A stretch of 64,000 nt of DNA. It comes from Mesorhizobium sp. M2A.F.Ca.ET.046.03.2.1 (GTDB lineage: Bacteria; Pseudomonadota; Alphaproteobacteria; Rhizobiales; Rhizobiaceae). Shown in pieces: positions 1 to 64,000 of this stretch (the stretch's first letter is position 1; each line of letters starts with the position of its first letter). The notes below the pieces were generated by a model. The model was not told where the DNA came from, searched no databases, and saw nothing but the letters and a program-made list of their open reading frames with translations. Made by a program: the position numbers and the translations under genes. The DNA is taken from the NCBI RefSeq assembly GCF_003952425.1, contig NZ_CP034449.1:2294001-2358000 (forward strand), given 5' to 3'.

Positions 1-333
1 ATCGCCGACGGGCTGAACCTTTCCCGCGCCGAAGTGCATGGCGTGGTGAGCTTCTATCACGATTTCCGCGCCAAGCCCGCCGGACGGCATGTGCTCAAGC
101 TCTGCCAGGCGGAAGCCTGCCAGTCGATGGGGTCGGATGCGGTCGCGGCCAAGGTCAAGCAGCTGCTCGGCATCGATTTCCACGAGACCACGCGCGACGG
201 ATCGGTTACACTGGAGCCGGTCTACTGCCTCGGGCTTTGCGCCTGCTCGCCGTCGGCGATGCTCGACGGCGAAGTCATCGGCCGGCTCGATGACGAGAAG
301 ATCGAAGAGATCGTCGCGGAGGTGCGTTCATGA
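1..333 (+). CDS. fdsG: NAD-dependent formate dehydrogenase gamma subunit (5' end outside window)
   Basis: This is the C-terminal part of the small NuoE-like subunit of the soluble molybdenum formate dehydrogenase. The reading frame is open from base 1, so the true start lies upstream of the window. Visible residues include the [2Fe-2S] ligand pattern C-x4-C (CQAEAC) followed later by C-x3-C (CLGLC), as in the NuoE/HoxE/FdsG thioredoxin-like family. The stop codon overlaps the fdsB start in an ATGA arrangement, so the two are translationally coupled. In the complex this subunit relays electrons near the NADH-forming FdsB subunit. The fdsBACD genes that follow make the assignment secure. Confidence 0.93.
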
Positions 334-1886
334 TCCCGCGCATCTATATCCCCGCAGATTCCGGCGCGCTGGCGCTCGGTGCCGAGAAGGTCGCCAGGGC
401 GATCGAGAAGGAGCTCAAGGAGCGCGGCGTCGAGGCCAAGATCGTGCGCAACGGCTCGCGCGGCGCCTATTTCCTCGAGCCAATGGTCGAAGTGGCGACC
501 GACAAGGGTCGCGTCGCATACGGGCCGGTCAAGCCGTCCGACGTCAAGAGCCTGTTCGACAGCGGCTTCCTCACCGGCGGCCACCACAAGCGCTGGCTAG
601 GCGCGCCCGACAAGATCCCCTTCTTCGCCAAGCAGACGCGGCTGACCTTCGCGCGCTGCGGCATCAACGATCCGCTGTCGCTCGATGCCTACAAGTCGCT
701 AGGCGGCTTGCGCGGCCTGCAGAACGCCGTCGCCATGGCGCCGGCCGACGTCGTCAAGCAGGTTACCGAGTCGGGCCTGCGCGGCCGCGGCGGCGCCGGC
801 TTCCCGACCGGCATCAAGTGGAAGACGGTGCTGGATACGGCTGGCGCGCAGAAATACATCGTCTGCAACGCCGACGAAGGCGACAGCGCCACCTTCGCCG
901 ACCGCATGATCATGGAAGGCGATCCCTTCGTGCTGATCGAAGGCATGGCGATCGCCGGCATCGCCACCGGCGCGACCAAGGGTTTCGTTTATATCCGCTC
1001 GGAATATCCGCATGCGGTGGCGACGATGAACAAGGCCGTCGCGATCGCCCGCAAGGCCGGCGTGCTGGGCCTCAACGTGCTGGGCTCGCCCAACGCCTTC
1101 GACATGGAGATCCGCGTCGGCGCCGGCGCCTATGTCTGCGGCGAGGAAACCTCGCTCTTGAACAGCCTGGAGGGCAAACGCGGGGTGGTGCGCGCCAAGC
1201 CGCCGCTGCCGGCCATCCAAGGCTTGTTCAGCAAGCCGACGGTGATCAACAACGTGATCAGCCTGGCCTCGGTGCCTGTAATCATGGACAAGGGCGCCGC
1301 CTTCTACAAGGATTTCGGCATGGGCCGCTCGCGCGGCACGATCCCGATCCAGATCGCCGGCAACGTCAAGCATGGTGGCCTGTTCGAGACGGCCTTCGGC
1401 CTGACGCTCGGCGAAATCGTCGACGAGATCGGCGGCGGCACGGCTTCCGGGCGTCCCGTGAAGGCGGTGCAGGTCGGCGGACCGCTCGGCGCCTATTTCC
1501 CGCGCACTTTGTTCGACACGCCGTTCGACTATGAGGAATTCGCCAAGCGCGACGGCCTGATCGGCCATGCCGGCATCACCGTTTTCGACGACACCGCCGA
1601 CATGCTGAAGCAGGCGCGCTTCGCCATGGAGTTCTGCGCCGTGGAAAGCTGCGGGAAGTGCACGCCCTGCCGCATCGGCTCGACGCGCGGCGTGGAGGTT
1701 CTGGACAAGGTCGCGGCTGGCATCGAAGCGGAGAAGAACCTCGCTCTGGTCACCGACCTCTGCAACACGATGAAGTTCGGATCGCTCTGCGCGCTGGGCG
1801 GCTTCACGCCCTATCCGGTGATGAGCTCTATCACGCATTTCCCTGAGGATTTCAAGCCCGCGCCGGCGCGCGTGGCGGCTGAATAG
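330..1886 (+). CDS. fdsB: NAD-dependent formate dehydrogenase beta subunit (NADH/FMN subunit)
   Basis: A 518-residue NuoF/HoxF-like subunit that takes electrons from the iron-sulfur chain to FMN and reduces NAD+ in the cytoplasm. Residues 1 to about 100 form a thioredoxin-like extension without cysteines, typical of FdsB and HoxF. The glycine-rich nucleotide motif [13 protein letters not shown] lies near residue 155. The [4Fe-4S] ligands are C441, C444 and C447 ([10 protein letters not shown]), with the fourth probably C487. The ATG start overlaps the fdsG stop by four bases, and fdsA starts 10 bases after the stop. Length and order match the fdsGBACD operons of Rhodobacter and Cupriavidus. 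Confidence 0.96.
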
Positions 1887-1896
1887 GAGCTGGCAG

Positions 1897-4809
1897 ATGA
1901 ACATCAAGGCCGACTTCCCGACACTCATCCAGGAGATCGACTACGGAACGCCGGAGTCGAAAGCGACGAAGCAGGTCACCCTGACCGTCGACGGGCAAAG
2001 CATCACCGTGCCGGAAGGCACCTCGATCATGCGCGCGGCGATGGAAGGCGGGGTCGAGATCCCGAAGCTTTGCGCCACCGACATGCTGGATTCCTTCGGC
2101 TCCTGCCGCGTCTGCCTGGTCGAGATCGAGGGCCGCGGCGGCACGCCCGCCTCCTGCACGACGCCGGTCGGCGAAGGCATGGTGGTGCGCACGCAGTCGG
2201 ACCGGCTCGACGCCATCCGCCGCGGCGTCATGGAACTCTATGTCTCCGACCATCCGATGGGCTGGAACGAGAAGGCCGGAACCGGCGCCAGCGAGTTCGA
2301 CGCGGTGGCGAAGTCGGTCGGCCTCGCCGAGAACCGTTACGGCGTCGAAGGCCGCAACCACGTCAAGGAAGAAGGCGGCGTGGCGCCCGGCCATGGCTCG
2401 CTGGCGGTGGACTATATCGCGCGTGACGAATCCAACCCCTATTTCACCTATGACCCGGCGCAGTGCATCGTCTGCTCGCGCTGCGTGCGCGCCTGCGAAG
2501 AGGTGCAGGGCACCTTCGCGCTGACCATCGAGGGCCGCGGCTTCGAATCGCGCATGGTCGCCGGCATGCATGAGGATTTCATCGCTTCGGAATGCGTCTC
2601 CTGCGGCGCCTGCGTGCAGGCCTGCCCGACCGATGCGCTGCGCGAGAAGACGGTGCTGGAAAAAGGCATGCCGGAGCGCTCGGCTGTCACCACCTGTGCC
2701 TATTGCGGCGTCGGCTGCTCGTTCAAGGCCGAAGTGAAGGATGACGAGGTCATCCGCATGATGCCCTACAAGGACGGCAAGGCGAACCACGGCCATTCCT
2801 GCGTGAAAGGCCGGTTTGCCTATGGCTACGCCACGCACAAGGACCGCATCCTGTCGCCGATGATCCGCGAGAAGATCACCGATCCGTGGCGCGAAGTGAG
2901 CTGGGAAGAGGCGATCGCCCACACGGCGAAGGAATTCCGCCGCATCCAGTATCAGTATGGACGCACCGCGATCGGCGGCATCACCTCCTCGCGCTGCACC
3001 AACGAGGAGACCTATCTCGTCCAGAAGCTGGTGCGGCAGGGCTTCCGCAACAACAATGTCGACACCTGCGCGCGCGTCTGCCATTCGCCGACCGGCTACG
3101 GGCTCGGCCAGACCTATGGCACCTCGGCCGGTACGCAGGATTTCGATTCGGTCGAGTTCACCGACGTCGCCGTCATCATCGGCGCCAATCCGGCGTCCGC
3201 CCATCCGGTGTTCGCCTCGCGGCTGAAGAAGCGGCTTCGCCAGGGCGCCAAGCTGATCGTGCTCGATCCGCGCCGCACCGAGATGGTGAAATCGGCGCAT
3301 ATCGAGGCCGACTATCACCTGCCGCTGAAGCCCGGCACCAATGTGGCGGTGCTGACGGCGCTGGCGCATGTCATAGTCACCGAGGGCCTCTACAACGAAG
3401 CCTTCGTGCGCGAGCGCTGCGACTGGGCCGAGTTTCAGGACTGGGCGTCCTTCGTCGCCCTGCCGGAGAACAGCCCGGAGACGGTCGGCAAGCTGTCCGG
3501 CGTCGACCCTGAAGCCATCCGGGGTGCCGCGCGCCTTTACGCCAAGGGGGGCAATGGCGCGATCTATTACGGCCTCGGCGTCACCGAACACAGCCAGGGC
3601 TCGACCACGGTGATGGCGATCGCCAACCTCGCCATGGCAACCGGCAATATCGGCCGTCCGGGCGTCGGCGTGAATCCGCTGCGCGGCCAGAACAATGTGC
3701 AGGGCTCCTGCGACATGGGTTCCTTCCCGCATGAGCTGCCGGGCTACCGCCACATCTCGGGCGAAGCGGTGCGCGACATCTATGAGAGCCTGTGGGGTGT
3801 GAAGCTGGACGACGAGCCCGGCCTGCGTATCCCCAACATGCTGGACGCCGCCGTCGACGGCTCGTTCAAGGGCATCTACATCCAGGGCGAGGACATCCTG
3901 CAGTCCGATCCCGACACCAAGCATGTCGCCGGCGGTCTCGCCGCTATGGAATGCGTCGTGGTGCACGACCTCTTCCTCAACGAGACGGCCAACTACGCGC
4001 ATGTCTTCCTGCCGGGTTCGACCTTCCTCGAGAAGGACGGCACCTTCACCAATGCCGAGCGCCGCATCAACATGGTGCGCAAGGTCATCGAGCCGAAGGC
4101 GCGCTACGCCGACTGGGAGGCGACGCAGGAGCTTGCCCGCGCCATCGGGCTCGACTGGAACTATACCCATCCGTCTGAGATCATGGACGAGATCGCCAAG
4201 ACGACGCCGAGCTTCGCCGGCGTCTCGTTCGAGCTGCTTGACCGTGTCGGCTCGGTGCAGTGGCCCTGCAACGAGAAGGCGCCGCTCGGCACGCCGATCA
4301 TGCATGTCGACGGCTTCGTGCGCGGCAAGGGCAAGTTCATCCGCACCGAATATGTGGCGACGGACGAGCGGACAGGCCCGCGCTATCCGCTGCTGCTCAC
4401 CACCGGCCGCATCCTGTCGCAGTACAATGTCGGCGCGCAGACCAGGCGCACGGAGAACGTTGCTTGGCATGCCGAGGACCGGCTGGAGATCCATCCGCAT
4501 GACGCCGAGGTTCGCGGCGTGCGCGAAGGCGACTGGGTGCGGCTGGCGAGCCGCTCCGGCGAAACCACGCTTCGCGCTCTGATCACCGACCGCGTCTCGC
4601 CCGGTGTCGTCTACACGACCTTCCACCATACGGACACGCAGGCCAACGTGATCACCACCGACTTCTCGGACTGGGCGACCAACTGTCCGGAATACAAGGT
4701 CACCGCCGTGCAGGTGGCGCCGTCCAACGGCCCGACCGACTGGCAGAAGGACTATAACGAGCAGGCCAAGCAGAGCCGGCGTATCGCCCCGCTGGCGGCA
4801 GCGGAGTAG
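1897..4809 (+). CDS. fdsA: NAD-dependent formate dehydrogenase alpha subunit (Mo-bisPGD catalytic subunit)
   Basis: A 970-residue catalytic subunit that oxidises formate to CO2. The N-terminal ferredoxin domain has [2Fe-2S] ligands C59, C70, C73 and C87. Two [4Fe-4S] clusters follow: C190/193/196/200 and C233/236/239/243. The molybdopterin domain begins with CAYCGVGC near residue 267. The molybdenum ligand is predicted to be C395, followed by H396 (ARVCHSPT), so this is a cysteine rather than a selenocysteine enzyme. The C-terminal third is the molybdopterin dinucleotide-binding domain. The upstream sequence has an AGGAG ribosome binding site. Together with FdsB and FdsG it forms the NAD+-linked, oxygen-tolerant enzyme known from Rhodobacter capsulatus and Cupriavidus. 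Confidence 0.97.
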   Translation: MNIKADFPTLIQEIDYGTPESKATKQVTLTVDGQSITVPEGTSIMRAAMEGGVEIPKLCATDMLDSFGSCRVCLVEIEGRGGTPASCTTPVGEGMVVRTQSDRLDAIRRGVMELYVSDHPMGWNEKAGTGASEFDAVAKSVGLAENRYGVEGRNHVKEEGGVAPGHGSLAVDYIARDESNPYFTYDPAQCIVCSRCVRACEEVQGTFALTIEGRGFESRMVAGMHEDFIASECVSCGACVQACPTDALREKTVLEKGMPERSAVTTCAYCGVGCSFKAEVKDDEVIRMMPYKDGKANHGHSCVKGRFAYGYATHKDRILSPMIREKITDPWREVSWEEAIAHTAKEFRRIQYQYGRTAIGGITSSRCTNEETYLVQKLVRQGFRNNNVDTCARVCHSPTGYGLGQTYGTSAGTQDFDSVEFTDVAVIIGANPASAHPVFASRLKKRLRQGAKLIVLDPRRTEMVKSAHIEADYHLPLKPGTNVAVLTALAHVIVTEGLYNEAFVRERCDWAEFQDWASFVALPENSPETVGKLSGVDPEAIRGAARLYAKGGNGAIYYGLGVTEHSQGSTTVMAIANLAMATGNIGRPGVGVNPLRGQNNVQGSCDMGSFPHELPGYRHISGEAVRDIYESLWGVKLDDEPGLRIPNMLDAAVDGSFKGIYIQGEDILQSDPDTKHVAGGLAAMECVVVHDLFLNETANYAHVFLPGSTFLEKDGTFTNAERRINMVRKVIEPKARYADWEATQELARAIGLDWNYTHPSEIMDEIAKTTPSFAGVSFELLDRVGSVQWPCNEKAPLGTPIMHVDGFVRGKGKFIRTEYVATDERTGPRYPLLLTTGRILSQYNVGAQTRRTENVAWHAEDRLEIHPHDAEVRGVREGDWVRLASRSGETTLRALITDRVSPGVVYTTFHHTDTQANVITTDFSDWATNCPEYKVTAVQVAPSNGPTDWQKDYNEQAKQSRRIAPLAAAE

Positions 4810-4812
4810 TCC

Positions 4813-5643
4813 TTGGGCGCGCGCCGCAAAGCGACGACGCAAATTACGCGGCTCGCGCATCGCGCCGGCGGCACCGCGGCCGCGAACCGCATGGTGCCGG
4901 AAGAGACGCCGGTGGCGTTCTCCTTTGCCGGCACCACGCATGCGGTGATGATGGCAAGCCCAGCCGATTTCGAGGATTTCGCGCTCGGCTTCTCGCTGAC
5001 CGAGGGCATCATCGCCGATCAGAAAGAGATCGAGGCGATCGAGGTCGAGGATCTCGGCGCCGGCATCGACATCCAGATCAGGCTGAAGGACCAGGCCAAC
5101 ACGCGCTTCCAGGCGCGGCGGCGCCGGCTGGCCGGACCGGTCGGCTGCGGCTTGTGTGGCATTGAGTCCATCGAGGAGGCGATGCGCTCGGTCGAGGCAG
5201 TTGGTGCGTCAAAACTTACGCTTCAAGCAGAAGACATCACCAGCGCCGTCCAGTTGCTGTCGAAGGTTCAGCCGCTGCATGCCGAGACCGGCGCGGTGCA
5301 TGCGGCCGGCTTCTACGTGCCCGGCAAGGGCGTCGTGATGGCGCGCGAGGATGTCGGGCGGCACAATGCGCTGGACAAGCTCGCCGGCGCGCTGGCCAAG
5401 GCAGGCATCGATGGCGCAAGCGGCGCGGTCGTGGTGACCTCGCGCGTCTCGGTCGAGATGGTGCAGAAGACGGCTGCCATCGGCGCTTCGATCATCATGG
5501 CGGTTTCGGCGCCGACGGCGCTTGCCATCCGCACGGCGGATGCCGCCGGCATGACGCTGGTGGCGCTGGTGCGCGGCGACGATTTCGATATTTTCACCCA
5601 CCCCGAACGGGTGGCTTCCGGAGTTGCCAAGCATGTCGCATGA
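4813..5643 (+). CDS. fdhD: formate dehydrogenase accessory sulfurtransferase FdhD
   Basis: A 276-residue FdhD family protein (called FdsC in fds operons). FdhD passes sulfur to the Mo-bisPGD cofactor before its insertion into FdsA. The diagnostic C-x2-C loop is present as C112 and C115 (CGLC), and the motif REDVGRHNALDKL is clear. The frame begins at a TTG three bases after the fdsA stop, with GGAG just upstream. I keep this start because the first 26 residues resemble conserved N-termini of rhizobial FdhD; the next ATG is at 4891. Its 3' end overlaps the start of fdsD by 11 bases. Confidence 0.93.
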   Translation: MGARRKATTQITRLAHRAGGTAAANRMVPEETPVAFSFAGTTHAVMMASPADFEDFALGFSLTEGIIADQKEIEAIEVEDLGAGIDIQIRLKDQANTRFQARRRRLAGPVGCGLCGIESIEEAMRSVEAVGASKLTLQAEDITSAVQLLSKVQPLHAETGAVHAAGFYVPGKGVVMAREDVGRHNALDKLAGALAKAGIDGASGAVVVTSRVSVEMVQKTAAIGASIIMAVSAPTALAIRTADAAGMTLVALVRGDDFDIFTHPERVASGVAKHVA

Positions 5644-5944
5644 CGAAGACCACATCGCCAGCACCAGGGAAAAGCTGGTGCGCATGGCCAACCAGATCGC
5701 CACCTTCTTCCACTCGAAGCCGCGCGAGGAAGGCATTGCCGGGCTGGCGGAGCACATCAACAAATTCTGGGAACCCCGGATGCGGCGGCAGCTCTTCGAG
5801 CTGCTCGACGGCGACGCTGAGGATTTCGACGCGTTGGTGATCGCGGCCTCGGACAAGATCAAGCGGCCGATCTCCCCTGCGGAGGCCGACAGGAAGCTTG
5901 GGGTCACAGCCTTTCCGGCCGATATCGCCGCTTCGCAGGAATGA
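5633..5944 (+). CDS. fdsD: formate dehydrogenase delta subunit
   Basis: A 103-residue FdsD family protein, the small delta subunit or assembly factor encoded last in fds operons. It has the family look: an alpha-helical start (MANQIATFF), the conserved NKFWEPRMR stretch near residue 45, and a proline-rich tail. I chose the ATG at 5633 because it overlaps the end of fdhD and follows the usual FdsD start; a TTG nine bases upstream is possible. FdsD is needed for full activity in other bacteria, although its exact role is not settled. No clear terminator is visible in the short gap that follows. Confidence 0.9.
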   Translation: MSHDEDHIASTREKLVRMANQIATFFHSKPREEGIAGLAEHINKFWEPRMRRQLFELLDGDAEDFDALVIAASDKIKRPISPAEADRKLGVTAFPADIAASQE

Positions 5945-6058
5945 TGTAGCGACCGGACGGCGTTATATTCCTTTCCGCTAAAGTTTAAGGTGCCGCTATC
6001 GGCACGGCTCTGCTATGGTTGGCGGCAGAAAGTCGTCTGGCCGGGCGGGGTAGTTCGC

Positions 6059-7612
6059 GTGAGGCCGATCGAGACCAGATACGCCCGTAGCGGGGATGTG
6101 CGGATCGCCTATCAGGTGATCGGCCAGGGCTCTTTCGATCTCGTCTTCGTACCGGGCTTCATCTCCAATCTCGACCTGCATTGGGAAGACGAGGGCTACA
6201 GCCGCCTCTTGAAACGGCTCTCCGCCTTCTCGCGGCTGATCCTGTTCGACAAGCGCGGCACCGGGCTATCCGACCGCGTCGACACCCGCCACCTGCCCAG
6301 CCTCGAGACGCGCATGGACGATGTCCGAGCGGTGATGGACGCCACAGGCAGCGGCCGTGCCGCTATCCTCGGCGCCTCGGAAGGCGCGCCGATGGCGATG
6401 CTGTTCGCCGCCACCTATCCGGAGCGGACGCGGGCGCTGGTGCTCTACGGCGGCTATGCGCATTTCCACAAATGGGTGATGCCGCCGGAACGGCTGGAAG
6501 CATTCATCGAGACGGCGGAAACATCCTGGGGCACCGGCGCGACCTTGCCCAATTTCGCGCCGGGCCGGGTCGACGATACCCACTTCACTCAGTGGTGGGG
6601 CCGGTTCGAGCGGCTGTCGGCCAGCCCGACGGCCGCTACGGCGCTTGCCCGCATGAATGCCGGCATAGACGTGCGCGACATGCTCGGGACGATCAGCGTG
6701 CCTACTTACCTGATCCATCGCCGCAACGACGCCCGAGTCGATCCCGACGCCAGCCGCTTCCTGGCCAGAAAGATCCCAGGCGCCCGCCTGGTCGAGATTT
6801 CGGGGCGCGACCACCCGATCTGGACCGGCGACGTCGACCGCGTGGCCGACCTGATCGAGGAATTCCTGACCGGGGAGCCGACGGTGGCCGTTGTGGAACG
6901 CGTGCTCGCAGCACTTCTGGTGACACGCATCTACGACACCGCGCGGCTCGGCGACCGCTTGTGGAGCGAACGCAGCCTGCGCTTCCAGGAGAACTGGCAC
7001 ATGCTGGTCGGCCGCCATGGCGGGCGCGTCGCCGGCACGCATGGCGAGCTGATGATCTCGCGCTTCGATGGCCCAGCGCGTGCCGTGCGCTGCGCGGCGC
7101 TGCTGCGCGAGGCGGCCCAGGAAATCGGCGTGGCAAGCGCGCAAGGGGTGCATGTCGGCGAGATCGAAATACGCGGACCGCCGACGGGGCTGACAGCGCG
7201 TGTGGCCATGCAGCTTGCCGCCCATGCCGAGCGCGGGCACATCCTCTGCTCAAGGCTGGTCGCCGACCTGGCCGCGGGTTCCGGGCTGCATTTCACCGAT
7301 GCCGGCCGCATCAGCCTCGACGAATTGGACGAGCCGCTGGCGCTGGTGCAGGTGACGGCCGAACAGCATCTGGAGCCGGCCTGCCGTCCCAAGCCCAAGC
7401 CGGCCGAACCGGCAACGCTGACGGCTCGCGAGAGCGAGGTGGTGAGCCTGATCGCCGACGGCAAGAGCAATGCCGCGATCGCAGCCGAGCTCGACCTCAG
7501 CGAGCACACGGTCAAGCGCCATGTCGCCAACATATTGCTCAAGCTCGACCTGCCGTCGCGGGCGGCGGCGGCGGCATTCTCGGCCAGGCATGCTGGCCCG
7601 GACGGGCCATGA
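6059..7612 (+). CDS. alpha/beta hydrolase - degenerate cyclase domain - LuxR-type regulator
   Basis: A three-domain protein of 517 residues from the GTG at 6059; the frame also stays open back to a GTG at 5990. An alpha/beta hydrolase fold has a nucleophile elbow GASEG (Ser107 from the 6059 start) and candidate Asp and His near ARVDPD and GRDHPIW. The middle domain aligns with class III nucleotidyl cyclases, but the first metal-site motif (usually FTDI) reads VTRIYDT and the second (usually GDG) reads THGEL, so it is probably inactive. The C-terminus is a LuxR/GerE HTH (LTARESEVVSLIADG). It probably senses a ligand and controls the downstream genes at 7715, 8133 and 8784. No ligand can be read from sequence. 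Confidence 0.8.
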   Translation: MRPIETRYARSGDVRIAYQVIGQGSFDLVFVPGFISNLDLHWEDEGYSRLLKRLSAFSRLILFDKRGTGLSDRVDTRHLPSLETRMDDVRAVMDATGSGRAAILGASEGAPMAMLFAATYPERTRALVLYGGYAHFHKWVMPPERLEAFIETAETSWGTGATLPNFAPGRVDDTHFTQWWGRFERLSASPTAATALARMNAGIDVRDMLGTISVPTYLIHRRNDARVDPDASRFLARKIPGARLVEISGRDHPIWTGDVDRVADLIEEFLTGEPTVAVVERVLAALLVTRIYDTARLGDRLWSERSLRFQENWHMLVGRHGGRVAGTHGELMISRFDGPARAVRCAALLREAAQEIGVASAQGVHVGEIEIRGPPTGLTARVAMQLAAHAERGHILCSRLVADLAAGSGLHFTDAGRISLDELDEPLALVQVTAEQHLEPACRPKPKPAEPATLTARESEVVSLIADGKSNAAIAAELDLSEHTVKRHVANILLKLDLPSRAAAAAFSARHAGPDGP

Positions 7613-7639
7613 GAGCCATGGCGCTTTCGGGCGAAGCGG
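7613..7639 (+). promoter_or_regulatory. candidate operator copy 1 upstream of the SnoaL-like gene
   Basis: GAGCCATG (7613-7620) followed by CTTTCGGGCGAAGCGG (7624-7639). The same two elements recur at 8618-8652 upstream of the flavoprotein gene. The second element contains a TTCG-GG-CGAA dyad. I infer a shared site for the LuxR-type regulator encoded just upstream. No biochemical support is available. Confidence 0.35.
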
Positions 7640-7714
7640 TCGGGACGCGTAGGAGGTATCAATTATCCCAATGCAGGCAGCCAGGAAGGCACTGCGGGGC
7701 CATGGAGAGACAAG

Positions 7715-8077
7715 ATGTTGACCAAGACAAAGACGGTGGACGGCGCGGCGATCAAGAAGGCGATCGAGGGCCGTGACGGTAAGTTGCTGTCGAGCTTCTA
7801 CACCGACGATGCGCTGGTGCGCGTCGTCGACCGCAACAACCCGCCGAGCAAGCCGCGCGAAATCCGCGGCCGCGCGGCGATCAGCATCTTCTGGGACGAT
7901 ATCTGCAGCCGGGCGATGACCCACAAGGTCGACGCCACCATCGCAGAGGGCGACAACCTCGCCTTCATGCAAGCCTGCGCCTATCCGGACGGCACCAAGG
8001 TGGTTTGCGCGGCGATGCTGGAGCTGAGGAACGGCCTGATCGCGCGGCAGACCGTCGTGCAGGCCTGGGACGAATAA
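7715..8077 (+). CDS. SnoaL/NTF2-like small protein
   Basis: A 120-residue cytoplasmic protein whose pattern fits the NTF2-like/SnoaL fold: an N-terminal helix, the segment KLLSSFYTDDALVRVVD and a central IRGRAAISIFW motif, as in ketosteroid-isomerase-type proteins. Such proteins act as small-molecule binding or isomerising enzymes, but no catalytic residues can be assigned with confidence. It follows the hydrolase-LuxR regulator by about 100 bases and precedes another small protein, so it probably belongs to the regulator's target group. The annotation is at fold level only. Confidence 0.7.
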   Translation: MLTKTKTVDGAAIKKAIEGRDGKLLSSFYTDDALVRVVDRNNPPSKPREIRGRAAISIFWDDICSRAMTHKVDATIAEGDNLAFMQACAYPDGTKVVCAAMLELRNGLIARQTVVQAWDE

Positions 8078-8132
8078 TCAACCGCGGACAAATCAACAGC
8101 GGCCTCGGCCGCAATGGTGAGGGAGAATCGAG

Positions 8133-8447
8133 ATGTTCAGCGCCAGATGGCAGATCGACGCGAAGTTCGGCCACAAGCAGACCGCACTTGAGCTGATGCG
8201 GAAATGGGAGCGCGAGATCGGCTCGCAGGTCGGTTTGGCCGACCTGAATTTCCGGCTCATGACGGGTTCGATCGGCGCCCGCGAAGCGACGATCGAATCC
8301 CACCACGAAGTCGAAAGCCTGGCCCAGCTGGAAGCGTTCTTTGCCAAGATCGCGAAGATCGACGCGCACGCCAAATGGGGCAAGGAACTGGAGCCCTATG
8401 TGGTGTCGGGCACCAGCCAGTGGCAAATCTTCCGGATCGTGGAATAG
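8133..8447 (+). CDS. small conserved protein, possible dimeric alpha/beta-barrel fold
   Basis: A 104-residue protein with a good ribosome binding site (GAGGGAG upstream of ATG). It starts with a beta-strand-like MFSARWQID and has the helix HKQTALELMRKWERE. The second half repeats this strand-helix rhythm (ESHHEVESLAQLEAFFAKI), which suggests a NIPSNAP or antibiotic-monooxygenase-like ferredoxin fold. I recognise no catalytic motif. The position between the SnoaL-like gene and the flavoprotein suggests a shared role in one small catabolic or detoxifying pathway. The function is unknown. Confidence 0.6.
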   Translation: MFSARWQIDAKFGHKQTALELMRKWEREIGSQVGLADLNFRLMTGSIGAREATIESHHEVESLAQLEAFFAKIAKIDAHAKWGKELEPYVVSGTSQWQIFRIVE

Positions 8448-8783
8448 TTGATTGCGAAATAGCCGAAGGCCGAAGAGGCAGCGGCGAACATGACGGGAAG
8501 AGTGGCTGCGAGGCAGGCGGCCACTCGACGTCACCGGATCGACCCAAATCGGTAACCGGGCACCCTCCGCTCGGCCATCCACTGCAGCCGCTTTGGCTGT
8601 CGTGTCATGGCTCTCCCGAGCCATGCCCCGCTGGTCCTTTCGGGCGAAGCGGCAGGGGCCGGATTGGTGCAATGTGCTCTTCCTGCAACATCCAACGCAT
8701 TCGCCCGATGAGGCGAGCAAACGAAGCAACACATGCGTCGCGTCGGCGCGCCATGGCGCTGGCGCAAGCAAGGGAGCAAACCA
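8448..8783. other. 336-base intergenic region with dyad and repeated motif
   Basis: No convincing gene lies here. It holds a perfect 8-bp dyad CATGGCTC-tccc-GAGCCATG (8606-8625) and a second copy of CTTTCGGGCGAAGCGG (8637-8652), which also occurs at 7624-7639. A promoter for the flavoprotein gene at 8784 probably lies downstream of these elements. The open frame running back from 8784 to 8733 is not needed for the protein. Confidence 0.5.
8606..8652 (+). promoter_or_regulatory. candidate operator copy 2 upstream of the flavoprotein gene
   Basis: A perfect inverted repeat CATGGCTC/GAGCCATG with a four-base centre is followed 11 bases later by CTTTCGGGCGAAGCGG. Both parts (GAGCCATG and the 16-mer) are shared with 7613-7639. 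Two regions that follow the same LuxR-type regulator gene carry the pair, so a common regulator is the simplest reading. Confidence 0.4.
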
Positions 8784-10193
8784 ATGACCGACGAAGCCCA
8801 TGCAAGACTGCGTGAAAGCCTGCGCGGGGAGGTGATCCTGCGCGACGATGCCGGCTATGACGAGGCCCGCAAGGTCTATAACGGCATGATCGATAAACGC
8901 CCGCTGCTGATTGCGCGCTGCGCCGACGTCGCCGACGTGATTACCGCCGTGAAATACGCCCGCGACAACGACCTTTTGGCCGCCGTGCGCGGCGGAGGCC
9001 ACAACGGCGCCGGATTGGGGATCTGCGACAACGGTCTCGTCATCGACCTGTCGATGATGAAGGGTGTCCATGTCGATCCGAAAACGCGCACCGTCAGGGT
9101 CGGGCCCGGCTGCAATTCGGGCGACGTGGACCATGCCACCCATCCCTTCGGGCTCGCTGTTCCGGCGGGCATCGTCTCGACCACCGGCGTTGCCGGCCTG
9201 ACCCTCGGCGGCGGTACAGGCTATCTCACGCGCAGATACGGTCTCACCATCGACAATCTGGTCGAAGCCGATCTGGTGCTGGCCGACGGCAGCGTGGTGA
9301 CCGCCAGCAAAGCCGAGAACCCCGACCTGTTCTGGGCGCTCCGCGGCGGTGGCGGCAATTTCGGCGTCGTGACCAGTTTCCTGTTCCAGGCCCATCCCGT
9401 GAACATGATCTTCGGCGGCCCGGTGTTCTGGGAGGCCAAGGATGCCATGGCCGTCATGCAGACCTATCGCGACTATCTGCCGGAGGCGCCGGAGGATCTC
9501 GGCACCTTTGTCGGCTTGAAGACCATTCCGTCGACCGACCCATTCCCGCGCGAATATTGGGGCAAGCGCGCCTGCGCCATCATCTCCTGCTACAACGGCA
9601 CCGAGGAGGAGGGGCGCAAGGCCATGGCGCCGCTGCTCGACAATCTGCCGCCGCCTATCTTCAACTGGATGGGTGTGATGCCGTTCCCGGCCTTGCAGGC
9701 GATGTTCGACCCGCTGCTTCCGAAAGGCCTGCAATGGTACTGGAAGGGCGATTTCGTCAAGTCGCTTCCCGACGAAGCCATCGCGACCCATATCGCGCAG
9801 GCCGCCGCAGCGCCGAGCGAATTGTCGCTCATGCATCTTTACCCCATCGACGGCGCCGTTCGCCGCGTCGGCAAGAACGAGACGGCATGGAATGCGCGCG
9901 ACGCGACCTGGTCGATGGTCATCGCCGCCATCGATCCGGATCCGGCCAAGGCCGCCGACCTCACCAAATGGGCCAAGACCTACTGGGCGAGCATCCATCC
10001 CCATAACGGCGAAGGCGGCTACGTGAATTTCATGATGGAGGACGAAGGAGAAGCGCGCGTGCAGGCGAGCTATGGCGCGAACTACGAGCGGCTTAGCCAG
10101 GTGAAGCGCATCTACGACCCGTTCAACATCTTTAGAGTCAACCAGAACATCAAGCCCGCAGCATCGGAGATGCAAGGGAGGACGGCCGCTTAA
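8784..10193 (+). CDS. FAD-linked oxidase, berberine-bridge-enzyme type
   Basis: A 469-residue flavoprotein with a PCMH-type FAD domain (about residues 35-210) and the C-terminal BBE domain (ANYERLSQVKRIYDPFNIF). His73 in RGGGHN is the predicted covalent FAD attachment site. The usual second attachment cysteine of bicovalent members is absent (GIVSTTGVAGLTLGGG), so FAD is probably held by one bond. Members oxidise alcohols, sugars or alkaloid-like compounds with O2; the substrate here is unknown. I chose the ATG at 8784 because AGGGAG lies just upstream, and the in-frame extension to 8733 lacks support. The stop codon sits inside the arm of a strong hairpin (10190-10233). Confidence 0.88.
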   Translation: MTDEAHARLRESLRGEVILRDDAGYDEARKVYNGMIDKRPLLIARCADVADVITAVKYARDNDLLAAVRGGGHNGAGLGICDNGLVIDLSMMKGVHVDPKTRTVRVGPGCNSGDVDHATHPFGLAVPAGIVSTTGVAGLTLGGGTGYLTRRYGLTIDNLVEADLVLADGSVVTASKAENPDLFWALRGGGGNFGVVTSFLFQAHPVNMIFGGPVFWEAKDAMAVMQTYRDYLPEAPEDLGTFVGLKTIPSTDPFPREYWGKRACAIISCYNGTEEEGRKAMAPLLDNLPPPIFNWMGVMPFPALQAMFDPLLPKGLQWYWKGDFVKSLPDEAIATHIAQAAAAPSELSLMHLYPIDGAVRRVGKNETAWNARDATWSMVIAAIDPDPAKAADLTKWAKTYWASIHPHNGEGGYVNFMMEDEGEARVQASYGANYERLSQVKRIYDPFNIFRVNQNIKPAASEMQGRTAA

Positions 10194-10233
10194 ACCGCGT
10201 CGCGCTGAGCCGGGCTCAGGCGACGCGGTTTAA
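10190..10233. terminator. long perfect hairpin overlapping the flavoprotein stop codon
   Basis: Arms of 14 bases (TTAAACCGCGTCGC and its complement) enclose a further 6-bp stem CTGAGC/GCTCAG. The stop codon TAA is part of the left arm. The sequence after the hairpin is T-rich (gtctttgtttt). It could act as a transcription terminator and also resembles a repeat element found widely in Mesorhizobium intergenic DNA. Confidence 0.6.
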
Positions 10234-10247
10234 GTCTTTGTTTTGAT

Positions 10248-10291
10248 GCATGTCGTTGTCCCAGAACCGCGCACACTTCTGGGCGACATGC
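10248..10291. repeat. palindromic intergenic repeat
   Basis: GCATGTCG (10248-10255) pairs with CGACATGC (10284-10291), and inside it CCCAGAA pairs with TTCTGGG (10260-10266 and 10277-10283). From memory this belongs to a high-copy palindromic family in rhizobial genomes. Only one copy is in this window. Confidence 0.5.
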
Positions 10292-10327
10292 ATTAGTTCT
10301 TACGCCGCCTCCGCCCATGTAGGGGAT

Positions 10328-10379
10328 AGAGGCCGGATTGCCATCGGATTTGCTACGGGCAATTGGCAATCCGGCCTCT
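10328..10379. terminator. inverted repeat between convergent genes
   Basis: A 15-bp perfect inverted repeat, AGAGGCCGGATTGCC and its complement, separated by 22 bases. It lies just past the 3' end of the leftward aldehyde dehydrogenase gene (stop at 10391) and between two convergent genes, which fits a terminator, although no clear T-tract follows on either side. Confidence 0.5.
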
Positions 10380-10390
10380 CTCGCAAGGGA

Positions 10391-11818
10391 CTAGCCGTGC
10401 GCCACCATGACGTGGCGGACAGCCGTGTAATCCTCCAGCGCGTAGAGCGACATGTCCTTGCCGTAGCCTGACTGTTTCAGGCCGCCATGCGGCATCTCGT
10501 TGGTCAGCATGAAGTGCGTGTTGATCCAGGTGCAGCCATATTGCAGACGAGCGGCGGTCGCCATGGCGCGCGCGACGTCCTTGGTCCACACCGACGAGGC
10601 AAGGCCGTAGTCGCTGTCATTCGCCCAATTCACCGCCTCGTCGACATCCGAGAAGCGGGTGATCGAGACGACCGGGCCGAACACCTCGCGGCGCACGATC
10701 TCGTCTTCCTGCAGCGCGCCGGCGACCACCGTCGGCTGGTAGTAGAAGCCGGAGCCCTCCCCCGGCTTGCCGCCGGTGGTGATCTCGATGTGCTTCAGCT
10801 CCGAGGCGCGCTCGACGAAGCTCGACACGCGGTCGCGCTGGCGGCGCGAGATCAGCGGGCCGATCTCGTTCTCAGTGTCGTCAGGCTGGTTGTATTTGAT
10901 GGTCGAGACAGCGGAAGAGAGATCGGCGACCAGCTTGTCGTAGATCTTCTTGCCGGCATAGATGCGGCAGGCGGCGGTGCAGTCCTGACCGGCATTGTAA
11001 TAGCCGAAGGCGCGCAGGCCATTGACCACGGCGCCAAGATCGGCGTCGTCGAAGACGATAACCGGCGCCTTGCCGCCAAGCTCCAGATGCGTGCGCTTGA
11101 CCGATTTGGCGGCCGCCTGCAGCACCTTCTTGCCGGTGGCGACGTCGCCGGTGATCGAGATCATGTTGACCTTCGGATGGTTGATCAGCGTGTTGCCGAC
11201 GCTGTCGCCACGGCCGAGCACGACGTTGACGACGCCTTCGGGCAGGATCTCGGCGAGGATCTTCGCCAGCTTCAGCGATGTCAGCGGCGTCTGCTCCGAA
11301 GGTTTGAAGACGACCGTGTTGCCGCCGCCGACCGCCGGCGCCAGCTTCCACGCCATCATCATCAGCGGATAATTCCAGGGCGCGATCGAAGCGACGATGC
11401 CGATAGGGTCGCGCCGCACCATCGAGGTGTGGCCAGCAATATATTCGCCGGCCACCTGACCGGGCATCGAGCGCACCGCGCCGGCGAAGAAGCGGTAGCA
11501 GTCGACGATCGCCGGGATCTCGTCGTTGAGCACGGCATTGATCGGCTTGCCGCAATTCAGCGCCTCGAGCGCCGCGAACTCCTTGGCTTCCGCCTCGATC
11601 CGATCGGCGATCTTAAGCAGATAGCCGGAGCGCTGCGCCGGCGTGGTACGCGACCAACTGACGAACGCTCGCTCGGCGGCTGTCACGGCCGCTTCGATCT
11701 GCGCCGGGCTTGCTTCAGGCAGGTTGAGGATGGTTGCCCCGGTCTTTGGATTGAGGATCGGCTCCTCGGTTTCGGTGCCCTTCTCGAATTTCGAGCCGAT
11801 GAGCATCTGGGTGTCCAT
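10391..11818 (-). CDS. patD: gamma-aminobutyraldehyde dehydrogenase
   Basis: A 475-residue NAD-dependent aldehyde dehydrogenase closely resembling PatD/YdcW, which oxidises 4-aminobutanal (from putrescine) to GABA. The catalytic Cys280 ([10 protein letters not shown]) and general base Glu246 (HLELGGKAP) are present. The aromatic [13 protein letters not shown] segment near residue 147 and the C-terminal [16 protein letters not shown] also fit. It is the last gene of a leftward operon after two permeases, an ATPase and a binding protein, so polyamine import and oxidation appear coupled. Betaine aldehyde dehydrogenase is the main alternative in this superfamily. Confidence 0.88.
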
Positions 11819-11850
11819 TGGGTTTCTCCCTGATTAGGAGCGAATAGGGA

Positions 11851-11891
11851 GTAGCGAATAGGGAGATCGACAGCCGAACCCTATTCGCTAC
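11851..11891. repeat. inverted and direct GTAGCGAATAG repeats between operon genes
   Basis: GTAGCGAATAGGG (11851-11863) pairs with CCCTATTCGCTAC (11879-11891), and further partial copies of the CGAATAG unit flank both arms to about 11912. The element separates the downstream permease from patD inside the operon, where it could reduce read-through or protect the upstream mRNA from decay. Confidence 0.65.
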
Positions 11892-11914
11892 TCGCTATTC
11901 GCTACTCGCTGTTT

Positions 11915-12730
11915 TCATTTCCCACTCCCCGCGATCTGGTCGCCGTCGCGGGTCAGGTAATAGGCAACGAGGATCGGCAGCAGCGTCACCAGCACGACGA
12001 CCATAGCAACGACATTGGTGACCGGGCGCTGGCGCGGACGGATCAGCTCCTCCAGCATCCAGATCGGCACCGTCTGCTGCTGGCCGGCGGTGAAGGTGGT
12101 GACGATGACCTCGTCGAAGGAGAGCGCGAAGGCAAGCATGCCGCCGGCGAGCAGGGCGGTTGCGATGTTCGGCAGCACGACATGCCGGAAGGTCTGGAAA
12201 CCGTCGGCGCCGAGATCCATCGAGGCTTCGATCATCGATCCCGAGGTGCGGCGGAAGCGGGCGACGGCGTTGTTGTAGACGACGACCACGCAGAAGGTGG
12301 CGTGGCCGAGCACGATCGTCCAGAACGAAAAGGGAATGTCGGCCAGCGAAAAGGCCGAGCGCAGCGCGATGCCGGTGATGATGCCGGGCAGCGCGATCGG
12401 CAGGATGACCAAGAGCGAGATGGCCTCGCGGCCGAAGAAGTGGGTCTGCGAGACGGCGGCGGCGCAGAGCGTGCCGAGCACCAGCGCGATCGCCGTCGAG
12501 ATGGCGGCGACGCGGACCGACAGCGTTAGCGCATCCCATACGTCCGGCCGGTTCCAGGTAACGGCGAACCATTGCGTGGTGAGCCCCGGCGGCGGCCAGA
12601 CGAAACTCTTCTCTTCCGTCGTGAAGGCGTAGACGAAGATCAGCAGGATCGGCAGGTGCAGGAACAGCAGGCCGCAGGCGGCGGCGATCTTCAGGCCGAG
12701 CGGAGCACGTTGGCCACGGTCAGAGCGCAT
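11915..12730 (-). CDS. polyamine-type ABC transporter permease (PotC-like)
   Basis: A 271-residue inner-membrane permease of the PotC family with about six hydrophobic segments. The coupling-loop signature near the centre reads [20 protein letters not shown], matching the EAA motif of binding-protein-dependent permeases. Its start overlaps the end of the upstream permease gene by 11 bases, which indicates coupled translation. Together with the gene at 12720 it forms the heterodimeric channel. The operon partner PatD points to putrescine or a related polyamine as substrate. The substrate remains an inference from neighbours. Confidence 0.88.
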
Positions 12731-13685
12731 CGAAAGCCCCCATGCGCTTGGCGCCCCAGAGATAGAAGCCCATGATGACGATGGGCACCACGGTGAAGGC
12801 GGCGGCCAACGGGATGTTGCCGGCGGTGCCCTGCTGCGAATAGACGGCCTGGCCGATGAAGAGGCGTGACGTGCCGATAATCTGCGGGATGATGTAGTCG
12901 CCCAAGGTCAGCGAGAAGGTGAAGATCGAGCCGGCGACGATGCCGGGCAGCGCCAGCGGGAACAGCACGTTGCGGAAGGTCTGGCCGGGCGAGGCGCCGA
13001 GATCGGACGAGGCCTCGACCAGGTTGCCGGGCACGCGCTCGAGCGCGGCCTGCACAGGGAGGATCATGAAGGGCAGCCAGACATAGACGAAGACGATGAA
13101 GGTGCCGGTGAAGGAGACCGACAGCGAGTTGCCGCCGACGATCGGCAGCGACAGCCAGGCGTCGAGCAGCCAGAGCAGGTTCAGCTTGGCGAGCAGCCAG
13201 GTGAGGATGCCTTCCTTGGCGAGGATCAGCTTCCAGGCGTAGATCTTGACCAGGTAGCTGGACCACAACGGCAGCATGACGCCGAGATAGAACAGCGCCT
13301 TCCAGCGGCCGCGCGCATAGCGCGCCGCGTAATAGGCGATGGGGAAGGCGATGACCGCCGAGGCAAGCGTGACGAGTGCCGCCATCGTCACCGTACGCAG
13401 GATGATGTCGAGATTGGCGGCCTGCAGCAGATCGCCATAAGTCTTTAGCGTGAACTCGCGGTTGATGAGGCCGGAGAACTCGTCGATCGAGAAGAAGCTC
13501 TGTGCCAGCAGGGCGAAGAGCGAGCCGATATAGACGATGCCGAGCCACAAAAGCGGCGGGGCGAGTATCAGGGTGAGCAGGAATTTCGGGCGGCGCCAGA
13601 AGAGGTCGGAAAGCGCGCCGCGCATGCCGCCGCTGCCTGGCAGGATGGCGGGAGTGGGGTTGGACTGAACAGCGGCGATGGTCAT
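12720..13685 (-). CDS. polyamine-type ABC transporter permease (PotB-like)
   Basis: A 321-residue permease with a long N-terminal cytoplasmic stretch before the first membrane segment, as in PotB/PotH. The EAA loop reads [20 protein letters not shown]. Hydrophobic segments such as [18 protein letters not shown] and the C-terminal [12 protein letters not shown] fit a six-helix channel. It follows the ATPase gene after a 221-base gap that contains a large palindrome, and overlaps the next permease gene. It probably imports putrescine or spermidine together with the PotC-like partner. Confidence 0.88.
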
Positions 13686-13735
13686 GGCGCCACCGCGTGT
13701 TGAGGGCGATCGTGGGAGAGGCCGCGATCCTTCGC

Positions 13736-13889
13736 CCCCCTCTCTGTCCTGCCGGACATCTCCCCCTCAAGGGGGAGATCAGCAGTTTCTCGGCCTCGCC
13801 AATTCTGACACGTTGGAGATTGGCGAAACCCGAAGGGACAGCCAATCTCCCCCCCTGAGGGGGAGATGTCCGGCAGGACAGAGAGGGGG
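13736..13889. repeat. 31-bp perfect inverted repeat within the transporter operon
   Basis: The arms at 13736-13766 and 13859-13889 are perfect complements over 31 bases. Each arm starts its own small hairpin (CCCCCTCAAGGGGG and CCCCCTGAGGGGG). The 92-base centre is itself partly dyadic (GCCAAT/ATTGGC). It separates the ATPase gene from the permease genes. I know similar GGGGGAGAT-type palindromes as dispersed repeats in Mesorhizobium intergenic regions. Confidence 0.85.
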
Positions 13890-13906
13890 CCTCGCACAAG
13901 CCTTCA

Positions 13907-14905
13907 TCACGCCGGCTCATCCATCAGATGCAGGCTATCGCGGTTGAAGGTGAGCGTCACCGCCTCGCCTTCGGCCGGCAGCGCCGTTCCCGCCGGCACC
14001 ACCGCGTGCAGCCTCAACCCCTCGGCATCGAGCGCCAGCCTTGTCGTGGCGCCGAGATAGTTGGTGCCGACCAGGCGCGCGGCGACGCCGTCGCCACTGG
14101 TCGCGCTTGAAACGCGGATGGATTCCGGGCGCAGGCTCCCCCAGCGATGCTGGCCGGAATAGCGCTGAACGAAATCCGGCGGCAGCACGTTGGACGAGCC
14201 GACGAAATCGGCGACGAAGCGCGTGTTCGGCCGCTGATAGATATCTTCCGGCGTGCCGACCTGCATGATCCTGCCGTCGTTGAAGACGGCGACGCGGTCG
14301 GCCATGGACAGCGCTTCGCCCTGGTCGTGGGTGACGAAGACGAAGGTGATGCCGAGCGCCTTCTGCAGCGACTTCAATTCCTCCTGCATGTTCTCGCGCA
14401 GCTTGAGGTCGAGCGCGCCGAGCGGCTCGTCGAGCAACAGCACCTTGGGCTGGTTGACCAGCGCCCGGGCGAGCGCGACGCGCTGGCGCTGGCCGCCGGA
14501 AAGCTGGCCTGGGCGGCGCGCGCCATAGCCCGGCAGGCGCACCAGCGACAGCGCTTCCTCCGCAGCCTTCAGCCGCTCGGCCTTGCCGACGCCCTTGACC
14601 ATCAGGCCGTAGGCGACGTTGTCGAGCACGTTGAGATGCGGGAACAGCGCATAGTCCTGGAAGACGGTGTTGACGTTGCGACGATAGGGCGGAACGCCTT
14701 CGGCGCGCTCGCCGAAGATGGAGATCGAGCCAGCCGTCGGCTGCTCGAAACCGGCGATCAGCCGTAGACACGTCGTCTTGCCGGAACCGGACGGCCCGAG
14801 CATGGCGAAAAACTCGCCCGGCGCGATCTCCAGATCGACCGCATCGACCGCGCGCACGCTGCCGAAATGGCGTGAGACTTGTTTGAAGGAAACGGCAGAG
14901 GTCAT
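13907..14905 (-). CDS. polyamine-type ABC transporter ATP-binding protein (PotA-like)
   Basis: A 332-residue ATPase with Walker A GPSGSGKTT (near residue 37), signature LSGGQRQRVALARAL, Walker B VLLLDEPLGALD and the H-loop THDQGEA. The C-terminal third is a TOBE-type regulatory domain typical of the PotA/MalK group. It energises the two adjacent permeases and works with the periplasmic binding protein encoded upstream at 16240. The length is slightly below E. coli PotA. Substrate assignment to polyamines rests on PatD and on the binding protein. Confidence 0.92.
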   Translation of the reverse strand: MTSAVSFKQVSRHFGSVRAVDAVDLEIAPGEFFAMLGPSGSGKTTCLRLIAGFEQPTAGSISIFGERAEGVPPYRRNVNTVFQDYALFPHLNVLDNVAYGLMVKGVGKAERLKAAEEALSLVRLPGYGARRPGQLSGGQRQRVALARALVNQPKVLLLDEPLGALDLKLRENMQEELKSLQKALGITFVFVTHDQGEALSMADRVAVFNDGRIMQVGTPEDIYQRPNTRFVADFVGSSNVLPPDFVQRYSGQHRWGSLRPESIRVSSATSGDGVAARLVGTNYLGATTRLALDAEGLRLHAVVPAGTALPAEGEAVTLTFNRDSLHLMDEPA

Positions 14906-14958
14906 GGGCCCCGTCAGTTCAGTTCCGGTTGAACGAAGGCGAGTTCGCGCGGCGCTCT

Positions 14959-14997
14959 ACCTCCCCCTTCGATGGGGGAGGTCGCGGCGAAGCCGCG
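14959..14997. repeat. tandem hairpins between binding-protein and ATPase genes
   Basis: ACCTCCCCC/GGGGGAGGT (14959-14967 and 14974-14982) is followed directly by a CGCGGC/GCCGCG stem (14983-14997). A less perfect partner lies to about 15070. Placed just after the binding-protein gene, these stems could stabilise its mRNA and reduce expression of the genes behind it. Confidence 0.6.
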
Positions 14998-15082
14998 GGT
15001 GGGGGTGACAGCGCGAACCATCAGACAGCCCCACCCTGACGCTCAAGCGTCGACCCGCCCCACAAGGGGAGGGTAAAGAGCG

Positions 15083-16240
15083 TTACCGTCCGCCGATGAC
15101 GCCGATATAGTCCGACACCCAGCGGTAATAGGGCACGCACTGGTCGTTCTGGCTGGCGCATTTCGAAACCGGCGTCTTCCAGAACTTGATCTTGTCGAAA
15201 TTGTCGTAGCCGTTGGTCTTGCAGCCTTCGTCGGTCAAAAGCTCATTGCCCTTGCAGGCGGCGGGCACGACCGGCAGCGAGCCGAACCAGGCCGAGACGT
15301 CGCCCTGGACCTTGGGCGACAGGGAATGCTCGAGCCACATATAGGCGCAGTTCGGATGGGCGGCGTCGGCTTCCATCATGGTGGTGTCGGCCCAGCCGGT
15401 GACGCCTTCCTCCGGCACGGTCGAGGCGACCGGTTTCTTGGCGGCGACCAGCGTGTTGACCTGATAGGGCCAGGAGCCGGAAGCGACCACGCCTTCGTTC
15501 TGGAAGTCGTCGACCTGGATCGCGGCATCGTGCCAATAGCGGCCGACCAGCGTGCGCTGCGTGCGCAACAGGTCGAGCGCCGCCTTGTACTGGTCTTCGT
15601 TCAGCTCGTATGGATCCTTGATGCCGAGCTCAGGCTTGTGGAACTTCAGATAGTTGGCGGCGTCCGCGATGTGGATCGGGCCGTCATAGGCCTGGACGCT
15701 GCCCTTGTTCGACTTGCCGTCGGGCAGCTTCATTTCCTCGAAGACGACGTTCCAGCTCTTGGGCGCTTCCTTGAAGACATCGGTGTTGTACATCAGGATG
15801 TTCGGGCCCCACTGGTAGGGAACGCCGTAATGCACCTTGTCGACGGTGAACCAGGGCGCGTCCTTCAGGCGGTCGTCGACGGTCTTCCAACTCGGGATCA
15901 GATCGGTGTTGATCGGCTGCACGCGCTTGCCGGCCACGAGGCGCAGCGAGGCATCGCCCGAAGCGGTGACCAGATCGAAGCCGCCCTCGTTCATCAGCGA
16001 GACCATCTCGTCGGAGGTGTTGGCGGTCTTGACGTTAACCTTGCAGCCGCTTTCCTTCTCGAAAGCCGTCACCCAGTCATAACCCTTGTCGGTCTCGCCG
16101 CGCTCGATATAGCCCGGCCAGGCAACGATGTTTAGCTCGCCCTCGCCCTTGCCGAGTTCCTTGACCTGGGCCATGGCCTGAGCGGAAAAAGTCAGCGCGA
16201 CAGTCAGCGCCGTGCACGACTTCAGGAATGCATTCATCAT
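15083..16240 (-). CDS. periplasmic polyamine-type binding protein (PotD/PotF-like)
   Basis: A 385-residue extracellular solute-binding protein. I chose the ATG at 16240 because TGGGAGATCG lies directly upstream and a signal peptide follows (MMNAFLKSCTALTVALTFSAQAMA). The mature domain has the PotD-like opening GELNIVAWPGYIERG and the internal YQWGPNILMYNTDVF. Four cysteines in the C-terminal third may form disulfides. It is the first gene of the operon leading through ATPase and permeases to patD. The exact polyamine cannot be read from sequence. Confidence 0.88.
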   Translation of the reverse strand: MMNAFLKSCTALTVALTFSAQAMAQVKELGKGEGELNIVAWPGYIERGETDKGYDWVTAFEKESGCKVNVKTANTSDEMVSLMNEGGFDLVTASGDASLRLVAGKRVQPINTDLIPSWKTVDDRLKDAPWFTVDKVHYGVPYQWGPNILMYNTDVFKEAPKSWNVVFEEMKLPDGKSNKGSVQAYDGPIHIADAANYLKFHKPELGIKDPYELNEDQYKAALDLLRTQRTLVGRYWHDAAIQVDDFQNEGVVASGSWPYQVNTLVAAKKPVASTVPEEGVTGWADTTMMEADAAHPNCAYMWLEHSLSPKVQGDVSAWFGSLPVVPAACKGNELLTDEGCKTNGYDNFDKIKFWKTPVSKCASQNDQCVPYYRWVSDYIGVIGGR

Positions 16241-16258
16241 CGATCTCCCATTTTGGCC

Positions 16259-16298
16259 CATGACCCCGAAACCAGTTCGGCTTTCGGAAAGGACCATG
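16259..16298. repeat. CATGA-type palindromic repeat, copy 1
   Basis: CATGACCCCGAAA at 16259 and TTTCGGAAAGGACCATG ending at 16298 form an imperfect dyad. A longer relative occurs at 50162-50204 (CATGATCCCGAAA ... TTTCGGGAAAGATCATG). It lies upstream of the binding-protein gene, so it may also overlap its promoter region. Confidence 0.6.
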
Positions 16299-16452
16299 CG
16301 CAAACTACAAGGGTCGGAGCTTCATGCTCCGACGGCAGCGCTCTCAAGGCGCGGCTTTGTTCCCTGAGCGAAAAGTGCTGTGAAAAATCCGGTTTCGCAA
16401 ATTCATTTATCAGAAAGCCGATATCGGTTTTTCCGATAGTTATTTTGGACGC

Positions 16453-16493
16453 TCCGGACGGAAAACCGCTTCGCACTTTTCCTGGAATTGCTC
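16453..16493 (-). repeat. 41-bp dispersed repeat, copy 1
   Basis: Read on the minus strand this segment equals 51878-51918 over 41 bases with one mismatch (GAGCAATTCCAGGAAAAGTG start). The two copies are inverted relative to each other and 35 kb apart. I regard it as a dispersed intergenic repeat common in Mesorhizobium. Confidence 0.85.
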
Positions 16494-16496
16494 TGA

Positions 16497-17408
16497 TCAA
16501 AGCCTCTGACGCACCATGCGTTGCGACTGGGCGAGGCCGATGAAATCGCGCGCGGCCTGCGGCAGGCCGGAGCCGCGGCGCCAGACGGTGCCGACCTGGA
16601 CTACCGGCAGCGAGCCGGAAATGTCGCGCGATTCGATGCGGTCGCCTTCCAGCGACCAGGGCCGATAGACGAGGTCGGGCAGCAGCGCCACGCCGGCGCC
16701 GGTGGCGACAAGGCTGCGCACCGCTTCCACCGAACGCGTGCGGAAGGCGACATGGGGCCTCGCGCCGATCGCAGACAGCAGCTTGCCGGTGTTCTCCTCG
16801 ATCTCGTCGACGGTGAGCATGATCAGCGGCTCGGACGCGATGTCGCCGATCGAGATGATGTCGGCGCTGGCCAGCCTGTGGCTGAGCGGGATCCACAGCC
16901 GGTAAGCCGAGACTTCCAGGATTTCCGACTGCAGCGCCGTGCGGTCGCGCAGGTTGGACGTGACCATGACGGCGATATCGAGCTTGCCGCCGACCAGAAG
17001 GTGCTCGAGATAGTCGCCATTGTCCTCGATGGCGGAGACCTCGACGCCGGGATAGGCGCGGCGGTAGCGGGCAAGCAGATCGGACAAAACATAGCCGGCG
17101 ACCAGCGAGGTGACGCCGAGCTGCAGGCGCCCGCCGGCGACGGCCTGCTCGCTGGAGAAGGAACGGCGCGCATCCGAGACATCGGCCAGGATCTTGGTCG
17201 CGTGGCGCAGGAACTGGTGGCCCTTGTGGGTGATGTTCAAGCCGCGCGGATGGCGCTCGAAGAGCTCGACGCCGAGATCGCTCTCCAGCTCCTTGATCGC
17301 CTCGGTGACCGAGGACTGCGAGATCGACAGGTTCTGCGCGGCGCCCGAGACGGTGCCCTGCTCGGCGACGGCGACAAAGAACTGGAGCTGGCGGATTGTG
17401 AAAGCCAT
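16497..17408 (-). CDS. LysR-family transcriptional regulator
   Basis: A 303-residue LysR regulator. The N-terminal winged HTH is clear (AVAEQGTVSGAAQNLSISQSSVTEAIKELE, split across residues 13-43), followed by a periplasmic-binding-like effector domain. I chose the ATG at 17408 (MAFTIRQLQFF), because the in-frame extension to 17477 does not resemble LysR starts. It lies upstream of, and points the same way as, the polyamine operon, so it may control it. A repeat-rich 256-base gap lies between them. The effector is unknown. Confidence 0.87.
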   Translation of the reverse strand: MAFTIRQLQFFVAVAEQGTVSGAAQNLSISQSSVTEAIKELESDLGVELFERHPRGLNITHKGHQFLRHATKILADVSDARRSFSSEQAVAGGRLQLGVTSLVAGYVLSDLLARYRRAYPGVEVSAIEDNGDYLEHLLVGGKLDIAVMVTSNLRDRTALQSEILEVSAYRLWIPLSHRLASADIISIGDIASEPLIMLTVDEIEENTGKLLSAIGARPHVAFRTRSVEAVRSLVATGAGVALLPDLVYRPWSLEGDRIESRDISGSLPVVQVGTVWRRGSGLPQAARDFIGLAQSQRMVRQRL

Positions 17409-17463
17409 GGCCGGACTAAACACTGCCGCGTGCGGGAAAGAAAGCGGGCTTTGTCCGCGGTGG

Positions 17464-18228
17464 TCAGGCCGCCGCAATGGTCAGCCGCGCCCCTGCCCGG
17501 CTCAGCGCGGCGGCTATGTCGGGCGGCGGCGGCTGGTCGGTGGCAAGCTCGGAAAAGCCGTCGAAGCCGCACACCCTGACCAGCCCCTGGCGGCCGAACT
17601 TGGTATGGTCGGTGACGACCAGCGAGCGCTGGCCGCGCGACAGCACCATGCGGGCGAACTCCGCCTCCTCCAGCTCATAGTCGGTGAGGCCGGCTTCAGC
17701 ATCGACGGCGCCGATCGAGATCACCGCATGATCGACCGAAAAGCGGCTGACAAACTCGATCGCCGAAATGCCGAAAGCAGCGCCTGAATCGCTGCGCAGC
17801 TCGCCGCCGGCCATATAGACCTTGTTGCCGTTCACCGTCGCCAGCGTGCGGGCAATGTCGGAGGAATTGGTGACCACCGTCAACCGGCGATGGCCGAGCA
17901 GCTCGCGCGCCAGGAAGGATGTGGTCGTGCCGGTGTCGAGCATGATCGCCTCGCCATCGCGGATGGTGGCTGCGACCATCCTGGCGATCAGGCACTTGGC
18001 TTCGGCATTCTCGCGCATGCGCCGCTCGAACGGCGCCTCGCCCACCATCGAGGCAAGGCCGACGGCGCCGTGCATCTTCAGCACCGACCCGTCATCGGCG
18101 AGCGGCTTGACGTCGCGCCGCACCGTTTCCTGCGAGACGCCGAGTCGTTCGGCAAGGCTGGCTATGCTGATCGTGCCCTCCTCGCCGAGGAGCCGCAGGA
18201 TTTCGCCATGCCGTTTCGAGTGGATCAT
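17464..18228 (-). CDS. DeoR-family transcriptional regulator
   Basis: A 254-residue DeoR/GlpR-type repressor. The N-terminal HTH (SIASLAERLGVSQETVRRDV, residues 20-39) is followed by the sugar-phosphate-sensing DeoRC domain with DTGTTTSFLA near residue 97. Members usually bind a phosphorylated effector. The gene diverges from the leader RNA and phosphotransferase gene at 18264-19503, so the product of that kinase is a plausible effector. This regulatory link is inferred from position only. Confidence 0.87.
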   Translation of the reverse strand: MIHSKRHGEILRLLGEEGTISIASLAERLGVSQETVRRDVKPLADDGSVLKMHGAVGLASMVGEAPFERRMRENAEAKCLIARMVAATIRDGEAIMLDTGTTTSFLARELLGHRRLTVVTNSSDIARTLATVNGNKVYMAGGELRSDSGAAFGISAIEFVSRFSVDHAVISIGAVDAEAGLTDYELEEAEFARMVLSRGQRSLVVTDHTKFGRQGLVRVCGFDGFSELATDQPPPPDIAAALSRAGARLTIAAA

Positions 18229-18263
18229 GTGGAATGCCCGAGATTTTGACCGAATTTAAGGCT

Positions 18264-18294
18264 TTGACAACGCTTTGAAAGGAGTTGCTTATAT
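18264..18294 (+). promoter_or_regulatory. predicted sigma-70-type promoter of the leader RNA
   Basis: TTGACA at 18264-18269 and TTATAT at 18289-18294 with a 19-base spacer. Transcription would start near 18302 and run through the structured leader into the kinase gene. The site sits 36 bases from the start of the divergent DeoR gene, a usual place for control by that repressor. Confidence 0.45.
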
Positions 18295-18301
18295 TTTCGG
18301 G

Positions 18302-18571
18302 CAAAACACCCAAAAAAAGTCACAGCTTTTGATTGACAGCTCTGCCACCTGGGCATGAGAGTGGTTGCAAGTCACAAGGGCTCGGAACTGCTAAGGGAGG
18401 GTGATGGCAGAGCCGCAACTTAGTGACCAGTTCATCTGGAACCAGCCAGATTTGCGCTTTTATCGAATCCGCGGGGGCGGATGCCGGGATCCTGAACCTG
18501 GCCAAGGGGCTCGTCGGTGCGGTGCGGGATACCGATCCTGGCGTCTCGCACCGACGAGGCTTTTCTATTTT
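18302..18571 (+). ncRNA. structured leader RNA or small RNA of unknown class
   Basis: A region of about 270 bases before the kinase gene at 18619 with several perfect stems: GCTCTGCCA/TGGCAGAGC (18339-18347 with 18405-18413, enclosing 57 bases), ATCTGG/CCAGAT (18434-18451), ATCCGC/GCGGAT with a GGGG loop (18467-18482), and a terminator hairpin at 18510-18558. It does not match the TPP, SAM, glycine or cobalamin riboswitch cores that I can recall. A short frame from 18404 has a good AAGGGAGG site, so translation of a leader peptide is an alternative. Attenuation or an independent small RNA are both possible. Confidence 0.5.
18510..18571 (+). terminator. intrinsic terminator inside the kinase leader
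   Basis: A perfect 12-bp stem CTCGTCGGTGCG/CGCACCGACGAG (18510-18521 and 18547-18558) with a 25-base loop is followed by gcttttctatttt. It ends 48 bases before the kinase start codon. It is much stronger than a chance hairpin and would stop transcription unless overcome. Confidence 0.8.
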
Positions 18572-18618
18572 GTCCCATCGTCGTTTTCCGTGGGACCGGT
18601 TGAGGCCGGAGCGAAGCC

Positions 18619-19503
18619 GTGAGCGCCGAAGACCGCATCCGCGCCCTGCCGTGCTGGAACGGCAGTATCGAGATCGAGCCGCTGCCGGGCGGCCTCAGCA
18701 ACGCCAATTTTGTCGTCACGGATGCCGCGGGGCGGCATGTCGTGCGCTTCGGCCAGGACTTTCCGTTCCACCACGTCTTTCGCGAGCGCGAGGTGATGAC
18801 GGCGCGGGCCGCGCATGCTGCTGGATTCGCGCCGGCCGTGCATTATGCCGAGCCCGGCATCCTGGTGACGGCGTTTCTCGGGGCAAAGACCTTTCTCGCC
18901 GAGGATGTGCGGGCCAATCTTGGCCGCGTGGCGGCGCTGCTGCGCGGCTTCCATCGCGAGATGCCGAGCCATGTCTCCGGCGCCGGCTTCATGTTCTGGG
19001 TGTTCCACGTCATCCGCGACTATGCGCGCACGCTTGACGAAGGCGGCAGCCGCAAGACGGATCAGTTGCCGCGCTATCTAGCGCTGGCCGACGAGCTCGA
19101 GCGGGCGCAAAAACTGCTGCCGATCGTCTTCGGCCACAACGATCTTTTGCCGGCCAATATCCTGGACGACGGCAAGCGGCTGTGGCTAATCGATTTCGAA
19201 TATGCCGGCTTCAACACGGCGATGTTCGATCTCGCGGGCGCCGCCTCCAATGCCGGCCTGAGCGACGATGAATCCTTCGCCTTCCTGACCGCCTATTTCA
19301 TGAAGGAGCCGGACAGCGAGATCCGCCGCTCGCACGCCGCCATGCAATGCGCCTCGCTGCTGCGCGAGGCGATGTGGAGCATGGTCTCCGAGCTTTATCT
19401 CGACGCGCCCGGCATCGACTATGTCGCCTATACCGAGGAAAACCTCGTCCGGCTCGACGCCGCGCTGGAGAACTACCGGACGAAATACGGGACCAAGCCA
19501 TGA
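18619..19503 (+). CDS. choline/ethanolamine-kinase-like phosphotransferase
   Basis: A 294-residue member of the LicA/aminoglycoside phosphotransferase fold. The nucleotide lobe has GGLSNANFVV near residue 22. The catalytic loop HNDLLPANIL has H173 and D175, and the metal-binding Asp is in IDFEYAG. The start is a GTG. The stop overlaps the start of the downstream flavoprotein (ATGA), so the two are coupled. Pairing with a dimethylglycine/sarcosine-type dehydrogenase suggests an N-methylated amino alcohol or related substrate rather than an antibiotic. A paralogue lies at 22699. The substrate is unproven. Confidence 0.82.
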   Translation: MSAEDRIRALPCWNGSIEIEPLPGGLSNANFVVTDAAGRHVVRFGQDFPFHHVFREREVMTARAAHAAGFAPAVHYAEPGILVTAFLGAKTFLAEDVRANLGRVAALLRGFHREMPSHVSGAGFMFWVFHVIRDYARTLDEGGSRKTDQLPRYLALADELERAQKLLPIVFGHNDLLPANILDDGKRLWLIDFEYAGFNTAMFDLAGAASNAGLSDDESFAFLTAYFMKEPDSEIRRSHAAMQCASLLREAMWSMVSELYLDAPGIDYVAYTEENLVRLDAALENYRTKYGTKP

Positions 19504-21953
19504 CCTTGCCCAGCCATGCCGAAATCGTCGTCATCGGCGGCGGCATCATCGGCTGTTCCACCGCCTATCATCTGGCGCGCGACCACAAGGCCGATGTGGT
19601 GCTGCTCGAGCAGGGCAAGCTGACCTCGGGCTCGACCTGGCACGCCGCCGGCCTGGTCGGGCAGTTGCGCTCGTCGGCCTCGATCACGCGCGTGCTCAAA
19701 TATTCGGTCGAGCTCTACAAGGGCCTCGAGGCCGAGACCGGCCTGGCGACCGGCTGGAAGATGACCGGCTGCCTGAGGCTCGCGACCAATGCCGACCGCT
19801 GGACCGAGTTCAAGCGGCTGGCAACGACGGCCAAAAGCTTCGGCATGGACATGCAGCTTCTGTCGCCGGCGGAAGTGAAGCGCATGTGGCCGCTGATGGA
19901 AACGGGCGACCTGGTCGGCGCCTCGTGGCTGCCAACCGACGGGCAGGCAAGCCCCTCCGACATCGCCCAGTCGCTCGCCAAGGGCGCGCGAATGCATGGC
20001 GCGAAACTGTTCGAGGACCTGCGCGTCACCGGCTTTACGATGAAGGACGGCCGCATCACGGCGGTGAAGACTTCCAAGGGCGACATCGCCTGCGACAAGG
20101 TGGTGAACTGCGCCGGGCAGTGGGCAAGGCAGGTCGGCGCGATGGCCGGCATCAACGTGCCGCTGCAGCCGGTCAAGCATCAGTATATCATCACCGAGAG
20201 GATCGAAGGGCTGGCGAACGACGCGCCGACGATCCGCGACCCCGACCGCCGCACCTATTTCAAGGAGGAGGTCGGCGGACTGGTGATGGGCGGCTATGAG
20301 CCCAACCCGCAGGCCTGGGCAACCGGGCTTCCCGGCGGCGACGTGCCCAACGACTGGGAGTTCCGCCTGTTCGACGACGATTACGATCATTTCGAACAGC
20401 ATATGAGCCAGGCAATCGAGCGCGTGCCGGCGCTCGCCCATGTCGGCGTCAAACAGATGATCAACGGGCCGGAAAGCTTCACGCCGGACGGCAACTTCAT
20501 CCTCGGCGTGGCGCCGGAATGCGCCAATATGTTCGTCGGCGCGGGCTTCAACGCCTTCGGCATCGCGTCGGGCGGCGGCGCCGGCTGGGTGCTGGCGCAA
20601 TGGGTGGTCGACGGCGAGGCGCCGCTCGATTTGTGGGTGGTCGACATCAGACGTTTCTCCAGCCTGCACCGCGACCGCGACTGGGTCCGCGACCGCACGC
20701 TGGAGGCCTATGGCAAGCATTACACGATCGGTTTCCCGCACGAAGAGTATCTCTCGGGACGGCCACGCATCGTCTCGCCGCTCTATGAGCGGCTGAAGAC
20801 GCATCGCGCGGTGTTCGGCTCCAAGCTTGGCTGGGAGCGGCCGAACTGGTTTGCGCCCGACGGCACAGCCGCCGAGGACGTCTATTCGATGGGCCGCCAG
20901 AACTGGTTCGGCCCGGTCGGCGACGAGCACCGGCATGTGCGCGAGAAGGTCGGCCTTTTCGACCAATCCTCCTTTGCCAAATACGAGCTGACCGGAAGCG
21001 ACGCGCTGAAGGCGCTCGACTGGATCTGCGCCAACGACGTCAACAAGCCGGTCGGACGGCTGACCTACACGCAGCTTCTCAACACGCGCGGCGGCATCGA
21101 GGCCGACCTCACCGTGTCGCGGCTCGGCGAGGAGCGGTTCTACATCGTCACCGGCACCGGCTTCCGCACGCATGACCTGTCCTGGATAAGCGACCATATC
21201 GGCTCCGGCCTCGACGCCAGGCTGACCGACGTCACGGAGGAGTACGGCACGCTCTCGCTGATGGGACCGCGCGCCCGCGACGTGCTGTCGGCGGTGACCG
21301 ATGCCGACGTTTCGAACGCCGCCTTCCCCTTCGGCCATGCCCGCGAGATCGCAATCGCCGGGCACACCGTGAAGGCGCTGCGCATCACCTATGTCGGCGA
21401 GCTCGGCTGGGAGCTGCATGTGCCGATCGCCGCCACCGGCGAGGTTTTTGATGTACTGATGGCGGCGGGCAAGGCACACGGCATTCGCCCGGTCGGCTAC
21501 CGGGCGCTGGAGTCGCTGCGACTGGAAAAAGGTTATCGCGCCTGGGGTTCCGACATCACGCCGAACGACACGCCGCTGGAGGCGGGGCTTGGCTGGGCGG
21601 TGAAGCTTCGCAAGAACACCGACTTCGTCGGACGCAAGGCGCTGGAGAACGCGACCGGCAAGCCGCCGACGAAACGCTTTGCCGGCTTCACGGTGGATGA
21701 GCCAGAGGTCGTGCTGGTCGGGCGGGAGACGATCCTGCGCAATGGCGAAGCTGTCGGCTACCTCACCAGCGGCGGCTACGGCTACACGGTCGAGAAGAAC
21801 ATCGGCTACGGCTATGTGCGCAATGCCGACGGCGTCGGCGACGAGTTCCTCGCCTCCGGCGACTACGAGCTGGTGGTGGCGATGGAACGCACGCCGGCAA
21901 AGATCCATCTCGAGGCGATGTACGACCCGGCCGGGAAGAGGGTAAAGGCTTGA
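19500..21953 (+). CDS. dimethylglycine/sarcosine-dehydrogenase-like flavoprotein with GcvT domain
   Basis: An 817-residue fusion. Residues 1-400 are a DAO-type FAD domain (IVVIGGGIIGCSTAYHLA). His48 in GSTWHAAG matches the covalent FAD histidine of dimethylglycine and sarcosine dehydrogenases. The C-terminal half is an aminomethyltransferase (GcvT) domain that transfers one-carbon units to tetrahydrofolate. The ATG at 19500 overlaps the kinase stop; an open frame upstream to 19347 lies inside the kinase gene and is rejected. Known relatives demethylate N-methyl glycine derivatives. The operon with a kinase suggests a modified substrate. Confidence 0.88.
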   Translation: MTLPSHAEIVVIGGGIIGCSTAYHLARDHKADVVLLEQGKLTSGSTWHAAGLVGQLRSSASITRVLKYSVELYKGLEAETGLATGWKMTGCLRLATNADRWTEFKRLATTAKSFGMDMQLLSPAEVKRMWPLMETGDLVGASWLPTDGQASPSDIAQSLAKGARMHGAKLFEDLRVTGFTMKDGRITAVKTSKGDIACDKVVNCAGQWARQVGAMAGINVPLQPVKHQYIITERIEGLANDAPTIRDPDRRTYFKEEVGGLVMGGYEPNPQAWATGLPGGDVPNDWEFRLFDDDYDHFEQHMSQAIERVPALAHVGVKQMINGPESFTPDGNFILGVAPECANMFVGAGFNAFGIASGGGAGWVLAQWVVDGEAPLDLWVVDIRRFSSLHRDRDWVRDRTLEAYGKHYTIGFPHEEYLSGRPRIVSPLYERLKTHRAVFGSKLGWERPNWFAPDGTAAEDVYSMGRQNWFGPVGDEHRHVREKVGLFDQSSFAKYELTGSDALKALDWICANDVNKPVGRLTYTQLLNTRGGIEADLTVSRLGEERFYIVTGTGFRTHDLSWISDHIGSGLDARLTDVTEEYGTLSLMGPRARDVLSAVTDADVSNAAFPFGHAREIAIAGHTVKALRITYVGELGWELHVPIAATGEVFDVLMAAGKAHGIRPVGYRALESLRLEKGYRAWGSDITPNDTPLEAGLGWAVKLRKNTDFVGRKALENATGKPPTKRFAGFTVDEPEVVLVGRETILRNGEAVGYLTSGGYGYTVEKNIGYGYVRNADGVGDEFLASGDYELVVAMERTPAKIHLEAMYDPAGKRVKA

Positions 21954-21965
21954 CCGCCGGGCCGG

Positions 21966-22598
21966 TCAGTTGACGCGCAGCACCAAGCCCCGGCTCGGCA
22001 CGGTATCGGTTTCGCCAGGCATCGAGGCGTAGGGCCGCGTCTCTTCGAGGCGGCTTAGGGTGCCGCGCGCTTCCAGCCCAGCGATGCGCTCCTCAAAGCC
22101 GGCATCCCACAGCGTGTTCTTGACGGTCAGCACGATGACGCCACCTGGACGGCAGATGCGGATCAGCTCGTCCAGGCCTTCGACGCCGACATGGCCCGAG
22201 GTGAAGACGCCCGCCGAAATGATGCCGGCATAGGCGCCGTCGGCGAAAGGCAGCGTGTCGCCCATCGCCAGGCGATGCAGCGCCGTGTAGACGCCCTTGG
22301 CGCCGGCCTTGTCCAGCATGCCTTGCGAGATGTCGAGCGCCTCGACCCGCGGATAGCCGGTGATGGCGAGCCACTCGCCGATCAGGCCGGTGCCGGCGCC
22401 GGCATCGAGCAAGGGTTCGGCGCCGCGCGGCAGGTGGCGGGCAAGCAGCGCCAGACAGATCGTCGGATGGCGATAGCCGGCGGCCGACATGTCGGCATCG
22501 TAGGTCTCGGACCAGCGGTCATAGATCGCGGCGACCTCATCCGGCCGCTTCGCCGCGTAGGCCGCGCTTAGCGAGCCGCTATGCTTGCCGTCCGTCAT
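21966..22598 (-). CDS. class I SAM-dependent methyltransferase
   Basis: A 210-residue methyltransferase. Motif I is LLDAGAGTGLIGEWL near residue 66, followed by an acidic VEALDIS strand end and IISAGVFTSGH at the active-site loop. I chose the ATG at 22598 since GAGGGGCGA sits directly upstream; the extension to 22733 would overlap the divergent kinase gene and is unlikely. It is convergent with the flavoprotein gene (12 bases between stops) and divergent from the second kinase. It resembles Williams-Beuren-type or UbiE-like methyltransferases. The substrate is unknown. Confidence 0.82.
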   Translation of the reverse strand: MTDGKHSGSLSAAYAAKRPDEVAAIYDRWSETYDADMSAAGYRHPTICLALLARHLPRGAEPLLDAGAGTGLIGEWLAITGYPRVEALDISQGMLDKAGAKGVYTALHRLAMGDTLPFADGAYAGIISAGVFTSGHVGVEGLDELIRICRPGGVIVLTVKNTLWDAGFEERIAGLEARGTLSRLEETRPYASMPGETDTVPSRGLVLRVN

Positions 22599-22698
22599 CG
22601 TCGCCCCTCGAAGCCGATTCATGTGCAAAGGATCATAGCCAAGCCGCCAAAACTGTGGAACCGTCCGAGCGACAACAATGGCGTGAAGGGGACACGAC

Positions 22699-23598
22699 AT
22701 GACCGACGAGCTGCGCGCTGCGCTGGCGGCCATTCCGGTGCTGGCGAGCTATGATGGGCCGCTGGAGCGGCTCGGCGGTCTGACCAACAGGGTCTACAGG
22801 GCGGGTGACGTGTGCCTGCGCATCCCCGGCAAGGGCACCGAGGAGTACATCAACCGCGCCAACGAGGCGGTGGCGGCGCGTGAGGCGGCCAGCGCCGGCG
22901 TCAGCCCGCTGGTGCTTTATGCCGATCCGGCGTCCGGTGTGATGGCGACGCGCTTCATCGCCGGCGCCGAGACGATGTCGCCCGAAAAATTCAAGGCGCG
23001 GCCGGGCAGCCCGGCGCGGGCTGGCGAGGCCTTCCGAAAGCTCCACTCTTCGGGTGCGGTGTTTCCCTTCCGGTTCGAGCTGTTCGCGATGATCGACGAC
23101 TATCTCAAGGTCCTGTCGACCAAGGACGTGGCGCTGCCGGCCGGCTATCACGACGTGGTGCGCGAGGCAGGCGCGGTGCGCGCGGCGCTTGCCGCGCAGG
23201 CCATCCCGCTTGCCGCCTGCCATTGCGATCCGCTGTGCGAGAACTTCCTCGATACGGGCGAGCGGATGTGGATCGTCGACTGGGAATATTCCGGCATGAA
23301 CGATCCGCTATGGGACCTCGGCGACCTCTCGGTCGAGGGCAGGTTCGATGCCGCGCAGGACGAGGAACTGATGCGCGCTTATTTCGGCGGCGAGGCGCGG
23401 CCGGCCGAGCGGGGCCGCGTCGTCATCTACAAGGCGATGTGCGACCTTTTGTGGACGCTGTGGGGCCTGATCCAGCTCGCCAACGACAATCCGGCCGACG
23501 ATTTCCGCGCCTATGCCGACGGCCGCTTCGCCCGCTGCAAGGCGCTGATGGAGACGGCGGAGTTTTCGCGGCACCTCGCCGCCGTGCGCCTGGACTAG
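22699..23598 (+). CDS. second choline/ethanolamine-kinase-like phosphotransferase
   Basis: A 299-residue LicA-type kinase, distinct from but related in fold to the gene at 18619. GGLTNRVYRAGD forms the nucleotide lobe, the catalytic loop CHCDPLCENFL has H175 and D177, and VDWEYSGMNDPLWDLGD contains the metal-binding Asp. This second set of motifs is nearer to true choline kinases than the first copy. It diverges from a methyltransferase with a 100-base gap that should hold both promoters. It may phosphorylate choline or ethanolamine for phospholipid head groups. The exact substrate is not proven. Confidence 0.82.
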   Translation: MTDELRAALAAIPVLASYDGPLERLGGLTNRVYRAGDVCLRIPGKGTEEYINRANEAVAAREAASAGVSPLVLYADPASGVMATRFIAGAETMSPEKFKARPGSPARAGEAFRKLHSSGAVFPFRFELFAMIDDYLKVLSTKDVALPAGYHDVVREAGAVRAALAAQAIPLAACHCDPLCENFLDTGERMWIVDWEYSGMNDPLWDLGDLSVEGRFDAAQDEELMRAYFGGEARPAERGRVVIYKAMCDLLWTLWGLIQLANDNPADDFRAYADGRFARCKALMETAEFSRHLAAVRLD

Positions 23599-23613
23599 AC
23601 CCATCCCAGCGAG

Positions 23614-24087
23614 TTACCTGAAAACCCTTTGTATCTCGTTCAACGACCCTGTTTCGTCGGACTTTTTGCAATACCAGATGAGCAGCGCGATGGTGCCGAT
23701 GGGGAAGAACCCCGCAAGCAGCTGATGCCAGCCGCTTCTGTTGATGTCATGCAGCCGGCGCGCGGTCATGGCAAGTGTCGGCAGAAGAACGGCAAGATTC
23801 CAAAGCGACGAAACGGCTTCGTTTCCCACAAAGATATCGACTATCCCCATAAGAACGGCGACGATGATTATGAAGAGGTAGGAATACCAGAACTCCGAGC
23901 GACTGGCCCTGCCGGAAAAGTTCACATAATTTCGGAAAAAGCTTGCAATCGCTTCACCAAAGTTCATCGACGGCGGCGTGTCACCGAAGCGATTGACGCC
24001 GGCCGGCGGTGCCCTCAAGACAAACAACAATGGCAAGCCGATAATGATCAGAATTATGAGCCAATGCCATATCGAGAAACTGCCCAT
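23614..24087 (-). CDS. DUF805 membrane protein
   Basis: A 157-residue inner-membrane protein. A hydrophobic N-terminal helix (WHWLIILIIIGLPLLFVL) precedes the DUF805 domain, which has NFSGRASRSEFWYSYLF and the hallmark ARRLHDINRSGWHQL. Two to three further helices follow. DUF805 proteins are widespread, with no settled biochemical role. The gene is convergent with the kinase gene (15 bases between stops). The coding DNA is less GC-rich than the neighbours. Confidence 0.88.
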   Translation of the reverse strand: MGSFSIWHWLIILIIIGLPLLFVLRAPPAGVNRFGDTPPSMNFGEAIASFFRNYVNFSGRASRSEFWYSYLFIIIVAVLMGIVDIFVGNEAVSSLWNLAVLLPTLAMTARRLHDINRSGWHQLLAGFFPIGTIALLIWYCKKSDETGSLNEIQRVFR

Positions 24088-24227
24088 TACTTTCCCCCCA
24101 ATACTCCAATCCTCGGAGCTATGATTATCCCGCCCGTCGGGCCGGAATCAATTGGAGATTGCACCCGATAGGCGGTTTTCACCGCAAATACTTTCCGGCC
24201 GCAAGGGCAGGGCGAGGTGGCCCGAGT

Positions 24228-25151
24228 CTAATTCACGCCCTTCGGCACGTTTTCGGGCGGCACCGCGGTTTCCACCACCTTCTGGCGATGGAAAATGAAG
24301 ATGCCGGCAAGCACGACGATCGCCGAGCCGGCCAGGATGCGCGGGCTCGGCACATCACCGAAGAAAACTAGGCCAAAGACAATGGCCCACAGAAGCAGGC
24401 TGTAATGCAGCGGCGCCAGCGTCGAGGCCGGCGCCAGCTTCAGCGCCCTTGTGATCATCAGATGGGCCGCGCAGGACACGACGCCAAGCAAGAGCATGGC
24501 GCCGAAGTCGAGCGCCGAGGGCGTATTCCATGCGCCGATGGTCAGCGCGCCGCCGACGATCAGCGTGCCGATGGTCTGCCAGGTGACCAAGGTCGTGTCG
24601 CTGGTGCCGCGGAGGAGCCGGCCAAGGATGATGGCGAAGCCGAAGGCCACGCTGCCAATCAGCGCATAGCTCGACGACAGCGAGAAAGCCGCCGAGGACG
24701 GCTTCAGGATGATCAGCACGCCGCAGAAGCCGACGAGGATCGCCAGCCAGCGGCGCCAGCCGACCTTTTCACCGAGCAAGAGGTGCGAAAGCGCGGCGAC
24801 ATAGATAGGCCCGGCCATGTAGAAGCTCATGACGTCGGCGAGCGGCAGGTGGACGACGGCGGCGTAGAAAAGTCCGGTGTCGAGCGTCGTCGCCACGACG
24901 CGCAAGAGTTGTAGCACCGGCCTGTCCATCTGGAACAGCTTGCCCGCGCCCTGGTTGGCGATCATCGGCCCCAGCACGATGAAGGCGCCGATCGAGCGGA
25001 TCAGCACAACCTGGCCGACGGAAAAACTGGCGACCAGCCATTTGCCCATCGCATCGTTCAGCGCGAACATGAAGTCGCCAGCCAGCATCAAAAGGATGCC
25101 GGCGAGCAACACGTTCCGGATCGTGAAATTGCGAGCGATGGTCTGAGCCAT
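24228..25151 (-). CDS. EamA/DMT-family transporter
   Basis: A 307-residue drug/metabolite transporter with about ten hydrophobic segments arranged as two EamA repeats. Segments include VLLAGILLMLAGDFMFALND and the second-repeat start YALIGSVAFGFAIILG. EamA proteins export amino acids, nucleosides or other small metabolites. The gene lies downstream of, and points the same way as, the amidohydrolase gene at 25233, so the two may be co-transcribed and handle related compounds. The substrate is not readable. Confidence 0.87.
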   Translation of the reverse strand: MAQTIARNFTIRNVLLAGILLMLAGDFMFALNDAMGKWLVASFSVGQVVLIRSIGAFIVLGPMIANQGAGKLFQMDRPVLQLLRVVATTLDTGLFYAAVVHLPLADVMSFYMAGPIYVAALSHLLLGEKVGWRRWLAILVGFCGVLIILKPSSAAFSLSSSYALIGSVAFGFAIILGRLLRGTSDTTLVTWQTIGTLIVGGALTIGAWNTPSALDFGAMLLLGVVSCAAHLMITRALKLAPASTLAPLHYSLLLWAIVFGLVFFGDVPSPRILAGSAIVVLAGIFIFHRQKVVETAVPPENVPKGVN

Positions 25152-25232
25152 GGCGCTCCCTAGCCGCAGGCCGCCGGTTTGACGAGGGAAAATCGGCCAG
25201 CCGGTAAGACCAGCGGCGGAAATCGGCTGGTT

Positions 25233-26513
25233 CTAACCCGCCTTGTGCCGCCGGTTCACCTGCGCCGGACGTCCGGAAATCGACAACCGCGTCTCCTGCC
25301 TGGTCCGCTCAGCGACGACCTTGCCCCTGGCGATGACGCAGAGGCGCTCGGGGCGCAGGCGAACGGCCTCGATTACGTTGCCGGCGTCGAGCACGACAAG
25401 GCTGGCCCGCTTGCCGACGGCGAGGCCAAGGTGGTCGAGCCCCATGATCGCGGCGTTGACACTGGTGACCATGTCGAAGCAGCGCGCCATATCGGCCGGG
25501 CTCGACATCTGCGCGACATGCAGACCCATGAAGGCGACGTCGAGCATGTCGGCGGTGCCCAGCGAATACCAGGGGTCAAGCACGCAATCCTGCCCCCAGC
25601 CGACGCGGATGCCGAGCGCCAGCATCTCCTTCACCCTGGTCAGGCCGCGCCGCTTCGGAAAAGTGTCATGACGCCCCTGCAGCATGATGTTGATCAGCGG
25701 GTTGGGGATGGCAGAGACACCGGCTTCAGCGATCAGCGGCAGGAGCTTCGAGACGTAGTAATTGTCCATCGAATGCATGGAGGTGAGATGCGAGCCGGCC
25801 ACCCTGCCCTGCAGGCCGAGACGCTGCGTTTCATAAGCGAGCTGCTCGATATGGCGCGACAGCGGATCGTCGGTCTCGTCGCAGTGCATGTCGACCATCA
25901 GGCCGCGTTTCGCCGCGATCTCGCAAAGCTCCGTCACCGAGCGCGTGCCGTCGGCCATGGTGCGCTCGAAATGCGGAATGCCGCCGACGATGTCGACGCC
26001 CATATCGAGCGCCCGGACAGTGTTCTTGAGCGCCGTCGGCGAGCGATAGAGGCCGTCCTGCGGAAACGCCACCAGCTGCAGGTCGATATAGGGCGCGACG
26101 GTTTTCTTGACGTCGAGCAGGGCTTCCACCGCGAGCAGCCGGTCGTCGCAGACATCGACATGGCTGCGAATGGCGAGCAGGCCCATCGACACGGCCCAGT
26201 CGCAATAGGCGAGCGCACGCTCGCGCACGGCCTCATGCGTCAGCAGCGGCTTCAGCTCGCCCCAAAGCGCGATGCCCTCGAGCAGCGTGCCAGACGCGTT
26301 GATGCGCGGAATGCCGTAGGAGAGGGTGGCGTCCATGTGGAAATGCGGATCGACGAAGGGCGGTGAAACAAGATTGCCCCGCGCGTCGATCTCGGTCGGC
26401 GCCGACCCTGTCAGCTTCTGCTCGATCGCGCGGATGGTTTCGCCGGCAATGCCGATATCGGCAATCCTGCCGTCCGGCAGGGTGCCGCCGCGCATGATGA
26501 GGTCGAAATCCAT
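25233..26513 (-). CDS. cytosine-deaminase-like amidohydrolase
   Basis: A 426-residue zinc/iron amidohydrolase closely similar to E. coli CodA. Metal ligands are H57 and H59 (DPHFHMD), H210 (MHCDETDD) and D309, with E213 as the catalytic acid. Long blocks such as PKRRGLTRVKEML and LGTADMLDVAFMGLH match CodA. The stretch that in CodA reads GHDDVFDPW is here GQDCVLDPW, so the residue after the metal Asp is Cys310 rather than Asp. That position lines the substrate pocket in CodA, so the substrate may be another N-heterocycle. Deamination or related hydrolysis is likely. Confidence 0.85.
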   Translation of the reverse strand: MDFDLIMRGGTLPDGRIADIGIAGETIRAIEQKLTGSAPTEIDARGNLVSPPFVDPHFHMDATLSYGIPRINASGTLLEGIALWGELKPLLTHEAVRERALAYCDWAVSMGLLAIRSHVDVCDDRLLAVEALLDVKKTVAPYIDLQLVAFPQDGLYRSPTALKNTVRALDMGVDIVGGIPHFERTMADGTRSVTELCEIAAKRGLMVDMHCDETDDPLSRHIEQLAYETQRLGLQGRVAGSHLTSMHSMDNYYVSKLLPLIAEAGVSAIPNPLINIMLQGRHDTFPKRRGLTRVKEMLALGIRVGWGQDCVLDPWYSLGTADMLDVAFMGLHVAQMSSPADMARCFDMVTSVNAAIMGLDHLGLAVGKRASLVVLDAGNVIEAVRLRPERLCVIARGKVVAERTRQETRLSISGRPAQVNRRHKAG

Positions 26514-26644
26514 CTGTCGTCACCCCTCTCAAGACCTGGCGATCATCGTGGCCGAAAAGACAGCCTTACGCAGCCTTTTCTTTCCCCGGCAGCCGAAAGG
26601 TTCCATCGCGCCGCAACTCGCTCTATAAGCCGCCTCGCGCCCTC

Positions 26645-28444
26645 GTGGCGAATCCGAAATTCTTTGCCAGTCAGACACAGGATCGGCCGTTGTTTCGCTT
26701 CTTCCGCTCCACGGAGAACCAGCGCCTTGTCGCGAGGCTCGTGAGGGAATCCTTCCAAGAGCACAAATTCGGCTATGGCGCCGCCATCGTGTCGATGCTG
26801 GTGGTGGCCGCCATGACCGGCGCCAGTGCCTGGATCCTGCGTGAGATCACCAACGAATTCGTCGTCTTCAAGAGGCTCGACCGCGTCAATTTGATCGCTG
26901 CCGGGGTCGCGGGGATCTTCCTGGTGAAGGGCCTCGCCACCTTCGTCCAAGCCTATTTCATGAGCCGCGTCGGCAACGCCATCATCGCCGACCGGCAGCG
27001 CAAGATCTACGATCGCATCCTGGAGCAAGGCATCGAGTTCTACCATTCGACCTCGTCGGCCGATCTGATCGCCCGCATGACCAACAACGCGCAGGCGGCG
27101 CGCAGCGTGCTCGATCTCGTCGTAACGTCCTATGTGCGCGACCTGGTGACGCTGGCCGTGCTCGTCGGTGTCATGATCTGGCAACAGCCGGCGCTGTCGC
27201 TGATCTGCTTCGTCGTCGGGCCGGTGGCGATCTACGGCGTCAACCGCATCCTGAAGCGCGTCCGCAACATCGCCGCCATGGAGTTCCGCTCGCTTGGGCA
27301 GATCGTTCATGTCATGCAGGAAACGGCGATCGGCGTACGCGTCGTCAAATCCTTCAACCTTGAAGGCGCGATGCGCAAACGCATGTACCAGGCCGTCTCC
27401 GACGTCGAGAACCGCGCCAACAACATCGCCACGCTGGAGGCGGCCACCAGCCCGGTGATGGAAACCATTGCCGGCCTGGCAATCGCCGGCGCGGTCTTCA
27501 TCAGCGGATTCCTGGTACTGCAGGGCGGGCAGATGCCGGGCAACATCATGGCCTTCATCGCATCGCTGCTGCTCGCCTATGAGCCGGCTAAGCGCCTGGC
27601 CCGCGTTCGCATCTCGCTCGAGACCGGCATCGTCGGCGTGCGCATGATGTTCCAGCTCGCCGACCGGCCGCTGACGCTCGCGGAAAAGCCTGGCGCGAGG
27701 CCGCTGCAACCTGGACCGGGCGAAATCCGCTTCGACGATGTCAGCTTCGCCTATCCGGAAAGCCCGCCGGTGTTCGAGGGCTTCAACCTGACGCTCGCGG
27801 CCGGCAAGATGACGGCGCTGGTCGGGCCGTCGGGCAGCGGCAAGTCGACGATCCTGAACCTGATCATGCGCATGTACGACCCGCAGACCGGCAGGGTGAT
27901 GTTCGACGGCCAGGACATCTCCTTCGCGACGCTCGATTCGCTCCGGAAGAAGATCGCCTATGTCAGCCAGGACACGTTCCTGTTCGCCGGCACGATCATG
28001 CACAATATCCGCCTCGGCCGCGAGGACGCGACCGATGAAGAGGTGATCGCCGCAGCCAAGGCCGCCAACGCGCATGACTTCATCAGCGCCATGGCCAAGG
28101 GCTACGAGACGGAGGTCGGCGAAAACGGTTCGCTTTTGTCCGGCGGCCAGCGCCAGCGCATCTCGATTGCGCGCGCCATGCTGCGCAATGCCGAGATACT
28201 GCTGCTCGACGAGGCGACCAGCGCGCTCGACGCCGAATCGGAAGCGCTGTTCCGCGACGCGCTGCAGCAACTGACCGTCGGACGCACGACGATCGTCATC
28301 GCGCACCGGCTGTCGACGGTGCACCAGGCCGACACCATCGTGGTGCTGGAAAAGGGCAAGGTGCAGGAGAGCGGCCCGCACAAGACCCTGCTCAAGCAAG
28401 GCGGGCTCTATCAGAAGCTTTATGAATATCAGCTGATGCCGTAG
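26645..28444 (+). CDS. ABC exporter, fused membrane and ATPase domains (MsbA-like)
   Basis: A 599-residue half-transporter. Residues 1 to about 330 hold a six-helix type I exporter domain with an initial helix near YGAAIVSMLVVAAMTGA. The ATPase domain has Walker A GPSGSGKST, signature LSGGQRQR and Walker B ILLLDEATSALD. It should work as a homodimer exporting a lipid or amphiphile. The GTG at 26645 is the longest start, and the first 20 residues look normal for the family. It diverges from the amidohydrolase gene. No partner genes indicate a substrate. Confidence 0.88.
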   Translation: MANPKFFASQTQDRPLFRFFRSTENQRLVARLVRESFQEHKFGYGAAIVSMLVVAAMTGASAWILREITNEFVVFKRLDRVNLIAAGVAGIFLVKGLATFVQAYFMSRVGNAIIADRQRKIYDRILEQGIEFYHSTSSADLIARMTNNAQAARSVLDLVVTSYVRDLVTLAVLVGVMIWQQPALSLICFVVGPVAIYGVNRILKRVRNIAAMEFRSLGQIVHVMQETAIGVRVVKSFNLEGAMRKRMYQAVSDVENRANNIATLEAATSPVMETIAGLAIAGAVFISGFLVLQGGQMPGNIMAFIASLLLAYEPAKRLARVRISLETGIVGVRMMFQLADRPLTLAEKPGARPLQPGPGEIRFDDVSFAYPESPPVFEGFNLTLAAGKMTALVGPSGSGKSTILNLIMRMYDPQTGRVMFDGQDISFATLDSLRKKIAYVSQDTFLFAGTIMHNIRLGREDATDEEVIAAAKAANAHDFISAMAKGYETEVGENGSLLSGGQRQRISIARAMLRNAEILLLDEATSALDAESEALFRDALQQLTVGRTTIVIAHRLSTVHQADTIVVLEKGKVQESGPHKTLLKQGGLYQKLYEYQLMP

Positions 28445-28457
28445 GCGCGGCGCCCAC

Positions 28458-28625
28458 CTTCTCCCCTTGCGGGAGAAGTTGGCCGCGAAGCGGCCGGATG
28501 AGGGGTGTTCCAGCTTGGCGGCGCCGTTTATCCAGTCGGAATTCGCCAGCGTCTCACTCCGCTGGAACACCCCTCATCCGTCTCGGCGCTGCGCGCCGAT
28601 CCACCTTCTCCCGCAAGGGGAGAAG
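28458..28625. repeat. nested perfect palindrome between convergent genes
   Basis: Outer arms of 21 bases (28458-28478 and 28605-28625) and inner arms of 20 bases (28495-28514 and 28561-28580) are perfect complements. Each outer arm is also a hairpin of its own (CTTCTCCC/GGGAGAAG). It fills the gap between the exporter and ilvD, so it can work as a bidirectional terminator. It looks like a dispersed rhizobial palindromic element. Confidence 0.85.
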
Positions 28626-28637
28626 GAGAAGCGCTCC

Positions 28638-30482
28638 TCACTCCGGCACTTTCCGCACCGCGCCCTTGTCGGCGCTGGTGGCGAAGGCGGCGTAAGCGCG
28701 CAGGGCCGTCGTCACCTTGCGCTTGCGCTTTTCGGCCGGCTTCCAGGCGTCCGGGCCCTTGGCGTTCATCGCCGCGCGGCGCGCTTCGAGCTCGGCATCG
28801 CTGACGGCGAGCCGGATGGTGCGGTTGGGGATGTCGATCTCGATCGTATCGCCTTCCTGGACCAGGCCGATCGCGCCGCCCTCGGCGGCTTCCGGCGAGA
28901 CGTGGCCGATCGACAGGCCCGACGTGCCGCCGGAGAAGCGGCCGTCGGTGATCAATGCGCAGGCTTTGCCGAGGCCTTTCGACTTCAGGTAGCTGGTCGG
29001 GTAGAGCATCTCCTGCATGCCTGGACCGCCGCGCGGCCCCTCATAGCGGATGACGACGATGTCGCCGGCCTTGATCTCGTTGCCTAGGATCGCCTTGACG
29101 GACGCATCCTGGCTTTCGAAGACGCGGGCCGGGCCGGTAAATTTCAGGATCGACTCGTCGACGCCGGCGGTCTTCACGATGCAGCCGTCGAGCGCCAGAT
29201 TTCCCTTCAGCACAGCAAGGCCGCCATCCTTCGAGAACGGCGTCTTGGCCGAGCGGATCACGCCCTTCTCCCGGTCGAGGTCGAGCTCGTCCCAGCGGCG
29301 GTCCTGGCTGAAGGCGACCTGGGTCGGCACGCCGCCGGGGGCGGCGCGGAAGAAGTCGCGGACATTCTCGGCCGAAGTGCGGGCGATGTCCCAATGGTCG
29401 AGCGCCTCGCCGAGCGTAGCGGTGTGCACCGTCGGCAGGTCGCGGTTGATCAGGCCCGCCTGGTCGAGCTGGCCGAGGATCGCCATGATGCCGCCGGCGC
29501 GGTGGACGTCCTCCATATGCACGTCGGACTTGGCCGGCGCCACCTTGCAGAGCACCGGCACTTTCCGCGACAGCCGGTCGATGTCTTCCATGGTGAAGTC
29601 GACCTCGCCCTCATGCGCGGCGGCGAGGATGTGGAGCACCGTGTTCGTCGAGCCGCCCATGGCGATGTCGAGCGCCATGGCGTTCTCGAAAGCGCCCTTG
29701 GAGGCGATGCTGCGCGGCAGCGCGCTTTCATCGTCCTGCTCGTAATAGCGCTGGGCGAGATCGACGGCGAGATGGCCGGCCTCGACGAATAGGCGCTTGC
29801 GATCGGCATGGGTGGCCAAGGTGGAGCCATTTCCCGGCAGCGACAGGCCTAGCGCCTCGGTCAGGCAGTTCATCGAATTGGCGGTGAACATGCCCGAGCA
29901 CGAGCCGCAGGTCGGGCAGGCCGAGCGCTCGATGACCTTGACGTCCTCGTCGGATATCTTGTCGTCGGCGGCAGCGACCATGGCGTCGACAAGGTCGAGC
30001 GCCTGCGCCTTGCCGGCCAACACCACCTTGCCGGCCTCCATCGGGCCGCCGGAGACAAAGACGGTCGGGATGTTGAGGCGTAGCGAGGCCATCAGCATGC
30101 CGGGGGTGATCTTGTCGCAATTGGAGATGCAGACCATGGCGTCGGCGCAATGCGCGTTGACCATGTATTCGACGGAATCGGCGATCAGCTCGCGCGACGG
30201 CAGCGAATAGAGCATGCCGTCATGGCCCATGGCGATGCCGTCGTCGACGGCGATGGTGTTGAACTCCTTGGCGACGCCGCCTGCCTTCTCTATCTCGCGC
30301 GCGACCAGCTGGCCGAGATCCTTCAGGTGCACGTGGCCGGGCACGAACTGAGTGAAGGAATTGACCACCGCGATGATCGGTTTGCCGAAATCACTGTCCT
30401 TCATGCCGGTGGCGCGCCACAGGCCGCGGGCGCCGGCCATGTTGCGGCCATGGGTGGTGGTACGGGAACGATAGGCAGGCAT
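28638..30482 (-). CDS. ilvD: dihydroxy-acid dehydratase
   Basis: A 614-residue enzyme of branched-chain amino acid synthesis that dehydrates dihydroxy-isovalerate and dihydroxy-methylvalerate to the 2-keto acids. Iron-sulfur cluster cysteines are in [12 protein letters not shown] and [11 protein letters not shown]. The C-terminal IlvD block [20 protein letters not shown] is clear. I chose the ATG at 30482 ([17 protein letters not shown]), the usual IlvD start and length; the frame extends to 30581 without support. It stands alone, away from other ilv genes. Confidence 0.96.
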
Positions 30483-30730
30483 TGCATTGTCCTTGCTGGC
30501 TGGCCACGCCGATGCGCGGCGGGCGGCGCTCAAATTTTGGTCGGCAGCGGTTATAGCGACCATGATCCGGCCTTGCCACAATTTTGCGCTGCGCCAGGAT
30601 TCTTCAGGAAAATCTGAAATCGCTGTCGGATCGCGCCATATCGATCCGTCCTTGAGGCAGACGGTATGAACGGCACAAATCGCCGACCCGCCGTTGACGA
30701 TGTAAGCAACATAAGTCCGAGGAGCACGAC

Positions 30731-31198
30731 ATGCAAAAGATCACCACCTGCCTGTGGTTCGACGGCCAGGCCGAGGAGGCGATGAACCACTACATATCCA
30801 TCTTCAGGAACTCGAAAGTGCTGAGCGTTTTGCGCTGGCCCGAGGGTCACCCCGATGAGGGCAAGGTACTGATGACCACGTTCGAGCTCGATGGCGTGCC
30901 GTTCCAGGCGCTCAATGGCGGTCCCTACTTCAAGTTCAACGAGGCAATGTCGCAGTCGATCGACTGCAAGACGCAGGAAGAGGTCGACTATTTCTGGGAG
31001 AAGCTCACCGAGGGCGGCGAGCCCGGCCAGTGCAGCTGGCTGAAAGACAAATTCGGCGTCTCCTGGCAGGTCGTGCCGGAGCAGTTGCCGAAACTGCTTC
31101 TGGATCCGGACAGAGCGAAGGCCGGGCGCGTGATGTCGGCGATGATGCAGATGGGCAAGATCGATATCGCCAAGATCGAGGAAGCGGCGAAGGGGTGA
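30731..31198 (+). CDS. VOC-superfamily protein (PhnB/3-demethylubiquinone-methyltransferase-like domain)
   Basis: A 155-residue protein of the glyoxalase/VOC fold. It begins with [18 protein letters not shown] and contains [19 protein letters not shown] and [13 protein letters not shown], which are typical of the PhnB-like 06983 group. Despite the historical name, these small proteins lack a methyltransferase domain. Their function is mostly unknown, with metal or small-ligand binding possible. It is convergent with prfC, with a hairpin in the gap. Confidence 0.88.
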
Positions 31199-31209
31199 GC
31201 GCGACTTTC

Positions 31210-31232
31210 CCTTCTCCCCTTGTGGGAGAAGG
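31210..31232. terminator. hairpin between convergent genes
   Basis: CCTTCTCCC (31210-31218) pairs with GGGAGAAGG (31224-31232) around a five-base loop. It lies between the VOC gene stop and the prfC stop. The same CTTCTCCC stem forms the outer arm of the larger palindrome at 28458-28625, so it may be a short member of that family. Confidence 0.55.
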
Positions 31233-31243
31233 CAAGGCAGCGC

Positions 31244-32836
31244 TCACGCCGCCTTATCGCGGACCTGGTAGTCCTTGACGGCGGTGAAGCGGATCGCCTT
31301 CCAGCGCTCGGCCTCATAGTTCAGCGAGAAGGCGTGCTGGGCCAGAAACACCGGATCGTTGTCGAGGTCGCGGGCGATGTCGCCGCGATGCGATTCGATG
31401 AAACGCTGCACCTCCGCCTTGTCGTCGGCCGCGATCCAGCGGCAGACCGAGAAGCGCGACATCTCGAAATCCACCGGCAGCGTGTATTCGATGTTCAGCC
31501 GTTCCTTCAGCACGTCAAGCTGCAGGGCGCCGACGACGCCGACGATGGCCGGCGAACCGTCCTCCGGCGAGAAGAGCTGCACCACGCCCTCCTCGGCCAT
31601 CTGGTGCAGCGCTTCCTTCAGCTTCTTGGCCTTCATGGCGTCGCCGAGGCGCACGCGGCGCAGGATTTCCGGGGCGAAGTTCGGCACGCCGCGGAACAGG
31701 ATCTCCTCGCCCTCGGTCAGCGTATCGCCGATGCGCAGCGTGCCGTGGTTGGGGATGCCGACGACGTCGCCGGCAAAGGCCTCGTCGGCGGTGACGCGGG
31801 TGCGGGCGAAGAAGAATTGCGGCGCGGACAGGCTCATCGGCTTGCCGGTGCGCACCAGCTTGGCCTTCATGCCGCGCTCCAGCTTGCCGGAGCAGACGCG
31901 GACGAAAGCGATGCGGTCGCGGTGGTTTGGATCCATGTTGGCCTGGATCTTGAAGACGAAGGACGTCATCTTGTCCTCCGTCGCCTCGACCGTACGCTCA
32001 TCGGCCTCCTGAGCGCGCGGCGGCGGGCCATAGGCGCCGAGCGCCTCGATCAGGTCGCGCACGCCATAATTGCGCAGCGCCGAGCCGAAATAGACGGGCG
32101 TCAGATGACCTTCGCGGAAAGCGTCGATATCGAGCGGCCGGCAGGCCTCGCGCGCCAACTCCAGTTCCTCGATGAAGTCGTTGCGCTCGTTCTCCGGCAA
32201 AAGCCCGGCGACGCGGTTGGAATCCGGACCGTTGACGGGCGTGCGTTCCTTCTCGTCGTCGCTCCTGCGCACCGCGTTCTGCGCCAGATGATAGGTGCCC
32301 GAGAAGGTCTTGCCGCGGCCGATCGGCCAGGTGACGGGCGCGGTGTCGAGCGCCAGCTTCTGCTCGATCTCATCCAAAATCTCGAACGGATCGCGGCTCT
32401 CGCGGTCCATCTTGTTGACGAAGGTGATGATCGGGATGTCGCGCAGCCGGCAAACCTCGAACAGTTTCAGCGTGCGCGGCTCGATGCCCTTGGCGGCGTC
32501 GATGACCATGACGGCGGAGTCGACCGCAGACAGCGTGCGGTAGGTGTCGTCGGCGAAATCCTCGTGGCCGGGCGTGTCGAGCAGGTTGAAGACGTTGTCG
32601 TCATATTCGAAGGTCATCACCGAGGTGACGACCGAGATGCCGCGCTCGCGCTCGATCTTCATCCAGTCGGACCGCGTCTGGATGCGGTCCTTCTTGGCCT
32701 TGACCTCGCCGGCAAGCTGGATGGCGCCGCCGAACAGCAGCAGCTTTTCGGTGAGCGTGGTCTTGCCGGCGTCAGGGTGGGCGATGATCGCGAAAGTGCG
32801 GCGGCGCGATACCGCCTGTTCGATGTCTTCTGCCAA
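31244..32836 (-). CDS. prfC: peptide chain release factor 3
   Basis: A 530-residue translational GTPase that removes RF1 and RF2 from ribosomes after termination. The G domain has AHPDAGKTTLTEKLL (P-loop), DTPGHEDF and NKMDR. Later domains match RF3 in order and length, with the GVVGALQLDVL segment near residue 445. The gene stands alone and is convergent with the VOC gene. The assignment over EF-G or LepA is supported by the REISVVTSVMTF-like switch I region (here RGISVVTSVMTFEY) and by length. Confidence 0.96.
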   Translation of the reverse strand: MAEDIEQAVSRRRTFAIIAHPDAGKTTLTEKLLLFGGAIQLAGEVKAKKDRIQTRSDWMKIERERGISVVTSVMTFEYDDNVFNLLDTPGHEDFADDTYRTLSAVDSAVMVIDAAKGIEPRTLKLFEVCRLRDIPIITFVNKMDRESRDPFEILDEIEQKLALDTAPVTWPIGRGKTFSGTYHLAQNAVRRSDDEKERTPVNGPDSNRVAGLLPENERNDFIEELELAREACRPLDIDAFREGHLTPVYFGSALRNYGVRDLIEALGAYGPPPRAQEADERTVEATEDKMTSFVFKIQANMDPNHRDRIAFVRVCSGKLERGMKAKLVRTGKPMSLSAPQFFFARTRVTADEAFAGDVVGIPNHGTLRIGDTLTEGEEILFRGVPNFAPEILRRVRLGDAMKAKKLKEALHQMAEEGVVQLFSPEDGSPAIVGVVGALQLDVLKERLNIEYTLPVDFEMSRFSVCRWIAADDKAEVQRFIESHRGDIARDLDNDPVFLAQHAFSLNYEAERWKAIRFTAVKDYQVRDKAA

Positions 32837-32956
32837 TTTTTTGGAATCCTGTCTGTGGCGCGGGCTTCTAGCAGCGCATGGCCGGCCTGTCGACAGTTTC
32901 GGGCGGATCGGTTCGCAGGGGGCGCGTTCGCCGCCACGGCAGGGCCCTGCACATAG

Positions 32957-33193
32957 TCAGGCCTCGCCATGCTCCCTGCGGCCGAACCTGGTGATCGATC
33001 GTATCTCCGAGCGACCGACGCCGATGTCGCGCAGCAGATAATCCGGCAGCTCGTCCAGCCTGGCCCGGTCCCTGCGAATGCGCACGATGCGCGCCACGAG
33101 CACTATGCCGGAGTGGCAGGTTTCGACGGCTGCGGCAAAGAGGCGCCTGAGAACCGTCCGGTCGGTGATCAATTCCTGCCCAAGGATGGACAT
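32957..33193 (-). CDS. DUF1127 small protein
   Basis: A 78-residue protein ending in the DUF1127 motif DELPDYLLRDIGVGRSEI, rich in arginine before it (RIVRIRRDRARL). DUF1127 proteins of Agrobacterium and Rhodobacter influence RNA turnover or phosphate and stress responses, but this copy is uncharacterised. A ribosome binding site (AGGGAG) lies upstream of the ATG. It lies downstream of, and points the same way as, the secreted-protein gene, across a perfect hairpin. Confidence 0.85.
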   Translation of the reverse strand: MSILGQELITDRTVLRRLFAAAVETCHSGIVLVARIVRIRRDRARLDELPDYLLRDIGVGRSEIRSITRFGRREHGEA

Positions 33194-33227
33194 GGTCGTA
33201 TCTCCCTTGCGGTTGAATGATGAAAGC

Positions 33228-33251
33228 GGGAGGGCCGTCCACGGCCCTCCC
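33228..33251. terminator. perfect 11-bp hairpin after the secreted-protein gene
   Basis: GGGAGGGCCGT and its complement are separated by two bases. It lies between the stop of the leftward secreted-protein gene and the start of the DUF1127 gene. The minus-strand sequence after it is only weakly T-rich, so it may attenuate rather than fully stop transcription. Confidence 0.6.
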
Positions 33252-33272
33252 GGAGGCTGTGCCGACGGGTCG

Positions 33273-33788
33273 TCAGGACCGATCGTGTTCGCAGCTCACA
33301 TACGGGTTCCAGTCGGCGAACATGCCGGCCGGGTTGTGCCGCCAGTGCCAGACATGGAGCTCGTAGTAGGGATCCACCGGGTGAATACCCACCGTCGTCT
33401 TGCGCTGCAGCGTGCGGCCGAGGAATTCAGGAACGCCCTTGCCCTTCCAGTCCTTCTCGAAGACGATGTATTCCATGCCGACAAGCTGCATCGAGCCATC
33501 GGCTTCCGGCTCGTAGGTCAGCACGTCGGGTTCGCCGAGCACCAGCCTGCCGTCGCCTGCGCGGCCAGGATGGATGAAATGGACCCCCATCGTGCCGTGC
33601 TCGTCATGCGTCGTGCATTCGAACAGCTGCTGGTAGCCGTCCGCCTTGGCGACCTTGATGTCGAGGTACTTGGCCGCCATGTCCCGAGACCGGTTGAGCA
33701 CCGGATCGGGCATGTCATGGGCGACCGCGGCGCCGCAAAGCAGCGCCGAGACGCCGACAGCAAGGACGATTTCCGTAAAGCGCTTCAC
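33273..33788 (-). CDS. secreted protein of unknown function, histidine-rich
   Basis: A 171-residue protein with a signal peptide (MKRFTEIVLAVGVSALLCGAAVA, cleavage expected before HDMPD). The mature part has two cysteines (FECTTHDEH and YVSCEHD) and a conserved-looking HVWHWRHNPAGMFADWNPYV near the end. Histidines cluster around THDEHGTMGVHFIHP, which suggests metal binding. I recognise no named family. It follows the DUF4242 gene by 16 bases and is probably in one operon with it, facing the winged-helix regulator at 34291. Confidence 0.75.
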   Translation of the reverse strand: MKRFTEIVLAVGVSALLCGAAVAHDMPDPVLNRSRDMAAKYLDIKVAKADGYQQLFECTTHDEHGTMGVHFIHPGRAGDGRLVLGEPDVLTYEPEADGSMQLVGMEYIVFEKDWKGKGVPEFLGRTLQRKTTVGIHPVDPYYELHVWHWRHNPAGMFADWNPYVSCEHDRS

Positions 33789-33804
33789 GATCGATCCCCT
33801 CCCA

Positions 33805-34086
33805 TCAGGCGGCGGCGTAGGCCGTCGTCGGATCGAACAGGCGCTTGATCTGGGTGATCTTGGTCGCCGGGAAGCCGCTCATCTTGGCGTGGCGCTGGAT
33901 GATCGCTTCGTCCTTGGCGAGGTAGACGCAGAAAGTCTTGTCGTCCGCCACGAAGGATTCCACCCACTGGATGTCCGGGCCGAGCTCGGCAAGGACTGCG
34001 TTCGAGGCCTTGGACGCATCGCGAAGCTGCTCGCGCTCGAAGGTGCCGACCTTCGGGATCTCGCGCTCGATGATGTATTTCTGCAT
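33805..34086 (-). CDS. DUF4242 family protein
   Basis: A 93-residue protein that matches DUF4242: it opens with KYIIEREIPKVG and continues with IQWVESFVADDKTFCVYLAKDEAIIQRHAKMSGFP. The family is a ferredoxin-like fold; one Streptomyces member (SCO4226) binds nickel. Here it is the first gene of a small operon with a secreted histidine-rich protein. The candidate operator at 34227-34257 lies about 140 bases upstream of its ATG. A metal-related role is possible but unproven. Confidence 0.82.
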   Translation of the reverse strand: MQKYIIEREIPKVGTFEREQLRDASKASNAVLAELGPDIQWVESFVADDKTFCVYLAKDEAIIQRHAKMSGFPATKITQIKRLFDPTTAYAAA

Positions 34087-34226
34087 GTCACAAACTCCTT
34101 CATCTGAGGTTCAAATGCCGCCGGGCACTCGACCAAATCGGTGCCGGTGACATCCCTGGGGCAGCTGAGGTAAACTCTCGCTTGGCCCGCCAGGCAGACG
34201 GAGAATTACGGAACCGGCGGCCGACA

Positions 34227-34257
34227 GTCCTTACGCCGTCCTTATCTTGTTCTGATC
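34227..34257 (+). promoter_or_regulatory. triple direct repeat, candidate operator of the winged-helix regulator
   Basis: CTTA (34230), CTTA (34241) and CTGA (34252) recur at an exact 11-base period, one helical turn. A 31-base stretch matches 38185-38215 at 25 positions, including the repeat units and the first 12 bases. Direct repeats at this period fit OmpR/CadC-type winged-helix binding. It lies between the regulator and the divergent DUF4242 operon. Confidence 0.55.
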
Positions 34258-34290
34258 CTTTGCCTATTGCCGTTACCGGGATTGCTGCCG

Positions 34291-36105
34291 ATGGGAATTC
34301 ATTGCTTCGGCGACTTCGAGCTTAACGAGAGCTCCCGCGCCATTCGTCTCGCCGGAAACGAGATCGAGGTGCAGCCCCTCGTCTTCGATTTCCTCGCCAT
34401 CCTGCTGCGCCACCAGGACCGCGCCTTGAGCAAGGACGAGTTGCTTGAAACGCTCTGGCCGGGCGTGACGGTGACCGAGGCTTCGCTGCAGCGTGTCGCG
34501 AGCCTAGCCCGAAGCGTTCTGCGCCAAGGCGGCATGGAGACGGCGCTGCGCAACCTGCCCCGCTTCGGCTACCGTATTTGCCTCGACCAGGCAGCCGCTT
34601 CGGAAAAGGGGCCGGCGCCGGCCGATACGGGCAGCAGGCGTTCCAGCCCAGGTACGCAAATCCTGGCCGCACGCGCGGCCGTCGCGGCGCGAAAATGGCA
34701 CGAGGCCGCGGCCGCTTTCAGGGAAGCAGATGCCGCCGACGAGTTGCTGACGGCCGACCTCGAAGAATGGGCGCTGGCGCTGGAATGCATGGGGCGGCCC
34801 TCAGAAGCGATCCCGCTCCTGACGCGCGCGGCAACGGAATACGGCATGGCCGGCGAACGCCTGCGGGCGGCTTCCCCGGCAATCACCCTTGCCATGATCC
34901 ATCTCGAGAGAGGAGAGCTTGCTGCGGCCAAGGGCTGGCACAAGCGTGCCGCGCAGCTGATCGACAAAGCAACCGAGAGCAGGGAACATGGCCTCTGGTG
35001 CTGGATGGGCGCGCGCATCAAGGGCGCGGAGGCCGAGCCGGAGCATGCGCTCGCTCTTGCCGAGCAAGCTTTCGAGGTCGGCAAAAATCTCGAAGACCCA
35101 GTCGTGGAATCGCTCGGCCTTATCTATCGCGGCTTTTTCAAGCTTTGCCTTGGGGAAACAAAAGCCGGTCAGGAGGACCAGGATTTTGCCGCCGCGCTCG
35201 GCCTCTCCAGCGATGTCGACCCGATCGTCGGCGGCATCCTCTACTGCAACATCCTTTGGGCCTGCCGCAATTTCGGCGACTGGGCGCGAGCCAACCAATG
35301 GAGCCTCAGCTACGAGGGCTGGTGCAGAGGGCATGGGCTGGAGGAACTTACGGGCTCGTGTCGGCTGCATCGGGCCGAGGTGCTCGGCGTCCATGGCACG
35401 CTGAGGGAGGCTGAGGCTCTGGTGCGCGCGGCGCTCGATCAGCTTACGCTCGATGCGCCCTGGGCGAAAGGCGATGCCTTACGTGTGCTGGGCGACATTC
35501 ATCTCGCCGCAGGCGATTTCGTCGAGGCGGATGCAGCCTATCGCGCGTCCCATGCCGCTGGCTGGGATCCGCAGCCAGGCTTTGCGCTGCTGCAGATGGA
35601 GCTCGGCCAGGCGGAAGCCGCATTCAGCGCCCTTGAGCGGTCGCTTGTCGGGAACGGCTGGCCGACGCTGCAGCGTCGGGGCATGGTTCTCGCCACGCTT
35701 GCCAAGGCAGCGGCGCGGACCGATCGGCTGGAGCGCGCGAAAGCGGTGATCGCCGAACTGGAAAGCGAACCGCAGCGCTGGCCGATGGCCTCGATCCGGG
35801 CATTGACCGCCGAGGCCAAGGCGGAACTGTCGATGCGGGAAAATCGCTTCACCGAAGCGGTGCGGGAGCTGCAGACCGCATGCTCGCGCTGGGCCGAGAT
35901 CGGTTCGCCGACCAATTGCGCGGACGCCAGGCTTTCGCTCGCGGCGCTTCTCATCCAACTCGGCGATCGTACTGGCGCGGAGTTGGAGCTCGGCACGGCG
36001 CTGGCGGTCGCGAAGAAGGTCGATTCGTCACGTCTCATGCGGCGCTGTGAAGAGCTGGCGAGCCTGCTCGCCGGGGGCCAGAAGGCAATAGCGGACAGCG
36101 CGTAG
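34291..36105 (+). CDS. winged-helix (OmpR/CadC-type) regulator with TPR domain
   Basis: A 604-residue cytoplasmic regulator. Residues 1-95 form the DNA-binding winged helix (FGDFELNESSRAIRL, KDELLETLWPG, NLPRFGYRICL). After a linker, residues 130-600 form helical TPR-like repeats rich in Ala, Glu and Leu. There is no membrane helix and no receiver domain. I chose the ATG at 34291; a TTG at 34267 adds eight residues. Such proteins often sense a ligand or partner through the TPR part. The shared repeat at 34227 and 38185 suggests it controls the DUF4242 operon, itself and the amidotransferase gene. Confidence 0.8.
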   Translation: MGIHCFGDFELNESSRAIRLAGNEIEVQPLVFDFLAILLRHQDRALSKDELLETLWPGVTVTEASLQRVASLARSVLRQGGMETALRNLPRFGYRICLDQAAASEKGPAPADTGSRRSSPGTQILAARAAVAARKWHEAAAAFREADAADELLTADLEEWALALECMGRPSEAIPLLTRAATEYGMAGERLRAASPAITLAMIHLERGELAAAKGWHKRAAQLIDKATESREHGLWCWMGARIKGAEAEPEHALALAEQAFEVGKNLEDPVVESLGLIYRGFFKLCLGETKAGQEDQDFAAALGLSSDVDPIVGGILYCNILWACRNFGDWARANQWSLSYEGWCRGHGLEELTGSCRLHRAEVLGVHGTLREAEALVRAALDQLTLDAPWAKGDALRVLGDIHLAAGDFVEADAAYRASHAAGWDPQPGFALLQMELGQAEAAFSALERSLVGNGWPTLQRRGMVLATLAKAAARTDRLERAKAVIAELESEPQRWPMASIRALTAEAKAELSMRENRFTEAVRELQTACSRWAEIGSPTNCADARLSLAALLIQLGDRTGAELELGTALAVAKKVDSSRLMRRCEELASLLAGGQKAIADSA

Positions 36106-36172
36106 CTGCTTCTTTGCTTGAGGTCAGGACGGCGCGGTGGCATGACGGGGAAAATTCTCCCCGAGGCCCAGC

Positions 36173-37246
36173 ATGAGCAGTCCAAAGCAAGTCATCGTGA
36201 TCGGCGCCGGAATCATCGGCGCTTCTATCGCCTGGCACCTGACGAAAGCCGGCGCGCGGGTGACGGTGGTTTCCGAGAGTGGCGCTGGCGGTGTCGCGAC
36301 CCCCAATTCCTTTGCCTGGATCAATGCAAGCTGGGGCAATCCCGAGATCTATTTCCAGCTGCGCATCCGCGCCATGGCCGAATGGAAGCGTATGGCGAGC
36401 GATTTGCCCAGGTTGCCGCTCGTCTGGTGCGGCGGCCTTTGCTTCGACCTGCCGCCGGACAGGCTCGAAGCCTATGCGGCCGAACACTCGTCATGGGGTT
36501 ATGGCATCGAGCGCGTCGACGCTAGGCGGGCGGGGCAAATCGAGCCCAACCTCGCCGAGCTTCCCGATTTTGCCCTTCGCGTTGCCGAGGAGGGCGTGGC
36601 CGAGCCTGTGGCGACCACGAAGGCGCTGCTGGCCGATGCCGAACGGCGAGGCGCGCGGATCGCCGCAGGAACCGTCGACAGGCTGGCGCTGGTCAACGGG
36701 AACGTCACGGGCGTCGTCGTTTCGGGCGAAATCATCGGGGCGGACGACGTGGTGATCGCCGCCGGCGCCGGGGCTCCGGCGATCGCGGCAACGGCCGGTA
36801 TCGAGCTGCCGATCGAGACCCCACCCGGCCTGATCGTGCATTCGCGCCCTTACGACAAGCTGCTCAATGGGCTGGTGCTGGCCGACAGGCTGCATATGCG
36901 CCAGACGGCCGAGGGCCGCATCATCGCCGGCTCCGATTTCGGCGGCGGCGATCCGGGCGAGCATCCGGACACAGCCGCGCGCGAGCTATTTGCGGCAATG
37001 AAAGCGATGCTGCGCGGCGCGGACGGGCTGGAGCTCGATTTCCACACCGTCGGCTACCGGCCGACCCCGGTCGACGGCTTTCCGATCGTCGGCCGCGCGG
37101 AAGGCGCCGGCGGCCTCTATGTCGCCGTCACGCATTCGGGCATCACGCTGGCGCCAGTCCTGGGATTGTTTGCCGCCCGCGAGATCCTGGAGGGCGAGCG
37201 CGATGTGCTGCTGACGCCTTATGGGCTGGAGCGCTTCGCCCGGTAG
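36173..37246 (+). CDS. FAD-dependent amine/D-amino-acid oxidase family protein
   Basis: A 357-residue DAO-family flavoprotein. The dinucleotide-binding motif VIVIGAGIIGASIAWHL is at residues 8-23, and the C-terminal FAD contact region reads DGFPIVGRAEGAGGLYVAVTHSG. The family includes glycine, sarcosine and D-amino acid oxidases; the substrate cannot be told. The gene follows the winged-helix regulator by 67 bases in the same direction and may be co-transcribed. It is convergent with the glutamine amidotransferase pair, which also acts on amino-nitrogen compounds. Confidence 0.83.
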   Translation: MSSPKQVIVIGAGIIGASIAWHLTKAGARVTVVSESGAGGVATPNSFAWINASWGNPEIYFQLRIRAMAEWKRMASDLPRLPLVWCGGLCFDLPPDRLEAYAAEHSSWGYGIERVDARRAGQIEPNLAELPDFALRVAEEGVAEPVATTKALLADAERRGARIAAGTVDRLALVNGNVTGVVVSGEIIGADDVVIAAGAGAPAIAATAGIELPIETPPGLIVHSRPYDKLLNGLVLADRLHMRQTAEGRIIAGSDFGGGDPGEHPDTAARELFAAMKAMLRGADGLELDFHTVGYRPTPVDGFPIVGRAEGAGGLYVAVTHSGITLAPVLGLFAAREILEGERDVLLTPYGLERFAR

Positions 37247-37294
37247 CCCGAAGGTCGGCGAAAATAGTCTCGGGACCAGCAGGGACCGATTGCC

Positions 37295-38095
37295 TTAACC
37301 CGCCATCGCCAAACGCGCGACGGCCGGCGCGAAAGGCCTGATGCTGGTGCCGCCGCGGGTCATGGTAACGAAGCTCGACTGCGGTATCTCGTGCCAGATG
37401 CGGCCGTCGCGATCGAACGGCTCGGAGACGATGCAGCGACCTACCCCCTTGGCGAAAGCGCCGGTGTAGAGCGTCGGCGCCTGGTCGTCGGTGGCATAAC
37501 GCACCGCGTGAAGTGCCTGGCCGTCGCTGAAGGCGGCGGTCAGCTTCAGTGACGGTTCGATCCCGGCGCGGCGCGAAACCTCGAGCACGCGGCCGGCGGC
37601 CCGCGATACCGCGCCATACGGATCGTCGGCGAGCCGATCGCCGACCATCAGCCGAAAGAACAATTCGGAATCGGTGCTCCCCTCGAGTTCATCGAACAAG
37701 TCGTCGGCGAGCGAGTTCTCGAGCGCGCGCCGGATCTTCTCGAAGCCGCCGATCTGGCCGTTATGGATGAACGACCAGCGGCCCGAGACGAAGGGATGGC
37801 AGTTCATGCGGCTGGTGGCGCCGCCGGTCGAGGCGCGCACATGGGCGAGGAACAGGCCGGACTTGATCTGGCGGCCAAGGCTTTTGAGATTGGGGTCGGA
37901 CCAGGCCGGCAGAATGTCGCGGTAGAGGCCGGGTTCTGGCCGATCGCCGTACCAAGCCACTCCGAAGCCGTCAGCATTGGTCGGGGATTTCGCCTCCCGC
38001 GCCTGCCGGCTCTGAATGACCAGCGAATGGGAGGGCGCCGCAATGACGTCCTCCAGGAAGATCGCGTTGCCGAGACAGGCTGCCCACCTGCACAT
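37295..38095 (-). CDS. class II glutamine amidotransferase, copy 1
   Basis: A 266-residue Ntn-type amidotransferase. Cys2 right after Met1 (MCRWAA) is the predicted nucleophile. Other family markers are HSLVIQSRQA, TNADGFGVAWYG and FIHNGQIGGF. It resembles the YafJ/GAT-II group related to EgtC; the acceptor is unknown. A close paralogue (about three quarters identical by eye) is encoded 151 bases upstream in the same direction. A 31-base motif shared with the 34.2-kb regulator region lies 90 to 120 bases before its ATG. Confidence 0.87.
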   Translation of the reverse strand: MCRWAACLGNAIFLEDVIAAPSHSLVIQSRQAREAKSPTNADGFGVAWYGDRPEPGLYRDILPAWSDPNLKSLGRQIKSGLFLAHVRASTGGATSRMNCHPFVSGRWSFIHNGQIGGFEKIRRALENSLADDLFDELEGSTDSELFFRLMVGDRLADDPYGAVSRAAGRVLEVSRRAGIEPSLKLTAAFSDGQALHAVRYATDDQAPTLYTGAFAKGVGRCIVSEPFDRDGRIWHEIPQSSFVTMTRGGTSIRPFAPAVARLAMAG

Positions 38096-38184
38096 TGTCT
38101 GTCATCCCTTGTCGATGCGTTTTCGGGCGCGCGGATGAATTCGGCGCTCGTCTGGCGCCACAGATGGCAGGATGGCGCTTTGGC

Positions 38185-38215
38185 GTCCTTACGCCGCGCT
38201 TACGTTTTGCTGATC
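38185..38215 (+). promoter_or_regulatory. triple direct repeat, second copy upstream of amidotransferase copy 1
   Basis: CTTA (38188), CTTA (38199) and CTGA (38210) repeat at 11 bases, and 25 of 31 positions match 34227-34257 in the same orientation. The site lies in the 151-base gap between the two amidotransferase genes, upstream of copy 1. No such motif was seen upstream of copy 2. Confidence 0.55.
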
Positions 38216-38246
38216 TCTGCCCGGAGGGCGTCTCGGCAGGTCTGCT

Positions 38247-39047
38247 TCAGCCGACCAATGCCAGCCTGGCCGGTGCGGGCGCGAACGGCCGGATGCTGGT
38301 GCCGTCCCTCGTCATGGCGACGAAGCTCGAGGGCGGGATCGCGTGCCAGTCGCCGCCGTCGCGGTCGAAGGGTTCGGAGACGATGCAATGGCCGGCGCGC
38401 CTGGCGAAGGCGCCGGTATAGAGCGTCGGCGCATGGTTGTCGGTGGCATAGCGAACGGCGTAGAGCGTTTCACCATCGGAAAAGGCGGCCGTCAGCTTTA
38501 GGGCCGGCTCGATGCCGGCACGGCGCGAGGCTTCGACGACGCGACCGGTTGCCCGCGACACGGCGCCTTGCGGGTCCGCCGCCAGCCCCTGGTCGATCAT
38601 CAGGAGAAAGAAGAGCTCGGAATCGGTCGTGCCCTCGCGCTGGTCGAAGACCTCGTCGGAGAGCGAATTCTCCAGCGCGCGACGGATCTTTTCGAAGCCG
38701 CCGATCTGGCCGTTATGCATGAACGACCAGCGGCCGGAGATGAACGGGTGGCAGTTCATGCGGCTGGTGGCGCCGCCGGTCGAAGCACGGACATGGGCGA
38801 GGAACAGGCCGGATTTGATCTGCCGGCAAAGGCTCTTCAGATTGGGGTCGGACCAGGCCGGCAGGATGTCGCGGTAGAGCCCGGGCTCGGGCCGGTCGCC
38901 ATACCAGGCGAGACCAAAACCGTCGCCATTGGTCGGCGACTTGGCTTCCTGGGCGCAATGGCTCTGGGCGATCAGCGAATGACAGGGCGCGGTGATGATG
39001 TCTTCGAGGAAGACCGCTTCACCCAGATAGGCCGCCCACCGGCACAT
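38247..39047 (-). CDS. class II glutamine amidotransferase, copy 2
   Basis: A 266-residue paralogue of the gene at 37295, of identical length with conserved Cys2 (MCRWAAYLG), HSLIAQSHCAQ, TNGDGFGLAWYG and FMHNGQIGGF. Differences are spread along the sequence, as in an old tandem duplication rather than a recent copy. It starts about 270 bases from the DUF6356 gene (39317), in the same direction. The two copies probably differ in regulation, because only copy 1 has the shared triple-repeat motif upstream. Confidence 0.87.
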   Translation of the reverse strand: MCRWAAYLGEAVFLEDIITAPCHSLIAQSHCAQEAKSPTNGDGFGLAWYGDRPEPGLYRDILPAWSDPNLKSLCRQIKSGLFLAHVRASTGGATSRMNCHPFISGRWSFMHNGQIGGFEKIRRALENSLSDEVFDQREGTTDSELFFLLMIDQGLAADPQGAVSRATGRVVEASRRAGIEPALKLTAAFSDGETLYAVRYATDNHAPTLYTGAFARRAGHCIVSEPFDRDGGDWHAIPPSSFVAMTRDGTSIRPFAPAPARLALVG

Positions 39048-39062
39048 CGCTTTCCACCATTC

Positions 39063-39317
39063 CTAGGCGCGATCCATCAGAGCCTGGGGCTCCTTGACCG
39101 CGTGCGAACCTCTGTTGTGCGTGCGCTCATAGAGCTCGCGAACGATTCGGCTCGCAGTAGTTTCGAACAGAAATGGCAAGAAAGCGTGAACGAGCGCGGC
39201 GCACGCGGCCATCGACAGGCGCGAGCAGAACCAGGCGGCAAAGGCCATGTGGCCGAAATAGCTCTCGCCGACCTTGGCCGGGTGCGAGGTGAAGAGTGCC
39301 GTAAGCCTGGTCGTCAT
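39063..39317 (-). CDS. DUF6356-like small membrane-associated protein
   Basis: An 84-residue protein beginning MTTRLTALFTSHPAKVGESYFGHM, the pattern I associate with DUF6356, followed by a hydrophobic segment (FAAWFCSRLSMAACAALVHAFLPFLF, split in two stretches). A strong ribosome binding site (AGGAGGGATC) precedes the ATG at 39317, so the frame upstream to 39422 is not used. It diverges from the Lrp regulator gene, which may control it. The function is unknown. Confidence 0.75.
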   Translation of the reverse strand: MTTRLTALFTSHPAKVGESYFGHMAFAAWFCSRLSMAACAALVHAFLPFLFETTASRIVRELYERTHNRGSHAVKEPQALMDRA

Positions 39318-39381
39318 GGTGATCCCTCCTGCCGGGATGAGCCCCGATGATGAGTATCGTGCCACGGGGCTTTGGTTCATC

Positions 39382-39430
39382 TGTCCCATTTCGTCCTTGC
39401 TTTTTGTTATTTTGTGGGACATTCATCCCA
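39382..39430. promoter_or_regulatory. candidate operator in the lrp/DUF6356 divergent gap
   Basis: TGTCCCA (39382-39388) and TGGGACA (39415-39421) form a 7-bp dyad; TGGGA/TCCCA (39415-39430) forms a second one just before the Lrp start codon. Lrp-type regulators usually bind such degenerate dyads upstream of their own gene. Confidence 0.35.
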
Positions 39431-39432
39431 AT

Positions 39433-39903
39433 ATGTCGATGGAACTTGATGCAATCGATCGAAGATTGCTGGCTGAACTGCAGCGCGACGGCACGCTTTC
39501 CGTCGACCAGTTGTCGGAGCGCGTGGCGCTGTCGCGCAACGCCTGCTGGCGGCGCGTCAAACGGCTCGAGGAGGACGGCATCATCACCGGCCGGGTCGCG
39601 CTGGTCGATGCCGAGAAGCTGGGCCTCGGCCTCCCCGTCTTCATCCTGATCCGCACCTCCAATCATGACCCGGACTGGCTGCAGAAATTCCGCGCGGCCG
39701 TGACCGGCTTTCCCGAGATCACCGGCGTCTACCGCATGTCGGGCGACCTCGATTATGTGCTGAGAGCCCGCGTCGCCGACGTGAAGGCCTATGACCGCCT
39801 CTACCAGCGGCTGATCGCCAAGGTGGCATTGTCGGACGTCTCGGCCTCCTTCGTCATGGAGGAGATCAAGGAGACGACCGTGGTGCCGGTGGAACTGCGG
39901 TAG
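39433..39903 (+). CDS. Lrp/AsnC-family transcriptional regulator
   Basis: A 156-residue regulator. The N-terminal HTH (LDAIDRRLLAELQRDG ... LSRNACWRRVKRLEEDG) is followed by an RAM ligand-binding domain with TGVYRMSGDLDYVLRARV. The ATG at 39433 gives the standard Lrp start and length; an in-frame extension to 39274 would run through the divergent gene and is rejected. Lrp proteins usually sense amino acids. The divergent DUF6356 gene is the likeliest local target, while the amidotransferase genes beyond it are possible targets. Confidence 0.92.
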   Translation: MSMELDAIDRRLLAELQRDGTLSVDQLSERVALSRNACWRRVKRLEEDGIITGRVALVDAEKLGLGLPVFILIRTSNHDPDWLQKFRAAVTGFPEITGVYRMSGDLDYVLRARVADVKAYDRLYQRLIAKVALSDVSASFVMEEIKETTVVPVELR

Positions 39904-39919
39904 GTAGCCAAGGCCTCTT

Positions 39920-40096
39920 CGTCATCCACGGGCGGAGCAAGGAGCGAAGCGACGCGCGTAGACCCGAGGATCCATTCCGTGACTTCGACGCACCGCTACG
40001 GTGCAGAATTCTGCTCCGCCGCTTTCCACGGTCGAGGTAACGGAATGGATCCTCGGGTCTGCGCTCCGCTACGCGTCGCTCCGCCCGTGGATGACG
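39920..40096. repeat. large dispersed palindrome downstream of the Lrp gene
   Basis: Outer arms CGTCATCCACGGGCGGAGC (39920-39938) and its complement (40078-40096), and inner 21-bp arms (39960-39980 and 40040-40060), are perfect complements. The centre holds smaller stems (CACCG-type and GAATTC). The CCGAGGATCCAT core is one I recall as abundant in Mesorhizobium genomes. It lies between the Lrp gene and dut. Confidence 0.85.
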
Positions 40097-40224
40097 ACGT
40101 GATGGGCGTTCTCGCCAATCGCCAAAGTTAATGGCGAGGTCATAGTCACGCCAGAAAGAAAGCCGTTGATAGGCTCTGATCTCGAGTTGACCGAATCGGC
40201 ATTCGCTCCCATAGGAATGGGCTC

Positions 40225-40710
40225 ATGCGCACGGCTGTCCATCCTTCCTCCGTCATCGGCCCCACCGTCGGTTTCGTCAGGCTTCCGCATGGCGAAGGCC
40301 TGCCTCTGCCGGCCTATGAGAGCGCGGGCGCCGCCGGCATGGATTTGCGGGCCGCGGTGCCGGAAGACCGGCCGCTGCTCATCCTACCGGGAAAACGCGC
40401 TTTGGTGCCGACCGGGCTCGTCCTGGAAATTCCGGAAGGCATGGAAGGCCAGGTGCGGCCGCGCTCGGGCCTTGCCTTCAAGCATGGCCTCACGGTCCTC
40501 AACTCGCCCGGCACCGTCGACAGCGACTATCGCGGCGAGGTGAAAGTGCTGCTGGTCAATCTCGGCGATGAGGATTTCGCGGTGACGCGCGGCATGCGCA
40601 TCGCCCAGATCGTCTTCGCCGCCGTGACCCAGGTCACGGTCGAGGAGCGCGCGCTGGCCGGCGGCACGACGCGCGGCGCGGGCGGTTTCGGGTCGACCGG
40701 CACCGCCTAA
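40225..40710 (+). CDS. dut: deoxyuridine 5'-triphosphate nucleotidohydrolase
   Basis: A 161-residue trimeric dUTPase that hydrolyses dUTP to dUMP. The five motifs are clear: [42 protein letters not shown] and the glycine-rich C-terminal arm [10 protein letters not shown]. The stop codon overlaps the ATG of the HAD gene by one base, so the two form an operon. The length is standard. The usual alphaproteobacterial neighbour coaBC is not next to it. Confidence 0.96.
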
Positions 40711-41369
40711 TGCAAGTTCCAAAACTGGTCATTTTCGACTGCGACGGGATCCTGGTCGACACGGAAAACCTTGCCAATCGGCGCCTCGCCGAATGGCTGA
40801 GCGCCGCCGGCTTTGCGACGAACTTCGAATATTGCCGAAAGCACTTCTCCGGCCGCAGCATGGTCTCGGTGCAAAAAGAGATCGAAGAGGCGACCGAGGT
40901 CAGACTCGGCGCCGACTTCGTCGAGCGCTGGAATGCCGGCCTGCCGGATCTTTTTTCGCACGGCGTCGAGGCGATCCCTTATGTGCGTGAGTTCGTCGAA
41001 GCCGTCCGCGCGGCCGGCATCGCCTATTGCGTCGCCTCCTCGGCTCGGGTCTCGAAAATGCATATCACGCTCGGCCAAACCGGGCTTTTGCCGCTGTTCG
41101 CGCACGCCATGTTCTCCTCCACCATGGTCGGGCGCGGCAAGCCGTTCCCGGACCTCTTCCTGCATGCGGCCAAGACGACGGGCTTCGCGCCGGTCGACTG
41201 CATCGTCATCGAGGACAGCGTCGCGGGAACGCAAGCCGGCATAGCCGCCGGCATGCGCGTTTTCTCCTACCACGCCGATCCGTTCACCGACCGTGACGGC
41301 CTCGCGGCGGCCGGCGGCATATTATTCGACGACATGCGGGAACTGGCAAAGCTGGTGCCGATCCGCTGA
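40710..41369 (+). CDS. HAD-superfamily phosphatase
   Basis: A 219-residue HAD subfamily IA hydrolase. Motif I FDCDGILVDTENLA has the nucleophile Asp, motif II SSARVSKM, and motif III/IV GKPFPDLFLHAA and VIEDSVAGTQAG. It resembles phosphoglycolate phosphatase and sugar-phosphatase-type enzymes such as YieH. The substrate is unknown. Coupling to dut (shared base TAATG) suggests nucleotide-related housecleaning, but this is weak inference. Confidence 0.9.
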   Translation: MQVPKLVIFDCDGILVDTENLANRRLAEWLSAAGFATNFEYCRKHFSGRSMVSVQKEIEEATEVRLGADFVERWNAGLPDLFSHGVEAIPYVREFVEAVRAAGIAYCVASSARVSKMHITLGQTGLLPLFAHAMFSSTMVGRGKPFPDLFLHAAKTTGFAPVDCIVIEDSVAGTQAGIAAGMRVFSYHADPFTDRDGLAAAGGILFDDMRELAKLVPIR

Positions 41370-41423
41370 TCGGCTGTACACTTCAGGACTCCGTGCTAGC
41401 GTGCGGCCCGGGGGTGTTTTTCG

Positions 41424-42278
41424 ATGATTTCCATTCTATCCCGTCTCATGCTCGCCTGCCTGCTGCTGCCTTCCATATGGACGGTCGCGCGCGCCGAAGC
41501 CGTCAGTTTTCCGGAACTCAGCAGCACCATTCCCGGACATCAGGACGCCACCTATTTCGACCTTGCCAAAATGATCGTGCCTGACCTCCAGGCCGGCGAT
41601 AACGGTTTCTATAACGGCAGCGCACCGATCGAGATGCGTGACATCCTCGGCGGCAACGATGGCGGATCGGCGCCCGAAACCATCAACCTGCCGAATGCTG
41701 CGGTGCTGGCCATCAAGGCCGGCGGCAAGGAGCGGCTGGCGATGCTTCTCGACCTCGGCCAGGCGCAAGACAGCGCCGAGGGATTTGCCGTGCTGGCGCT
41801 CTACGACCTCACCGGCAAGCCGAAGCTGCTCGACGCCGTCAATGTCGGAACCGACCAGGGCACTTATTTTCGCGATCCGGGAAAGCTCGCGATCGGTCCC
41901 GGCGACGACGCGCTCATTACCATGAGCACGCATTTCAATTCGAACCAGGGCTATGTCGGCACGATCCTGATCCTGGTCCGCAACGATCGGTTCGAACCGA
42001 TCGACCAGATCAACACATTCGACGAGAATGTCTGCGCCTACAAACGCACCCAGGACCTTTCCTTCCAGACGCGCGGAAGTGAAAAGCCCTATGCCGCGAT
42101 CAGGGTGACCGTGACCGACGCCACCAAGCCCAGCGGTGAAAGCTGCGAGGAGCCGGCGCCCAAGGCAGTCTCGCACGACATTTCCGTCACCTATCACTGG
42201 GACAAGACCGGATCGCGATACGTTCGGAATTCCGACGCATTCGAGAAATTGTCAGCAGAGAACGAGAAACGCTTCTGA
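41424..42278 (+). CDS. secreted protein of unknown function
   Basis: A 284-residue protein with a signal peptide (MISILSRLMLACLLLPSIWTV, cleavage near ARA-EA). The mature sequence contains many beta-strand-like stretches (VLAIKAGGKERLAMLLDLG, GYVGTILILVRNDRF) and two cysteines (NVCAYKR and ESCEEP) that may pair in the periplasm. I recognise no family. It stands between the HAD gene and the PEP-mutase gene in the same direction, with separate gaps. Confidence 0.72.
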   Translation: MISILSRLMLACLLLPSIWTVARAEAVSFPELSSTIPGHQDATYFDLAKMIVPDLQAGDNGFYNGSAPIEMRDILGGNDGGSAPETINLPNAAVLAIKAGGKERLAMLLDLGQAQDSAEGFAVLALYDLTGKPKLLDAVNVGTDQGTYFRDPGKLAIGPGDDALITMSTHFNSNQGYVGTILILVRNDRFEPIDQINTFDENVCAYKRTQDLSFQTRGSEKPYAAIRVTVTDATKPSGESCEEPAPKAVSHDISVTYHWDKTGSRYVRNSDAFEKLSAENEKRF

Positions 42279-42357
42279 GCCAGCCGCATTCGTTTGCCCG
42301 GGGGGAACGGCCGCGATAAATTCCCCGCATAACCCCGCTCATGATTGAGGATCCGCC

Positions 42358-43167
42358 ATGGACAAGGGCAAGATTTTTCGCGATCTGCATGCCTCCACCT
42401 TCGTTATGCCCAACCCGTGGGACATAGGCACGACCAAGCTTCTGGCTTCCTTCGGTTTCAAAGCGCTGGCGACCACCAGCGCCGGCTTCGCCTTCTCGCG
42501 CGGCCTGCCGGACGGCGCCGTGACCTTCGAAGCCATGATCCACCATTGCCGCGACGTGACCGCGGCAACCGACCTGCCGGTTTCGGCCGATCTCGAACGC
42601 GGCAAGGGCGACAGCCCCGAGCAGGCCGCCGAAACCATCTTCGCGGCGGAAGCCGCCGGGCTCGCCGGCTGCTCGATCGAGGACCACACGGGCGACCCCG
42701 CCAACCCGATCTACGATTTCTCTCATGCGACCGAACGCGTCGCCGCCGCCGTCGAGGCGGCCCGGGCGCTCAAGCACGATTTCGTCTTCACCGCGCGGGC
42801 CGAGAATTTCCTCTGGGGCAAGACGGACCTCGACGACACGATCAAGCGGCTGCAGGCCTTCGAGAAGGCCGGCGCCGATGTGCTTTATGCGCCAGGCATC
42901 AGCGACGTCGACATGGTGCGCACGATCTGCTCGTCGGTGAGCCGGCCGGTCAATGTGATGGCCCGCCCCGGTTTCACCGTCGCCGACCTCGCCATGGCCG
43001 GCGTCAAGCGCATCTCGCTCGGGCCGTGGCTGACCAGTTTCGCCTATGGCATGCTGGAGACGGCGGCGCGCGAGATCCAACAGGACGGCACTTTCGGCTT
43101 CACCCGGGCGGCAATGCCGTTCGGCAAGCTGCAGGCGCTGTTCCGGGAGGGCAAGGAGCAGGACTAG
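42358..43167 (+). CDS. isocitrate lyase/PEP mutase family enzyme
   Basis: A 269-residue member of the ICL/PEP-mutase superfamily. The opening MPNPWDIGTTKLLASFGFKALATTSAG and the SADLERG and SIEDHTG motifs fit the group that includes oxaloacetate decarboxylase and carboxyvinyl-carboxyphosphonate mutase. The typical isocitrate-lyase KKCGH loop is absent. It is likely a lyase acting on a small 2-oxo acid; the exact reaction is unknown. Its stop codon shares the palindrome CTAG with the stop of the convergent gene at 43164. Confidence 0.85.
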   Translation: MDKGKIFRDLHASTFVMPNPWDIGTTKLLASFGFKALATTSAGFAFSRGLPDGAVTFEAMIHHCRDVTAATDLPVSADLERGKGDSPEQAAETIFAAEAAGLAGCSIEDHTGDPANPIYDFSHATERVAAAVEAARALKHDFVFTARAENFLWGKTDLDDTIKRLQAFEKAGADVLYAPGISDVDMVRTICSSVSRPVNVMARPGFTVADLAMAGVKRISLGPWLTSFAYGMLETAAREIQQDGTFGFTRAAMPFGKLQALFREGKEQD

Positions 43168-43859
43168 ACCGGGCCCCGCGCCGAAACCGCCTTGTGCAGA
43201 TGCACCATCATGGCGGCCGCGAAAAGCGGCGTCAGAAGGTTGAGCAGCGGCACGGCGAGGAACAGGGCAATGACCAGTCCGGCCAGAAACACCGTGCCGG
43301 CATATTTGCGGCGCAGCGCCTTGGCCTCGGCTTCAGGGCGAAAACGCATGGCGGCGAATTCGAAGAATTCGCGGCCGAGCAGATAGCCGTTGACGATGAA
43401 GAAGGCGGCAATGTTGACGCCCGGCACCAGCAGCAAGAGCAACGCGACGATGTTGCCGAGAACCACCACGCCGAAGAATTTGATCGCCAGCGCCAGCGAA
43501 TGCAGCGCCGGCACGGCGCGGCCGGGCGGATCGTCGGGATAGTCGGTGCGCTCGACGACTTCGGCGATATCGTCGAGGAACAGGCCGGCAACGATCGCCG
43601 TCACAGGCGCGATGAGCAAGGCCATCCCCACCGCCAGGACAATGCCGGCGATGATGCCGCCCAGCCACCCGGCCCAGGACGGCAGGCCCGGCAGCAGCGT
43701 CTGCAGCCACGGCCAGGCCAGCCATTCGAGCAGGCTCTCGGCGCCGACCCACAGCGCCAGCAGAGCGAGCAGCGTCAGCCCCAGCGTCTTGAGGAAGACG
43801 AAACGGAATTCAGGCGAGAACAGCCGGCTGGCGGCGGCGCGGGCAGCATCTAGGATCAC
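43164..43859 (-). CDS. EI24/CysZ-like membrane protein
   Basis: A 231-residue inner-membrane protein of the EI24 domain group, which includes the sulfate permease CysZ. Hydrophobic segments include LKTLGLTLLALLALWVG, WLGGIIAGIVLAVGMALLIA and FFGVVVLGNIVALLLLLVPG, with the NGYLLGREFFEFAAMR segment typical of the domain. I chose the GTG at 43859 (VILDAARAA...FSPEFRF), a usual family start, over a TTG at 43931. Its stop overlaps the convergent gene's stop by four bases. Confidence 0.82.
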   Translation of the reverse strand: MILDAARAAASRLFSPEFRFVFLKTLGLTLLALLALWVGAESLLEWLAWPWLQTLLPGLPSWAGWLGGIIAGIVLAVGMALLIAPVTAIVAGLFLDDIAEVVERTDYPDDPPGRAVPALHSLALAIKFFGVVVLGNIVALLLLLVPGVNIAAFFIVNGYLLGREFFEFAAMRFRPEAEAKALRRKYAGTVFLAGLVIALFLAVPLLNLLTPLFAAAMMVHLHKAVSARGPV

Positions 43860-43953
43860 GGCGGGTGCAGACCCCTCATCGAGAAGCGACGCCCCCGAGA
43901 TAGGCGGCGAGGAAGAACGGCGCAACTGCAAGGCGAGATCGTCGCCCGACCGT

Positions 43954-44865
43954 TCACGCTTTTCCCGGGATCGCTCCCGCCCGGCCGGCCGGAATGGTCA
44001 TTGCCGCAACGCCGGCGACGACAAAACCCATGCCGACCCAGGCGGCCGGCCCCAGGCTTTCGCCCAGGAAGACGGCGCCGATGCCGACGCCGATCGGCAC
44101 GCGCAGATAGGCCTGCGAGGTGGTGCCGACCGAGCCCAGCGTATGGATCAGGCGAAAATAGATGACGAAGGCCAGCGCCGTCGAGAAGACCGACAGGCCG
44201 AGCAGGGCCAGGATCGAAGCCGCCGACGGCGCAAGCGTCCATGGCCGGTCGACGATCAGGCTGAGCGGCACAAGCATCACCGCGCCGCAAAGCATCGAAC
44301 CCGCGGCGGGTATCATCGGATCGAAGCCCTTGAAGCCGCGGCCGAAGATCGCCGCGCCGGCATAGGAGACCGTCGCGATGACGATCGCAAGCTGCGCCCA
44401 CATTTGACGGCCAAGCCCGCCAAGCGCCTCGGTGCCGATGATGAGGCAGATGCCGACGATGCCAGCCCCGACGCCGACGAGCTTGCGCGCCGTGACGGGC
44501 TCATGGCGCGTGATCAAGGCCGTCAGCAGGAAGGTGAAGATAGGCGATGTCGCGTTGAGGATGGTGGCAAGACCGGCATCCACCGATCGTTCGGCGGCGG
44601 CGATCAGGGTGAAGGGCACGACGCTGTTGAGGCAGGCCTGGAAAGCGAACCGGCGCCACATTGCCGCGTCGGCAGGCATGGCAAGGCCGCGCCAGCGGAT
44701 GACGCTGAGCAGAATGGCCCCGGCGATCATGGTCCGAGCGGCGATGAAGGTGACAGGCGGGATCGTCTCGACGCCGATCTTGATGAAGGTGTAGGAAGCG
44801 CCCCACAGCACCGCCAGAGCGCCGAGCAGCGCGAGGTCGGTGGGCATTTCGGTCTTTTCGGACAT
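43954..44865 (-). CDS. EamA/DMT-family transporter
   Basis: A 303-residue transporter with two EamA repeats and about ten hydrophobic segments. The first repeat begins LALLGALAVLWGASYTFIKIG, and the second includes STALAFVIYFRLIHTLGSVG. I chose the ATG at 44865 (MSEKTEMPTDLAL); the open frame to 45192 is not supported. EamA proteins export metabolites such as amino acids. It diverges from the adenosine kinase gene, with a 270-base gap that holds no clear gene. Confidence 0.87.
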   Translation of the reverse strand: MSEKTEMPTDLALLGALAVLWGASYTFIKIGVETIPPVTFIAARTMIAGAILLSVIRWRGLAMPADAAMWRRFAFQACLNSVVPFTLIAAAERSVDAGLATILNATSPIFTFLLTALITRHEPVTARKLVGVGAGIVGICLIIGTEALGGLGRQMWAQLAIVIATVSYAGAAIFGRGFKGFDPMIPAAGSMLCGAVMLVPLSLIVDRPWTLAPSAASILALLGLSVFSTALAFVIYFRLIHTLGSVGTTSQAYLRVPIGVGIGAVFLGESLGPAAWVGMGFVVAGVAAMTIPAGRAGAIPGKA

Positions 44866-45135
44866 TTCTGCGCCTTCCGTCTGCGGAAACAATCCGCTTC
44901 TAGCCGATAGCGGCGCGGAAATGTTTCGATCGCTGTGAAACCATAGCGGCGAGGGCGGCGGCCGATATGAGCCAGTTCGATGCGAACGCTGCCGCAGCCG
45001 GTGAACAATCGGCGGCGAGTTCGGCGTCATGGAAGGCGATGGCGATTTTCGGGGTAGGCAAAGCAGCGGCAACTCGCTAGACCCGCGCCCGGCCGGCATG
45101 CCAGATAGCCGGGTGGGTTCTTGGCGGAGATTTTG

Positions 45136-46128
45136 ATGCCGGAATATGACGTGCTTTGCATCGGCAATGCCATTGTCGACATCATCGCGCAATGCGACGA
45201 GGCTTTTCTCGAGACCAACGGCATCATCAAGGGCGCGATGAACCTTATCGACGCCAGGCGCGCCGAACTGCTCTACAGCCGCATGGGGCCGGCGATCGAG
45301 GCTTCAGGCGGCAGCGCCGGCAACACGGCGGCCGGTGTCGCCAGCCTCGGCGGACGGGCCGCCTTCTTCGGCAAGGTGTCGAACGACGCGCTGGGCGAAA
45401 TCTACACGCACGACATCCACGCCCAGGGCGTGGCCTTCGACACCAGGCCGCTCGCGGGCGAGCCGCCGACCGCACGCTCAATGATCTTCGTCACGCCGGA
45501 CGGCGAGCGTTCGATGAACACCTATCTCGGCGCCTGCGTCGAGCTTGGGCCCGAGGATGTCGAGGCCGACAAGGCGTCCGGCGCCAGGGTGACCTATTTC
45601 GAGGGCTATCTGTGGGATCCGCCGCGCGCCAAGGAGGCCATCCGCCAGACGGCGAAGCTGGCGCATGCCGCGGGCCGCGAAGTGTCGATGACGCTGTCGG
45701 ATTCCTTTTGCGTCGACCGCTACCGCGACGAGTTCCTCGAGTTGATGCGCTCGGGTACCGTGGACATCGTCTTTGCCAACAGCCACGAGATCAAGTCGCT
45801 CTACCAGACCGCTTCCTTCGAGGAGGCGCTCGACGCCATCCGCAAGGACTGCAAGATAGCTGCCGTCACCCGTTCCGAGAAAGGCTCGGTGATCGTGCGG
45901 GGCGACGAGACCGTCACCATCGAGGCGACGAAGATCAAGGAACTGGTCGATACGACCGGCGCCGGCGACCTCTATGCCGCCGGCTTCCTTTATGGCTACA
46001 CGACCGGACGCAGCCTCAAGGATTGCGGCGACCTCGGCTCGCTGGCCGCCGGCTTGGTGATCCAGCAGATCGGCCCGCGCCCGCGCCAGAATCTCCGCCG
46101 CGAGGCAGAGCAGGCGGGGCTGCTCTAA
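45136..46128 (+). CDS. PfkB-family adenosine kinase
   Basis: A 330-residue ribokinase-type kinase. The start MPEYDVLCIGNAIVDIIAQ, the GGSAGNTAAGVASLGG segment and the catalytic block DTTGAGDLYAAGF with D278 fit the adenosine-kinase-like group common in alphaproteobacteria, often annotated adenosine kinase. It would phosphorylate adenosine to AMP and salvage nucleosides, although sugar kinases share this fold. The ATG at 45136 is preferred to a TTG at 45121. Confidence 0.87.
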   Translation: MPEYDVLCIGNAIVDIIAQCDEAFLETNGIIKGAMNLIDARRAELLYSRMGPAIEASGGSAGNTAAGVASLGGRAAFFGKVSNDALGEIYTHDIHAQGVAFDTRPLAGEPPTARSMIFVTPDGERSMNTYLGACVELGPEDVEADKASGARVTYFEGYLWDPPRAKEAIRQTAKLAHAAGREVSMTLSDSFCVDRYRDEFLELMRSGTVDIVFANSHEIKSLYQTASFEEALDAIRKDCKIAAVTRSEKGSVIVRGDETVTIEATKIKELVDTTGAGDLYAAGFLYGYTTGRSLKDCGDLGSLAAGLVIQQIGPRPRQNLRREAEQAGLL

Positions 46129-46409
46129 ACACCGGCGAGGCAAATTGCATAAGAACGCCGTACCGTTGCGTCATCGCGGACAGGCTCGGAACCGGCCTGT
46201 CTGTCGCGCCCCTGTCACAGAGCGCTCCTACACGCAAAGATAGAGCGTTCCGCGACTGACATTTCGGCACGCCAGACTAGGGGTGTGAAGATGCAAGCCA
46301 GCAACCTGCCGGGCCGCGGCGTCCATTGCCGCCGCAATCTGTGCTTTCCGCGATAGAATTTCAGCAGCCGCCGGCGCCTGGGGAGGAGCGCGGGCCACAA
46401 GACGAACGC

Positions 46410-47150
46410 ATGACCAGACTTCAGACCCTGCCCGAGGGGATTTCGCAAGAGACGTTGGCTGGCCTAGTGACCGAAGCCGTGCAGCAGACATTGATGCAGC
46501 ATGGTGTCCTGCTGGACGCACAGGCCCTGGTTTCAGCCAGTGTGCTCGCCGGCAGCGTGGCGGCCGCCCTGCCCTTCCTGCCGCCGGCGCAGCGCCATGC
46601 AATCGATTCCTTGAAGGCCGATTGGACCGCGCTCATCTCCGCGTTCTTCCGGACGGTGCCCGACAGAATTGCAAGCGGAAATCCGATGGTATCCGATCAG
46701 GCTTCCGGGCGCGCGCCGCCGGGGGCGGGACGGCTTCAGAATATCGCGGAACGCGCGGCCGGTCTTCAATCGATGCTGCTTGAGGATTGGGCAGGCGAAG
46801 TCGCCGGCTCGACCTATTTGGAAGAGAAGCTCCGGATCCCGCGCTCGACGCTGCATCGCTGGCAAAGGCGCGGCGAGGTCGTCGCGCTGCGCAAGGGCGG
46901 CCGCAAACATGTCTTCCCACTGGCCCAGTTCGTCGACGGCAGGCCGGTCCTGGGCATAAGCGACGTGCTGTCGGCGATCGCCAATCCGAGGCTTGCCTGG
47001 TTCTGGCTGACCCGCCCCGCGCCCGAGCTTAATGGCCGCGTCCCTATAGAGATGTTGAGGGAAGACATGGTCGCGGACGTGGTCCGCGCCGCGCGCACCG
47101 TGAAATCGAGCGTGTTTTCGACGCCGCCGCCCACGAACCAGCCGTCATAA
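46410..47150 (+). CDS. HTH protein with MbcA/ParS/Xre-antitoxin-like C-terminal domain, altered 3' end
   Basis: A 246-residue protein from the ATG at 46410. The middle contains a helix-turn-helix (STYLEEKLRIPRSTLHRWQRRG). The C-terminal part (FPLAQFVDGRPVLGISDVL and LAWFWLTRPAPELNGRVPIEMLR) resembles the DUF2384 toxin-binding domain of Xre/MbcA/ParS antitoxins. The last 15 to 20 residues (from about RTVKSSVFS) are antisense to a broken porin gene, so the natural end was probably replaced at a junction near 47100. No RES-type toxin gene follows. It may be an orphan antitoxin or a related regulator. Confidence 0.62.
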   Translation: MTRLQTLPEGISQETLAGLVTEAVQQTLMQHGVLLDAQALVSASVLAGSVAAALPFLPPAQRHAIDSLKADWTALISAFFRTVPDRIASGNPMVSDQASGRAPPGAGRLQNIAERAAGLQSMLLEDWAGEVAGSTYLEEKLRIPRSTLHRWQRRGEVVALRKGGRKHVFPLAQFVDGRPVLGISDVLSAIANPRLAWFWLTRPAPELNGRVPIEMLREDMVADVVRAARTVKSSVFSTPPPTNQPS

Positions 47151-47657
47151 TGTTGCCCGGCAACGCTCAACGGGACGAGCGGCGTCGGGTCGAGACCGGA
47201 CCCCGTGAACTCGGCGTGGCTGTAACCGCCATTGGCGTAGATCAGCACGTCCGGTGTCGCCATCGCGCCCAAACGAAACCCCGCGGCAAGGTTGAGCCTG
47301 TCGTTCGTGGTGCCGGAATATTGCTCGAAGGGGGCGCGGATCGAGCCTCGAATGTCGCCGAACTGAACGTCGGCAAAGGCGCCGGCCACCCAATTGGGGG
47401 CGAATTGCCAGTCGTAGCCGCCGCCAATGGTGCCAAAGCCGCCGCTCCCCTTGGTGGCTCGGAGGGACCAGGGGCGGGGAAGCCTCCGAAATCGGTGTAC
47501 TGGTTGGCGCTCCACCATCCGACCCCGCCGCCGGCCGAAAGATAAAACCCGCTCCAGTCCCGGGCCGGCTCTTGCCCCGCGGCGTTCATGTCGGCCGCCG
47601 TCGCATCGGCGGCAGCATGCTTGCGATCACGATACCGACCGCGCCCAAAAGTCTCAT
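47100..47657 (-). pseudogene. broken outer-membrane porin (Omp25/31-like)
   Basis: Pieces of a beta-barrel outer-membrane protein appear in different minus-strand frames. A signal-peptide start MRLLGAVGIVIASML (from 47657) runs into a stop. After a one-base shift, EPARDWSGFYLSAGGGVGWW continues, and after a second shift near 47460, GGFGTIGGGYDWQFAPNWV and LIYANGGYSHAEF follow. The homology ends near 47100 (FVGGGVENTLDF), where the HTH gene begins on the other strand. At least two frameshifts and a lost C-terminus make it a pseudogene. Confidence 0.78.
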
Positions 47658-47926
47658 GCGAAAGTCCTCGATGTTTATCTTGTCCCTGCAGCCATCGTCG
47701 ATTTGGCGGCGATTGTCTTGGACGTACGGGCTCCAGCGTTGGACGGGCAGGCCCGCCGCGAGATCGACCGGAAATGTTGCGCCGGCGCAACGAACGGCGG
47801 CTCAAATGATCGTCGATTGGACTGGCAGGCTCCGAGATTGGACGGTGGGGCTTACACCGCCTCTTTGGCCGCTCCCGAAACACGAAGGCTGTGATAGGCT
47901 GCGGCCGATGAAACAGTTTTCCGCCA

Positions 47927-48893
47927 ATGCAGAAGATCGATTTTTCGTCCGACAGCCTGCCAGCGCATCTGAGCGACAAGGATCGCTTTCGCCTCTGGCG
48001 CGACATGTGGATGGAGCAGCTCGGCGATGCCGAGATCAGGCATGCCGAGGACAAGCGTTTCGCGACGGCGACGAAAATCCGCTTCCTCGGCGACCTTCGC
48101 GTCGGCCTGTTCGAGACCACGACCGAGTACTATGTGCGCACACGCCGGCATGTCGCGAACGACCGCGACGATATTTTCGTGGGGTTCTACCGCAGCCCCA
48201 GGCCGCAGGTCTGGTCCGTCGCCGATTGCGATCTGTCGCTGCAGCGCGGCAACGGCATCGCCTACAACGTCGCCCCAGCCTTGCCGCAGTTTCACGGACG
48301 GCGTCACGTCATGGGTCCTGGCCTCCATCCCCCGCGCCTCGTTGCTGAGGCAGGTGCCGCATGCCGACGACCGCCCGGTGACGCGGCTCGACCCGGCAAG
48401 TCCCGCCGTGCGCCATCTGGAGCGCACGATCGACTTCCTGCTGCAATCCGAGGAGCTGGACGGAGAGCCGGGCCTGTCGCACCAGGCCGGAACGGCGCTG
48501 GCCGATCTGATCGTGCTGGCGCTGGGGGCCAGGGGGGATGCCGCGGAAATCGCCATCGGCCGCGGGCTGCGCGCGGCGCGGCTGCGCGAGGCTCTGGCGG
48601 TGATCGAGGCGCGTTTCGCCGACCCGGCGCTGTCGACGGAGACGGTGGCTCGCGCGGTCGGGCTTTCGCGCCGCTATCTCAATACGCTTTTGCTCGAAAG
48701 CGGGCGCACCTTTGCCGAGCGCGTCCTGGAACTGCGGCTGCAAAAGGCATGCGCCATGCTGTCGGATGTACGCAACGACGCCGCCAAGGTCAGCGACATC
48801 GCTTTAGCCGCCGGGTTCAACGATGTGTCCTATTTCAACCGGCGGTTCCAGGGCCGGTTCGGCGCCTCGCCCACGCAATATCGCGGGGGATAG
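47927..48893 (+). pseudogene. AraC-family regulator interrupted by one frameshift
   Basis: The N-terminal part (MQKIDFSSDSLPAHLSDKDR ... LSLQRGNGIAYNVAPALP) is in one frame and matches the AraC-binding-like domain. The C-terminal part (TSWVLASIPRASLLRQV ... SDIALAAGFNDVSYFNRRFQ) is in another and contains the two AraC helix-turn-helices. The switch is near 48292, where a single-base change would restore a protein of about 322 residues, the normal family length. A sequencing error or a real recent mutation would both explain it. Confidence 0.82.
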
Positions 48894-48907
48894 CGCTGGC
48901 TGTCCCG

Positions 48908-49312
48908 TCAGGCGGGTACCTGATCCGCCGCGCCCGCCATGTCGTCCAGGATCGGGCAGTCCGGCCGGTCGTCGCCGTGGCAGGCGTGGATCAGCTTTTG
49001 CAGCGTCGAGCGCATCGACTGCAATTCGCGCACCTTTTCCTCGATCGCCCTGACATGAGCGGCGGCGATCTCGCGCACGTCGTGGCTGGCGCGGTCGCGG
49101 TCCTGATAGAGCGCCATAAGCTGCCTGCAATCGTCGATTGAGAAGCCGAGATTGCGCGCGCGGCGCAGGAAGGCGAGCCGGTGGATATCCTCGCCGGAAT
49201 AATCGCGATAGCCATTGTCGGCCCGCGCCGGACGGATCAGGCCGATCTCCTCATAGTAGCGGATCGTCTTGGCCGGCAGGCCGGAACGTTCGGCGGCGTC
49301 TCCGACATTCAT
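48908..49312 (-). CDS. cueR: copper-responsive MerR-family activator CueR
   Basis: A 134-residue MerR protein. The N-terminal HTH (MNVGDAAERSGLPAKTIRYYEEIGLI) is followed by a long dimer helix and a C-terminal metal loop with C111 and C119 (CHGDDRPDC), matching C112 and C120 of E. coli CueR, which bind a single Cu(I). A matching CueR-type promoter lies about 9 kb away before copA (58429-58459). It diverges from the L,D-transpeptidase gene. HmrR is the equivalent rhizobial name. Confidence 0.92.
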   Translation of the reverse strand: MNVGDAAERSGLPAKTIRYYEEIGLIRPARADNGYRDYSGEDIHRLAFLRRARNLGFSIDDCRQLMALYQDRDRASHDVREIAAAHVRAIEEKVRELQSMRSTLQKLIHACHGDDRPDCPILDDMAGAADQVPA

Positions 49313-49539
49313 GGCGCTCTCCTCGAGTCCCTGGCGGCCCTTGAAGCCGCCTCATTGATTTTGTTTCACAATCCTGTGAGGCCTGTTGCGGAAATGCCGC
49401 AGTTCGGCATCTACCGTCAGGTAAGGCCTTGCATATAGGCAGTGCGCGCTTGGCAAGCAAAAGAAATGCCAGCATGAATGATGGCAAGAAAGCGGCCGAC
49501 TCGTGCCGCTGATACAGAGACAGGGCGTCGGACCTTTTC

Positions 49540-50157
49540 ATGCGCTTGAAGTCGTTTGCAATCCTCGCCGCCCTTGCGCTGTCGACCGCGGTCAGCGGCT
49601 GCAGCACCATCGGCGGGCAGTTGTTCACCAACAACTATGGCGCGATGACCGATGCCGGCTATCAGCTGCCGCGCATCCCGATCGAGAAGGTCCCCGCCAG
49701 GTACCACCGCCAGGAAGTGCGCTATGACACTTCGGAAAAGCCGGGCACCATCATTGTCGATACCCAGAACAAGTTCCTCTACTTCATCGAGGGCGACGGC
49801 ATGGCGATGCGTTACGGCATCGGCGTCGGCCGCGAGGGTTTCGAGTGGCACGGCACCGCCCACATCGCGCTGAAGCGCGAATGGCCGACCTGGACGCCGC
49901 CTTCGCAGATGATCAAGCGCCAGCCTGAGCTCGCCAAGTTCGCCGGCGGCATGGAACCGGGCCTGAAGAACCCGCTCGGCGCGCGCGCCATGTACCTCTT
50001 CAACAAGGGCGGCGACATGGGTTACCGCCTGCATGGCAGCCCGGAATGGTTCTCGATCGGCAAAGCGATGTCGTCGGGCTGCATCCGGCTGATGAACCAG
50101 GACATTATCGACCTCTACGACCGCACGTCGGTCGGCGCCAAGGTCATCGTGATGTAA
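49540..50157 (+). CDS. L,D-transpeptidase lipoprotein (ErfK/YbiS/YkuD family)
   Basis: A 205-residue YkuD-domain enzyme that makes 3-3 crosslinks or attaches proteins to peptidoglycan. A lipoprotein signal ends with a lipobox at C21 (LSTAVSGC). The catalytic block HGSPEWFSIGKAMSSGCIRL has the nucleophile C181. The central QNKFLYFIEGDGMAMRYGIGVG is typical of alphaproteobacterial members. A strong terminator lies about 110 bases downstream (50269-50294). Rhizobiales rely heavily on 3-3 crosslinks, which fits. Confidence 0.92.
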   Translation: MRLKSFAILAALALSTAVSGCSTIGGQLFTNNYGAMTDAGYQLPRIPIEKVPARYHRQEVRYDTSEKPGTIIVDTQNKFLYFIEGDGMAMRYGIGVGREGFEWHGTAHIALKREWPTWTPPSQMIKRQPELAKFAGGMEPGLKNPLGARAMYLFNKGGDMGYRLHGSPEWFSIGKAMSSGCIRLMNQDIIDLYDRTSVGAKVIVM

Positions 50158-50161
50158 GGAC

Positions 50162-50204
50162 CATGATCCCGAAAAGTGGAAGCCGGTTTTCGGGAAAGAT
50201 CATG
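50162..50204. repeat. CATGA-type palindromic repeat, copy 2
   Basis: CATGATC...GATCATG ends with inner CCGAAA/TTTCGG pairing. It is a longer relative of 16259-16298. The position directly after the transpeptidase stop suggests a possible RNA-stabilising role. Confidence 0.65.
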
Positions 50205-50268
50205 GTCAACTAAAGAGTTTCGCAGGCGGACCGTCTAGGCAACAACAAGACGTCCTGAAAACAGAAAG

Positions 50269-50294
50269 CCGGGCTGTTGGGGCCCGGTTTTTTG
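50269..50294 (+). terminator. intrinsic terminator of the L,D-transpeptidase gene
   Basis: CCGGGC (50269-50274) pairs with GCCCGG (50282-50287) around a seven-base loop, followed directly by a run of T residues interrupted by one G. Confidence 0.85.
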
Positions 50295-50356
50295 TTTTTT
50301 GGGTGGTGCGGCTCGACGCCCTTTTGAGAGTTCGTCCTGCTGAATCCACATGGTTT

Positions 50357-50420
50357 GGTTTTCGAGAACCGGAGCGGAGCGTACGTTTAAGTACGTGAGC
50401 ACCGGAAGCGCAGAAAACCG
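50357..50420 (+). repeat. GGTTTTC-type repeat, copy A
   Basis: A 64-base imperfect dyad starting GGTTTTCGAGAACCGG and ending GCGCAGAAAACCG. It is nearly identical to 51199-51261, which lies in the same orientation on the other side of nfuA. It differs mainly in the central loop. From memory it is a frequent repeat in Rhizobiales. Confidence 0.85.
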
Positions 50421-50457
50421 AAGCAGATGGTCAGCAGGGTAGAACTATCAATGGGCG

Positions 50458-51027
50458 TCAGGCGACCTGCTCGACCTGCTGGACCTCCGGCACGAAGTGG
50501 CGAAGCAGGTTCTGGATGCCGTGCTTCAGCGTCGCCGTCGAGGACGGACAGCCGGCGCAGGCGCCCTTCATGTGCAGGAACACGGTGCCGTTCTCGAAGC
50601 CGCGGAAGGTGATGTCGCCGCCGTCCTGGGCAACCGCCGGGCGCACGCGCGTGTCGAGCAGTTCCTTGATGGTCAGCACCAGCTCCTCGTCGGCCTTGTC
50701 GTAGAACTCGGCGGTCTCGCCGGCTTCGCTCGCCGGAGCGGCCGAGGCCAAGACCGGCGCGCCGGACATGAAGTGTTCCATGATGGCGCCGAGGATGGCC
50801 GGCTTCAGATGCTGCCAGTCCGGGCCGTCCTTGGTCACAGTGATGAAATCATAGCCGAAGAAAACGCCGGTAACGCCCGGGATCTCGAACAGACGGCCGG
50901 CCAGTGGCGAGGCCTCCGCCGCGGCTTCGGCGTTGCGGAAATCGGCTGTGCCTTCGCGCAGCACTTCCTTGCCCGGCAGGAATTTCAGCGTCGCCGGGTT
51001 CGGCGTCGATTCGGTCTGGATGAACAT
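50458..51027 (-). CDS. nfuA: NifU-family iron-sulfur cluster carrier
   Basis: A 189-residue Nfu protein. The N-terminal Nfu_N domain (MFIQTESTPNPATLKFLPG) is followed by the NifU C-terminal domain with the cluster-binding pair C157-x2-C160 (GACAGCPSS). It carries [4Fe-4S] clusters to target enzymes. A plausible AGAAGGGCC-like site lies upstream. The gene is flanked by two nearly identical direct 64-base repeats, A (50357) and B (51199). Confidence 0.93.
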   Translation of the reverse strand: MFIQTESTPNPATLKFLPGKEVLREGTADFRNAEAAAEASPLAGRLFEIPGVTGVFFGYDFITVTKDGPDWQHLKPAILGAIMEHFMSGAPVLASAAPASEAGETAEFYDKADEELVLTIKELLDTRVRPAVAQDGGDITFRGFENGTVFLHMKGACAGCPSSTATLKHGIQNLLRHFVPEVQQVEQVA

Positions 51028-51198
51028 GGGTATCTCCAGGCCCTTCTGGGCCGATAGTTTGGAATAGTTCTAAATAGGCTCTATCGGCTGGACATTCAAG
51101 CGAAACGCGTCGCCCTGAACGGCTGGCTGGCGGAATGTTTTCGTCCCTCATCCACTTGAGATGTGTTGAGATTCAGGTTAGGCCGAGTCGAGAACGGT

Positions 51199-51261
51199 GG
51201 TTTTCGAGAACCGGAGCGGAGCGTAATTCAAGTACGTGAGCACCGGAAGCGCAGAAAACCG
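51199..51261 (+). repeat. GGTTTTC-type repeat, copy B
   Basis: A 63-base copy of the element at 50357-50420 in the same orientation, with a slightly different loop (GTAATTCAAGTAC instead of GTACGTTTAAGTAC). Confidence 0.85.
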
Positions 51262-51299
51262 CCGTTAGCAGACCGGCCTCACCTGAATATCAGCACATC

Positions 51300-51791
51300 T
51301 CAGGCGAGGCTGTCGATCTCCTCATCCGACAGATTCTGCGGCACCACCGTGACAGGAATTGGGAACGCCGCTCCCCGGCCGGCAACCGCGCTGACCAGCG
51401 GTCCCGGGCCTTCCTTGCCGGCGCCGGCGGCCAGCACCAGAATGGCAATGTCCTGGTCGTCCTCGATCAGCTTGTGGATCTCGTCGGTTGGCTTGCCCTC
51501 GCGCACCACCAGTTCCGGCTCGATGCCGACGCTCTGGCGTACCGTGTTGGCGTGGCCGTCGAGGGCTCCGCGCGCCGTCGCGTTTGCTTCCTCGCGCATG
51601 ATCTTTTCCACGCCCAGCCAGTGCTGGAAGTCGTCAGGCTCGATGACATAGAGCAGCACCAGCACGCCGTTGGTGTGCTGCGCCCGCTTCGAGGCGTAGG
51701 CGACCGCACGCTCGCATTCGGGCGTGTCGTCGATGATCGCCAGGAATTTGCGGCGATGGCCGGCTTCGCGGCTGAGGCGTTTGGAAACCAT
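51300..51791 (-). CDS. universal stress protein A family
   Basis: A 163-residue UspA-domain protein. The start is best at 51791 (MVSKRLSREAGHRRKFLAIIDD). The ATP-binding-type C-terminal motif is partly present (LVLAAGAGKEGPGPL ... PVTVVP), but the usual G-x2-G-x9-GS pattern is imperfect, so nucleotide binding is uncertain. Family members protect against stress or regulate transport and metabolism. It is downstream of trpS and in the same direction, with a 153-base gap that contains the 41-bp repeat. Confidence 0.85.
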   Translation of the reverse strand: MVSKRLSREAGHRRKFLAIIDDTPECERAVAYASKRAQHTNGVLVLLYVIEPDDFQHWLGVEKIMREEANATARGALDGHANTVRQSVGIEPELVVREGKPTDEIHKLIEDDQDIAILVLAAGAGKEGPGPLVSAVAGRGAAFPIPVTVVPQNLSDEEIDSLA

Positions 51792-51877
51792 GTCTATCTG
51801 CTCGGTATCAATTCGGCCGCAATCTGCCACCGCCGCGAACCGGCGGCAAGCCGCCGGCCGGCGTGGCGATGGTCCTG

Positions 51878-51918
51878 GAGCAATTCCAGGAAAAGTGTGA
51901 AGCGGTTTTCCGTCCGGA
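51878..51918 (+). repeat. 41-bp dispersed repeat, copy 2
   Basis: Matches 16453-16493 on the opposite strand at 40 of 41 positions. It lies between trpS and the usp gene. Confidence 0.85.
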
Positions 51919-51944
51919 ATTGCGTCGAAACAACTACTTGTCGG

Positions 51945-53012
51945 TCAGTCCTGCAGCAGGCCGATAATGTCGCGAACCGTCTTCATCGTGCCTTCGGCGA
52001 TGGCGCGGGCCCGGTCGCCGCCGTCCTTGAGCACGGCGTCGACATAGGCGCGGTCGCCCTGGATGCGGCGCATCTCCGAAGCGATCGGCGCCAGCTTCTC
52101 GACCGCAAGGTCGGCCAGCGCCGGCTTGAACACGGAAAACTGCTGGCCACCATATTCTTTCAGCACGTCTTCCTTCGAGATCTCGGCCAGGCCGGCATAG
52201 ATGCCGACGAGGTTCTCCGCTTCGGGCCGGCTTTCCAGCCCGTCGACCTCGCTCGGCAAGGCTTCGGGGTCGGTCTTGGCCTTGCGGATCTTCTTCGAGA
52301 TGGTGTCGGCATCGTCGGTCAGGTTAATGCGCGACAGGTCCGACGGGTCTGACTTCGACATCTTCTTCGAACCGTCGCGCAGGCTCATGATGCGCGCCGC
52401 CGGACCGCCGATCACCGGTTCGGTGATCGGGAAATAGCCGTTCACGGTCTCCTCGCCGACCTGCATCTCGACGCCGACGCCGAGCGCCGCGATCTTCTCG
52501 GAGAAGTCGTTGTTGAACTTCTGCGCGATGTCGCGAGTGAGCTCCAGATGCTGCTTCTGGTCCTCGCCCACCGGCACATGGGTGGCGCGGTAGAGCAGGA
52601 TGTCGGCGGCCATCAGGCTGGGATAGGCGAGCAAGCCGAGAGAGGCATTCTCGCGGTCCTTGCCGGCCTTGTCCTTGAACTGCGTCATCCGGTACATCCA
52701 GCCTATGCGCGCCACGCAGTTGAAGATCCAGGCAAGCTCGGCGTGTTGCATGACCCGCGACTGGTTGAAGACGATGTGCTTCTTCGGGTCGATGCCGGAG
52801 GCCAGGAACGCAGCGGTGATCGAGCGGGTCTGGTCGCCGAGGTCCTGATGGACGAGCTGCGCCGTCAGCGAATGCAGGTCGACGACGCAATAGATGCAGT
52901 CGGACTGTTCCTGAAGGGCGACGAATTTCTTGATGGCACCGAGATAGTTGCCGAGATGCAGATTGCCGGTCGGCTGGACGCCCGAAAAGACGAGTGGCTT
53001 GAAGGGGGACAT
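51945..53012 (-). CDS. trpS: tryptophanyl-tRNA synthetase
   Basis: A 355-residue class I synthetase that charges tRNA-Trp. The HIGH-like motif is [12 protein letters not shown] and the KMSKS motif is [10 protein letters not shown]. The ATG at 53012 has GAGGA upstream and gives the standard length and start ([16 protein letters not shown]); the in-frame extension to 53102 is not supported. In many alphaproteobacteria trpS sits beside murJ, as here nearly, with a vapBC pair inserted between them. Confidence 0.97.
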
Positions 53013-53183
53013 GAGTTCCTCATGGCTTGTGGAGGGCCGTTTCGCGCGCCGCGAAAGTCTTTCGACGGGCGCGCTTATGGCCGAAGGGGACAGCGGGATC
53101 AAGAGGCTGCCGGCTTAGCGCCTACAATCTTCCTATCTTGGGATTTGATCTGGCTCCCGTATCTCCCGTTCCGGGGTCCGCCA

Positions 53184-53237
53184 TTGATGTATCTCGCATA
53201 GTTTGCTACATTGTGTTAGCTACATAGAGAAATGTAG
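53184..53237 (+). promoter_or_regulatory. vapBC promoter with overlapping operator
   Basis: TTGATG (53184-53189) and TACATT (53207-53212) have a 17-base spacer. GCTACAT is repeated at 53205 and 53219, and CTACAT/ATGTAG (53220-53225 and 53232-53237) is a perfect dyad. Overlap of the -10 with the dyads fits autorepression by the VapBC complex. Confidence 0.55.
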
Positions 53238-53244
53238 GATAGCG

Positions 53245-53490
53245 ATGACAATCAATATCAACAATAAGGAAGCGGACAGCCTGACTCGCACCTTGGCGAG
53301 GATCGAGGGTGTCGGCATCACCGAGGCCATCGTGATCGCCATGCGCGAAGCCTTGGAGCGTCGCCGCAATCGTGAGACGCCGTTGGAGACGGCTGCTCGG
53401 CTCAGGGCCGAATTTGGAATTGAGTTGAGCGAGCAGGCGCGCAAGCCGCTGCCTCGTTCGGTCTACGATGAATTGTCTGGCGACGACTGA
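53245..53490 (+). CDS. vapB: VapB-type antitoxin
   Basis: An 81-residue antitoxin of the Rv0623/VapB-like group. The N-terminal part (TININNKEADSLTRTLARIEGVGITEAI) is the short DNA-binding segment, and the tail binds VapC. The ATG at 53245 has AGGAT upstream. The stop overlaps the vapC start by one base (TGATG). The low-GC leader contrasts with its neighbours. The pair interrupts the trpS-murJ neighbourhood. Confidence 0.88.
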   Translation: MTININNKEADSLTRTLARIEGVGITEAIVIAMREALERRRNRETPLETAARLRAEFGIELSEQARKPLPRSVYDELSGDD

Positions 53491-53894
53491 TGTTTGTCGA
53501 CGCTGCAGCCATCGTCGCGATGCTAAGCAACGAGGTCGAAGCCGAGCGCTGCGCGCGAGCGGTCACGGAAGCGTCGGCACCGTTCACTTCCGCCATCGCC
53601 GTGTGGGAGGCGGCGATGGCGCTAGCGCGACCGGAAAAGTTAGCCATACCGGTCGTCAGAAGTGCGGAGATTGTGGGCCGCTTTCTGGAAGAGCGGGCAA
53701 TTGCGTTGCGCGAGCTTCCGCCCGCACCCGAGGCAGCGTCGCTATCTATCGAGGCCGCGTCGCGGTTTCGCAGCAACGCCATGCGCCTGAACATGGCGGA
53801 TTGTTTTCACTACGCTTGCGCCCGCTACTACGCAGTTCCGATGCTTTCCACCGCCGACGAATTCAGGCTCACTGATCTGGAGACTGTTTCGTGA
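53490..53894 (+). CDS. vapC: VapC-type PIN-domain ribonuclease toxin
   Basis: A 134-residue PIN-domain toxin that would cleave RNA, probably tRNA or rRNA, when free of VapB. Acidic residues of the active site are visible: D4 (MFVDAAAIVAML), E40 (VWEAAMAL) and D104 (NMADCFHYACA), with D122 at the end (TADEF). Its 3' end overlaps the end of the convergent murJ gene by 26 bases. It is coupled with vapB at TGATG. Confidence 0.9.
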   Translation: MFVDAAAIVAMLSNEVEAERCARAVTEASAPFTSAIAVWEAAMALARPEKLAIPVVRSAEIVGRFLEERAIALRELPPAPEAASLSIEAASRFRSNAMRLNMADCFHYACARYYAVPMLSTADEFRLTDLETVS

Positions 53895-55476
53895 CTGGCG
53901 GCGCAGATTTTGCTTCGCCCCGCTTCACGTTCCTGCGGATCATGCCGAAATCGGCGCCGCCGGTGCCGAAGGCGGCGATGAAATAGAGCGCCGCACCCCC
54001 GCCGACCAGCGCGAACAGCATCGTCGCCTTCACCACCAGGGGCGAGCCGGGCCCTAGCCTTGCGGCGAAGTAGTGCTCGGCGAAGTAAAGCGCGGTCGCC
54101 ATGATCACCGCCGACAGCACCAGCCTTGGAATGCGCTTCAAGAGCGGGATGTCGCGGCCCCAATGACCGCGCCGGATCAGCATGGCGAGCAGCATCAGCG
54201 CGTTGACCCAGCCCGCGACGGCCGAGGCCACCGCTATGCCCGGCGCCCCCATGGACGGGAATAGGGTGAGCGCCGTGGCGACGTTCACGCCGACCGAAAT
54301 GGCCGCAAAGATCATCGGCGTGCGCGTGTCCTCGCGCGCGAAATAGCCCGGCGTGAAAGCCTTGATCAGCACGAAGGCGGGCAGGCCGAGGCCGAAGATC
54401 GCCAGGATCGAGGCGACGATCGGCGTCGAATGGTTGGCGGCGAAAGCGCCGCGCTCATAGACCAGCCGCACGATCGGTTCCGACATCACCCAAAGCGCCG
54501 CGGCGGCCGGCAATGTCATGAACAGGGTGAACTCGACCGAGCGGTTCTGCAGGTTCGCGGCCTCGACGAGGTTGCCCGATTTCAGCGCCCGCGACAGTTC
54601 CGGCAACAGCACGATGGCCACCGCCACGCCGACGACTCCGAGCGGCAATTGATAGATGCGGTCGGCATAGGCGAGCGACGAGACCGCGCTATTCTGCGCC
54701 GAGGCGATCGCCGTGCCGATCAGCTGGTTGATCTGGGTGATGCCGCCGGTGATCGCCGCCGGCAGCGCCAGGATCAGCAGCCGCTTGACGTTGGGCGTCA
54801 TCTTCGGACGGCGAAAGCCGATCGAGATGCCGGCATGGCGCACCGCGATCCAGACGATGGCGAGCTGCACGATGCCCGCCGCCAGCACGCCCCAGGACAG
54901 GCCGAAGCCGACACCATGCGCATCCAGCCCGTGATACCAGGCGTAACCCAGCACGGCGATCAGGATGATGTTGAGGAAGGCGGGCGCGATCGCCGCCGCG
55001 AAATAGCGGCGCAGCGAGTTCAGCATGCCGGCCATCATGGCGCCGAGCGACATGCAGATCAGATAGGGGAACATGATCGTGGCGAGCGTGACGGTCGTCT
55101 CGAACTTGCCCGGGATATCGGCAAAGCCCGGCGCCACCAGGTAGCGCACGATCAGCGGCATCGCCAGTCCCATGGCGATCGTCAGCGCCAGCAGCGCCGA
55201 GAACAGCACGCCGAACACTTCCTCCGAAAGGCGCTTGGCGCCCTCATTGCCATGCTGCTCGATCTCCTTGGCGAAGAGCGGCACGAAAGCGGCGTTGAAG
55301 GCGCCTTCGGCGAACAGTCGGCGGAAAGTGTTGGGGAACTGGAAGGCGGCGTTGAAGGCGTCGGCGACCGGCCCGGTGCCGAGCGCCGCCGCCATCAGCA
55401 TCTCGCGGCCGAAACCCAGCGCTCGGCTCATCAGCGTGCCGGAAGCGACGGTGGCGAATTTCTTGACGAGGCTCAT
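53869..55476 (-). CDS. murJ: lipid II flippase MurJ
   Basis: A 535-residue membrane protein of the MOP superfamily, with about 14 hydrophobic helices. The N-terminal segment VASGTLMSRALGFGREMLMA and the AFNAAFQFPNTFRRLFAEGAFNAAFVPLF block are typical. MurJ moves lipid II across the inner membrane for peptidoglycan synthesis. glnD lies directly upstream (40-base gap), a conserved arrangement in Rhizobiales. Its 3' end overlaps vapC. Confidence 0.95.
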   Translation of the reverse strand: MSLVKKFATVASGTLMSRALGFGREMLMAAALGTGPVADAFNAAFQFPNTFRRLFAEGAFNAAFVPLFAKEIEQHGNEGAKRLSEEVFGVLFSALLALTIAMGLAMPLIVRYLVAPGFADIPGKFETTVTLATIMFPYLICMSLGAMMAGMLNSLRRYFAAAIAPAFLNIILIAVLGYAWYHGLDAHGVGFGLSWGVLAAGIVQLAIVWIAVRHAGISIGFRRPKMTPNVKRLLILALPAAITGGITQINQLIGTAIASAQNSAVSSLAYADRIYQLPLGVVGVAVAIVLLPELSRALKSGNLVEAANLQNRSVEFTLFMTLPAAAALWVMSEPIVRLVYERGAFAANHSTPIVASILAIFGLGLPAFVLIKAFTPGYFAREDTRTPMIFAAISVGVNVATALTLFPSMGAPGIAVASAVAGWVNALMLLAMLIRRGHWGRDIPLLKRIPRLVLSAVIMATALYFAEHYFAARLGPGSPLVVKATMLFALVGGGAALYFIAAFGTGGADFGMIRRNVKRGEAKSAPPVTKQSPDQ

Positions 55477-55516
55477 GCCGGGAAGGACTGCCAGGGAAAT
55501 TGCGTCAAATGGATGG

Positions 55517-58327
55517 TCACTCGGCCGCCGCCTTGGCCTTGCCGTTGCGTTCCGACGAATTGCCTTCCAGCGTATCGATCAGCCGCTTGTGGATGGTAGC
55601 GGTGCGTGTCGGGCTGTCGATCTTCTGTCCGGTCAGGTCGGTGACGTAGAATGTGTCGATGACCTTCTCGCCGAAGGTGGTGATATGCGCCGAGGCGATG
55701 TCGAGCGAAAGGTCGGAGAGCGTGCCGGTGATCTCGGACAGCAGGCCCGGCCTGTCCAGCCCCTCGACCTCGATCACCGAGAAACGGTTCGACAGCGTGT
55801 TGCGGATCTCGGCGCGCGGCGGAATCCTGAAAACCTTGGCGCCACGCTTCGGCTTGGTGCGCTTCTCGATCATCTCCGGCAGCCAGCTCTTGCCGGACAG
55901 CACGTCCTCGATCAGCCGGCCGACGCGCTCGGCGCGGCGGCGCTCGTCCTCGTCGAGGTCGAACTCCCTCGAGATCAGGATGGTGTCCAGCGCCCGCCCG
56001 TCGGAAGTGGTGAAGATCTGCGCGTCGACGATGTTGCCGCCGGCCCCGGCACACGCCCCGGCGATGATCGAAAGCAGGCGCGGATGGTCCGGCGCCAGCA
56101 CGGTGATCTCGGTCACCGCCTCGAATTCATGCGTCTTGACCATGGTCGCGAGCTTCTTGCCCGCCGCATCCGCCTCACGGATGAAGTCGGCGTGGCGCAG
56201 CTGGTCGTTGAGGTCGACCGTCAGCAGGTAGTTCTCATAGTGCTGCGCGACATAGCGCTTGCGCTCCTTGGCCGGCCAGGCCGAGAGCGCCTCGGCCAAC
56301 CGTTCGCGCGCGGCGGCGGTGCGTTGCGCCCGCGACACTTCCGAGAAGCCGCCGGTCAGCAGCAGCTCGGTCTCGTAATAGAGCGTGCGGAGCAACTGGC
56401 CCTTCCAGCCGTTCCACACGCCCGGCCCGACGCCGCGTATGTCGCAGACGGTGAGGATCAAAAGCAGCTTCAGCCGCTCCACCGACTGCACGATCGAAGC
56501 GAAATCCTCGATCGTCTTGCGGTCGTTGAGGTCGCGCGTCTGCGCCGTCATCGACATCACAAGGTGGTTTTCGACCAGCCAGGCGACGGTCTCGGTATCG
56601 GCCGGCGACAGCCCCATATGCGGGCAGATGCGTCGGGCGATGCGGGCGCCGGCCTCCGAATGGTCTTCCGGCCTGCCCTTGGCGATGTCGTGCAGCAGCA
56701 CCGCGACATAAAGCGCTTCGCGGCTCTTCTTCAGCCCCGGCATCAGCGAATGCGCCAGCGGGTGAATCTTCTCGCCATCGCCGCGCTCGATCTCGGCCAG
56801 CACGCCGATGCAGCGGATCAGGTGCTCGTCCACCGTGTAGTGGTGGTACATCGAGAACTGCATCATCGCGACGATCTTGCCGAAGTCGGGGATCAGCCTG
56901 CCGAGCAGCCCGGCCTCGTTCATGCGCCTGAGATTGAGCTCGGCGTTGCGGTCCGAGGTCAATATGTCGAGGAACAGCCGGTTGGCCTCCTCGTCGCGCC
57001 GGAGCGACTTGTTGACCAGGCCGAGCGAGCGGGTGAGCAGCTTCAGCGCGTCGGGATGGAACTCCAGCCCATGCTTGTCGGCGAACCAGAACAACCTCAG
57101 CAGGTTGACCGGGTCGCGTTCGAACACGCCATCGTCGGCGATGTTGATGCGGTGGTTGTCGACGATGAAGTCGGACGTGCCGGCAAGCTTGCGCTTGCGC
57201 CGCTGGAAGGTGAGGAAGATGCGGTTGAAGCCAGGCACGTGCTTGGCCTGCTCTTCCTCGAGCGCCGCGCAGAAGATGCGGGTGAGGTCGCCGACATCCT
57301 TGGCGACGAGGAAATAATGCTTCATGAAGCGCTCGACCGCCGACAGGCCGGGATGCGTCGTGTAGCCCAGACGTTCGGCGATCTCGCGCTGGATGTCGAA
57401 ATGCAGCCGCTCCTCCGCCTTGCCGGTGAGGAAATGCATGTGGCAACGCACCGCCCAGAGGAAATCCTCGGCCTTCTGGAACTCGCGATATTCGGCTTGG
57501 GTGAAGACGCCCTTCTCGACCAGCTCCTCGCCGGTGCGCACGCGATAGAAATATTTGCCGATCCAGAACAGTGTCTGCAGGTCGCGCAACCCGCCCTTGC
57601 CGTCCTTGACATTGGGCTCGACCAGATAGCGGCTTTCGCCGGCCTTGGCGTGGCGCTCGTCGCGCTCGGCAAGCTTGGCCTGCACATATTCCGGCCCGGT
57701 CGTGCGCACCACCTCGTGATCGAAGCGGGTGAGCAGCTCTTCATAGAGCTTCTGTTCGCCCCACAGGAAACGCGCCTCGAGGATCGAGGTGCGGATGGTG
57801 ATGTCGCTGCGCGACAGCCGCAGGCAGTCCTCGATGTTGCGGGTGGCGTGGCCGACCTTCAGCCCCATGTCCCACAGCATGTAGAGCATATACTCCACGA
57901 TCTGCTCGCCCCATGGCGTCTGCTTGTAGGGCAGCAGGAACAGGAGGTCGATGTCGGAGCCCGGCGCCAGCGTGCCGCGGCCGTAGCCGCCGACCGCCAC
58001 GACCGCCATGCGCTCGGCCACCGAACGGTTCTTGACCCGGTAGACATGGGTGGCGGCGAAATCATAGAGCGCCCGGATCAGCTCATCCATCAGATGCGAG
58101 AGCCGCTCGGCGCAGGCATTGCCGCCGCCATCCTCCTTGAGCATGGCCTCGGCGATCTTGCGCCCCTCCGCCAGCCTGGCTTTGAGCAATTGGAGCACGG
58201 CGGTGCGAACCGCCGGTCCCGAACCGTCGCCGGCGCTTGCCGACGTCAGCGCGGTCAAGTCGCGGCGCAAGGCGTCGCCATCGATGATTTCGTTGAGTTT
58301 CAGGGAGATCTTTGCCTTTGCGCTCAT
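55517..58327 (-). CDS. glnD: bifunctional uridylyltransferase/uridylyl-removing enzyme GlnD
   Basis: A 936-residue nitrogen sensor that uridylylates PII when glutamine is low and removes UMP when it is high. The nucleotidyltransferase motif is [18 protein letters not shown], with D125 and D127. The HD domain has [15 protein letters not shown]. Two ACT domains lie at the C-terminus ([20 protein letters not shown] and [17 protein letters not shown]), which bind glutamine. It is followed by murJ. Confidence 0.97.
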
Positions 58328-58428
58328 CGCGCTGGCTGGTATGGGGCTGGCGTCCGCGTTTCCGATGACGCGCGATTGATGCAGAGCAAGGGCAAACGAC
58401 CAGAATTTCCGAAAGTCGAAACTGGCGC

Positions 58429-58459
58429 TTGACCTTCCAGTAGCTGGAAGGACTACCTC
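58429..58459 (+). promoter_or_regulatory. CueR-type promoter and operator of copA
   Basis: TTGACC (-35, 58429-58434), a 19-base spacer and TACCTC (-10, 58454-58459). The spacer contains the perfect dyad CCTTCCAG-TAG-CTGGAAGG (58433-58451). An over-long spacer with this palindrome is the hallmark of MerR-family, in particular CueR, activation. Confidence 0.85.
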
Positions 58460-58491
58460 CGCCTCAATTCAAGAATTCCGAGGCATTGCTG

Positions 58492-60996
58492 ATGACCCAT
58501 TCCGACCACAACCATCATCACTCGCATGGCGCATCCTGCTGCTCCGCGAAAGGTGCAGCGTCAGCGGCCGAAGCTGTGATTCGCGATCCTGTCTGCGGCA
58601 TGACGGTCGATCCGGCGGCCGGCAAGCCGACGGCCGAGCACGGCGGACGAACCTTTCATTTCTGCAGCGAGCGCTGCCGCACGAAATTCCTAGCCGAGCC
58701 GGAGAGCTACCTGACGGCCACCGATCCTGTCTGCGGCATGAGCGTCGACCGCGCCAGCGCCAGGCACTTTGTGCGTCATGATGGCAAGGGCTTCTATTTC
58801 TGCTCCGCCGCTTGCCAAGGCAAGTTCGAGGCGGAGCCGGCAAAATACCTCGCCGGCCGGCCCGAGCCGCAGCCGATGCCGAAGGGCACGCAGTACACCT
58901 GCCCGATGCACCCTGAAATCATCCGCGACAAGCCCGGCTCCTGCCCGATCTGCGGCATGGCGCTGGAGCCGATGGGCGTGCCGACCGGCGATGAAGGCCC
59001 AAATCCCGAGCTGGTCGATTTCACGCGCCGGTTCTGGGTCAGCGCGGCGCTTTCCGCTCCTCTCCTGATCTTCGCCATGGCGCCGATGCTGGGCCTCAGC
59101 TTCGAAAGTCTCATCGACGGCCGGACGAAGACATGGGCAGAGCTGGCGCTGGCGAGCCCGGTGGTGCTTTGGGCGGCGTTTCCGTTCTTCCACCGCGGCT
59201 GGGAATCGGTTGTCAACCGCAGCCCCAATATGTGGACGCTGATTTCGCTGGGCGTGGGTGCCGCCTATCTCTACAGTGTGGTCGCCGCCCTTTTTCCGGA
59301 CATCTTCCCGCATCAGTTCCGCGGCCATGACGGCGCCGTGCCGGTCTATTTCGAAGCCGCTGCCGTCATCGTCGCGCTTGTCTTCCTCGGCCAGGTGCTG
59401 GAACTCAGGGCCCGCGAGCGCACCGGCTCGGCCATTCGCGCGCTCCTCGACCTTGCCCCGAAGACGGCGCGTCTGATCGGCGCCGGCGGTTCCGAGAAGG
59501 ATGTGCCGCTCGACAGCGTGCAGACCGGCGACCAGCTGCGCATTCGTCCGGGCGACGCCGTTCCGGTCGACGGCACCGTGCTGGAAGGCCGCTCGGCGAT
59601 CGATGAATCGATGATCACGGGCGAGCCGCTGCCGGTCGAAAAGACGGAAGGCTCCGCGCTTACCGGCGGCACGCTGAACAAGAACGGCTCGCTGGTCATG
59701 CGCGCCGACAAGGTCGGCGCCGAGACCACGCTGTCGCGCATCGTCGAGATGGTCGCCAAGGCGCAGCGCTCGCGCGCCCCGATCCAGGGGCTAGCCGACC
59801 GCGTGTCCTTCTATTTCGTGCCGGCCGTGGTGCTGGTCGCCATCATCGCCTTCGTCGCCTGGGCACTCCTCGGCCCAGAGCCCAGCCTGATCTTCGCCAT
59901 CGTCTCGGCTGTGTCGGTGCTGATCATCGCCTGTCCCTGCGCGCTCGGTCTGGCGACGCCGATGTCGATCATGACGGCGACGGGACGCGGCGCGCATGCC
60001 GGCGTGCTGATCAAGGAAGCGGCGGCGCTGGAGCGTTTCGCCTCGGTCGACACGCTGATCGTCGACAAGACCGGCACGCTGACCGAAGGCAAGCCGCGGC
60101 TTACCGATGTCGTCGCGGCCGAGGGCATCGATGAGAACGAATTGTTGGGCCTCGCCGCCGCGCTCGAAAAGGGCTCGGAACATCCTCTGGCCGAGGCGAT
60201 TGTCGAGGGCGCCGCCGCGCGCGGTTTGAAGCTGGCCGAAGCCGTCGAGTTCGAAGCCGTCACCGGCAAGGGCGTCTCGGGCACGGTTACGGGCAGGAAG
60301 GTCGCGCTCGGCAATGCGGCGATGATGGCGGACCTCGGCGTCGATACGCCGGCGGCCAATGCCGAGGCGATGCAGGCCGAAGGCAAGACGGCCATGTTCG
60401 TGGCCGTCGACGGGGCATTCGCCGGCATCGTCGCCGTGGCCGATCCCGTCAAGGCAACGACGGCCGAGGCGATCAAGGCCCTGCACGACAGGGGTCTGAG
60501 GATCATCATGGCAACCGGCGACAACGAGCGCACGGCAAAAGCGATCGCCGGCAAGCTTGGCATCGACGAGGTCCGCGCCGGCCTGCTGCCGGATGAGAAG
60601 GGCGCGCTGGTCGAGCAGCTGCGCGCGAGCGGCGCTGGCGTGGCCATGGCCGGAGACGGCGTCAACGATGCGCCGGCGCTGGCCGGCGCAGATGTCGGCA
60701 TCGCCATGGGCACCGGCGCCGATGTCGCGGTCGAAAGCGCCGGCATCACGCTGGTCAAGGGCGACCTTAACGGCATCGTCAGGGCGCGCACGCTGGCCCA
60801 GGCGACGATCCGCAACATCCGCCAGAATCTGTTTTTCGCCTTCCTCTACAACGTGCTTGGAGTGCCGGTCGCGGCCGGCGTGCTCTATCCGCTCACCGGC
60901 ACGCTTCTGTCGCCGATGATAGCGGCGGCGGCGATGAGCCTGTCGTCGGTGTCGGTCATTACCAATGCTTTGCGGCTGAGGACGTTGAAACTCTGA
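58492..60996 (+). CDS. copA: copper-exporting P1B-type ATPase with YHS domains
   Basis: An 834-residue ATPase from the ATG at 58492. A His-rich start (MTHSDHNHHHSHGASCCSA) is followed by two YHS domains (DPVCGM at about residues 35 and 80, each with a downstream FHFC/FYFC pair) and a heavy-metal-binding segment CPMHPEI...CPICGM. The membrane metal site is C481-P482-C483, with D525 in DKTGTLTEGKP phosphorylated, SEHPLAE and GDGVNDAPAL. MSLSSVSVITNAL near the end is typical of Cu(I) pumps. The CueR-type promoter supports copper export. Confidence 0.93.
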   Translation: MTHSDHNHHHSHGASCCSAKGAASAAEAVIRDPVCGMTVDPAAGKPTAEHGGRTFHFCSERCRTKFLAEPESYLTATDPVCGMSVDRASARHFVRHDGKGFYFCSAACQGKFEAEPAKYLAGRPEPQPMPKGTQYTCPMHPEIIRDKPGSCPICGMALEPMGVPTGDEGPNPELVDFTRRFWVSAALSAPLLIFAMAPMLGLSFESLIDGRTKTWAELALASPVVLWAAFPFFHRGWESVVNRSPNMWTLISLGVGAAYLYSVVAALFPDIFPHQFRGHDGAVPVYFEAAAVIVALVFLGQVLELRARERTGSAIRALLDLAPKTARLIGAGGSEKDVPLDSVQTGDQLRIRPGDAVPVDGTVLEGRSAIDESMITGEPLPVEKTEGSALTGGTLNKNGSLVMRADKVGAETTLSRIVEMVAKAQRSRAPIQGLADRVSFYFVPAVVLVAIIAFVAWALLGPEPSLIFAIVSAVSVLIIACPCALGLATPMSIMTATGRGAHAGVLIKEAAALERFASVDTLIVDKTGTLTEGKPRLTDVVAAEGIDENELLGLAAALEKGSEHPLAEAIVEGAAARGLKLAEAVEFEAVTGKGVSGTVTGRKVALGNAAMMADLGVDTPAANAEAMQAEGKTAMFVAVDGAFAGIVAVADPVKATTAEAIKALHDRGLRIIMATGDNERTAKAIAGKLGIDEVRAGLLPDEKGALVEQLRASGAGVAMAGDGVNDAPALAGADVGIAMGTGADVAVESAGITLVKGDLNGIVRARTLAQATIRNIRQNLFFAFLYNVLGVPVAAGVLYPLTGTLLSPMIAAAAMSLSSVSVITNALRLRTLKL

Positions 60997-61039
60997 ACGA
61001 AGCTCCCAGATACGAACCTCAACCACAAGGAGACCTTGA

Positions 61040-61429
61040 ATGACCCTGGCCAAGAAAATCGTGCTGCTGTTGATGGCGGCGGGAATGCTGCTTGCCGTCT
61101 TCCTCGAAAGCGTGCCGGCCTCGTCGGAGGAGATGAAGCACGACATGTCCAAGATGGCGATGGGCGCCCAGAGCCCGGCAACGGCGGGCTATGAGGCGGC
61201 GATGAAGAAGATGCACAAGGACATGGCGATCAAATACACCGGCAATGCCGATGTCGATTTCGTCCGCGACATGATCCCGCATCATCAGGGCGCCATCGAC
61301 ATGGCCAAGGTGGTGATCGCCAACGGCAAGGATCCGGAAATCCGCAAGCTCGCCGAAGGCGTGGTCAAGGCGCAGGAAGCCGAGATCAAGGAAATGAAAG
61401 ACTGGCTTGCCAAGCACCCGGCGAAGTAG
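61040..61429 (+). CDS. DUF305 periplasmic protein (CopM-like)
   Basis: A 129-residue protein with an N-terminal hydrophobic helix (KKIVLLLMAAGMLLAVFL) for export or membrane anchoring. The DUF305 domain has MHKDMAIKYTGNADVDF and the marker RDMIPHHQGAIDMAKVV; methionines and histidines are numerous, fitting copper binding. It follows copA by 43 bases and should be co-transcribed. It likely handles copper outside the cytoplasm. Confidence 0.88.
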   Translation: MTLAKKIVLLLMAAGMLLAVFLESVPASSEEMKHDMSKMAMGAQSPATAGYEAAMKKMHKDMAIKYTGNADVDFVRDMIPHHQGAIDMAKVVIANGKDPEIRKLAEGVVKAQEAEIKEMKDWLAKHPAK

Positions 61430-61519
61430 CCGCTACCGGGAAATCTAGGCGGCCAGACGGCTTTGGTCTGGATTTCCGGTTTTGGCTATGCTGCCATCTG
61501 GCCCACGCGGAGGAAGCCC

Positions 61520-62365
61520 ATGCCGTCAACAATCAGGACCCTCAAGCTGCCGTCCGGTGAGGCCGTTCCGGTGCTGGGCCAGGGCACCTGGAAGATGGGC
61601 GAGGACCGCCGCCGCCGCGCCGATGAGGTGGCGGCGCTGAAGCTCGGGCTCGACCTCGGCATCACCCTCATCGACACCGCCGAAATGTATGCCAGCGGCG
61701 GCGCCGAGGAGGTGGTGGCGGAGGCGATCGCCGGGCGCCGCGACGAGACTTTTCTGGTTTCCAAGGTGCTGCCGACCAATGCGTCGCGTGCCGGCGTGAA
61801 GCGAGCCTGCGAGAACAGCCTGAAGCGGCTTTCCACCGACCGGATCGATCTCTATCTGCTGCATTGGCCAGGCAGCGTGCCGCTATCCGAAACCGTCGAG
61901 GCCTTCGAAACCTTGAAGAGGGAAGGCAAGATCCGCCACTGGGGCGTCAGCAATTTCGACACCGACGAGATGGAGGAACTGGTCGGTCTTCCCTCGGGCA
62001 GCAACGTCCAGACCAATCAGATCCTCTACAATCTCTCGCGGCGCGGGACGGAATTCGACTTGGCACCTTGGAGCCTGAAGCGCGGCATCCCGCTGATGGC
62101 CTATTCGCCGGTGGAGCAGGGTGCGCTCGCCCGGAATGCTCGGCTCGAAGCCGTAGCTTCGCGCCACAACGCCACCGCCGCCCAGATCGCGCTCGCCTGG
62201 GTGATGGCGCAGCCCGGCGTCATCGCCATTCCAAAGGCCGGCCGCCAGGAGCATGTCCGCCAGAACGCCGCCGCGCTCGACATCAAGCTGACGCCTGAGG
62301 ATTTCGCTGAACTCGACCGCGTCTTCCCGCCGCCGACGCGCAGGCGCGGCCTGGAGATGATATAG
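61520..62365 (+). CDS. aldo/keto reductase
   Basis: A 281-residue NADPH-dependent reductase of the AKR fold. Catalytic residues of the Asp-Tyr-Lys-His tetrad are visible in [20 protein letters not shown] and YLLHWPG. The cofactor-site [13 protein letters not shown] is near the C-terminus. The ATG at 61520 has GGAGGA upstream; the frame open to 61463 is not used. It resembles diketogluconate reductase-type and YeaE-like enzymes. The substrate is unknown. Confidence 0.88.
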
Positions 62366-62390
62366 CCACAACTTCGATCCGGATTTGCAA

Positions 62391-63218
62391 GTGAGCCGGG
62401 AGCAGGCATTGGAACGAATTTCCGCCGGACCGCATCACACGGCCTATAAAATCGGCGACTTGACCGTCACCTCGCTCCGCGACGGTTATGTCGACATGCC
62501 GGTCCGGCGGCTGCATAAGCCGGGAGGCGAGCCCTTCGGCGACGATCTCCCCCCGCAGGTGCCGCTCTTCGACGGCGCGCTCAGATTGTCGGTCAATGCC
62601 TTTGCCATCGACGACGGCGAAGACATCACGCTGATCGATACGGGCTCCTCGAACGCCTGGCACCCGACGATGGGCTTTCTGCCGCAGGCGCTGGGCGAGG
62701 CGACGATCGCCGTCGATCGCATACGCACAATTGCCTTCACCCACACCCATCTCGACCACATCCACGGGCTTGTCCTTGCCGATGGTCGCGACGGTTTCCC
62801 GCGGCTCTCCCGCCTGTTTGTCCCTCGAGCAGAGCTCGACATGTTCCGGTCGGTAGCGAGGTTGAGCCCCTTCCATGATCGAGCGCTGCCTTTGGATCCA
62901 GGACAGCGCCTGAGCGCGAATATCGAGGCCGTCGCCGCTCCCGGCCATGAAATCGGCCATACCGGCTTTCGTGTCACGAGCGGCGGCGAGACGTTGCTGG
63001 TCTGGGGCGACATCGTGCATGTGCCGTCGCTTCAGTTCGAGCGACCGGACATCACATGGGAATTCGACGCCGATCAGGACCAGGCGCGCGAGACCCGGCT
63101 GCGCATTTTGGCGCTTGCCGCCGACAATGCCTGGTGCGTCGCCGGAGCGCATCTCGATTCACCGGGCGTCGGCCGGATTTCGCGAGGCGAAACAGGCTTT
63201 CGCTTCGAACCTCTGTAG
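62391..63218 (+). CDS. metallo-beta-lactamase-fold hydrolase
   Basis: A 275-residue MBL-fold protein. The metal motif is THTHLDHIHG, with further ligands in PGHEIGHTG, GDIVHVPS and GAHLDSPG. The closest group is the AHL-lactonase/N-acyl hydrolase-like members, but quorum-quenching activity cannot be claimed. Start options are GTG 62391 or TTG 62385, both with weak ribosome binding. It follows the aldo/keto reductase by 25 bases and is convergent with the TetR gene. Confidence 0.85.
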   Translation: MSREQALERISAGPHHTAYKIGDLTVTSLRDGYVDMPVRRLHKPGGEPFGDDLPPQVPLFDGALRLSVNAFAIDDGEDITLIDTGSSNAWHPTMGFLPQALGEATIAVDRIRTIAFTHTHLDHIHGLVLADGRDGFPRLSRLFVPRAELDMFRSVARLSPFHDRALPLDPGQRLSANIEAVAAPGHEIGHTGFRVTSGGETLLVWGDIVHVPSLQFERPDITWEFDADQDQARETRLRILALAADNAWCVAGAHLDSPGVGRISRGETGFRFEPL

Positions 63219-63323
63219 GAACGCCACATCCTGGCCGCTTGCTCAAGTCGCATCCGCAATCGCCGATCGGTACAATGAGTCAACACCGCTTGTGTTCTTT
63301 TGCGGTCCCTCGAGCGGCTGGAT

Positions 63324-63914
63324 TTATCGAATCTCGGTTTTCAGCCTTTCAAAGGCATCCCGGACATATCCTTCCAGCGGATGCCTGGCGTGTTGCTGCT
63401 GCCATGTCTCCACCGCTAGGCGCAACGCGACGACCGTCACCAAGGCGACCAGTCGCAGACTGTCGCGGGCCTGGTCCGGCCGTAACTCGCACAACCCTTC
63501 GAAAATGGCTTGCTCAAGCTGCAGGTAGCCCGTGTGCCTGCGCGAGCGCAGCGTCTTGCTCTCCCGCATGATCTTTGCCGTCGCCATCATTTGCGCCCCC
63601 TGGAAGCTGCCGATGATATTGAGCAATGCATCGCGGGCGATGTCGATCGCCGTTCCCGTGGGTGGCTCCGCAAGGATCGATGCTTTGACCACGCTCGCGT
63701 GGTTGCCCAGGGATGCAAACAGCACCTCGTCCTTGCTTTTGAAATAGTGGAAGAACGTCCGGCGCGAGATGCCGGCGGCGGCGGCTATCTCGTCGAGCGT
63801 GGTCGCGTCATAGCCATTGGCCAGGAAAGCCTTCAGGCCGGCGTCGGCGATGCGGCGGGATGTTTCCCGCCGTTTCCGCTCGCGCAGGCCTTCTGGTTTT
63901 GGCGCATCGTTCAT
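63324..63914 (-). CDS. TetR-family transcriptional regulator
   Basis: A 196-residue TetR regulator. The N-terminal HTH reads TTLDEIAAAAGISRRTFFHYFKSKDEVLF (residues 39-67, in pieces). The helical ligand domain that follows is variable. It is convergent with the MBL-fold gene. The gene to the right of the window may be its target, since it points leftward and its promoter is near 63915-64000. The effector is unknown. Confidence 0.9.
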   Translation of the reverse strand: MNDAPKPEGLRERKRRETSRRIADAGLKAFLANGYDATTLDEIAAAAGISRRTFFHYFKSKDEVLFASLGNHASVVKASILAEPPTGTAIDIARDALLNIIGSFQGAQMMATAKIMRESKTLRSRRHTGYLQLEQAIFEGLCELRPDQARDSLRLVALVTVVALRLAVETWQQQHARHPLEGYVRDAFERLKTEIR

Positions 63915-64000
63915 GGAGCGCTCCTGCCATGACCGCTCGCCGGATGCGACAGGAAATTTGGCGCATGTTCAAGTCCCGTCATTGCACCTCGCCATAATGG

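Follow-up and report, generated by a model that had tools for sequence, protein, structure and literature searches.

A conserved, structured leader before a kinase-demethylase operon of Mesorhizobium carries the relic of a proV-type ATPase gene start

Upstream of a choline/ethanolamine-kinase-like gene in a Mesorhizobium genome (7.37 Mb on one contig) lies a segment that folds like a regulatory RNA and matches no classified family, and the question is what this segment is and why it has been kept. A first-pass annotation of the 64,000-nucleotide stretch analysed here (the window) had described an unclassified structured leader with a strong terminator, laid out like a riboswitch or attenuator, before a kinase-demethylase operon. 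The kinase start at 18619, ahead of the demethylase gene, was confirmed by the sequence and by Pfam. The comparison supported a leader that is conserved, structured and unclassified and that carries a strong hairpin like that of a terminator; its interpretation changed. Within the genus, BLAST found the leader, at least in part, in 129 of 146 genomes. The features are collected in Table 1. A second choline-kinase-like gene (22699-23598, + strand; Pfam) lies downstream of the operon, and the - strand of 13907-16303, also nearby, carries a polyamine-type ABC ATPase look-alike, named by eye, and a solute-binding protein (SBP) gene assigned by Pfam.

Table 1. Coordinates of the features of the leader and its neighbouring genes in the window.
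Feature	Position	Strand	Remarks
DeoR-family regulator gene	17464..18228	-	Divergent; Pfam DeoRC and HTH_DeoR
Upstream promoter element or possible operator, CGGGCAAAACACCCAAAAAAAGTCACAGC...	18296..18332	+	Conserved; 3.35 steps per site over 18296-18338
-35 element TTGACA	18333..18338	+	80/80 rows, zero steps
-10-like element, TGAnAT type	18356..18361	+	17-nt spacer in 80/80 rows
Possible 5'UTR hairpin, GGCT/AGCC and CUGCUA/UGGCAG	18379..18414	+	Ribosome-binding site in loop, start codon in 3' arm
Leader ORF, 72 codons	18404..18622	+	TGA overlaps kinase GTG; peptide not conserved
Relic of proV-type ABC ATPase 5' end	18404..18571	+	About codons 1-57 with indels; leader HMM, covariance model R1
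Hairpin A, ATCCGC-GGGG-GCGGAT	18467..18482	+	15 consecutive sites unchanged in 80 rows
Hairpin B, GCCGGG...CCTGGC	18483..18502	+	5.35 steps per site
Hairpin C, 13-bp stem, terminator-like	18510..18558	+	13/13 pairs in 76/80 rows
T-rich tail of hairpin C	18559..18571	+	Not conserved; 11.1 steps per site
Choline/ethanolamine-kinase-like (APH fold) gene	18619..19503	+	Pfam
FAD oxidoreductase and GcvT (dimethylglycine/sarcosine-dehydrogenase-like) gene	19501..21953	+	Pfam

The leader was aligned between the window and 79 further loci (80 rows). Only the best 80 of 477 relatives found by the kinase search were retained, which biases the alignment towards near relatives, and the rows represent related species; the named relatives are Mesorhizobium. 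Locus L086 was left out, its upstream DNA being too short, and L001-L036, many but not all of which come from the same genomes as the named loci, were not included. Changes were counted as parsimony steps on a tree of the kinase and the demethylase (the latter, DMGDH, present in 78/80 rows), on which fourfold sites averaged 8.23 steps (n=258). Two smaller alignments, A2 and A3, comprised 42 and 40 of the rows, respectively. Genes in other genomes were named from homology and ORF reading rather than annotation.

The promoter was examined against this neutral rate. The pair TTGACA (18264-18269) and TTATAT (18289-18294), which had been proposed as the promoter, is present in the window with a 19-nt spacer (19-20 nt in 78/80 rows); as a promoter it is not conserved, since TTGACA occurs at that position in 10/80 rows and the sites change at the neutral rate (8.9 steps per site vs. 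8.2 at fourfold sites). A far better conserved promoter lies just downstream, within 18296-18361, and the spacer between its TTGACA and its TGAnAT box varies freely (14 steps per site, 13 sites scored). The supposed 9-bp stem GCTCTGCCA/TGGCAGAGC does form nine pairs in the window, and its 5' arm falls in that spacer; it was rejected as a conserved element, with 8 or 9 pairs in only 16/80 rows, the window included. Consensus folding of 18296-18421 by RNAalifold gave only three pairs, in which two-sided changes were absent, and the promoter block had a mean folding z of -0.6, which indicates no RNA structure. On this comparison, the block 18296-18361 is promoter DNA and not an aptamer, and transcription probably starts near 18368 rather than near 18300. 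A start further downstream, which had been named as a result that would speak against the leader, is implied in part, though not one as far down as 18571. Sigma-70-type promoters have 16-18 nt between TTGACA and a TATAAT-like element; here TTGACA and the 17-nt distance are kept in every row, yet the -10 element is TGAnAT-like, and a simple promoter scan listed no site on the + strand. The -10 box has G at its second position in 80/80 rows, unlike the usual TATAAT box; an activator or an unusual sigma factor may be involved.

The origin of the sequence behind this promoter emerged from more distant relatives. An HMM of the leader matched the start of an ABC ATPase gene in all six intact-gene loci (E 4.7e-12 to 3.4e-7, values that refer to the small set of loci searched with nhmmer), with the promoter upstream matched as separate hits. 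Two of the six matches start exactly at the ATPase ATG and all extend to approximately codon 57; G453 alone continues to approximately codon 79, with lower support. Further, R1, a covariance model of 18460-18566 whose E-values are rough by the tool's own note, matched three genomes of another genus (E 1.3e-10 to 1.3e-7), there within the first part of the coding sequence of an ABC ATPase gene that adjoins a binding-protein gene. The ATPase of one of these genomes (G015) scored above the NCBI cut-off for the proV subfamily (TIGR01186; 330.7 vs. 326.6 bits), and the binding protein was ProX-like, below cut-off. Relatives of the first kinase with 31-35% identity were also seen near the transporter genes of these three other-genus genomes. 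Within the genus, the more distant relative G454 retains the complete arrangement, with DeoR next to an intact SBP-ATPase-permease-kinase-demethylase series, and G453 keeps the order ATPase, permease, kinase; read by eye, the permease stop overlaps the kinase start in both. The SBP, ATPase and permease genes are absent from this operon in the window.

The promoter belongs to the same ancestry. An HMM of 18296-18361 matched 29 of 33 intact ATPase loci (E ≤ 0.05; 30 loci from the 51 genomes of the family that have a close match to the ATPase, and three more), placed in these related genomes 1.1-1.45 kb before the intact ATPase gene, and it precedes the binding-protein gene in the intact loci whose genes were read. 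A divergent DeoR-like gene adjoins the promoter in two intact operons as well. In genome G086 (L165; L127/L191), the transporter genes and the kinase are on separate contigs, each behind a match to the promoter block, an arrangement that suggests a small regulon sharing it. As judged from these homologies, the leader from ATG 18404 onwards is well supported as the start of a proV-type (betaine/choline) ATPase gene, truncated and frame-shifted: the homology of a pseudogene is found together with its loss of frame. The idea that the relic extends to the permease end was abandoned because the HMM alignment continued into ATPase codons (one locus only).

Outside the genus, beyond the three strong R1 matches, there were 15 weak ones (E 0.004 to 0.08); among three inspected by eye, L127 is an ATPase start and L126 and L128 show no resemblance. 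BLAST hits L007-L009 in other genera (394 family genomes) lie inside long frames of unrelated genes and were discarded as chance, and a search of 72,556 plasmid records gave no match. In 17 Mesorhizobium genomes BLAST found no match to the leader; 14 of these had a kinase match, one of them only a 33% paralogue. Among the other 13, the permease lies just upstream of the kinase in three, and L176 holds a relic that has diverged (E 1.1e-28). In four, the stretch read contains no relic and no permease, and five carry the same promoter and kinase with no relic found between them, so that the relic appears dispensable in some backgrounds.

We then asked whether the relic is still read by ribosomes. 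The ATG at 18404 with its good ribosome-binding site, as previously noted, was confirmed, and the aligned codon is ATG, GTG or TTG in 73/80 rows; the seven rows that have lost it, both M. ciceri rows among them, were excluded from the frame test (n=73). The leader frame is open to the kinase in 67/73 rows, whereas about 30 were expected by shuffling, and early stops were found in 6/73, compared with 26 and 54 rows for the other frames and with 42.6 of 73 expected after shuffling of the variable segments (here, as for row folding z and hairpin C pairing, shuffles kept base content and not dinucleotides). By parsimony, six early-stop changes arose in the leader frame vs. 15 and 17 in the others. 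Nevertheless, the frames of hairpin A, hairpin C and the kinase relative to the leader start shifted no fewer than 14, 13 and 18 times, respectively, and in the 32 rows that share the window's frame there was no clear third-position excess (2.05, 2.45 and 2.6 steps at codon positions 1, 2 and 3 of the leader middle; 3.58, 3.53 and 4.0 in the tail). These results led us to reject a leader that encodes a conserved protein, three frames being in use without clear codon-position bias. Because early stops are few despite the frame changes and the lack of clear position bias, it is openness up to the kinase that appears to be selected, and not the peptide. The leader-peptide alternative put forward earlier therefore holds in part: conservation indicates that the 18404 frame is translated, but the conserved bases are read in three frames, and neither a conserved peptide nor regulatory codons were found, as a classical leader peptide would have.

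The leader stop ends 4 nt inside the kinase gene in 28/73 rows (the window and 27 others) and between -15 and +11 nt of the kinase start in 55/73; it precedes the kinase by 25-33 nt in 10/73 and runs past the kinase start in 2/73. In L091 (M. kowhaii), the leader frame continues in frame into the kinase, a possible N-terminal extension. Ribosome-site matches of 5-6 of 6 were found at the leader start in 51/73 rows and at the kinase start in 19/80. According to PMC10666635, serial genes are most often spaced by an overlap of 4 nt or 1 nt, well ahead of any other distance, and pairs of this kind are tightly coupled; gaps of about 20 nt are stated there to nearly abolish coupling, which argues against it in the ten rows whose leader ends 25-33 nt short of the kinase. 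The possible 5'UTR hairpin averages 5.46 of 6 pairs in its 6-bp stem (at most 4.14 in slid controls), with 4 of 4 GGCT/AGCC pairs in 60/80 rows; it was not predicted by RNAalifold, and its folding z is below -1.5 in only 36/80.

The two small hairpins and the terminator-like hairpin that had been described are all present. The fold of 18298-18575 was better than that of dinucleotide shuffles (z -2.9; 1/200 as good). Hairpin A, scored over 18468-18483, changes at 0.31 steps per site and the arms of hairpin C at 0.38 and 0.69, compared to 3.7 in the loop of C, 8.2 in the leader middle and 10.1 in the leader tail. Relative to fourfold sites, hairpins A and C thus change more slowly by a factor of approximately 12 to 27, and this sequence comparison shows them to be under purifying selection. 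Hairpin C forms 12-13 of its 13 pairs in 79/80 rows, the remaining row being unscored (gap), and its folding z averages -5.0, below -1.5 in 80/80; the mean is -2.7 for A and B together (below -1.5 in 78/80) and -1.5 for A alone. The compensatory changes for which an alignment had been proposed were slight: two-sided changes occurred in 2/29 predicted pairs of the 3' block in the 42-row alignment, one of them in hairpin C and none in hairpin A. The strong conservation of the terminator-like hairpin does not extend to its T-rich tail. At least five T in 8 nt follow hairpin C in 57/80 rows and fewer in 23/80, and therefore termination cannot be general; a simple terminator scan, which allowed short loops only, found one terminator vs. 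1.2 expected by chance. In L080 (M. huakuii NBRC 15243), approximately 90-100 nt are inserted between hairpin C and the kinase.

Hairpin C was also looked for in the intact genes. Only 7/33 intact ATPase genes contained a strong version of it, with a folding energy of -28 kcal/mol or better. At these loci (L129, L130 and L187-L191, from three genera), it folds better than synonymous recodings of the coding sequence (z -1.5 to -4.7), which may point to an RNA element within a transporter gene. L207 is a weaker case (12/13 pairs, z -1.65), the other 25 intact genes show no folding excess (z -1.25 to 2.11), and z averages -0.05 in 27 paralogues. No hairpin A was apparent in those intact ATPase genes that were read by eye.

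In order to reconcile these results, we favour, with a probability of roughly 60%, a reading in which an old transporter-operon promoter and an ATPase-gene relic were joined to the kinase and now act as a translated leader. It builds on the promoter block, the ATPase homology, the selection on hairpins A and C and the openness of the frame, each demonstrated by comparison of the loci. The ancestral operon would have encoded a betaine/choline-type transporter, the kinase and the demethylase; loss of the SBP, ATPase and permease genes would have brought the old promoter to the kinase and left the first ~57 (perhaps ~80) ATPase codons, shortened and frame-shifted. Ribosomes would load at the strong site before 18404, traverse the leader and reinitiate at the kinase, the TGA/GTG overlap serving as a relay in place of the coupling once given by the lost permease. 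When the leader goes untranslated, hairpins A-C would fold, and the folded C, with its U-run in most species, would stop or slow transcription or shield the RNA; the 5'UTR hairpin, by hiding the start codon, may set how often this happens. That ribosomes keep terminator hairpins from forming is described in part of PMC5021804. Hairpin C may be either a ribosome-sensitive attenuator or a stabiliser.

The alternatives overlap with one another, and the nearest of them overlaps with the favoured reading too. It takes hairpins A and C as an mRNA stabiliser or processing element rather than an attenuator, with leader translation merely coupling the kinase; the hairpins might be a 5' shield against RNases, or left over from a time when they set the SBP : ATPase ratio. 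We consider this unlikely on balance, although it deserves serious weight: hairpin C is retained where the T-run has been lost, and its excess of folding over recodings recurs at seven intact loci in three genera. Against it stand the 6-7 T in 8 nt behind hairpin C in 33/80 rows, the window included, and the excess is modest in places, L207 reaching a similar z with weaker folding. Less probable still is a free-standing, trans-acting sRNA of ~200 nt ending at hairpin C, with the kinase reached by leak-through. Such an RNA would have its own promoter, the 13-bp terminator-like hairpin with a U-run in most rows and the invariant 15-nt motif; yet neither the open frame to the kinase nor the stop/start overlap is expected of a free sRNA, and the U-run is weak in 23/80 rows. 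Unannotated sRNA candidates between divergent genes of M. huakuii 7653R (MH_s6, s7, s10, s13 and s26) are listed in PMC5596092.

Since hairpin A shows no covariation, it could also be a DNA-binding site, and together with its invariant neighbours it might be an operator, an inverted repeat lying in the leader by chance. The perfect, nearly invariant 16-nt dyad, present in the genome as one exact copy and two more with one mismatch, would suit this explanation, to which we give little credence: the dyad lies ~100 nt downstream of the probable start, the adjoining hairpin C has C-G in place of a U-A pair in 3/42 rows, and the diverged relic L176 has, by eye, a different strong hairpin near that place. 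As for the riboswitch originally envisaged, sensing choline, betaine or one-carbon units, its position before a demethylase operon and the conserved hairpins would fit, but we regard it as very improbable. The Rfam 15 covariance models gave no match in the window, and on 18200-18700 only three chance-level hits (best E 1) that did not reach the gathering threshold; the supposed aptamer block is, on the evidence above, promoter DNA without consensus structure, the hairpins lie within former coding sequence, and no upstream segment complementary to the terminator arm was seen by eye.

The favoured reading, a translated leader made from a gene relic, resembles several known systems and departs from each. 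The leader has the homology of proV-family ATPase genes (TIGR01186) to their 5' end, start codon included, but is truncated and frame-shifted, with selection on hairpins and openness instead of protein. It shares with translational coupling by termination-reinitiation the same short stop/start overlap; here the upstream frame specifies no conserved protein, being a relic that is read in three frames among species. In attenuators of the trp/his type, a short open frame followed by a terminator-like hairpin precedes the operon. The layout here is the same, without a conserved peptide and, by eye, with neither an antiterminator nor a noticeable series of regulatory codons. Jose, Gardner and Barquist (2019) reportedly described the exaptation of non-functional sequence into bacterial RNAs. 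Here, likewise, an RNA element would have been recruited from sequence with another former use; in contrast, this one is a cis leader inside an operon and its donor gene is still visible in relatives. In those parts of the literature that the search returned, we found no operon leader described as the relic or pseudogene of a transporter gene. Tentatively, and at somewhat less than even odds, we propose an operon leader of a new type: a deletion relic of a transporter gene, translated and indifferent to its peptide, kept across most of the genus, whose only tasks would be to pass ribosomes on to the following start codon and to keep the hairpins unfolded or allow them to form, so that expression would report ribosome traffic. 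Hairpin C would then be inherited from the dead gene, and hairpin A newly made within it.

Operons constantly lose genes, and where a gene has no good ribosome site itself, it relies on its upstream neighbour. The present locus suggests how that dependence may be met: the upstream genes were lost, the stub of one was kept as a translation relay, and its RNA structure was frozen by selection. With intact, relic-bearing and relic-free relatives within one genus, each step is open to comparison. The locus also carries a warning: a strongly conserved 'structured leader' can be a gene relic and promoter DNA instead of a riboswitch, and selection on a conserved frame can act on its openness and not on its peptide.
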